A DNA stretch of 28,436 bases from a virus. Of the stretch, positions 1-28,436 are shown in pieces. The stretch's first letter is position 1; every line of letters begins with the position of its first letter. Below the pieces are notes generated by a model. That model saw only the letters and a program-made list of their open reading frames with translations, was not told the origin of the DNA and did not search any database. The translations under genes were made by a program, and so were the position numbers. The DNA lies in the IMG/VR virus record IMGVR_UViG_3300032083_002600, positions 1-28,436 of that record; one strand, written 5' to 3'.

Positions 1-1
1 C

Positions 2-91
2 TACGTGCCGCATAAAAGCGAATCCGACCCGCGCTGGTGGCGGTATGCAATGCCTGGCGGCCGGGCGCCGCGCGTGCCCTTTGCGGTCTGA
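2..91 (+). CDS. C-terminal fragment of an unidentified protein (5' end outside window)
   Basis: An open frame runs from the window edge to a TGA at 89-91. It encodes 29 residues rich in Arg, Trp and Pro (ending GGRAPRVPFAV). It lies on the same strand as the excisionase and integrase, 31 bases upstream of the excisionase start, so it could be the last gene of the early operon. I do not recognise the family. The evidence is only an open frame with coding-like GC use and correct placement, so an accidental frame is possible. Confidence 0.4.
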   Translation, partial: YVPHKSESDPRWWRYAMPGGRAPRVPFAV

Positions 92-122
92 TTTGTACAT
101 TATTTGAACGGGAGGTAGTGTC

Positions 123-377
123 ATGGAGCCTATGAAACTTGTGCCGTCGCCCTCTATCCGGTATGTCACGCTGAAAAAGTTTTCGGAATTCTCCGGCTAC
201 TCGGTCGGCGCGCTCCGCATGAAGATTAGCCGGGGCGAATTGGTGCAGAACAAGCATTTCCGCCTGGCCCCGGATGGGCGGGTACTTATTGACCTTCAAG
301 GATTTGAACAATGGGTAGAAAGCGCGAGCCGCAGAAGCCGGCGGGGATCGAATAACACCACGGCCGAATCCGCCTAG
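123..377 (+). CDS. xis: Excisionase-like DNA-binding protein
   Basis: This 84-residue protein has a small winged-helix/HTH region at about residues 14-66, with the pattern YVTLKKFSEFSGYS...ALRMKISRG...APDGRVLIDLQGFEQWVE. That pattern is typical of phage excisionase-like proteins that bend DNA at the attachment site and bias integrase toward excision. A GGGAGG at 110-115 lies 7 bases before the ATG and fixes this start over the second Met at codon 4. The gene overlaps the start of the integrase frame (ATG at 311), the usual xis-int arrangement. The basic C-terminal tail (SRRSRRG) is probably disordered DNA contact. The family call rests on sequence pattern and position; it could instead be a small regulator. 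Confidence 0.75.
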   Translation: MEPMKLVPSPSIRYVTLKKFSEFSGYSVGALRMKISRGELVQNKHFRLAPDGRVLIDLQGFEQWVESASRRSRRGSNNTTAESA

Positions 378-1486
378 ATTTCCGGTTCAACGGGGCGCGG
401 TGCCGGGAGCCGCTGGACCTGGATTGGTCGCCGCGCAATGTCATCGTTGCTGAACGGCTGCGCGCGGAAATCTCCGAGAAAATCCGGCTTGGCACGTTCA
501 ACTATGCGGATTACTTCCCTGAATCGCCGCGCGCTAAAGCCCTCGGCTCGCGCCGGCGCAATCCGCCGTTTTCTGAGGTGGCCGATGATTACCTCGACTC
601 GCTGGAAGTCGCGCACTCTACGAAGCGCGAATACAAAAAGGCGCTCAACTGCTATTGGACCCCTGTGCTCGGAACCGAGCCTATCAACTCTATTGGCTAT
701 GGCCGGCTGAAAGGCGTTGTAGCTGGCACGCCCTGGCCCTCGAACAAAACCCGCAACAATGCTTTGGTGTCGCTGCGCGGCGTGTTCGCCTACGCGGTGC
801 GCGACAAGCTTATTACTGAGAATCCCGCGCTTGAAATTGAAAACCGGAAGCACCAAACGCGCGAGCCTGACCCGCTTACCCTTGCGGAAATCGACGCCTT
901 TCTTTCCGCGTGCAAGGAAGAAACCGAACGCAATCTTTTCGAAGTGGCTTTCTTCTCCGGAATGCGTACTTCCGAACTAATCGGCCTTTGGTGGTCGGAC
1001 GTTGATTGGCTCTCCGGCATTGCCCGGGTGCAACGCGCGTTCGTGCGCGGCAAGCTGAAGGCTACGAAAACCGAAAAGGCCCGTAACGTTGAACTTACCT
1101 CGCGTGCCCTCGCCGCGCTGAAGCGGCAACGCGCCTTTACTGAAGCCGCCGGCGCTGAAGTGTTCCGAAACCCGCGTACCGGCCAGCCTTGGCAGGGCGA
1201 TCAAGACTTGCGGCGCCGATGGAAAGTCTACCTGCGCGGCGCCAAGCTGCGCGCGCGGGAGGCTTATCAAACTCGCCATACGTTCGCTACGCTCGCAATC
1301 ATGGCCGGCGCCAATCCGGTGTGGGTGTCGCGGCAACTGGGCCACTCTGACCCTATGTTTACTTTCCGCGTGTATGCGCGCTGGATCGACGGCGCGGACA
1401 AGTCCCGGGAACTCGGCCGCTTGGACGCTGCAATCGCTGGCGACGGCTCTGCCTGCTCCGATTCCCCGGCCTCCGCCAAGCCCTAG
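311..1486 (+). CDS. int: Tyrosine-family phage integrase, frame interrupted by TAA at codon 15
   Basis: The frame from ATG 311 begins MGRKREPQKPAGIE, meets TAA at 353-355, then continues open to 1486. The segment after the stop (HHGRIRLDFRFNGARCREPLDL... to YADYFPESPRAKALG) matches the arm-binding N-terminal domain (DUF3596 type) of phage integrases, so the stop lies inside conserved sequence. The catalytic part is intact: the first Arg in SGMRTSELIGL, a Lys-rich beta hairpin (GKLKATKTEKARNVEL), the box II region YQTRHTFAT, QLGHSDPMFTF, and the nucleophilic Tyr in RVYARWI. No ATG, GTG or TTG follows the stop until GTG 578, which would remove the arm domain and leave 302 residues with the core-binding and catalytic domains. 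The gene is either a natural nonsense mutant, a short integrase, or a sequencing error. The enzyme class is secure; activity is not. Confidence 0.8.
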
Positions 1487-1503
1487 GCCGCCCCGCCGCT
1501 AAC

Positions 1504-1526
1504 GCCCGTCTACGGGGCTTATTTCG
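1504..1526 (+). terminator. Possible weak terminator after integrase
   Basis: A short hairpin (CCCG-TCTA-CGGG at 1505-1516, possibly extended by G1504 and C1518 with a bulge) starts 18 bases after the integrase stop and is followed by a modestly T-rich stretch (CTTATTTC). The stem is short and the T-tract is interrupted, so this is tentative. Confidence 0.25.
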
Positions 1527-1561
1527 GCTCTGTGATTAATTCCGGATATTGCTCGGTTTGT

Positions 1562-1643
1562 GGGGGCCATTTGGGGGCCATCGTGCATTTTCGCCCCGTA
1601 ACTTATTGATTCCTGCCCCTGGCTGGGGGCCATTTGGGGGCCA
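1562..1643. repeat. Two paired GGGGGCCA repeats, candidate integrase arm-binding sites (int side)
   Basis: A near-identical sequence occurs twice: pair one has units starting at 1562 and 1573, pair two at 1625 and 1636. Each unit reads GGGGGCCA(T), and the two units of a pair are 11 bp apart, about one helical turn. A third pair with the same spacing lies across the attachment core (1834-1853). Direct paired repeats flanking a core fit arm-type sites bound by the integrase N-terminal domain. The binding role is inferred. Confidence 0.6.
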
Positions 1644-1746
1644 AATCGTTTTACTATGTGCGCCTCTGTTATTTTGGGTGCTCACGTAAGCCTTTGAATT
1701 GTATAGCTATGTGCGGCTCTGTGTGCGCTTTTGCGCCTTTTTGAAA

Positions 1747-1774
1747 TGGTCGGGACGGCAGGATTTGAACCTGC
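1747..1774 (-). other. attP: Attachment-site core: 3' end of a tRNA (T-arm, acceptor strand, CCA), tRNA-Pro-like
   Basis: Read on the minus strand this is a perfect 17-nt T-arm (GCAGG TTCAAAT CCTGC, 1774-1758), a 7-nt acceptor strand CGTCCCG (1757-1751), discriminator A (1750) and CCA (1749-1747). A 5' acceptor of CGGGACG is implied; a C1-G72 start is characteristic of bacterial tRNA-Pro. No D-arm or anticodon arm lies upstream (minus strand, 1775-1850), so this is not a complete tRNA but the identity segment a phage carries to restore the host tRNA 3' end on integration. Integrase lies on one side and late genes on the other, with repeat pairs on both sides, which fits attP. A GCGC-TTTT-GCGC hairpin followed by CTTTTTG (1725-1743) adjoins it. 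Confidence 0.75.
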
Positions 1775-1833
1775 GGGCCGCCACGCCTAAGCGGCTGTTT
1801 TTCCTGCGCTTGATGGCCTTCGGGCAAAAGTTC

Positions 1834-1853
1834 GGGGCCATTCCGGGGCCATT
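1834..1853. repeat. Paired GGGGCCATT repeat on the late-gene side of attP
   Basis: Two GGGGCCATT units start at 1834 and 1845, 11 bp apart and in the same orientation as the two pairs on the integrase side. Together with those pairs they bracket the tRNA-derived core asymmetrically (about 105-185 bp on one side, 60-105 bp on the other), as P and P' arms do. Confidence 0.5.
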
Positions 1854-1877
1854 TTGTACTGCGGATCGCCCGAATTC

Positions 1878-1892
1878 TGCCGCCGGGCGGCA
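1878..1892 (-). terminator. GC-rich hairpin at the end of the late operon
   Basis: TGCCGC-CCG-GCGGCA forms a 6-bp stem a few bases after the stop of the last minus-strand gene (1897). There is no T-tract after it, so it would be a Rho-dependent or RNA-stabilising hairpin rather than a textbook intrinsic terminator. Confidence 0.3.
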
Positions 1893-1896
1893 CCTC

Positions 1897-2019
1897 CTAC
1901 CCGCCTGCCGCAAAGGCCAAAAAACCCACTAGCGCCGCAATAATTAGCGCGGCTATTAGGTCGGCTTTGTTCCAGTCCCCGTCGTCTATAACCCGCGCAA
2001 TCCAAGGCCGCCGCTTCAT
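1897..2019 (-). CDS. 40-residue small membrane protein of the lysis region
   Basis: The ATG at 2019-2017 overlaps the stop of the holin-like gene in an ATGA junction, and the frame ends at TAG 1897-1899. The peptide begins MKRRPWIARVIDDGDWNKAD and ends with one hydrophobic helix (about residues 21-38, LIAALIIAALVGFLAFAA) followed by GG. A positively charged N-terminus and a single membrane span at the end of a lysis cassette suggest an accessory lysis or antiholin-type protein, but I recognise no family. Translational coupling to the holin and a clean hydrophobic segment make it very likely a real gene. The other frames here are atypical in composition. Confidence 0.65.
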   Translation of the reverse strand: MKRRPWIARVIDDGDWNKADLIAALIIAALVGFLAFAAGG

Positions 2020-2570
2020 TTCGCTACGCCAAAATTCGGGCTGAACTTGTCCCAAGTTCTAAAACCGAAATAAGCCGCCGCCGGGCTTAGCATGACCACG
2101 GCTAGCGACCAATCTGCCCCCTGCCCATGGCCAAACGCCTGTATTAACTCCGTGGTGAATACATATATTGCGGTTCCGGCCCAGGACTGCCGCGCAATCT
2201 TTGGCCTAGTGCGGCGCACGTATTCGTCGCCGGCCGTGTCCCCCGTTCGGATCGTCTCCTGTTGTTCGTGGTGTTCGTGCTGCTTGTCGGCCAGTTCAAG
2301 CTCTAATAGTTTCCGGTGGTGCGCCCTTATGTCCGCCTCGTTCCGCTGGGCTATCTCCTCCAGTTTCACCAAGGTTTCCGGGTCCGCCTTTAATCGGGCT
2401 AGCGCCTTCGTCGGGTCGTCCGTGCCGGTGGCCTCTGTGACCATGCTGGCTACTGCCGCTATGCCCGCTGGAAGGTTCCCCGTTGCAACCGCGCCGGCGA
2501 GCCCTACTAGCCCCTTGCCGTTCTGCTTTAGCCAGCCGCCTACGTGGCCCCATGCTTCTGCCCAGTCCAT
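2016..2570 (-). CDS. Holin-like protein, GTA 3-TM holin family
   Basis: This 184-residue protein resembles the family described as a holin of three TM segments for gene-transfer release. Residues about 15-45 are a hydrophobic glycine/alanine-rich segment (GLVGLAGAVATGNLPAGIAAVASMV). A charged helical middle follows (about 55-108, with an HEHHEQQE run), then RRTRPKIARQSWAGTAIYVF and a second membrane region near residues 153-168. Such proteins sit in the inner membrane and release or admit lysis factors. AGGAG lies 6 bases before the ATG. Upstream is the coiled-coil/TM protein and downstream the coupled 40-residue membrane peptide. No endolysin is adjacent; the candidate one is at 25827-26321. 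Family assignment is by pattern. Confidence 0.7.
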   Translation of the reverse strand: MDWAEAWGHVGGWLKQNGKGLVGLAGAVATGNLPAGIAAVASMVTEATGTDDPTKALARLKADPETLVKLEEIAQRNEADIRAHHRKLLELELADKQHEHHEQQETIRTGDTAGDEYVRRTRPKIARQSWAGTAIYVFTTELIQAFGHGQGADWSLAVVMLSPAAAYFGFRTWDKFSPNFGVAK

Positions 2571-2579
2571 GCCTTGCTC

Positions 2580-3059
2580 CTAGCCTATCGCCCCTTGCCG
2601 AACCGCCCATGCCGCCAACAGCAGCGCAAAAGCGCCTATTCCGCCGGCCACCCATTTCACAATGCCCTTCCGGTCGGCTACTAATTCGTCGTAGGACTTT
2701 TCTTTGGTTATGAACCTTTCCAACGCCTTGCGCTTTTCTTCGCCTAGCCGGCCTTCGCTAATGCTCAATTCCAACTTATCCATGCGCCGGTCGAACTCCT
2801 GCACATGCGCGTCCAGGCTCGCCCCTACGCCCCGCGCCGTCTTCGCGCCATCGTCGGCTATCTTGTGTACGCAGGTCATCTCCTGGCCTAGCTCGGCTAG
2901 CTGTGTCTTCATCCGGAGCAGCGTCGCGTCTTCGTCGCTGAACTTCTTTTCTATCTTATGGCCCAGGTTTTCTATGGCGACCTCCATCGAGCGCATCCTG
3001 GTTTCCTTCGCCTCTGCAAGCTGCTGCCGCAGGTGCGCGTTTTCTTCTTCTGTGGTCAC
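2580..3059 (-). CDS. Coiled-coil protein with C-terminal membrane anchor (lysis-associated, unknown)
   Basis: The 159-residue product is predicted mostly helical: a long coiled coil from about residue 3 to 115 (EEENAHLRQQLAEAKE..., LDAHVQEFDRRMDKLELSIS), a charged stretch (EKRKALERFITKEKSYDELV), and one membrane span near the C-terminus (about 136-153, VAGGIGAFALLLAAWAV). Its place directly upstream of the holin and its topology suggest a lysis accessory or tail-associated membrane protein. It lacks a lipobox or N-terminal signal, so it is not an obvious spanin. I do not recognise a named family. The gene ends 9 bases before the holin start. Confidence 0.6.
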   Translation of the reverse strand: MTTEEENAHLRQQLAEAKETRMRSMEVAIENLGHKIEKKFSDEDATLLRMKTQLAELGQEMTCVHKIADDGAKTARGVGASLDAHVQEFDRRMDKLELSISEGRLGEEKRKALERFITKEKSYDELVADRKGIVKWVAGGIGAFALLLAAWAVRQGAIG

Positions 3060-3086
3060 GGCGCCGCCTCAAAGATGCCCGTCTGA

Positions 3087-4778
3087 TTAGTCGTTCGTGA
3101 AATAGGTGCCGGAAAAAATCAAATAGTTCGCATTATTACCGGTAGCTGCATCGTTGTAGGAATTAGCTGAGCTGTCGCTTTCGCCGTCTGCCGCAGTAAA
3201 TCGGCACGTCATTTTCTTGGCATCTGGGACTGTGGTAAGGAAATTCGGCGCCTCGCCCGCAAATCCGTTGTAGTAGCCAACTGGCACGACGTGGAACCCG
3301 CCCGCAATGGAACTATCCGCCGTGAATGGCAGGCCGCCTATCTGTAACGTGCCGGATGCCGACCCGACCGTGATTGAGTCAGTGCGGATCGCCCCGGTGA
3401 TATGCACCGCCTTACCGATTTTCTGGTAGTAACCGGCCGTCTCCTCCGAATAGGTAACGTCGTCGAAATCCGTACCCGACGCGATATATGTCGGGGTCCA
3501 TTCGCCCTCAACCGGAACCGCCGGGCTGCTAATGCGGTGGATCATTAGGCGGGAGTATGTTTGCTCCAATCCCCCGCCCGACTGCGTGTTCAGGTTCCCA
3601 CCACTGGACTGCCTGATTTGTACGGAGACGGTAGCACCGGCTTCAAAATAACTCTCGAAGTAAACCATGTGTCCGTGTGTCGACGCGTTCGCGGCGTCTA
3701 CCGTTCTGGTGTAAATGACTCCATCTATCACTATCAGGATGAAACGCTCACCTGTGGCATTAGCATCCCAACGGTTAAACGCGCTGATTGAGTAATAGCC
3801 AGGCTCTGGTATTACCGCCTCATCGCTGCCAAGCGACGCATAGTTGTCCGTGTCGTAAACGGCTGTGTCTAGTTCCATTGTGACAGTGGTTGAATCTGCA
3901 ACCGTCTGGTCTGCGGTCTGGATTAGATGGCAACCACTAAAACCGCTGCCCGCGACGGCGGTTTCAATCTTGCTGATAGAAAACTGCGGCTCTGCGCCCG
4001 CCACCGTTGTATCAAGATCAAGGTTCGAGCCGGTATTTTGGTATGCCTCCAGCGTCACGTAGTCGCCTGCGTCCAGGTAGGCAACCGTGCAAACTTCCAA
4101 ATGCCAGGAGGTAATATTGGCGTCGGCACGCCTGCCGTTTCTGGCAAGTCGCGTGCTTCCGTTCTTCATAATTTGCAGGTGCTGGGTGTGCGACGTCGCG
4201 GTATTGTCGTAATTGACATTGCCGATTATCAGGTAATAGCCGGGCTCCGGCGCCACGAATCGGTCCGGCGACGCTCCGTCATAAAATGCGTTGGAATCAT
4301 AACTTTCGGTATCGAATATCACGGCGGTTGCGGTTGCGGTGGCTAGTGTTTGATTAGTGGAACGGTAGACACTCGCTCCCTTGAACCCCGGCGAACTCCC
4401 CGCACCGCCTCCGCCTCCGCCGCCTTCAAATATCGTGAAAGCCGAGCCGTTATGAACATAAAAAGTGTTTTCGTCGGCGACCCAAACTTTCCAGCCCTCT
4501 GCGGGCGTGTAGATATCCCATTCGTCTGCCGGGTCGTCCCAGTAGGCCACTTTGCCGTCGTGGCCGGACCAGTCCCCGGTTCCTCCGCTGGCAATAATGT
4601 AGGCGTCGCCGTCGCTCGGGCTGCCTGGTGGCGTGGCTAGATCGCGGTCCAGGACCGTCGCGTGGAAGCCTACTCGGCTGATCTTTTTCAAATTGGCGTC
4701 CATGCCGGTGTTCCAGCCGGACTCGCCAAATGCCCAACTGTGGTTAATTCCGCTGTTCGGGTCCGTCTTCGCGGCCAT
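3087..4778 (-). CDS. Tail fibre / receptor-binding protein with DUF2793 and two C1q-like domains
   Basis: This 563-residue protein has a DUF2793-type N-terminus (about 1-115: PPGSPSDGDAYII, GKVAYWDDPADEWDIYTPAEGWKVWV). A glycine linker follows (119-126). Two related jelly-roll, C1q/TNF-like repeats come next (about 131-272 and 280-416), each with an EPGYY motif (residues 178 and 325), and then a C-terminal beta-rich domain (422-563). DUF2793 commonly attaches phage fibres; C1q-like domains form trimeric heads that bind surface ligands. The first gene after the tail tip in transcription order is the usual fibre position. AGGAG precedes the ATG. The recurring EPGYY motif indicates internal duplication. 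Its receptor cannot be told from sequence. Confidence 0.8.
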   Translation of the reverse strand: MAAKTDPNSGINHSWAFGESGWNTGMDANLKKISRVGFHATVLDRDLATPPGSPSDGDAYIIASGGTGDWSGHDGKVAYWDDPADEWDIYTPAEGWKVWVADENTFYVHNGSAFTIFEGGGGGGGAGSSPGFKGASVYRSTNQTLATATATAVIFDTESYDSNAFYDGASPDRFVAPEPGYYLIIGNVNYDNTATSHTQHLQIMKNGSTRLARNGRRADANITSWHLEVCTVAYLDAGDYVTLEAYQNTGSNLDLDTTVAGAEPQFSISKIETAVAGSGFSGCHLIQTADQTVADSTTVTMELDTAVYDTDNYASLGSDEAVIPEPGYYSISAFNRWDANATGERFILIVIDGVIYTRTVDAANASTHGHMVYFESYFEAGATVSVQIRQSSGGNLNTQSGGGLEQTYSRLMIHRISSPAVPVEGEWTPTYIASGTDFDDVTYSEETAGYYQKIGKAVHITGAIRTDSITVGSASGTLQIGGLPFTADSSIAGGFHVVPVGYYNGFAGEAPNFLTTVPDAKKMTCRFTAADGESDSSANSYNDAATGNNANYLIFSGTYFTND

Positions 4779-4782
4779 TGCC

Positions 4783-7539
4783 TTAGCTCCTGATTACCGT
4801 GAAATTGTGCATTTGCCAGCTTGTATGGCCGTCGCGCACCGCCTCTAGCTCTACGCGCACGCTGTCGTTTAGCGGGCTCTCTGCCGCCCATTCCCAGGAC
4901 GTGCCTGTAATACCGCTTTCGGTGTGCGCTAGCGCGTCTAGTTCGTCGTAGAACCGAAGCGTGTACGTGGTGCCTGCCTCCGGCCCTACGTCGCCTTGCG
5001 TGGTGTCTACTATGTCGCCGTCCGTCTGCTGTACCCGGTCGCGGTGCGCCCAGGAAACCGTGATGGTGTCGGTCGGGCCAATGCTCGCCGGGTAGGCGCT
5101 GGCGTTGATCTTGAAATTGCCCGGCGGGTACGGGCGAATTGCCCGGCTGTCCATCGTCGCGCTGACTTCCGTGGCCGCCGAAATGTCCAGTTCCCCGGAC
5201 CCCGTTACGGGCAGCAGCTTGCCGTTGATCGTCTCGCTGTCGGCGTAGGCTGTTTCATCAGTGGCGGCGAATTCATCCCAAAAATGGACGGCCGTACCTA
5301 TGGCGTGCGTGGCTGGTACGGTATCGAGGCAGCCGCGCTTCGCGCTCAGCGTCGTACTGGTGACACTGACGACTTTTACAATCTCCTGCCCGATCTGCGC
5401 GTGCGTTCCAGCGGTCACAAGGTCGGTATCGACCGCCGCCTGTATCGTGATCGTTTCGTCGAGATAGCTGATCGCCACGGCCACTTCCGCGTAGAGCGAG
5501 AATTGCGCCGTCTCGGCCTCGTTGTAGCCTGCTCCCGCGTCCACATATAGCCGCGCGTTGATGGCGCCGTCGTTCGGGCGGTCGCCAGCGAGCAGCAGAT
5601 AGCCTATTGTGTCGTCGGCTGTTAGCGCGTCATCCACGGCCGCCTGCCCCTGGCGCTGTACCAACTCGTAATAGGGCGCTTCCAGGGCTATCGGGTGCGG
5701 GCAGTTGTCTGGCTCGCTGACCGGGTCCGTCCACTCCGAGGGCTGGTCTACCGTCTCCAGCCCTACTGGCAAGGCAAAGGCATCCTGCACGCATTGCAGC
5801 CTTACCTTGTTCGTCTGCCCGTCGCCGAAGGCTATTTCCGTTACCCGCATGACCATGCTTTGAATGCCGTAGTCGGGCCAGGAAAGCTTGAACGGCTTAC
5901 CTACGTTCAGCGCCGCCGCGTCGCGGTTCGCGTAGATCGTGCAGGAAACTAGCGGGTTTGAAAGCGCGTATAGATCGCGCCCTGCCACCCGCTCCGCGAC
6001 TGCCCGGTTGGTAAATCCGGGGTATTCGTTTGTCGCGTTGATCGTCCCGCCCTGCATTTGCGCCAGCGCGGTGTCCTGCAAGGTCAGGCTGCCGGTTTTC
6101 TCGGTCTGCCAGTCCCAGTAGTTGATCGTTACCGAATTGACCAACTCGCCAACGGTCGGGCGCTTGTAGCCCTCTAGGCGTTCCACGTTGCTTTCATCCA
6201 GTTCGACCAGGCTTTCCGGGTCGTAGTCGTCGCGGATCAAATTCAGGACGAATTTGCCTGTTGAATTGTCCACGTAAAGCGTGGCGTCTATGTGCCGCAA
6301 GATATCCCGCACGAAGTCTTCTATGGGCGTCTCCCGGTCCCATAGCAGGGATATGCCCATCGCTTCATCGAACAGGGCATCTGACGCCTCCATGAAACTG
6401 GTGTCGTCTATATCGGCGTCGGCGTAGCCCATGCCCCAGTCGGGGTCTGTCAGGCACTCCCGGACAATATGCGCCGGGTTCAGGTCTACCTGCCCGTACA
6501 GCGCGCCTTTGATGATGTTCTCCATCGCCTCCGGGTCGCCGCCGTTTACTATCGGCACGCCGTCGTATGGCGTGTTATCGACGTAGGCGGTCCAGGTCGT
6601 TGTCGGGTGGTCGATGTTGATGGCGAAGCTGCGCACGTCCGTTAGTGCGTCCAATAAATCCTTCGCGCCTTGCGCGATCTCCTCCGAGGTTTCGGAGCTA
6701 TTGTTCGTGCTGGGGCCGCCGTCCGTCGTAAAAATGATCGTGCGCTCGGCGTCGGTCGGGGCGCCGTCGAAAAAGCTTTCCGCGTCCAATAAAGCCGCCG
6801 GGAAATAGGTCCAGACTCCGCTGCCGTGCGTGTCCGGCAGGAACGCCTTTAGCGTGTCAATCTGCGACTGCGTGGTGATGTTTCGCTGTAGTGAACTGGT
6901 CCGGGAGTCCGGGTTGGTGCCCCAGCCCACGATCATGATGTCTAGCTGCTCGATGAGCCCTATCTGTTTCAGGCCCCATACGAAATCAAGTACGCCGTAA
7001 ATGGCCTGCCGCTGGTTCTCGAAGCGCGTTTCCCCGTTGCTGACTATCGTCGTCATCGACCCGGAATGGTCGAGCGCTAAATAGATCGCTTTCGGTAGCG
7101 AATTAATATGCCCGATGGGCGCCTTCGCCTGGTACCACTGCGCTATGCCGTCCTGGCGCGTAAAAACCCGCTGCACGCGGAAGGCCCAGTTTTTGATGTA
7201 GGGGTTCATGCCTACGTAAACGCGCCGCAGAACCGCCGCCGCCACGCCCCGGAACGCGGGCACGTCACCTAGCTTCGATGCCAGGTAGTCGTTCGCGTCC
7301 TGCGTCGGCTTGCCGCTCTCGAAGTCCACGGCGCCGCTTACGCCGCCCTCGCGGGACTCCCCGCCGAACAGGCCCGGCTTGCTGATCGTTAGCTGGCCGT
7401 CGTAAACGATCCCTTCCCATGCCTTGCGCTTGTCCACGTCTATGCGCAGCAACTGATCGACCGGGCCGTGGCATAGGCCCATGTGCATGCCAAGGTAATA
7501 CTTGTAGCCGACGACTACCTTTTTACTGCTGCCGCCCAT
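4783..7539 (-). CDS. Tail-tip / host-specificity protein (phage tail component family) with inserted von Willebrand A domain
   Basis: The 918-residue product is the central tail-tip protein. Residues 1-140 and 351-600 match the phage-related tail component family found in lambda-J-like and GTA-type hubs (NPAHIVRECLTDPDWGMGY at 354-372; LVNSVTINYWDWQTEKTGSLTLQDTALAQ at 466-494). Between them, about 150-348, is a VWA domain with a complete MIDAS: DHSGS (D157, S159, S161), T244 and D273 in FTTDGG. The C-terminal third is a run of beta/fibronectin-like modules. It would sit at the distal tail below the tape measure and contact the host surface. The start overlaps the upstream 67-residue gene by 17 bases. 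The VWA insertion is the odd feature; it may bind a protein ligand through a divalent metal. Confidence 0.8.
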   Translation of the reverse strand: MGGSSKKVVVGYKYYLGMHMGLCHGPVDQLLRIDVDKRKAWEGIVYDGQLTISKPGLFGGESREGGVSGAVDFESGKPTQDANDYLASKLGDVPAFRGVAAAVLRRVYVGMNPYIKNWAFRVQRVFTRQDGIAQWYQAKAPIGHINSLPKAIYLALDHSGSMTTIVSNGETRFENQRQAIYGVLDFVWGLKQIGLIEQLDIMIVGWGTNPDSRTSSLQRNITTQSQIDTLKAFLPDTHGSGVWTYFPAALLDAESFFDGAPTDAERTIIFTTDGGPSTNNSSETSEEIAQGAKDLLDALTDVRSFAINIDHPTTTWTAYVDNTPYDGVPIVNGGDPEAMENIIKGALYGQVDLNPAHIVRECLTDPDWGMGYADADIDDTSFMEASDALFDEAMGISLLWDRETPIEDFVRDILRHIDATLYVDNSTGKFVLNLIRDDYDPESLVELDESNVERLEGYKRPTVGELVNSVTINYWDWQTEKTGSLTLQDTALAQMQGGTINATNEYPGFTNRAVAERVAGRDLYALSNPLVSCTIYANRDAAALNVGKPFKLSWPDYGIQSMVMRVTEIAFGDGQTNKVRLQCVQDAFALPVGLETVDQPSEWTDPVSEPDNCPHPIALEAPYYELVQRQGQAAVDDALTADDTIGYLLLAGDRPNDGAINARLYVDAGAGYNEAETAQFSLYAEVAVAISYLDETITIQAAVDTDLVTAGTHAQIGQEIVKVVSVTSTTLSAKRGCLDTVPATHAIGTAVHFWDEFAATDETAYADSETINGKLLPVTGSGELDISAATEVSATMDSRAIRPYPPGNFKINASAYPASIGPTDTITVSWAHRDRVQQTDGDIVDTTQGDVGPEAGTTYTLRFYDELDALAHTESGITGTSWEWAAESPLNDSVRVELEAVRDGHTSWQMHNFTVIRS

Positions 7540-7726
7540 CGGCCTCTTGCTCCGCTATCTCTGCTACCCGGATCGCCATGGCGTCGCCGGTCGCCGCCAG
7601 TTCGTCGGCGTCTATCCCTTCGCGCAGGAACTTCGGCCAGTCCAGGCCGTGCCGCTCGAAGAAATGCCGCGCGCCCCGGCTGCACATGAGCGCCCTGCGA
7701 ATGTGCCGCATGTAAACCGTGGTCAC
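7523..7726 (-). CDS. Small conserved tail-tip-associated protein (67 aa)
   Basis: A GTG at 7726 overlaps the stop of the upstream gene (GTGA) and follows a GGGAAG. It starts a 67-residue frame with the segment MRHIRRALMCSRGARHFFERHGLDWPKFLREGIDADEL, including a CSRGAR...HGLDW pattern seen in small proteins next to tail-tip genes of proteobacterial siphophages. A longer frame in the same register exists, but its extension runs back through the upstream gene and is low-complexity basic sequence. The function is unknown; a tail-tip assembly role is inferred from position. Confidence 0.7.
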   Translation of the reverse strand: MTTVYMRHIRRALMCSRGARHFFERHGLDWPKFLREGIDADELAATGDAMAIRVAEIAEQEADGRQQ

Positions 7727-7962
7727 TTCTTCCCGCCCTTTTTCTTGACGGCCACTACCCGCAAATCGCCGTACCAGACCACATTCGGGCCGGTTAATAC
7801 CCGCGTACCAAACAGGACCGGAATCTCTTTCCCTTCCTCGGCGACCGGCACTTGGAAGTCCCCAAGGTTCGCCGCCACGGCGTCCTGCGTCTTCGGCTTT
7901 GGCGCCAACAGGTAGGAAATCGCGGTCGTGATGATCCATACGACAATTTGCGGCCAAACCAT
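7723..7962 (-). CDS. Small tail-assembly protein with N-terminal membrane segment (79 aa)
   Basis: From ATG 7962, preceded by a G-rich GGGGGGGCGGAA, the frame gives 79 residues: a hydrophobic N-terminus (MVWPQIVVWIITTAISYLL), then APKPKTQDA and a region containing FQVPVAEEGKEIPVLFGTR. The latter phrase is typical of the N-terminal part of tail-tip-type proteins (P-V-x-F-G-T-R), so this may be a tail assembly factor acting before the hub protein. The gene lies 11 bases after the BR0599-family gene and is coupled to the 67-residue gene. An upstream in-frame start at 8019 would overlap the preceding gene and has no ribosome site. Confidence 0.7.
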   Translation of the reverse strand: MVWPQIVVWIITTAISYLLAPKPKTQDAVAANLGDFQVPVAEEGKEIPVLFGTRVLTGPNVVWYGDLRVVAVKKKGGKK

Positions 7963-7973
7963 TTCCGCCCCCC

Positions 7974-8783
7974 CTATACGATGGAACTGCCGTCCATGGG
8001 GTTCCTTTGCGGAATCCATGGCCAGCCGCCGAAGTTGTCGAGGTTGTTAAAGCGGTCCTTGCAGGTCACGCGGTCGTGCGGGCAGCCGGGGTATAGCGTG
8101 ATCGGGATGCCGCCCCAGAACTGACCCCAAAGCTTGCCCCAGCCTACTAGGCCGATGTCCGAGCCGATGCCGACCACTTCCCGCCATAGCGTTATCTGGT
8201 CGCCCTGGTGGCCTACGATGTAGCGCAGCACGCCGTCCTGGTCTTCGACCATGCCGCTGTGAAAGTACCCGTCCGGGTAGCTGTCGGTCGTTTCAACGGT
8301 TAGAACAAGGCCGTTGACCGCCTTTAGGATCGCCGGCACCGCGAAGTCCGCCTTGTCCAGGGTGCAACCGCGCCCGTAAAGAACGTGCCGGCATGTGGTC
8401 TGGTACCGCGCGCGCACGCCGGTTCGGCGCAGGCTGGTGAAAACGCTTTCGCATTCCAGCGTCACTTCGCTCTGGTCGGCGGTTGAACCTACTACGCGGC
8501 CTTTCCAGTGCACGGTAGTCGTAGCGCCTACCTGGCGGAAGATGGTCACGGTAGCCTGGTACTCGGGAACGCTGGTCAGGAAAATCTGCGCGAGTACGTT
8601 TGTCCGGGGAACGCGAATTTGCACGTTGGCGCGGTTGATTTCCTCGCCCTGCTCTAGCCCGCTGCGCCCTATCGGCTCCGGCGTGTAGGTTTCGCTGTTG
8701 TACGTTACCGCCACGCCGCCGCTGGTCCAGGTGTATACCGTCTGATCGAGGGCAATACGGTATAGCTCTACGGGGGCGGTCAT
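7974..8783 (-). CDS. Phage BR0599-family distal tail protein
   Basis: This 269-residue protein ends with the hallmark of the phage BR0599/DUF2163-like family: CRHVLYGRGC (about 131-140), then YPGCPHDRVTCKDRFNNLDNFGG and WIPQRNP close to the C-terminus. Four conserved cysteines (CRH...GC and GCPHDRVTC) could bind metal or form a cluster. In GTA-like siphoviruses this family is a hub/baseplate component near the tail tip. Its ATG overlaps the stop of the upstream 388-residue gene (ATGA). The length fits the family. Confidence 0.8.
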   Translation of the reverse strand: MTAPVELYRIALDQTVYTWTSGGVAVTYNSETYTPEPIGRSGLEQGEEINRANVQIRVPRTNVLAQIFLTSVPEYQATVTIFRQVGATTTVHWKGRVVGSTADQSEVTLECESVFTSLRRTGVRARYQTTCRHVLYGRGCTLDKADFAVPAILKAVNGLVLTVETTDSYPDGYFHSGMVEDQDGVLRYIVGHQGDQITLWREVVGIGSDIGLVGWGKLWGQFWGGIPITLYPGCPHDRVTCKDRFNNLDNFGGWPWIPQRNPMDGSSIV

Positions 8784-9946
8784 GCGCGCACGCTCCGTAG
8801 CTGCAGGCTACTCTCGGCCACGCCGGCCGTTAGCCAGGCAATTTCTACGGCGTCGGCTTCAAGCCTGGAAAGCGTCAGCCAGCTTATCGGGTCTAGCTCG
8901 CCTGCTGCTGCAGCAACGCCTAGCGAGGAATCAATCGTGATTACCTCCTCCCCGGGGTCGCCTGCGGTAACGTCGGTAATGCGGCGCCGGTACCACGTCC
9001 CGGTTGGCTTGTGTCGCAATGCGATGTCCTGGCGGCCCTGCTCTAGCTGGTACCTGTTTTCCGCGTCCATGGCCTTGACGGCTAGCGTGGTGTCGCTCGA
9101 ACCAATCGCCTGCGCCTGCACAATGTCCTGGGTCCAGGAATAGGCCCATAGCGGCGCGTACCGGCCTTGCCTGGCGTGTAGGAAGCCGCGCCAGTCGGCT
9201 ATTTCGGTACGGTTGCGCAGCAGGGTCTGGTAGTTCCGGATCGTTGCGGGGATTCCGCCGTGATCGTCCACGGCAATATCGCCTAGTGCGTAATCAAGGC
9301 GCTGCGCTTTCCGTCGGTACTCCAGCGGCAGGAAACTCGCCCAATTCGGGCGGCGCTCGAATACATCGACGCCCTGGTACTGGTTCGCCGCTGCTGCCGC
9401 CGCGTAGGCGCTGGGCTCTACTTCAAAGCGAATCCCGGCGCGCAGGGTGCCGGCGGTCATGCGTTGGACCGATACCGTGTCCGCCGCCCTGGCAAGCCTG
9501 GCCGGGTAAAGCAGAGTGCCAGCGGGCCAATCGTTCGCAAGGCCCGCGGAAAGCGTCAAATCGGAAGCGCCTACGGTGTCGATCTGCACTACTTCGTGGC
9601 TGTCATCGCTGCCCCAAAGAACCGCCTGGCCGCCGTCTTCGAAGTCATAGCCCGCTGTCGTGGCTGGAATGGTCGTGGCTGCGCTGGATAGCGCGCCTAC
9701 CCGCTGCGGGTCCGTCCAGATCGGCAAAATGAACTGCTCGGCCTGCCATCGCCATAGCAAGGCGTCTAGCCGTGCCGCGGCGTGGCCGGTAAGCAGAAAT
9801 GAATACTCTAGGTAGCGCCGGGGAAGCGAACGCAGGGCTATGCGCTCCTCCGTCCAGTCGTGCGCCTCGATGACGTCCGTTAGCCATTCCAGGCGCTCCA
9901 ATACCCGGCTTGCCCAATCCGGCCGGAACGGGAAAACCTCGCTCAT
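8780..9946 (-). CDS. Distal tail / minor tail structural protein (388 aa)
   Basis: It begins MSEVFPFRPDWASRVLERLEWLTDVI and contains paired beta-type segments with the phrases IALRSLPRRYLEYSFLL and RRPNWASFLPLEYRRKAQRLDY. These occur in a conserved siphophage minor tail protein encoded between the tape measure and the BR0599-type protein. The N- and C-terminal halves show similar motifs (a P-x-W start, then a sheet with TTIPATT-like or DTTLAVK-like segments), suggesting two related domains. A distal tail or hub ring role is inferred from position. It overlaps the tape measure stop by 4 bases. Confidence 0.65.
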   Translation of the reverse strand: MSEVFPFRPDWASRVLERLEWLTDVIEAHDWTEERIALRSLPRRYLEYSFLLTGHAAARLDALLWRWQAEQFILPIWTDPQRVGALSSAATTIPATTAGYDFEDGGQAVLWGSDDSHEVVQIDTVGASDLTLSAGLANDWPAGTLLYPARLARAADTVSVQRMTAGTLRAGIRFEVEPSAYAAAAAANQYQGVDVFERRPNWASFLPLEYRRKAQRLDYALGDIAVDDHGGIPATIRNYQTLLRNRTEIADWRGFLHARQGRYAPLWAYSWTQDIVQAQAIGSSDTTLAVKAMDAENRYQLEQGRQDIALRHKPTGTWYRRRITDVTAGDPGEEVITIDSSLGVAAAAGELDPISWLTLSRLEADAVEIAWLTAGVAESSLQLRSVRA

Positions 9947-12282
9947 CCCAGTACCTGCCGTAGCGTGCTAGCGTTCCGCCGGATGGTCTGGACGAGAACT
10001 TTCTCGCCTTCGGCGCTGCTCATGTAGTCGCCGATGTTGCCGCGGTCGTCTACCAGCACCACGCGGGTTCCGCCACCGCCCTCACCGCCGCTGCGCTCTG
10101 CTGCTGCCATGTTCTTCATCATCTGCCGGGAAAGCACGCCTTCCCCTTTTTGCAGGATTGTCGGAACTTCGTCCGGCCGGAGTCCTAGCGCGCCGCCACT
10201 GTGCAGGCGCGGTGCACCGAGGAAGGCCATGGCGGGAATGCTGCGGTTGCCCGGCACAGATCCAACCACGCCGCCGCTATGCATGGTCGGCGGGAGCGTG
10301 TTCGGGTTGAATCCGCCACCGAAGAAACTACCCAGCGCACCGATACCGGCCTTGATCAGCCCGCCATCACCGGTCCCTTCGTCGCCCATGAGTTTCTTGA
10401 AGATCTGCGCGGCCAGCGCCTCGCTCGCCATCTTGTGAATCGTCTGCACGAAGCTCCGCAGCATGCCATCCATGCCGTCCTGGAAAGGATCGAAAAGGAA
10501 ATCGGCGAACGCGTCCTGCATGTTCTCTGCCGCGCGCTTGGCCATGGCTTCAATGTCGATTAGCGTGCCATCGGCCTCCTGCTTTGCCTTGTCTAGCGCT
10601 TCCTGCGCCTCCTGCTCTGCCGCGTCCGCTTCGTCTGCGTTTAGAAAACCGCCCTCCCGCAAATCGCGGATTTCCTGCAGCCTGTCTTTGAACTCGCTCA
10701 ACGGGTCCAGCATGTCCCGGATGCGCTCGGCCGCCTCCTTCATGCGCTCGTTTCGCTCTTGCTGTTCTTCGGCGCTTTCTCCGGCCGCATCCGCAAGCTC
10801 TAGCGCGTGCGCCTGGCGCAGAATCGCGTCGGCTAGTGCCTGGCCCTCTGGCCCGGCTTGGCGCACTGCCTCGGCAAGATCGCCAACGGAAAGGCGGTAT
10901 TTCAAAACCTGCGCTTCCGTGAAGCCGAAAGTTTCCGCCTGCTGGCGTAGTTTCTCCGACATGCCTGCCAGGGACTCGCGCGCTTCCTCTACTTTCTTGC
11001 GCGCTTCGTCCGCAGCCTTTATCTGGTCTTTGGTTATCGTCGCGCCGCCTTTCTTCCCGCCGCCGCTGGCTGGCGCATCTTCGCCCGGCTTGTTCTTCTC
11101 GCGCTCCTCGCGCTCCTTCCGAATCTGGTCTAGCCGGCCCTGGAAAAGCTTTGTGTTGAATGCTGCAAATTCATCTGCACGCTTCTTCTGGTCTTCAAAA
11201 AATGAATCCGCTATGTCGTCTATTCGGCCAAATTCGCCCTCAAATACCGCCCCCAGCGTCGCGGCCCCCGCGCCCAATGCCTCCCCTAGGCTGCCGAAAC
11301 CCTGCTGTATCGTGAACGCTGAACTTCTGGCGGTGTCCGCCACCAAAGCGAATAGTGCTACGGCGTCGTCCGCCCAATTTTGGAGGCTGTCATCGCCCTC
11401 TAGGTTTTCGCTTTCCTTGCCAAGATCACGCAGCCCCATCGTAATTAGCTGCGTGCCCTCGGTGATCGACGGCAATATTGCCTCGCCGAAGCTGGCGTTT
11501 AGCTCCAGAAGCGCGTTATTGAAGCGGTTAAAACTGGCCTGCGCCCCATTCGCTGCGCTCTGCGCTGCCGGGCCGAAGGTGTTTTTAAGTTCGTTGGCAA
11601 GCTTCGGCAGCAAATCCTCCGCCGTTAGCTCGCCACGCTGGAGCATTTCGCCTAGCTCCTCGGTGGTGACGTTCATCGCCCGCGCCGCGGCCTGGAAGGC
11701 GCCCGGCAAGCGTTCGCCTAGCTGCCCACGCAGTTCCTCGGCGCTTACAGTCCCTTTGGAAATTATTTGTTGGATGGCGTTTAGCGAGCCGGCGGTTTCG
11801 TCGGCCGTTAATCCTAGTGCGGTGGAGGCTTCCGATACCGCTGTGAAAATATCCCGCGCGCCCTTGCCTTCTAGGGATGTTCCCTTGGCTGCCACGGCAA
11901 GCTTGGCGTATTCACTTGCGGCGTTGCTCAGGTTCAGGCCGAGTCGTTCGGCCTCCTCCCGGACAAAGGTGAATTCTTTACGGCTGCCGGCGGCGCTGCC
12001 GGTGGCTACTACTAGCGCGCGGTCTATTCGTTCAATTTTTAGCGCGGCGTCTACGCTTTCCCGAACTGCAAGCGCGGCGAATACGCCCGTTGCAACCGTC
12101 TTGAGCGTGCGAAAGGTGCCGCTTAGGTCTTTGGCGCCCTTGTCTACTTTTTTTAGGCCGCGCGCTCCCTTCGCGCCGGCGTCGTCTAGCGCTGCGGTGT
12201 CTTTTCGCAATTCACGCAGAATCGCCGCCGCCTGCTTGGCGTCGGCCCTGATTCGGATCGCTAGTTCCAGGTCGCCTGCCAT
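9943..12282 (-). CDS. Tail tape measure protein
   Basis: The 779-residue protein has a tape-measure N-terminal domain (about 85-240): SNAASEYAKLAVAAKGTS, SLNAIQQIISKGTVSAEELRGQLGERLPGAFQAAARAM and TTEELGEMLQRGELTAEDLLPKLA. Long alpha-helical charged segments (about 395-580) follow, then a glycine-rich C-terminus (GGVVGSVPGNRSIPAMAFLGAPRLHSGG and VPTILQKGEGVLSRQMM), both common in tape measures. It sets tail length and is ejected with DNA. At about 1.5 angstroms per residue of helix the tail would be roughly 115 nm, which fits a siphovirus. It follows the frameshifted chaperone genes by 4 bases. Confidence 0.93.
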   Translation of the reverse strand: MAGDLELAIRIRADAKQAAAILRELRKDTAALDDAGAKGARGLKKVDKGAKDLSGTFRTLKTVATGVFAALAVRESVDAALKIERIDRALVVATGSAAGSRKEFTFVREEAERLGLNLSNAASEYAKLAVAAKGTSLEGKGARDIFTAVSEASTALGLTADETAGSLNAIQQIISKGTVSAEELRGQLGERLPGAFQAAARAMNVTTEELGEMLQRGELTAEDLLPKLANELKNTFGPAAQSAANGAQASFNRFNNALLELNASFGEAILPSITEGTQLITMGLRDLGKESENLEGDDSLQNWADDAVALFALVADTARSSAFTIQQGFGSLGEALGAGAATLGAVFEGEFGRIDDIADSFFEDQKKRADEFAAFNTKLFQGRLDQIRKEREEREKNKPGEDAPASGGGKKGGATITKDQIKAADEARKKVEEARESLAGMSEKLRQQAETFGFTEAQVLKYRLSVGDLAEAVRQAGPEGQALADAILRQAHALELADAAGESAEEQQERNERMKEAAERIRDMLDPLSEFKDRLQEIRDLREGGFLNADEADAAEQEAQEALDKAKQEADGTLIDIEAMAKRAAENMQDAFADFLFDPFQDGMDGMLRSFVQTIHKMASEALAAQIFKKLMGDEGTGDGGLIKAGIGALGSFFGGGFNPNTLPPTMHSGGVVGSVPGNRSIPAMAFLGAPRLHSGGALGLRPDEVPTILQKGEGVLSRQMMKNMAAAERSGGEGGGGTRVVLVDDRGNIGDYMSSAEGEKVLVQTIRRNASTLRQVLG

Positions 12283-12286
12283 GTTC

Positions 12287-12894
12287 CTACTCTCTGCTTG
12301 CCCGCGCGTGCTCGATGGCTGCGGCCGGGTCGCCTCTGGTGCCTATGGCTACCGACATAATTAAGCGCTCGGACTCCCGTTCCTGCCTGGCCTTTTCCTC
12401 CGCGTAGTAGGCCGCTATCTGGCGCCAGGTAAGACGCCTCGCTAGCTCTCCGGGCTCGCTTCCATAGGCGACGGCGAGGGTATGGAGGACGGCTGTGGCG
12501 CTTGCGGCTTCTCCTTCGCCATCGCTCCGGCGAGGAGTAGCCGCGTCATAAAAAAACCCCTGTTTACCGCCCAAAACTGCATGACCAGCCCCATGCCCTC
12601 TGCATCTGGAAGCGCGCGCACCCAATCGGCCGGCTTGCCGGTGGAAATGGCCACTAGCTCGGTCATTACTTCCGCGTGCGTGGCGATCAGGTCCAGAATC
12701 GCCTCGGGGGGACTTTCCGGATCGTCTTCGCCCTCGGATGCGCCCGCCGCAATGGCCCGCAGGTCGGCAATGAACGGCCGGGCTATTGGCGTGGCCTTTA
12801 GCCCTTCGGCAAAACGGAACGCGCGGACGGTTACTTCTTCCCCGCCCACGCGGACCGTTTCGTCCGGGTCCAGATACGGCGCCGGGTCGCTCAT
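12287..12894 (-). CDS. Tail assembly chaperone, -1 frameshift (GT-like) form
   Basis: Ribosomes slipping back one base on TTTTTTT at 12556-12550 leave the G-like frame after residue 115 (NRGFF) and continue as YDAATPRRSDGEGEA..., through LHTLAVAYGSEPGELARRLTWRQIAAYYAEEKARQERESERL, to a stop at 12287. The total is 202 residues. The extension has the helical, tape-measure-binding character of T domains in lambda-like chaperones. The open extension has no sensible start or ribosome site and lies just before the tape measure gene, as in most siphophages. Existence of the fusion is inferred from the slip site and frame arrangement; efficiency cannot be judged. Confidence 0.8.
12442..12894 (-). CDS. 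Tail assembly chaperone, short (G-like) form
   Basis: This 150-residue acidic protein is encoded between the tail tube and the tape measure, exactly where lambda G-type chaperones sit. N-terminal features are YLDPDETVRVGGEEVTVRAFRFAEGLKA, followed by helices; the C-terminal 15 residues are Pro/Ser-rich. It coats the tape measure during tail assembly. A seven-T slippery run (12556-12550) inside the gene allows a -1 shift into a second frame that lacks its own credible start. In lambda the short form is in large excess and the ratio matters for assembly; the same is inferred here. Confidence 0.85.
   Translation of the reverse strand: MSDPAPYLDPDETVRVGGEEVTVRAFRFAEGLKATPIARPFIADLRAIAAGASEGEDDPESPPEAILDLIATHAEVMTELVAISTGKPADWVRALPDAEGMGLVMQFWAVNRGFFMTRLLLAGAMAKEKPQAPQPSSIPSPSPMEASPES
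12511..12556 (-). promoter_or_regulatory. Programmed -1 frameshift signal (T7 slip site plus downstream stem-loop)
   Basis: In the zero frame the sequence reads GGT TTT TTT ATG, so both P- and A-site codons can re-pair after a -1 slip. Twelve bases later CTCCTCGCC (12537-12529) can pair with GGCG-A-AGGAG (12520-12511) around an 8-base loop: nine base pairs with one bulged A. This is the standard layout of slip site, spacer and stimulatory structure, with a somewhat long spacer. Confidence 0.8.
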
Positions 12895-12897
12895 CGG

Positions 12898-13686
12898 TTA
12901 CGCGGCCTTACCGTTGACATAAAGCGCTTCCCGGCCGTCTTCCGGCTTCAATACCGAAACCGTGAACGACATTTGCTGCACGGTGTCCCGGCTCTTGAGG
13001 GCAAATTCCCCGTTCGGCTTCATGATGACGCTGGTCATGAAAACGTCCCGGTTCGTGCCTTTGGTATTGCCCGCAATGAATCGGAGCGCGCCTTTCTTCG
13101 GCCCGGTGTCGTTACTCGATACTTCGTCCCAGGAAACGCTGCCTTCGTCGTAATCGACAGTCAGCACGGTGTCGTTGGCAATGCCGCCGCCGGGAACGAT
13201 GTAAATCCGCCCGTTTTCCAGGTCTTCCACATAATCGTCGTCAACCGTGTACGCTGCCGGCACAAGGTCTTCAACGACGAGGCTCGCAATATCCCGAACG
13301 CCTGCCGGGCGGCTCGCGGTCACGCCCAACTGGTACCAGTGGCCCTGCTGAACACCAACGCCGCCGTTCACGCTCTGCGTGGTAACGCTGGCACCCGCGG
13401 TCGTTTGCGTGCCGACGTCGCCCATCAGAAACATGGCGAGGTTTTCCGCGCTGATGTCCTTAACGCCGACAGTCGCGTCACGTACTACGCTGATTACCGC
13501 GTCCATGTGCTTCTCCGCGGTCGGCCCATCGCTGCTGAAATCCTCCACGCTGTTGCTCTGCGCGGTGATCGAAAAGCCCGGGGTTTCTGCCACGTAGCGC
13601 TCGCCTTGCGGGTTTCCATCGGCGTCGAACTCATCGAAGTAAAGCCGACCGGAGCCCAATACAATGTTTTTCGTTGCTGGAAGCAT
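12898..13686 (-). CDS. Major tail tube protein
   Basis: The 262-residue, beta-rich, acidic protein begins MLPATKNIVLGSGRLYFDEFDADGNPQGERYVAETPGFSIT and contains VEDFSSDGPTAEKHMDAVISVVRDATVGVKDIS, then a likely Ig-like central insertion (about 100-185: VEDLVPAAYTVDDDYVEDLENGRIYIVPGG), and KGTNRDVFMTSVIMKPNGEFAL near the end. Pattern, length and place between tail terminator and tail chaperone fit the tube subunit that polymerises around the tape measure. AGGGAGA lies 9 bases before the ATG. The central insertion may project from the tail surface. Confidence 0.85.
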   Translation of the reverse strand: MLPATKNIVLGSGRLYFDEFDADGNPQGERYVAETPGFSITAQSNSVEDFSSDGPTAEKHMDAVISVVRDATVGVKDISAENLAMFLMGDVGTQTTAGASVTTQSVNGGVGVQQGHWYQLGVTASRPAGVRDIASLVVEDLVPAAYTVDDDYVEDLENGRIYIVPGGGIANDTVLTVDYDEGSVSWDEVSSNDTGPKKGALRFIAGNTKGTNRDVFMTSVIMKPNGEFALKSRDTVQQMSFTVSVLKPEDGREALYVNGKAA

Positions 13687-13727
13687 GGTTGTGTTTCTCC
13701 CTGTTGCTTCGGTTTAGCCTTCCGGCT

Positions 13728-13889
13728 TTACTGGCTGGCTTTGGACGCCTTCTCACGTTCGCCGCGCCGCTTCTCCGCAGCCTTGATCTTCTCGGCGTCG
13801 CGAGCCGTGCACTGCACGGTTTCGCCGGCCTTGTACTGCTTGCCGGCCTGTTCGTGGTCGTACTTCAAAACGTGGTTTACGGTGTCCAT
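13728..13889 (-). CDS. Small basic protein between tail terminator and tail tube (53 aa)
   Basis: ATG 13889 follows AGGAG with good spacing and starts a 53-residue frame: MDTVNHVLKYDHEQAGKQYK, AGETVQCTARDAEKIKAAEK, then a Lys/Arg/Glu-rich tail. A short beta part (VLKYDHEQAGKQYKAGETVQ) followed by a charged helix resembles the small proteins often found at this spot in Mu/lambda-like tail operons, but the function is unknown. Correct ribosome site, tight spacing to the upstream gene (12 bases) and the absence of any other gene in this 215-base space support it. Confidence 0.65.
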   Translation of the reverse strand: MDTVNHVLKYDHEQAGKQYKAGETVQCTARDAEKIKAAEKRRGEREKASKASQ

Positions 13890-13901
13890 GTCTGCTTTCT
13901 C

Positions 13902-14327
13902 CTATCCGCTAACTAGCGTGGTTTCGAAGGTCAAATAGAAATACCCATGCCCGCCTTTTGCATAGCGCGGCCGTGGCGCTGTTATCCGGTGGAACACGCT
14001 GAATCCGTCGCCCGGGCTCCAATCGGTGAGCGCCTCAAGCACTTCCGTGATGATCGTCCCGGCGTCCTTTCTCGCTTCGCCGCCGGTTACTTGGTCCCGC
14101 GGGTTGTGGACGTGCACACAAATCAGCCATTGCTGCCGCACTACCTGCCCGCCATCGGTGTCGTCGCGCGGGATCGTGTCTCCAGCCCAAACGACATAAA
14201 CCGCCGCACCGCCCTGGCTCTGCTTCAGGATGGCCGCCTGGTCCATCGCGCCGAATACGCCGCGCAATCCGTCCACCTCGGCCTGCAAGCGCGCGATGAT
14301 TGCTTCTTCTGCTGCGAGGTAGTTCAT
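13902..14327 (-). CDS. Tail terminator / Gp37-like protein
   Basis: This 141-residue protein begins MNYLAAEEAIIARLQAEVDGLRGVFGAMD and continues with beta strands (AAVYVVWAGDTIP, VRQQWLICVHVHNP), a helix (AGTIITEVLEALTDWSP) and a strand ending GHGYFYLTFETTLVSG. This alpha-beta pattern is that of the phage Gp37/tail terminator group, which caps the tail tube and joins it to the head. It is coupled to the upstream membrane protein by ATGA and precedes the tail tube genes, as expected. The pattern is convincing, but the family is weakly conserved. Confidence 0.75.
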   Translation of the reverse strand: MNYLAAEEAIIARLQAEVDGLRGVFGAMDQAAILKQSQGGAAVYVVWAGDTIPRDDTDGGQVVRQQWLICVHVHNPRDQVTGGEARKDAGTIITEVLEALTDWSPGDGFSVFHRITAPRPRYAKGGHGYFYLTFETTLVSG

Positions 14328-14611
14328 TCTTCGAACGCATCCCCCTCTCGCCGGTGCGGCCCCATCGAATATACGAGGCGCTCTATTCGCCCCAGCTTCT
14401 TAAAAATGCCCTCTAGCGTCCCGTTCAACTCCTGTCTAGGAACGTACTGGCCGGCAATCACCACATTCATGCTGCCGACGCTTTTGATTAGCTCTTTGTC
14501 TGCTGTCTGCAGGTCGCGAACCGCGTTCCAAAGCCGCGAAAGAATGAATCCGAACAGGAACGAGGCGAAGGAAATGACGCCGGAAAAAATCAGCGAGGCT
14601 TCGTCGGTCAC
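14324..14611 (-). CDS. Membrane-anchored coiled-coil protein within the head-tail genes (95 aa)
   Basis: The GTG at 14611-14609 overlaps the stop of the virion morphogenesis gene (GTGA). The 95-residue product has an N-terminal membrane span (SLIFSGVISFASFLFGFILS, about residues 6-25) and a helical tail (WNAVRDLQTADKELIKSVGS..., LNGTLEGIFKKLGRIERLVYSM). A small N-anchored helical protein inside head-completion genes is unexpected. It could be a superinfection or lysis factor, or an assembly factor. I recognise no family. A longer version from 14716 would run through the upstream gene and is Arg-rich shadow sequence. Confidence 0.65.
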   Translation of the reverse strand: MTDEASLIFSGVISFASFLFGFILSRLWNAVRDLQTADKELIKSVGSMNVVIAGQYVPRQELNGTLEGIFKKLGRIERLVYSMGPHRREGDAFEE

Positions 14612-15072
14612 AACGCGCCTGCCAGGTCTGCGGAAATCGTTTCTAGAATATCGTCGGCCCAATCCTCCGGCAGCCCTTCTGTCGGCAGGAACGGGCGCGC
14701 GGGCACGTCGCCCCATGGAATCGGGGCTCCGCGGCTGTTGCGCCCGAACTCGCCTTGCTCTGCGCCGTACTGGTGGGGTGGTGCGTACTCAACATTGGTG
14801 CCGAACGCGATGAAATCGGCGCCGACATCTTTGTCGATGCTATTCATCAGCACGTCGGTATCGCGTAGCGGCTGCCCTTCTCGGAATAGCGGGTTTAGCG
14901 GTGCCCACGGCACGCCGTAGGGGTCTTCGCTGTCGTTGAACGTCTGGCGCACGTTCTCGACCAGCGCATTGGCTATCGCGTCTAGCGTGTCGCTGGGGTC
15001 ATCCAGGCGCTGCAGCAATCCGGACAGCGCCTTGTCCACGCCGAAGTCGAAAACTTGCACCACTCCGGTCAT
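14608..15072 (-). CDS. Phage virion morphogenesis protein (Mu gpG-like / phage tail completion)
   Basis: From ATG 15072 (ATGA overlap with the upstream stop) the frame encodes 154 residues. It carries the family pattern: N-terminal helices, then FNDSEDPYGVPWAPLNPLFREGQPLRDTDVLMNSI, HQYGAEQGEFGR and IPWGDVPARPFLP close to the C-terminus. This matches the phage virion morphogenesis family needed for head-tail joining. The longer in-frame start at 15120 lies within the upstream gene and lacks a ribosome site. Confidence 0.82.
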   Translation of the reverse strand: MTGVVQVFDFGVDKALSGLLQRLDDPSDTLDAIANALVENVRQTFNDSEDPYGVPWAPLNPLFREGQPLRDTDVLMNSIDKDVGADFIAFGTNVEYAPPHQYGAEQGEFGRNSRGAPIPWGDVPARPFLPTEGLPEDWADDILETISADLAGAL

Positions 15073-15482
15073 GGCATCTTCCCTAGCGTGGCGTCGCTGA
15101 AAACTACGGAAGGCGCGCAAACGGCTACGTGCCCGGCGTCTGCGGTTCCGCCTGGCAGGTCAAGCTGGTTGATGCCGCTGGCGTAGTCCCGAAGCTCCCG
15201 AAGCGCCGCGTTGTAGCGCTCTTTCACAATGTCCGGGGCGTTGTCGTCGTAGAGGTAATAGCGCGCAAGATCGCACGCTATCGGCACTAGCTCCGCCGGC
15301 GGGGGCGTAATGGGAACGGAATAGCGGCCGCGCAGTTTCCGATCAATCTGCGCGTCCGCGTCCGCTATGGCTTGGTTTAGACGGTCTTCGTCTACCGAAC
15401 CGGCGCCGGCCAGGTCCGTGAGTTGGATGACCTCTTGCGTGCCGAAACGGTGTTCAAGATCGCTTTGCGTGCAGTAGGCCAT
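15069..15482 (-). CDS. DUF1320 / Mu Gp36-like head completion protein
   Basis: The 137-residue protein begins MAYCTQSDLEHRFGTQEVIQLTD and has the family core: DRLNQAIADADAQIDRKLRGRYSVPI, ACDLARYYLYDD and VKERYNAALRELRDYA. It is the connector protein of Mu-like and related phages that attaches between portal and tail terminator. A short tail (VCAPSVVFSDATLGKMP) ends it, as in relatives. Its Shine-Dalgarno is separated from the ATG by a hairpin (15491-15511). Major capsid protein is encoded upstream. Confidence 0.88.
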   Translation of the reverse strand: MAYCTQSDLEHRFGTQEVIQLTDLAGAGSVDEDRLNQAIADADAQIDRKLRGRYSVPITPPPAELVPIACDLARYYLYDDNAPDIVKERYNAALRELRDYASGINQLDLPGGTADAGHVAVCAPSVVFSDATLGKMP

Positions 15483-15490
15483 TACTTTGG

Positions 15491-15517
15491 CGGCCGGCTT
15501 GCGCCGGGCCGCCTCCT
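15491..15517 (-). promoter_or_regulatory. Ribosome-binding site bridged by a GNRA-type hairpin
   Basis: AGGAGG (15517-15512) is followed at once by CGGC-C-CGGC-GCAA-GCCG-GCCG (15511-15491), an 8-bp stem with one bulged C and a GCAA tetraloop. CCAAAGTA then leads to the ATG at 15482. Measured linearly the SD is 29 bases from the start; with the hairpin folded, only 8. No other SD-like sequence lies closer. Phage T4 gene 38 is a known case of a structure shortening the SD-start distance. Termination or mRNA stabilisation after the capsid gene is an alternative. Confidence 0.55.
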
Positions 15518-15524
15518 CTCATGC

Positions 15525-16484
15525 TTACGCCACCGTGTGGCGGACGATGCTGTCCGGGCGCTTCACAACCGGCAGCGGGTTCGTTTCCACGCGGACGTAA
15601 TCGGCCGGCGGGTCGCGGTCTTCCCAGGTGTCTACGAACCAGCTTTGAATGCGCAGGCCGCCCGGCGCTTCGCAGGGGCCGTAAACAATCTCGCCGCCCA
15701 TCTGGTCGCTGGCGATAAGGATTTCGTTCGCCGCCAGGAACGGCTGGTCGTTCCCGTCGTCATCGGCGTAGACCGCTGCAAGCCGGCGAGTGGTCACGCC
15801 GCCTACGCGCCGCACTTCGCCGTTTTCCAGAAGCTGCGGGCCTTGCGGGCCGGTCAGCAGGGCTTGCACGGTGGCCTCGTTGCGAAGCTTCTTGTAGGCG
15901 TCGGTGCCGCAGTAGGCAATCAGGTTCCCGGCTTCCTGGCCAAGCGCGCGGGAAATAGTGACCGCCGCGTCATCGAAAACATCAATGGGGCTGTCCGCGC
16001 TGCCGTCTGCCTGAAAATCCACTTCGCTGGACGCCGGCACCGCGTAGGTGGCGATGACGTTGCCGCCGCCGTCTACTACCTGCCCCTGCATGGCCTTGAT
16101 GCACATGTACTCCAGGGTGCGGTCAAAGCGTGCGCGGATCGTGTCGGTCTTTTGCAGGACACGGCGCTGCAGGGCCTCGCTGGCCGTCTGCTGGCCCGGG
16201 GCGCGCAGGCCGATCAGGTCGCTGGCCTTCACAATGTCGTGCTCGGAAAAGCGCGGAATCGTGATGGTCTTCGTTTCCCAGCCGTCCTTCGGCGCGCGCT
16301 TGGATTTCACGCCGTGGCTGATCGCCGTGGCCAGTCCTTCCGGGCTGGTGAGAATATCAAGCTGGATATGCGGCGTGCCGTAGTTCTGGCCGGGGCCGCC
16401 GAAATGCGCGTTGCGGATCGGCGTGGCGACCGGACGGCGCTTGTCTACGACCGCGCTCAATACGTGGGAAGTGAATGGAAGCAT
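15525..16484 (-). CDS. Major capsid protein (lambda gpE family)
   Basis: The 319-residue protein fits the phage major capsid protein E family. N-terminal SAVVDKRRPVATPIRNAHFG is followed by WETKTITIPRFSEHDIVKASDLIGLRAPG, a helical stretch with RTLEYMCIKAMQGQVVDGGGNVI, the P-domain region (ALGQEAGNLIAYCGTDAYKKL) and a C-terminus with PADYVRVETNPLPVVKRPDSIV. It builds the icosahedral shell with the decoration protein encoded just upstream (45 bases away). A strong GGAGAGAG precedes the ATG. Length and domain order are as in the family. Confidence 0.92.
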   Translation of the reverse strand: MLPFTSHVLSAVVDKRRPVATPIRNAHFGGPGQNYGTPHIQLDILTSPEGLATAISHGVKSKRAPKDGWETKTITIPRFSEHDIVKASDLIGLRAPGQQTASEALQRRVLQKTDTIRARFDRTLEYMCIKAMQGQVVDGGGNVIATYAVPASSEVDFQADGSADSPIDVFDDAAVTISRALGQEAGNLIAYCGTDAYKKLRNEATVQALLTGPQGPQLLENGEVRRVGGVTTRRLAAVYADDDGNDQPFLAANEILIASDQMGGEIVYGPCEAPGGLRIQSWFVDTWEDRDPPADYVRVETNPLPVVKRPDSIVRHTVA

Positions 16485-16529
16485 AGTCTTCTCTCTCCGT
16501 GCTGCCTGTTATGGGCCGCCCTGTTCCTC

Positions 16530-17096
16530 TTATTCGAGGATCAGGCCGCCGCCGATGATGTTGCCTGCGTAGTCTTCGCCCGCCGGGATGCCGGTAAGCT
16601 CGGAACGCTTGACGCCGCCGGTCTGCACTAGCGGCATGGTCGGGGTTTCGCCTACGCCGGTCGTTACGGCTTCCAACAGGACGCCGGCCACCTTGCCGCG
16701 CGTGCGGGTGTAGGTGACGACGATGTTGTCCGAAGCGCTCGAAGGCGCAGCGCCGAAAATGATCTGGTCCACTCCGCCGGTGCCGGTGCCCTGGCTGATC
16801 GTGAAATCGTGCACGTCTGCGCCATCTACCAGAACCTTCACGCTGGCCGGGTCTACGTCGGAATGCCCCAGGTCGAAGTCGGTTTCTGCACCGTCGCCGC
16901 TGGCCGTGGTGGTCTGCAGTGCGCCGGAAAGCGAGTATGCCTCGCCGGTGGCGCTGTCGATGCCCATTACCTGGCCGGCTACCAGTGTTTGGCTGGCCGC
17001 GATTACCCGGTCGGCGATGTAGTGGTTGTCACCGACCAGAATGTCGGACTTGTAGCCCGGGTGGGCCGTGTTCGCGCTGTTGTCAAACTCTGGCAT
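16530..17096 (-). CDS. Head decoration protein (lambda gpD family) with an inserted beta domain
   Basis: The 188-residue protein starts MPEFDNSANTAHPGYKSDIL and ends with VKRSELTGIPAGEDYAGNIIGGGLILE, both typical of the head decoration protein D family, which stabilises expanded capsids. Usual family members are 110-130 residues. Here an extra acidic, Thr/Ser/Asp-rich segment (about 62-132: TTASGDGAETDFDLGHSDVDPASVKVLVDGADVHDF and following) looks like an Ig-like surface domain inserted between the halves. It lies between protease and capsid genes, as in lambda-like head operons. Confidence 0.82.
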   Translation of the reverse strand: MPEFDNSANTAHPGYKSDILVGDNHYIADRVIAASQTLVAGQVMGIDSATGEAYSLSGALQTTTASGDGAETDFDLGHSDVDPASVKVLVDGADVHDFTISQGTGTGGVDQIIFGAAPSSASDNIVVTYTRTRGKVAGVLLEAVTTGVGETPTMPLVQTGGVKRSELTGIPAGEDYAGNIIGGGLILE

Positions 17097-17140
17097 TTCG
17101 GCGTTCTCCGCTTAGCTTTGTCTTTGGTTCGGCTTCGCTC

Positions 17141-17512
17141 TTAGAGCGCGGCCATGCTTTTGATAAGGGCTCCGTCTCCGTCCGGCGCCTGGCCGTTATC
17201 GGCCTGCGCGCTGAACAGGTGACCGTTTTCTGCGGCCTTCGCCTTCGCGCTGGATTCCAGGTCCGCGCGTACTGCGCTGAACGTGGCGTCATCCATGCCA
17301 AGGTACGGCTTGGCGGCTTCTTCGGTGAACTCGCGGCCGGTAGCGGAAAACATTTCCTTTACCTGCGAAAGGCGTACTTCGGAATTGCGGGCTTGCAGGG
17401 CGGCTTCTGCGTCCTGCGCGCGCTTGTCGCTTTCCTCGGCGCGCTTCTCAAGCGCTTCCACGCTGGCCTTGAGGTCTTTGATTTCCTGCTGGGCCTGTTC
17501 CAAATCGTTCAT
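17141..17512 (-). CDS. Scaffold protein from internal start within the protease gene
   Basis: The ATG at 17512-17510 is in frame with the protease gene and is preceded by GAGGAG (17524-17519) at 6 bases, a better ribosome site than that of the full-length gene. It would give a 123-residue, largely coiled-coil, acidic protein (MNDLEQAQQEIKDLKASVEA...) that matches the scaffold end exactly at the domain border. This is the arrangement of Mu Z and lambda Nu3: protease-scaffold fusion plus excess free scaffold. Production from this start is inferred. Confidence 0.6.
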   Translation of the reverse strand: MNDLEQAQQEIKDLKASVEALEKRAEESDKRAQDAEAALQARNSEVRLSQVKEMFSATGREFTEEAAKPYLGMDDATFSAVRADLESSAKAKAAENGHLFSAQADNGQAPDGDGALIKSMAAL

Positions 17513-18076
17513 GCGTTGCTCCTCGCTGCTCTCGTCGTCGGCGCGTTGCTTGGCGCCTAAGCTCATGGCGGCCGCACTCGTCTGGTCGTCCACGCCGGTC
17601 GGCGTGAAACTCACTTCGCGGATGCGGTTGTTTCTGAAAATGGAAGCCGGGCCGGAAATCTCGCGCCCGTTTACCGTGGCTTTCGCGCCGGCCTTTAGCT
17701 CCTCTACGGAGCCGGGCTCTACGTGGACGCTCATTTCCCATGGGAAACCGTCGTCACTGTCGGCCGCTACTGCCTGGCCGTGCGCGTTGCTTAAAAGCGT
17801 GCCCTCGGCCACTTCGATGCCTCCCTCGCTGATTTCCAACTTGGCGAAGCCGGCGCGCTGCGCGCGGTCGTGGTCAATCAGTGCGGGGGTTTGTTCTTTG
17901 GCCGCGGTGCTGGAGAGGTCGATTACGACCACGCCCCACCAAGGGTGGGACATTGGCAGGCCGCTGTAAGCTATGCCGCGAAAGCGCCGGGGGCCGCTGC
18001 TACCCTCTGCGCTCTCGATCTTGGCTGGCTTGGCGCGAAACTGGTACGCGCTTGCGGGAATTTCCGTTTTCTTCAT
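17141..18076 (-). CDS. Prohead protease with C-terminal scaffold domain
   Basis: From ATG 18076 the product is 311 residues. The N-terminal half is the protease: ALIDHDRAQRAGFAKLEISEGG contains a likely catalytic His, GFPWEMSVHVEPGSVEELK a likely Ser, and REVSFTPTGVDDQTSA ends the domain. The C-terminal third is a scaffold: coiled coil MNDLEQAQQEIKDLKASVEALEKRAEESDKRAQ, then a helical tail ending SMAAL. Mu I/Z and lambda C/Nu3 use the same protease-scaffold overlap. An internal start at 17512 would make the scaffold alone. The start is uncertain: GTG 18094 is also possible, and neither has a strong ribosome site. Catalytic residues are assigned by pattern only. Confidence 0.82.
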   Translation of the reverse strand: MKKTEIPASAYQFRAKPAKIESAEGSSGPRRFRGIAYSGLPMSHPWWGVVVIDLSSTAAKEQTPALIDHDRAQRAGFAKLEISEGGIEVAEGTLLSNAHGQAVAADSDDGFPWEMSVHVEPGSVEELKAGAKATVNGREISGPASIFRNNRIREVSFTPTGVDDQTSAAAMSLGAKQRADDESSEEQRMNDLEQAQQEIKDLKASVEALEKRAEESDKRAQDAEAALQARNSEVRLSQVKEMFSATGREFTEEAAKPYLGMDDATFSAVRADLESSAKAKAAENGHLFSAQADNGQAPDGDGALIKSMAAL

Positions 18077-18152
18077 TCCGCCATCGGTCCACACCGCGTT
18101 GGTGGTCGTGGTGGCCCCGAAAGGGCCTTGCGGAATTAAGCGTTACACGGTT

Positions 18153-18187
18153 ATTTTTTTGGCGGGTAGGAATACTGACAATACTGA
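18153..18187 (-). promoter_or_regulatory. Candidate promoter with two direct repeats over the -35 box
   Basis: In the 125-base gap before the protease gene, TTGTCA (18181-18176, one mismatch to TTGACA) is 17 bases from AAAAAT (18158-18153, four of six matches to TATAAT). Two direct AATACTGA repeats (+ strand 18171-18178 and 18180-18187, 9-bp period) cover the -35. A GGCCC-CGAAA-GGGCC hairpin (18113-18127) lies downstream in the leader. This is one of the few real gaps in the operon. The promoter match is only moderate. Confidence 0.3.
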
Positions 18188-18201
18188 AACAGAAAAATTA
18201 C

Positions 18202-18384
18202 CTAGGCGGCATTTTCGTCTGCTATCGCGTCTTCAAGGTAGCGCTTGGCGGCTGCAATGTCTTCTAGCAGCGTGTCATGCTCGAACGTGCCGGGCTCCTC
18301 GGCTTCCAGCCAATCTTCCATGCGACGGATGGCGTCCCGTAACTGGTCCGGGGTGTCCGCTGCAGTGTAAATGGCGTCCATCAT
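18202..18384 (-). CDS. Small acidic helical protein coupled to Mu F-like gene (60 aa)
   Basis: The ATG overlaps the stop of the Mu F-like gene (ATGA, 18381-18384). The 60-residue product is acidic and probably two to three helices: MMDAIYTAADTPDQLRDAIR, RMEDWLEAEEPGTFEHDTLL, then EDIAAAKRYLEDAIADENAA. I recognise no family. Coupled translation with a head protein and placement ahead of the protease/scaffold gene suggest a head-assembly accessory, but nothing in the sequence tells more. Confidence 0.7.
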   Translation of the reverse strand: MMDAIYTAADTPDQLRDAIRRMEDWLEAEEPGTFEHDTLLEDIAAAKRYLEDAIADENAA

Positions 18385-19712
18385 TTCAATTTCTCCGCCG
18401 CCGAACGACTCGCCGCTTCCACGGCTTCTTCAAATATTTCCCGGTGTTCGTCCAGGGTTGCCTTGTGCGAATTGCTCAATAATTGAGCATGCAATATGGC
18501 CCCCGCTGAGGCCAGCGCGGTATTTGCCGTGTGCTGTAGTAAGTCTGCCGCCGCTTCCCGCGTGATTGCTCCCGCGCGCACGTAACGCTGGTAAACCTTC
18601 CAAGCCTGCCGCTGCGCGTCGTCGTGCAGGCGGAACATGGCCGCCGGGTCGTCTAGCAATGAAATGGCCGAGAACCTGGAATTTTCCGGCCCTAAAATGT
18701 GCACAGAAAATGTCCCGGGGCGCGCTGCGTTGCGAAGGTCCGCCGCCGTGAAACTTCGCCCGGTGCTATGGCTGTGCGTTAGAAGTATTGACCGCAGCGG
18801 GTCGTCCAATTCGGCCCGAACCGCCTGCGTACTTACCCGGCCAGGGTCGCCCGCCTTCCGGGTCAACTCCTCCATGCTATCCAGATCGATTGCTACGAGG
18901 CGTTCTAAATTGTCGGCCTCCATCCCGTTCTTTACGTAGCGCTCTGCCTCTGCGATCCGCGTGCCCAGGGCCTCCCCGGTGCGGTTGACCCTTTCCAATT
19001 CCTTTTGTGCCTTGTCCCTTAGCTCCGGGGAATATTTCGGACTGGTCGCACGGTGGTCTAGCGCCCTGCGTAGCCCTTCAAATTGAGCGTGTCCCGGGTG
19101 GTAGTTCCAGCCTGCGTCTGGCCCTCCGCTTAAAGCGTTGATGCGCGCCTCCTGCGCCTCCTGGCTGGCCGCCTGCCGGTCCCGGTCCTGTTCCTGTCGC
19201 CGGCGGGCCTGAGTTTCCGAAAGGCTAATAACCGTGCACCGGCATCGGTAGCCGCAGGGCGGGGTCCATTCGTCCCATACCGGGTCATCTACGGGCGCCA
19301 CAAAGCCGTGCATTGCGGCGTGCCTGGGCCGGGTCCGGCTGTCGTTAATCGCCGAATACATCAAATAGGGCCGGCGCTCTTTGTGGCGCTGGTGGTGTTC
19401 CGCCCGCCCGCGCGCATAGGCCCCCTGTATATTCGTCCTGAAAATGTTGTCTAGCCGGTGATTGGTTAGCGCCAGAACGTCCGGCGCCTTGAGCAGTTCC
19501 TCTTTCCACTTTTTGAAGCTCGCGCCCTGCTCTTGGGCCTCGCGCAAGCTGTCCAGCGTTTGCTGTAGCTGATCCATGCTCGCTATGCCGGCAATGCTGA
19601 ACGCCTCGGCCCTGGCCGCGCCCACGCGCTGGTTATAGTAGACGTCCGGTGGCTCTACCTTCCGGCCTTTGGTGGCCTTGATCGCCTCCTCGAACTTCGG
19701 TGGCTTCGGCAC
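18381..19712 (-). CDS. Mu F-like minor head protein with C-terminal JAB/JAMM-like region
   Basis: Residues 1-165 are the Mu F-like minor head domain: ALTNHRLDNIFRTNIQGAYARGRAEHH, AINDSRTRPRHAAMHG and PPCGYRCRCTVISLSE (cysteines 153, 157 and 159). It binds the portal and the head interior. After a charged, Gln/Arg-rich linker comes an extra domain (about 265-360) with IDLDSMEELTRKAGDP and LRSILLTHSHSTGRSFTAADL. The HSHSTG...D stretch resembles the JAB/MPN metal motif (H313, H315, D325) but is one residue shorter than the textbook spacing and has Thr rather than Ser. The rest (360-443) is helical. The Mu F call is firm; the JAMM-like call is tentative. The gene starts 1 base after the portal stop. 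Confidence 0.85.
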   Translation of the reverse strand: MPKPPKFEEAIKATKGRKVEPPDVYYNQRVGAARAEAFSIAGIASMDQLQQTLDSLREAQEQGASFKKWKEELLKAPDVLALTNHRLDNIFRTNIQGAYARGRAEHHQRHKERRPYLMYSAINDSRTRPRHAAMHGFVAPVDDPVWDEWTPPCGYRCRCTVISLSETQARRRQEQDRDRQAASQEAQEARINALSGGPDAGWNYHPGHAQFEGLRRALDHRATSPKYSPELRDKAQKELERVNRTGEALGTRIAEAERYVKNGMEADNLERLVAIDLDSMEELTRKAGDPGRVSTQAVRAELDDPLRSILLTHSHSTGRSFTAADLRNAARPGTFSVHILGPENSRFSAISLLDDPAAMFRLHDDAQRQAWKVYQRYVRAGAITREAAADLLQHTANTALASAGAILHAQLLSNSHKATLDEHREIFEEAVEAASRSAAEKLK

Positions 19713-19713
19713 G

Positions 19714-21183
19714 CTATGCCTCCGTTTCCGCGTCTGCGTAGCCCATCAAATCCGCGGCGAACAGTGCACGCTCCAACACTTCGCGGAATTCGGCCGGGTC
19801 GGCGTCGTCGTACAACTTCGCCAGCCTTTCCTCCAAATCCTCCGGGCCGGTCGCGGCCAGGACTGCCGCCTGAATATCCTTAACCGGGATCGGGCTGCCG
19901 GCGCTTTCCAGCGTATCGTCCGCCAAATCCTCCAGCGCCTGCTGGGCCTTGGTGAATCTTGCCGGCCGGGACGCGAATTGCGCGCTTGCCTTCGCTGCCG
20001 GCCTTACTGCGGGGGCCTCGGAGGGGATCGTAAAATCGCCATCCTCGAAATCGTAGGCGCGCAGCAGGTAGTCCGGCGTGAACTTCACAATGCCGGCCGT
20101 GGCCAGGCTCGCATCCCGGCTGGCCCTTTCCGCCTGGATGCCGATTTCCTCCTCCATGGTGAACATCGGCGCCTCGGCGTTCGGGAAGTTCAACGCCGTT
20201 AGCGCGTCGATCTGCCGCTGAATGGTCCGCGTGATCATGCGCAGGTCGGCCTGTTTGCGGTCTTCGCGCACGTCGTTATGAACTTTGGCCGCCGCGTAGC
20301 TCCCTTTTCCGTCGGTGTCGGTTGTTAGGGTCTGGCCCAAAACCACCTTCTGAATCCGGCGGTCTACCGCGCTGCTGAACCGCTGGAAGCTGTCGCCGGC
20401 GTTGCCCGGGCTAATGGCTTCTAGTTCGTCGTCCTTCCCTATCGCCGTCGCAGCGCTCTGCACGGCGCTGGCTAATGCCGTGGCCATGTCCTGCGTGCTG
20501 CCCTCTGTTTTCCCCACCAGAAGCGGGGCGCCGAATCGCTCCAGGAACCGTGCCCAAAACTTCCAGCCGTTCGTGCGGAAGAACCACGGCCAGTAAAGCC
20601 GGGAAAGCAGAGCCTCGCCTAGCGGGTTCCTGTACTTCGGCCGGCGCCGGGTGAGGAAAAACTTGTACACGGTATCGACGATCACTCCGTCTACTCCGCC
20701 CGCCCCGGTGCTGGGGAAGTATCGAAGCTCGCCGTTCGTCAGGGGCCGGAACCACTCTATAGGCCGCTCCTCGATGCGGTCCCAGCAAATCCTGGCGCCG
20801 TCGCGCGCGTAAATAATCTCTTGCACGCTGTAGCCATATGGGGTCGCCCCCCATGCTGCGTTCACCAGCGTTTCCATGTGCGCTTCCAACTGCTTATGGA
20901 TGAACTCGGTTACGGCGCCCTCTCCCGGCGACAATCGCCACGGCGTTGTATGGCATGCAGATAACCGGGTTTCCAGCGCTCCGCTGATTTCGTCGTCGCT
21001 CTCCAGCCTGCGCAAATCTTTACGGGTTAGCCCGGCCTCCTGCAGAACCGTGTCCGGGTCCTGGAATTGCGTTAGCAGGCCGACCAGTTGGTCGATGGCG
21101 ATGTCGCTCTGTAGCGCCCGCGTTGCCGGCTTGCCCTTGTTCGGGTCTGCGGCAAGCTGGGCCGCTGCGGGCTTCTTGCCCAT
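19714..21183 (-). CDS. Portal protein, DUF935 / Mu portal family
   Basis: The 489-residue protein shows the family landmarks: RLESDDEISGALETRLSACHTTPWRLSPG, WDRIEERPIEWFRPLTNGELRYFP, NPLGEALLSRLYWPWFFRTNGWKFWARFLERFGAPLLVG and VVLGQTLTTDTDGKGSYAAAKVHNDVREDRKQADLR. It forms the dodecameric portal through which DNA is packaged. I start at ATG 21183, which has AGGAGA 6 bases upstream. GTG 21201 overlaps the previous stop but has no ribosome site. Neighbours are terminase upstream and Mu F downstream, as in Mu-like head operons. The C-terminal 100 residues are less conserved and acidic. Confidence 0.92.
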   Translation of the reverse strand: MGKKPAAAQLAADPNKGKPATRALQSDIAIDQLVGLLTQFQDPDTVLQEAGLTRKDLRRLESDDEISGALETRLSACHTTPWRLSPGEGAVTEFIHKQLEAHMETLVNAAWGATPYGYSVQEIIYARDGARICWDRIEERPIEWFRPLTNGELRYFPSTGAGGVDGVIVDTVYKFFLTRRRPKYRNPLGEALLSRLYWPWFFRTNGWKFWARFLERFGAPLLVGKTEGSTQDMATALASAVQSAATAIGKDDELEAISPGNAGDSFQRFSSAVDRRIQKVVLGQTLTTDTDGKGSYAAAKVHNDVREDRKQADLRMITRTIQRQIDALTALNFPNAEAPMFTMEEEIGIQAERASRDASLATAGIVKFTPDYLLRAYDFEDGDFTIPSEAPAVRPAAKASAQFASRPARFTKAQQALEDLADDTLESAGSPIPVKDIQAAVLAATGPEDLEERLAKLYDDADPAEFREVLERALFAADLMGYADAETEA

Positions 21184-21197
21184 CGTGGCTCTCCTGC

Positions 21198-21572
21198 TCA
21201 CGCTCTTTCCCCCTCCACAATGCGTTTTGCTTCGTCGCGTGAAATCATCAGCGTGCCCAGGTACCGGGTTGCGCGCACGCTGCCGCGCTCAATCCGGCGG
21301 TAAAGCCTGCTCCGCGCTGCGGCCGGCGTGGCTTTGATGATGGGCGCTACCAATTCGGCCACTTCGTGCACGTAGAATCGCGGCTTGTCCGGTACCGACT
21401 GGGGCGCTTTCACCTCTGCCGGCGGCTCGGGCGGATTCGCCGGGGGGCTGTCTGCTGGCGGCTGCGGGCCTTTCGCTTCCGTCTTCGGCGCCTCATCCGG
21501 ACTTACCTTGCGCGGCCGTCCCGGGCCTCTCTTGGCCTTGCCTTGTGCCGGGATGCTTGCGGGTGCGTTCAT
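21198..21572 (-). CDS. AT-hook / winged-HTH-like small DNA-binding protein
   Basis: The 124-residue product carries an AT-hook-like core at residues 15-22 (RGPGRPRK), a long Pro-rich linker, and a C-terminal domain (about 65-120) with YVHEVAELVAPIIKATPAAARSRLYRRIERGSVRATRYLGTLMISRDEAKRIV. That domain looks like an excisionase/MerR-like winged HTH: two helices, then a wing. A DNA-binding protein between large terminase and portal could act in packaging or in regulation. AGGAG precedes the ATG. The function is inferred from motifs only. Confidence 0.65.
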   Translation of the reverse strand: MNAPASIPAQGKAKRGPGRPRKVSPDEAPKTEAKGPQPPADSPPANPPEPPAEVKAPQSVPDKPRFYVHEVAELVAPIIKATPAAARSRLYRRIERGSVRATRYLGTLMISRDEAKRIVEGERA

Positions 21573-21587
21573 GGCTTTCTCCTCTCT

Positions 21588-23093
21588 TTAGAACGTGCGG
21601 CTGCCGGCGCTCGCCACGCTGTTGCGCTGCGGTCCGGGGTGGAAGGTGACTAGCAGGCTTTCTGCTAGGTCGGGGCTCAAACCTAAGCGGTTCGGCTTTT
21701 TCATTTCGTCTTTGCTTTCGATGAGGCATTCGCCGGCGCTGTTCGTGGTGAATCGAACGCTGCAAACTTCGGCAGCGAGGTCGTCTGCCTGTTCTCGCTC
21801 TAGGCCGCAAAAACTCGGCTCCTCCTCGCGGAACCAGTCGGCCATTTCCACCCATAACCAATCGCGGAGGCTTTTTGCTTCCATGTCGTGCCGGCCGCGC
21901 GCTGGGGCGGTTCTGGAAACGATCACCTTGACTACGGGCTCGTTCAACTCGGCAAGGCGCGAACAAATGCCGGCGCCTATGCCGATGGCGTCCACATAAA
22001 TCCCAGCCGCTTTAAACTTTTTGCGAAGCTGTACGGAGCGCCCGACCAGCCACATGGTTTCTTTCTTGGCGTGCACTTCCTGGTGCAGTACGTTCCTACC
22101 CCGGCGAACCGTGAACACAGCCCGGTCGCCGCCCTGGTCGGCAGGGTCTAGCCCTATACGTATGTCGCTGTTAGTCCGGTGCGCGGGTCTTTCGATGGCC
22201 GCCTCGACCAGTTCTATGGGGATCAGGACGTCGTCGTCCTGCTTGGGGAATTCCCCATCGGCCCGGACGCGCACGATGTTGCTGTCTTCGCCGTACTTGC
22301 GGACCAGCTTCTGCCTGTAGCCCGGGTCCGCTAGCGGGCTTTCGTCGGTGCGCAGGTGCAAGGTGGTGAATTCGCCCCGGTGGCGCTTGTGGCTGTCGGC
22401 AAAGTAGCCCGTATTCCGGGTAGGGTTGCCAAGCAAAAGCAGCCGGCTGCCGGGGCTGCTTAGTGCGCCCTCTGCCACTTCAAATACGCCATCAAATACG
22501 CCGCTGGCTTCGTCTACCAGAAATAGAATATTCCCCGCGTGGTCTTCGCCTACGAGGCTTAAACCATCCTCGCTTACTTCGACGTCGGTGGCGTGGAACC
22601 CCTGCAGGGCGTCCGGGTTGTCCTTCCCGCTGGTGCGGGCTACCGCGTACCAGTCGCGCGCAAATCGAACTTGGGTGAGCCGTTCGTTGGTAAGTCGGAA
22701 GTTCCGCCCTAACCAGAAGGCCGGGTTTATGTTGGCCCTGGCGGCCCGGCCGTCTGCGGCGCGCATCCACTTGGCCAATTCTGCCCACAATACGTCGCGC
22801 AACTGGTGGCTGGTCGGGGCCGTGCAAGGAATCCGCGGAAAGTCGCGGGTTTCAAGGAACCAGAATATTGCCGCTGCTGATGCGCTGCTCTTGCCGGTGC
22901 CGTGGCCGCTGCGAACGGAAACCTTCGCGCCCTCTGGCTGTATTGCCTCGAATATGCGCCGCTGCTGATGCGTGGCCCTCAAGCCCAGGCGCTCGAAGGC
23001 GTAGCGCTCCGGATCGTCGTGCCAACGCGCCCGCGCCGCCTGGTACTCTGCCAGGGCATCTTCTAGGGCGTGCATATCGACCGCTGCACTCAT
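21588..23093 (-). CDS. terL: Terminase large subunit
   Basis: The 501-residue packaging motor has a Walker A (SGHGTGKS, 62-69), a Walker B (ILFLVDEAS, acidic pair D194-E195) and a motif III-like LLLLGNPT. The C-terminal nuclease has Asp residues in IGLDPADQGGDR (D316), YVDAIGIGAG (D368) and LGLSPDLAESL (D475). It cuts concatemers and drives DNA through the portal. Its ATG overlaps the small-subunit stop by 4 bases and has a GGGGG-type ribosome site. All required residues appear present. Confidence 0.93.
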   Translation of the reverse strand: MSAAVDMHALEDALAEYQAARARWHDDPERYAFERLGLRATHQQRRIFEAIQPEGAKVSVRSGHGTGKSSASAAAIFWFLETRDFPRIPCTAPTSHQLRDVLWAELAKWMRAADGRAARANINPAFWLGRNFRLTNERLTQVRFARDWYAVARTSGKDNPDALQGFHATDVEVSEDGLSLVGEDHAGNILFLVDEASGVFDGVFEVAEGALSSPGSRLLLLGNPTRNTGYFADSHKRHRGEFTTLHLRTDESPLADPGYRQKLVRKYGEDSNIVRVRADGEFPKQDDDVLIPIELVEAAIERPAHRTNSDIRIGLDPADQGGDRAVFTVRRGRNVLHQEVHAKKETMWLVGRSVQLRKKFKAAGIYVDAIGIGAGICSRLAELNEPVVKVIVSRTAPARGRHDMEAKSLRDWLWVEMADWFREEEPSFCGLEREQADDLAAEVCSVRFTTNSAGECLIESKDEMKKPNRLGLSPDLAESLLVTFHPGPQRNSVASAGSRTF

Positions 23094-23515
23094 GCCGCCC
23101 CCTGGCTGAACAAGGCGCCCAAAGCCCCGAACTCGGTTATTGCGTTGCCGTCTGCATCGGTAAGGGCGCGCTTGGTCGGCGCGTCCAATCCTAGAAGCTT
23201 CGCGCGGCGGTCACTGATTTTTAGAAATCGGTCTATCGCCTTCAGGTTCCCGCTTGCTACCTGTGGCCAAATGCTTCGCAGGGCCGCGTCAAGTCGCGCG
23301 TTTTCAATCTCGACTAGCTCCTGGGTGCTTTCCTTGTTCTCCTCGCGGTACTGGTCCAACGAGTCGGAGACGTAGTGTTGCGCGCGGCTTTTGCTGACGC
23401 CGCTTTGCTCCTGAATTTCCCGGTAGCTATAGCCGGCCTTACGAAGCGTGAGGACGGTTTTCCGCTTCTCCTGCTCGATGAGTTTTTCTGCTGCGGTTTT
23501 ACTCTTGCGCGGCAT
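23090..23515 (-). CDS. terS: Terminase small subunit-like HTH protein
   Basis: The 141-residue protein has a basic N-terminus, an HTH at about 22-52 (VLTLRKAGYSYREIQEQSGVSKSRAQHYVSD), then a helical oligomerisation region (NARLDAALRSIWPQVASGNLKAIDRFLKISDRRAKLLGLDAPTK). That layout is shared by many terminase small subunits that recognise pac/cos DNA. Adjacent and coupled to terL. GGAGG lies before the ATG, inside the end of the methyltransferase gene (17-base overlap). The assignment is by layout and position. Confidence 0.78.
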   Translation of the reverse strand: MPRKSKTAAEKLIEQEKRKTVLTLRKAGYSYREIQEQSGVSKSRAQHYVSDSLDQYREENKESTQELVEIENARLDAALRSIWPQVASGNLKAIDRFLKISDRRAKLLGLDAPTKRALTDADGNAITEFGALGALFSQGAA

Positions 23516-25823
23516 TGGCTACTTCCTCCGTCCATTCCGGGTCTGCGGTCAATACGTCGCCTAGCTCCTCTGGCGCGCTGTCCGGGTCGCCTTTGGCAAA
23601 AACCAGCACCTTTTCGTGCGCCTCCAAAAGCTGCCGGTCTTCCGCGAGCTTATCCGCTAGGAATCCGCCCAATTCCTTGAATGGCTGCTTTATTTGGCTG
23701 CCCTTTGTGAAAACCAATAGGTTTTGATGGGTTTTGCAAAGCTTCCGGGCGCTGCGGAACATGCGCGCCGCCCGAATGGAACTACTGCCTACGGGCGTTA
23801 CTAGAATGGCCTCGTTGTAGTATTTAAGGCCGGCCGCCTCGAACGCTTGAACGGTGTCGTTTACAAAGTTCCGGTAAACGCCTTTCTTGTCCCGGACTTC
23901 TCCTACAACGAACACGGCAAAGCGGTTTTCTTTCAAGCGCTCCACCGCCTGCGCTATAGCCGCTTGGTAGCCCTTGCGGAATTGCGAGTAGGGCATATTG
24001 CTTAGGTCGCGCGGGTCGTCGCTGTACTTCTCTAGGTCGGCGTATGGTGGGCAACTAAAAATTAGGTCGAACTGCTCGCCCTTGCGCAGGTGCCTCGCTA
24101 GTTCCGTGCTGTCGCCCTCTAGCCACTCCGGCTGGCCGTCTGCCTGTATTGCCTCGCCTATTGGAAGGTCGGCCGCTACGTTCCAGAACACCGCGCCCTT
24201 GCTGGCGTGCTTCTGAATGAATCGCCAGGCCTTCGCGTCGTACTCCGGGCAACTCGGGAACGGGGGCGGCTGCTTGGCCGGCCCCTCGAACTTCTCCGGC
24301 GCCTTGTATAGCTTGGCCCCGCCAATTTCCGGCTCCGCGCCTATCTGTACCGCGTGAAACTCTGCTTTTGGCCAGGCTTTTTGCAGCGCGCGGGTTAATA
24401 CGCCGCTGCCGGCTACGGTCCAGACTTCCTTGGGCGCGCGTTTGAAGGCGCCCGTTACGGCTTCCTTTGCTATCTCGGCGAGCCCGTCTATGAACTCGGG
24501 CGAATCAATCCCGAACGGTACTAGGTGCGCGCCGCTTCGCTCGCAATACTCGCGCGCCTTCGCCTGTACGTTGCTTAGGTAGCCTGGCTTTACGAACTCA
24601 ATAATTGCGCCGGCCGCCTGCGCCGCCTTCGTGCGCTTGTGCGGCGTCTTTCGGCTGGCCGTGAATATGGTTACGCGCTTCCCGGCCTGCGCGCCCGCAA
24701 TGGCTAGGGCTATCTGCGCGAATCCGAAAGCCGGGGAGGCGTATACGTATTCTTCGGCCTCGTTGGCCGCTATGTACCGCTCTAAAACGCGCCGCTTTGT
24801 GCCGCCTGGGCAAAGATCGTCGCGCACCACCTTAATGCCGTCTACTTCCTCTACAACAATTTCCGGCGCGTGGTCTGTCCTGGTCGCCGCCGCCGGCTGC
24901 GCGGTTATCTCGGTCCAATTCTGCCGGTTGGCCTTTACCTGCTCGGGGCGTAGCTCTATGCCGGTGTAGGTATACCCAAGCATCCCCGCTACTACGCCGC
25001 GAACGCTCCCGCCTGCGAACGGGTCCAGAATCCTGCCGCCCTGCGGGGCGAACCAACGGTAGGCTATCTCGGTCAGTACCGGGTCGAAAATCGAATCCCC
25101 GGCTAGCGCTATCTCCTCCGGGTACTTCTCGGCGAACTCAAGCCAGGAATACACCTGCCCGTCCCTTACCTCTAGCTCTGCCTTGCGGTCGTAAACCCTC
25201 GGCGGCTGGCTGCTTAGGGCGAACGTCAAGCCGTTGTCTTTCTGCTTGTCGCCGCTCTGCCCTCGGCCTAGTTCGCTGCGTATGCCAAGCGCGAGCCATA
25301 GCCGCTTGCGGTCCTGCCAATACCCTTGGCGCGCGTCCAATACGGAAAACGGCGGAATTAGAAATTGCTCTGCCAGGCTTGTCCTTACCTGTAGCGCGTC
25401 TAGTTCGTCGCCTTCGCCTTTCTTGCCCTTGCCTAAGCTGTCCAGGAACGCGGCTAGTTCGTCGTTATCCGTGGTTATCGCCGCCAGCAACTCCTCTAGC
25501 TGCTGTTCGTCGTGGTAGGCGAGGCCGGAGATCGGGTCTAGCGTGGCTAGCGCTATGCGCTCCTCGTTTTCGGTTAGGTCCACATACAAAACCGGCACTT
25601 CCGGTTCGTCGCGCCTTAGCGCCAACTCGACCCGTAGGTGTCCGTCGATAATGTGGCCGGTTCTTTCGTTGACTATTACCCGCTGAATCCAGCCTAGCTC
25701 GGAAAGCGCGGCCTCTAGCGCCTCCTGCTGCGGCTTCGGGTGCCGGCGGAAGTTTTCCGGGTTGGCTAGAAGCTGGTCCGGCGCCTCTGTGCCCTCGCCT
25801 ACAATGCGGCTTTTTAGCGCCAT
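23499..25823 (-). CDS. ParB-like / DNA methyltransferase with inserted PLP-enzyme (fold type II)-like domain
   Basis: This 774-residue fusion begins with a ParB/sulfiredoxin-like domain (about 10-95; IIDGHLRVELAL 58-69). A phage-methyltransferase N-terminus follows (PPFSVLDARQGYWQDRKRLW, about 157-176), then motif I DPFAGGS (267-273). Residues about 325-550 match PLP-dependent enzymes of the ACC deaminase/D-cysteine desulfhydrase type: VVRDDLCPGGTKRR with candidate PLP lysine K343, the helix region SPAFGFAQIALAIAGAQAGKRVTIF and the Gly-rich TVAGSGVLTRAL (469-480). The methyltransferase then resumes: SCPPYADLEKYSDD (motif IV, 590-603) and FAVFVVGEVRDKKG. The order puts the PLP-like domain between motifs I and IV. 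The target base and PLP activity are unknown. It overlaps the small terminase gene by 17 bases. Confidence 0.85.
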   Translation of the reverse strand: MALKSRIVGEGTEAPDQLLANPENFRRHPKPQQEALEAALSELGWIQRVIVNERTGHIIDGHLRVELALRRDEPEVPVLYVDLTENEERIALATLDPISGLAYHDEQQLEELLAAITTDNDELAAFLDSLGKGKKGEGDELDALQVRTSLAEQFLIPPFSVLDARQGYWQDRKRLWLALGIRSELGRGQSGDKQKDNGLTFALSSQPPRVYDRKAELEVRDGQVYSWLEFAEKYPEEIALAGDSIFDPVLTEIAYRWFAPQGGRILDPFAGGSVRGVVAGMLGYTYTGIELRPEQVKANRQNWTEITAQPAAATRTDHAPEIVVEEVDGIKVVRDDLCPGGTKRRVLERYIAANEAEEYVYASPAFGFAQIALAIAGAQAGKRVTIFTASRKTPHKRTKAAQAAGAIIEFVKPGYLSNVQAKAREYCERSGAHLVPFGIDSPEFIDGLAEIAKEAVTGAFKRAPKEVWTVAGSGVLTRALQKAWPKAEFHAVQIGAEPEIGGAKLYKAPEKFEGPAKQPPPFPSCPEYDAKAWRFIQKHASKGAVFWNVAADLPIGEAIQADGQPEWLEGDSTELARHLRKGEQFDLIFSCPPYADLEKYSDDPRDLSNMPYSQFRKGYQAAIAQAVERLKENRFAVFVVGEVRDKKGVYRNFVNDTVQAFEAAGLKYYNEAILVTPVGSSSIRAARMFRSARKLCKTHQNLLVFTKGSQIKQPFKELGGFLADKLAEDRQLLEAHEKVLVFAKGDPDSAPEELGDVLTADPEWTEEVANAAQE

Positions 25824-25826
25824 GGT

Positions 25827-26321
25827 TTAGCTGTCCACCACGTACTTGCGGTAGGAACTGGAGAACTGCTCCGGCGTGCCGGCCCCTAGCGGCGTGTTGT
25901 AGTGCTGTTTCCAATAGCGCGCCATCGCGTCTACGTCCTGCGCGCTGGGCAATGGCTCCGTTACTCGAAGGTAAACAATTCTGGCAATGGCCGCCGAGTA
26001 AAGCAGGTTCGCCGCTAGCTGTTCGTCGTTCGGGGTGCCGTCGGTAAAGCGAAGGCCCTTTGATGCAAGCGCGTCTATGCGGGTCGCAAGCGTATGTCGG
26101 TACCGTAGGTAGTTCCGCCAAATATCCATATGCGTGGCCGGCTCTACCTGGAATATCCCCAAAGCTGGCCCGCCCAACTGGTGCAGGTACTTCCCGCAGG
26201 CGCTTTCGTGGATCGCCGTGCCCAATAGAAGCTCCTGCGCGTCCTGGCTGTATAGGTTCAGGGTGCGCAGCGCCGGCTGAATTACGTGCGCGCGCAAATG
26301 CTCTACGTAGATGCCGGTCAT
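25827..26321 (-). CDS. Lysozyme / transglycosylase-like endolysin
   Basis: The 164-residue protein has the lysozyme-superfamily pattern AIHESACGKYLHQLGGPALGIFQVEPATHMDIWRNYL, with likely catalytic Glu39, a short loop, and the GIFQ(V)E segment seen in phage lytic transglycosylases. Helices follow, including NLLYSAAIARIVYLRV and VDAMARYWKQHYNT. There is no signal peptide, so release would need a holin; the holin-like gene is about 24 kb away in the same direction. It could also be a virion-associated muramidase. It is coupled to the response-regulator gene by ATGA. The candidate fits the role, but substrate is inferred. Confidence 0.75.
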   Translation of the reverse strand: MTGIYVEHLRAHVIQPALRTLNLYSQDAQELLLGTAIHESACGKYLHQLGGPALGIFQVEPATHMDIWRNYLRYRHTLATRIDALASKGLRFTDGTPNDEQLAANLLYSAAIARIVYLRVTEPLPSAQDVDAMARYWKQHYNTPLGAGTPEQFSSSYRKYVVDS

Positions 26322-26689
26322 GCTTGTTCTTCCTGGCGGGGTTGTAGTGTGGCAAGAAAGCCGGCTATCGCGGCGTGCATGCTGATCTTCGGGGCTACGA
26401 ATTGCGTAACCTCCCGCATGGCCTCCATGGCGTCGGGCATGCTTACGTCGGTTAGGAAAAGAATCGGCCCGGCAAAGTCCGCATACCGCATGTCTCGGGC
26501 GAACTCTAGGCCGCGTTCCGGCTGGATGTAGTAATCGAGGATGCAGGCGTCTGGCCGGTCGTGCACGAACTCGGCGCGCGCCTCCTCTAGCGTGGCGGCC
26601 GGTAGAGGGTTATGCCCGCAAGCTATAACAATTTCCGCGACGGCTTCGAGGTCGTCGGTGTCGTCGTCTAATACCAATATGCGCGCCAT
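26318..26689 (-). CDS. Stand-alone response-regulator receiver domain (CheY-like)
   Basis: From ATG 26689 the 123-residue product is a single receiver domain: acidic pocket LDDD (D8-D10), phospho-acceptor D52 in ACILDYYI, T80 in ILFLTDVS, and K101 in FVAPK. All canonical residues are present and no output domain follows. Such proteins accept phosphate from histidine kinases. As a phage gene coupled to the endolysin, it might sense or divert host two-component signalling, but this is speculation. The longer frame from 26731 adds an Arg-rich segment without ribosome-site support. A gap of about 130 bases with no gene lies upstream. Confidence 0.85.
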   Translation of the reverse strand: MARILVLDDDTDDLEAVAEIVIACGHNPLPAATLEEARAEFVHDRPDACILDYYIQPERGLEFARDMRYADFAGPILFLTDVSMPDAMEAMREVTQFVAPKISMHAAIAGFLATLQPRQEEQA

Positions 26690-26817
26690 GCTCCGTAGCC
26701 CTCTGCGTCTTCCCTGGCAACCGCGCTGCAAATGGCGCGAATCCTGGGAATAATGGGACTACGGTTTTCGGGGCTACTCAAAGAAATGGCGTTTCCGTCA
26801 CTGGCTATAACGTGGCG

Positions 26818-27051
26818 TCACGCTTTCATCTCTATGCAATGCGGCTCTATGGCCTCTACGAATGGAACGCCCCAAAGCTCTTGATTATGGCCGTCCTGCT
26901 CTAGGGGTAGGGTGCATTCTTCCGCCAACGCCTTTAGTGCGCGCACTTCCTCGCGGCCTAGGCGCATGTAATCCGGGTTTTCGCCGCCATTCCTATTCCT
27001 GAACTCGGCTAGCCGTTCGTAAATCCTGTCCATGATGTTGGGGTTGCTCAT
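26818..27051 (-). CDS. Small conserved phage protein, unknown (77 aa)
   Basis: The product starts MSNPNIMDRIYERLAEFRNR and continues NGGENPDYMRLGREEVRALKALAEEC, ending with LWGVPFVEAIEPHCIEMKA. Helix-loop plus a short VPFVE strand end is a common form of small phage proteins of unknown function. It overlaps the end of the upstream 73-residue frame by 59 bases, an unusually long overlap that leaves one of the two boundaries in doubt. There is no strong ribosome site; coupling may help. Confidence 0.6.
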   Translation of the reverse strand: MSNPNIMDRIYERLAEFRNRNGGENPDYMRLGREEVRALKALAEECTLPLEQDGHNQELWGVPFVEAIEPHCIEMKA

Positions 27052-27214
27052 GGGGGCCGCCTGGTTCGACGGTATCGGCTGGCAACATTGCTACTACGCC
27101 GTCGTTCTCCAAAAAATAATAGCGCTCGCCCCGCAAATTGGCTATTGCTTGTACTACGCCCTCCGGCGTCTTCGTGCCTAGCGGTAGCGGCGGGCGGCGC
27201 TCTGCGGCTGTCAT
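26993..27214 (-). CDS. Small hypothetical phage protein (73 aa)
   Basis: ATG 27214 overlaps a TGA in an upstream frame (ATGA). The product is MTAAERRPPLPLGTKTPEGV, VQAIANLRGERYYFLENDGV, VAMLPADTVEPGG and then a His/Gln-rich tail. The first 50 residues look like a compact alpha-beta protein; the last 20 run through the start of the following gene and may be extra. I do not recognise a family. The coupling and coding-like body support a real gene. Confidence 0.55.
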   Translation of the reverse strand: MTAAERRPPLPLGTKTPEGVVQAIANLRGERYYFLENDGVVAMLPADTVEPGGPHEQPQHHGQDLRTASRVQE

Positions 27215-27551
27215 TCGGGCTCCCCGCACCGCTCGGCTATCCAGTGGCGCATTCTCGCGGCATGTCGATCCCATTCAAAGTCGCTGCAATTCGCAGACCG
27301 CTTTTCTTCAAATAATCTGACCAATTCTTGCCCCTCCGTCTTCGCCTCTGGCGTAAGCCATGACGGCCGCTGCGCCGCCTCGTAGATGCCGGCAAGAACG
27401 CCATGCCTCGGCCGGAATTACGCGTTCGCTTTCGCCCGTAAAACCAACGCTTTCTAGGGTCGAATATTTTAAGCCGCCGCCACTTGAATGCGTCGTATCT
27501 AGCCATCGCCCCTCACCCCTCACCCCCGCCCGTAGGCTGTTGGTCACTCAT
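27211..27551 (-). pseudogene. Candidate frame-disrupted small gene (three frames joined)
   Basis: ATG 27551, 9 bases after an AGGAG, opens MSDQQPTGGGEG and stops at 27513, inside two perfect 7-bp CCCCTCA (+ strand) repeats. Dropping one unit would join it to a frame reading RWLDTTHSSGGGLKYSTLES and VGFTGESERVIPAEAW (which can alternatively start at GTG 27547). A second +1 shift near 27400 would join that to VLAGIYEAAQRPSWLTPEAK and then TEGQELVRLFEEKR...RMRHWIAERCGEPE, ending at TGA 27211, which is coupled to the next gene. The last part may instead start at TTG 27324 (GGAGGGG 6 bases before). The pieces look like one decayed or slippage-altered gene. Confidence 0.4.
27509..27522. repeat. Two tandem 7-bp CCCCTCA units
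   Basis: CCCCTCA occurs at 27509-27515 and 27516-27522, followed by CCCCC. The unit length is not a multiple of three, so a gain or loss would shift the frame of the gene starting at 27551. Confidence 0.8.
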
Positions 27552-27569
27552 TCACTCGCTCTCCTGTTC
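27552..27569 (-). repeat. 18-bp repeated leader with ribosome-binding site (copy 1)
   Basis: GAACAGGAGAGCGAGTGA on the minus strand is identical to 27777-27794. In both copies the AGGAG is 8-9 bases from a start codon (27551 here, 27777 in the other). This argues that 27551 is the intended start of the disrupted gene. Confidence 0.75.
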
Positions 27570-27576
27570 TGGTGGT

Positions 27577-27777
27577 TCACGTTGACTCCCCTGTATATTC
27601 GCTGATCTGTAAGTCGCTCATCTGCGGGTTCTTTATTCCCGACGATTCTGCCCAGTTTAATAGGTCTTTAATTGTCCTATGAGTAGAGAACACCCGCGAC
27701 TCTCGGTGCTGCTTGAAATCGTTTTCTCCGATCTGTATGCAGATCTGAATCGTTGCGACTATATTTCTGTCGTTCAT
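27577..27777 (-). CDS. Small hypothetical phage protein (66 aa)
   Basis: ATG 27777 is 8 bases after AGGAG. The product MNDRNIVATIQICIQIGEND, FKQHRESRVFSTHRTIKDLL, NWAESSGIKNPQMSDLQISEYTGEST looks like a small alpha-beta domain with two strands and helices. The family is unknown. It is lower in GC than its neighbours (many ATA and AAT codons), so it may be a recent arrival. The leader is an exact repeat of the one before the next gene. Confidence 0.65.
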   Translation of the reverse strand: MNDRNIVATIQICIQIGENDFKQHRESRVFSTHRTIKDLLNWAESSGIKNPQMSDLQISEYTGEST

Positions 27778-27794
27778 CACTCGCTCTCCTGTTC
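27777..27794 (-). repeat. 18-bp repeated leader with ribosome-binding site (copy 2)
   Basis: Identical to 27552-27569 (GAACAGGAGAGCGAGTGA); its last base is part of the ATG of the 66-residue gene. This is likely a duplicated translation-start segment. Confidence 0.75.
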
Positions 27795-27797
27795 ACG

Positions 27798-27878
27798 CTA
27801 CAAACTCCCCCGCAGGGCACTGACACACCCCGCACCTCCGCAGGCGAAGCTACGCGCTATGTTGTTGAGTGGGGTCAT
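27798..27878 (-). CDS. Possible 26-residue peptide coupled to pentapeptide protein
   Basis: An ATG at 27878 overlaps the stop of the pentapeptide-repeat gene (ATGA) and opens 26 codons: [20 protein letters not shown] then ALRGSL. Only coupling supports it; it may be a remnant of a longer gene or non-coding leader. Confidence 0.3.
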
Positions 27879-28436
27879 GCTGACTCTTCCTCGGATTCCT
27901 GCTCCTCTTCAGCAGGCTCCACGTAGCCGGTCGGCTCTGCCGGACTCATCTCAATGATCTGCCGTAGGACGGGCTTCCACTTGGTCCACCAGTCCAGTGC
28001 ATCGCAGGCCATCGCCGCGATGGTGTCGTCATCGAACTCCCACCATTCCGTGATTTCATGCTTCTGGCAGCCGATCTGCATGTGCGTCGCCGTATAGGCA
28101 ACCGGCCATGTGTCAATGAACAAGGATTTGATCTGGTCGCCGTTGCCGGGGGCGCAGAGGATGTCGCCGGCACCGCGCAGGTTGGCACCGCCCAGGTTGG
28201 CACCGCCCAGGTTGGCACCGCGCAGGTAGGCTCCGCCCAGGTTGGCATCGCGCAGGTAGGCACCGCCCAGGTTGGCAACGCCCAGGTAGGCACCGCGCAG
28301 GTAGGCACCGACCAGGTTGGCATCGCCCAGGTAGGCACCGCCCAGGTTGGCATCGCCCAGGTAGGCACCGCGCAGGTAGGCACCGCGCAGGTAGGCACCG
28401 CCCAGGTAGGCGCCGCCCAGGTTGGCATCGCGCAGG
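27875..28436 (-). CDS. Pentapeptide-repeat protein, 5' end outside window
   Basis: The frame enters at the right edge and runs to TGA 27875, giving 187 residues. The first 90 visible residues are 18 consecutive pentapeptides of type L(R/G)(D/G)A(N/Y), such as [15 protein letters not shown], forming a right-handed quadrilateral beta-helix. A C-terminal domain follows ([16 protein letters not shown]..., [28 protein letters not shown]..., [20 protein letters not shown]) and an acidic tail. This helix-plus-C-domain layout is seen in phage pentapeptide proteins. Their role is not established; some other pentapeptide proteins mimic DNA and protect gyrase. The start is beyond the window. Confidence 0.85.
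28166..28435. repeat. 15-bp tandem repeats within pentapeptide gene
   Basis: Eighteen 15-bp units with the + strand consensus CAGGTNGGCACCGCC (variants GGCATCGC and GGCAACGC) continue to the window edge. They are the DNA counterpart of the pentapeptide repeats. The high identity makes copy-number change by slippage likely. Confidence 0.85.

Follow-up and report, generated by a model that had tools for sequence, protein, structure and literature searches.

A fold-type II PLP enzyme-type domain embedded in a ParB-linked phage methyltransferase and its possible role in DNA hypermodification

The window, by which we mean the whole 28,436-nt stretch of viral DNA analysed (IMG/VR record IMGVR_UViG_3300032083_002600), contains a gene that raises two questions: does a pyridoxal-phosphate (PLP) enzyme really lie inside a single DNA methyltransferase (MTase), and, if so, what might the two do together? 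The gene is a single unbroken and complete ORF of 774 aa with the following features.

Architecture and fold of the 774-residue protein

23499..25823, minus strand: the 774-aa ORF, with ParB followed by the conserved linker motif, then MTase part 1, the PLP domain and MTase part 2
25458..25802, minus strand: ParB-like N-terminal domain, about residues 8-122, with the motif DGHLRVELAL (PHROGs ParB families, own HMM)
25254..25388, minus strand: conserved 'mid' motif PPFSVLDARQGYWQDRKRLWLALGI, within residues 146-190 (alignment)
24900..25106, minus strand: MTase part 1, residues 240-308, with motif I DPFAGGSVRG (267-276) and motif II/helix B
24996..25025, minus strand: motif I DPFAGGSVRG, including G272 and R275, where the AdoMet-decarboxylase-linked clade has D and F
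24156..24896, minus strand: entire inserted segment, residues 310-556, in the loop between helix B and strand 3
24168..24866, minus strand: fold-type II PLP domain, residues 320-552 (PALP, AlphaFold, Foldseek)
24795..24797, minus strand: K343, predicted Schiff-base lysine of GGTK (invariance, alignment with GGNK of 1j0a)
24402..24410, minus strand: G472-S473-G474, predicted phosphate-binding loop (near-invariant, aligned with AGSG of 1j0a)
24231..24242, minus strand: Y528-D529-A530-K531, counterpart of the ACC deaminase-type Y-E-x-K (conservation)
23670..24140, minus strand: MTase part 2, residues 562-718, with motifs III and IV and the C-terminal half
24042..24053, minus strand: motif IV CPPY, residues 591-594

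Pfam N6_N4_Mtase (PF01555) matched the protein in two separate stretches, with DPFAGGS at residues 267-273 and CPPY at 591-594; RDDL (334-337), GGTK (340-343) and AGSGVLTRA (from 471) lie between them. PHROGs placed ParB families at the N terminus, identified DNA MTase phrog_498 (2e-112) and covered residues 328-550 by phrog_7093 'threonine dehydratase' (1.5e-38). A phrog_498 ParB-MTase combines a ParB domain with an N6/N4-type MTase in which motif I is ahead of motif IV, and the protein conforms to this; the PPFSVLDARQGYWQDRKRLWLALGI motif is common to the ParB-MTases of its family in our alignment. When aligned with insert-free relatives, residues 310-556 split one MTase between helix B and strand 3. 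In the insert-free members the gap closes exactly at the junction (NRHQADEIFPGKGFPKPEWICTDS versus NRQNW...insert...PEWLEGDS), and the secondary structure of the AlphaFold model is consistent with an insertion at this point.

Two cultured Erythrobacter phages, vB_EliS_R6L and ZS04, have the same architecture (46% identity over 90%), as do further metagenomic viruses. This recurrence in cultured phages and other viromes excludes an assembly chimaera or artefact. We conclude from sequence, predicted structure and genomics that the protein is a ParB-MTase with a domain of the fold-type II PLP enzyme type in its helix B-strand 3 loop.

Several lines of evidence bear on the fold of the insert. Pfam PALP (PF00291) matched residues 341-509 (E 2.4e-11; 44 bits versus a cut-off of 35). 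Residues 320-552 reached a pLDDT of about 90 in the full-length AlphaFold model, and the insert modelled alone gave pLDDT 89.6 and pTM 0.86. A Foldseek search of the PDB with the insert model returned fold-type II PLP enzymes (prob 1.00, E 1e-9 to 3e-11), including threonine deaminase, cysteine synthase, D-cysteine desulfhydrase and ACC deaminase; among the listed matches, the ACC-deaminase homologue 1j0a superposed best (TM 0.77, rmsd 3.1 Å). In a profile search, K343 aligned with the GGNK lysine of 1j0a and G472-S473-G474 with its AGSG loop. We aligned 119 non-redundant viral relatives and found K343 in 118/118 of those having that column. R334, D336, S473, Y528, D/E529 and K531 were essentially invariant, and the GSG of residues 472-474 was nearly so. 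A chance resemblance of motifs is excluded by the Pfam match, the structure and the conservation.

The insert belongs to what we call PLP family A. A second family, B, is homologous to it (hhalign probability 99.4%), with D-cysteine desulfhydrase and ACC deaminase as its closest PDB sequences. Residue 529 is D in every member of family A and E in every member of family B, and Y528 and K531 are nearly or fully invariant. The ACC deaminase/D-cysteine desulfhydrase models TIGR01274, TIGR01275 and NF003030 did not match the 774-aa protein and gave only 17-35 bits with one family B member (locus L018), for cut-offs of 289-450. One member, Pam4 gp70, is labelled 'pyridoxal-phosphate dependent enzyme' in GenBank. 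The PLP enzyme class of the insert is well supported; PLP binding and activity are inferred, as there is no biochemistry.

The first-pass annotation, made from sequence alone, had proposed that DPFAGGS and CPPY belong to one MTase with a PLP-like segment between them, that about 230 residues of this segment form a fold type II PLP enzyme, that K343 is a candidate Schiff-base lysine and that AGSGVLTRA is a phosphate loop. All four proposals held. Pfam, PHROGs and the insert-free alignment support the first, and structure prediction of residues 320-555 gave the expected fold. K343 is backed by its invariance and by alignment with the GGNK of the ACC deaminase/D-cysteine desulfhydrase type, its position at the cofactor not being derived from coordinates; the loop is backed by the 1j0a alignment and the near-invariant GSG. 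Across homologues, the insert is present in some ParB-MTases and absent in others, and the PLP domain also occurs separately or fused.

The domain could nevertheless be catalytically dead and act as a structural, target-recognition or dimerisation module. In favour of this, the asparagine that contacts PLP O3' (S/T-x-G/S-N loop) is missing, being replaced by Y/G/F/A/H in family A and by P in family B. This asparagine is a common but not universal fold-type II feature, and its replacement means that cofactor geometry may differ. Moreover, fold-type II enzymes are usually longer than this domain (about 235 aa), and the host loop tolerates several different domains. Against this explanation stand the conservation of K343 and the other essentially invariant residues in the 119 sequences, the retention of most of them in homologues from hypermodification phages and actinobacteria (see below), and the fact that the PLP domain is usually a separate gene, for which a target-recognition or scaffold role is less natural. 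We therefore regard a dead domain as unlikely. A truncated PALP domain was likewise rejected: the Pfam match ends at 509, yet the C-terminal Y-[DE]-x-K ... FW-x-V block is kept in the family alignments.

Association of the PLP domain with one MTase family

Viral contigs were searched with the PLP domain alone, and ParB, linker, MTase and PLP domains were scored by our own HMMs. For the association counts, we used only loci from the PLP-domain query with ≥2.5 kb of sequence on each side and left out loci found with the whole protein. The MTase lay within 3 kb in 36/37 well-flanked viral loci of family A, and at 4.3 kb in the remaining one. For family B (score >200), the corresponding number was 34/40. 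About 85,000 bacterial genomes yielded only 15 PLP loci, 11 of them beside this MTase family; the other four were on three actinobacterial chromosomes and at one MAG contig end. The three actinobacterial homologues are divergent stand-alone PLP genes, and a comparison of their neighbourhoods found nothing in common except the PLP gene itself. A plasmid reservoir was rejected, since a search of plasmids for the PLP domain gave no match.

The PLP domain was found inserted in the MTase, fused to its N or C terminus, or encoded by a gene of its own next to it, following either ParB or the MTase. The separate gene is the usual form. We conclude from these genomic data that PLP family A is a dedicated partner of this ParB-MTase family. 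Additional conserved neighbours of the PLP loci were mostly terminase, portal and other structural genes.

The insertion site is not reserved for family A. In at least 39 ORFs, counted before dereplication, family B is inserted here as well. It is found in tandem with a Cys-rich domain within the MTase loop in three loci (L174, L182, L208), while the Cys-rich domain alone fills the loop in three more (L063, L081, L082). In L224, whose arrangement extends over two overlapping ORFs, the MTase halves are separated by family B and then an Asp/Asn beta-hydroxylase-like protein (PF05118); in L031, this hydroxylase is at the C terminus. In L008, the MTase is split at the insertion site with a PP-loop-like ORF between its halves. 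Family B, the Cys-rich domain and the 2OG-hydroxylase thus occupy the same slot as family A, which goes beyond the first-pass annotation: the PLP enzyme is one of several that use this slot or adjoin it. PAPS-reductase/PP-loop-like ORFs were also seen near some loci (L001, L118).

In the PLP tree, the inserted family A sequences (the 774-aa protein, R6L and relatives) form one supported clade (98) nested among separate-gene forms; the clade also contains one separate-gene form. Families A and B are separated by a branch with support 100 and yet share the insertion site. Hence, the domain was either inserted at least twice, or inserted once in an ancestor and often lost from the site.

These data bear on the possibility that an auxiliary metabolic enzyme, such as an amino-acid deaminase, was captured by chance by an MTase gene. 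Similarity to threonine dehydratase and ACC deaminase in Pfam/NCBIfam and the actinobacterial chromosomal homologues without an MTase speak for it. Against it stand the near-perfect viral association with one MTase family, the insertion of two separate PLP families at the same site, and the absence of plasmid matches together with a mere 15 loci in about 85,000 genomes. We consider chance capture very unlikely.

AdoMet-decarboxylase-linked MTases and relatives in hypermodification phages

In Pseudomonas phage ZRG1 and Croceibacter phage P2559S, a ParB-MTase without PLP domain overlaps a downstream S-adenosylmethionine (SAM, AdoMet) decarboxylase gene (PF02675, E 1.6e-23 in ZRG1). Scanning of 80 viral loci showed such a gene directly behind the PLP-less ParB-MTase in 34, with an overlap in 31/34, and the pyruvoyl ESH motif was present in 34/34 of these decarboxylases. 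None of the 34 loci had a PLP gene, and none of 164 PLP loci had an AdoMet decarboxylase. At the genome level, AdoMet decarboxylase was absent from complete ParB-PLP phages, and PALP was absent from ZRG1, P2559S and HCTV-2. PLP and AdoMet decarboxylase are mutually exclusive partners of this MTase family.

The decarboxylase-linked MTases form one clade in the MTase tree (support 99). Among the clearest differences of this clade is the change of motif I from DPFAG-G-SV-R-G to DPFAG-D-[ST]V-F-G. D272/F275 were found in 31/31 decarboxylase-linked MTases, in contrast to 0/139 PLP-linked and 0/52 partnerless ones; G272/R275 were found in 139/139 PLP-linked MTases, and one partnerless MTase has E/K. 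The motif IV Cys is kept at ≥90% in all four partner classes. In class I MTases, motif I lines the amino-acid end of SAM, so that loss of an Arg and gain of an Asp would be expected for a donor without carboxylate. Contact of residues 272/275 with the SAM carboxylate or amine is inferred from this general property of motif I and not shown for these proteins. Furthermore, because the decarboxylase-linked MTases are one clade, G272D/R275F is a single evolutionary event, which is suggestive and no statistical proof.

Family B has relatives in several phages, some of them with thymidine-hypermodification gene sets. In mycobacteriophages Vincenzo and AlanGrant, gp2 is a family B relative; its gene overlaps that of the ParB-MTase gp1 and lies just upstream of terminase. 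Gp41 of Glutamicibacter phage Montesquieu overlaps the aGPT-Pplase gene in a thymidine-modification gene set. A relative is also found in 346 phage records (Ackermannviridae, Vi01 type), mostly from phages of Salmonella, Vibrio, Klebsiella, Escherichia and Dickeya. Vi01 itself has exactly one PALP-family protein, Vi01_182 (orf00226), and a search for three other PLP-enzyme families found none in this phage. Twelve residues including K343 are invariant across families A and B and the hypermodification-phage and actinobacterial homologues. This shows that the insert is related, distantly and via family B, to a PLP tailoring enzyme of the thymidine-hypermodification pathway.

The DNA of kutterviruses such as Vi01 carries 5-NeOmdU (PMC11721090). 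Lee et al. (NAR, doi 10.1093/nar/gkab781) reportedly found PLP-dependent decarboxylases among the enzymes that reshape amino acids installed on hydroxymethyl-uracil. We take the Vi01 PLP enzyme to be such a decarboxylase, which serves as a lead only. Vi01 and Montesquieu both encode a thymidylate-synthase homologue (ThyA), the HMUDK kinase (HMUDK_hel) and aGPT-Pplase. The window is a genome fragment. In the complete genomes of four ParB-PLP phages (R6L, Vincenzo, Pam4, Mae-JY30), none of these three was found. A different amino-acid donor would therefore be needed. A PLP domain acting on a DNA-linked amino acid requires an enzyme that installs it, and the MTase with SAM, which could supply 3-amino-3-carboxypropyl (acp), is the obvious candidate.

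Proposed chemistry and comparison with known systems

We hypothesize that the protein is a phage DNA-hypermodification enzyme whose MTase adds acp and whose PLP domain trims it. ParB and MTase would bind the phage DNA, and the MTase would transfer the acp group of SAM, rather than methyl, onto a DNA base. The tethered PLP domain would then form an aldimine with the alpha-amino group of the DNA-linked amino acid and trim acp, most likely by decarboxylation to aminopropyl, as the Vi01-type PLP enzyme is supposed to act on thymine-attached amino acids. In the PLP-less sister clade, AdoMet decarboxylase would first make decarboxylated SAM, from which the MTase would move aminopropyl. The resulting mark may protect phage DNA from host nucleases. 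That the Asp/Asn beta-hydroxylase (PF05118), a further user or neighbour of the slot, acts on amino-acid-like substrates was counted in favour.

The PLP-MTase partnership is well supported; the chemistry of the pair is an inference. Substrate, reaction, target base, DNA binding and PLP catalysis are all inferred, without biochemistry and without measurement of a modified base. We consider the hypothesis as a whole nearly as likely to be right as wrong (probability roughly 0.45). No MTase with CPPY is, to our knowledge, known to transfer acp. In class I MTases, the SAM pocket and the loop that here carries the insert are on opposite faces, so that a direct hand-over is not obvious, and the orientation of MTase and PLP domain is undetermined in the full-length model (pTM 0.47). 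In addition, 33/132 non-redundant MTases of the family have neither a PLP nor a decarboxylase neighbour, and PLP association switches often along the MTase tree, indicating that the MTase can work without PLP.

Alternatively, the MTase may be an ordinary DNA MTase (or transfer another small group), with the PLP domain acting on a free amino acid or SAM and in this way providing the base with nitrogen, sulfur or an activated group, without an acp adduct. The family matches N6/N4 DNA methylases and has many partnerless members. Among characterised enzymes, those nearest to family B (D-cysteine desulfhydrase, ACC deaminase, D-cysteate lyase) use free amino acids, and the PAPS-reductase/PP-loop-like ORFs near L001 and L118 and between the MTase halves in L008 would suit sulfur or amide chemistry. 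However, the distant relatives belong to gene sets that modify DNA-attached amino acids. The AdoMet-decarboxylase pairing and the matched motif I changes point to the amino-acid end of SAM, and the PLP-linked MTases retain R275, with no sign of decarboxylated SAM use. This alternative remains possible.

A bolder version of the acp hypothesis is that the ParB-MTase family as a whole does not (only) methylate. It would put aminocarboxypropyl or aminopropyl from SAM on DNA as a base modification not known to us, tailored by plug-ins of the loop (PLP, Cys-rich metal-binding, 2OG-hydroxylase) or with the donor pre-tailored by AdoMet decarboxylase. We hold this version more tentatively and, on balance, lean slightly against it.

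The first-pass annotation had suggested a possible link to base modification. Genomic association and the distant homologues in thymidine-hypermodification phages strengthen this link, which remains inferred; the annotation did not raise the possibility that the reaction involves the amino-acid part of SAM. The usual assumption is that a DNA MTase transfers methyl. If true, the acp hypothesis would mean that amino-acid-derived DNA bases can be made independently of the 5-hydroxymethyluracil pathway. It would also widen the range of phage DNA hypermodification and account for many virome genes annotated as 'DNA methyltransferase' or 'threonine dehydratase'. A test is possible in cultured phages such as mycobacteriophage Vincenzo and Erythrobacter phage R6L. 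As a kind, PLP enzymes that take part in phage DNA hypermodification are already known. Novelty had been left open; the open-access literature that we searched contained no description of a PLP domain embedded in an MTase, of the shared slot or of AdoMet-decarboxylase pairing in the same family.

Among known systems, the ParB-linked phage MTases of phrog_498/phrog_12517 (Listeria B054 gp77, Enterococcus phiFL3A gp36, HCTV-2 gp11) have the same chain of ParB, linker motif, motif I and CPPY at 33-48% identity. Unlike the 774-aa protein, they have no PLP insert and the loop is closed directly. The ACC deaminase/D-cysteine desulfhydrase branch (PDB 1j0a, 4d8t; TIGR01275) shares R-[DE]-D ... GG-x-K, the GSG loop and Y-[DE]-x-K with the insert. 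The insert, however, is shortened between the phosphate loop and the C terminus, has lost the SN/GN Asn and has conserved motifs of its own, PFPSC-x-NYDAKAW and FWNV. The PLP enzymes of Vi01 (orf00226/Vi01_182), other Ackermannviridae and Montesquieu (gp41) share the invariant K343, Y528, K531 and W547 with the insert, but are stand-alone proteins partnered by hmdU synthase, HMUDK kinase and aGPT-Pplase. In the carboxymethyl-cytosine system CmoX/CmoA/CmoY, too, a phage MTase uses a SAM-derived group other than methyl, which then serves as the handle for later modification (PMC12783734), and the ParBc domains near this system are a likeness to the ParB-MTases. The system differs in using a C5-MTase with Cx-SAM and an ATP-dependent ligase, and no PLP enzyme is mentioned for it.

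Genes neighbouring the ParB-methyltransferase

Two small genes of the window lie near that of the ParB-methyltransferase (MTase):
23090-23515 (-): helix-turn-helix (HTH) protein, labelled 'Rnase E' in PHROGs (phrog_645)
26318-26731 (-): small phage protein, phrog_731 (function unknown)

The HTH gene adjoins the large terminase gene, and this position suggests that its product, contrary to the label, may be the small terminase subunit. By appearance, the other product could be a stand-alone response-regulator receiver domain.

Other domains in or beside the ParB-MTase

The following proteins were found in compared loci (L-numbers), either at the customary insertion point of the ParB-MTase or elsewhere in or beside its gene:
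L174, L182, L208, L063, L081, L082; L193:2600-3106; L205:5652-6071: Cys-rich domain (CGGxCC...KPVTCxLYPL), in this slot of the MTase or between PLP and MTase genes
L031:7501-8691; L129:1482-2735; L135:6835-7989; L150:586-1758; L153; L155; L224: PF05118 (Asp/Asn beta-hydroxylase domain) protein, fused to the ParB-MTase/PLP pair or adjoining it
L008:6944-7918: PP-loop (QueC/PAPS-reductase-like) ORF, at the insertion point itself, separating the halves of a split ParB-MTase

No library matches were obtained with those copies of the Cys-rich domain that were tested; it is conceivably a metal or Fe-S binder. The N-terminal half of the PF05118 protein had no Pfam match and is perhaps GNAT-like.

PLP homologues in other settings

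Divergent family A PLP genes occur on the chromosomes of Herbihabitans, Saccharothrix and Lentzea (L249, L250, L251), with no MTase beside them and no common neighbours found. A PLP gene is also present in OR844942.1, by record name Enterococcus phage Efm 3-10. Its identity to the query (52.8%) equals the Salmonella Ackermannviridae level, and the record is possibly mislabelled or contaminated.

Extended and paired ParB-MTases

The ParB-MTase-type ORFs L112:8890-12171 and L131:8642-11905 continue for ~670-700 aa beyond the MTase; judged by eye, this extension resembles a DNA polymerase I-type exonuclease/polymerase.

A two-gene unit of ParB-MTase and AdoMet decarboxylase, tentatively a candidate DNA aminopropyltransferase, is conserved:
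most of L271-L303, also L313, L336, L342, L343; L004:3995-5840; L268:4950-6591: ParB-MTase + AdoMet decarboxylase

Thirty-four viral contigs carry this unit, as do the cultured phages ZRG1 (Pseudomonas) and P2559S (Croceibacter), and in its MTases DPFAGD[ST]VFG replaces DPFAGGSVRG, motif I of the window protein and its PLP-linked relatives.
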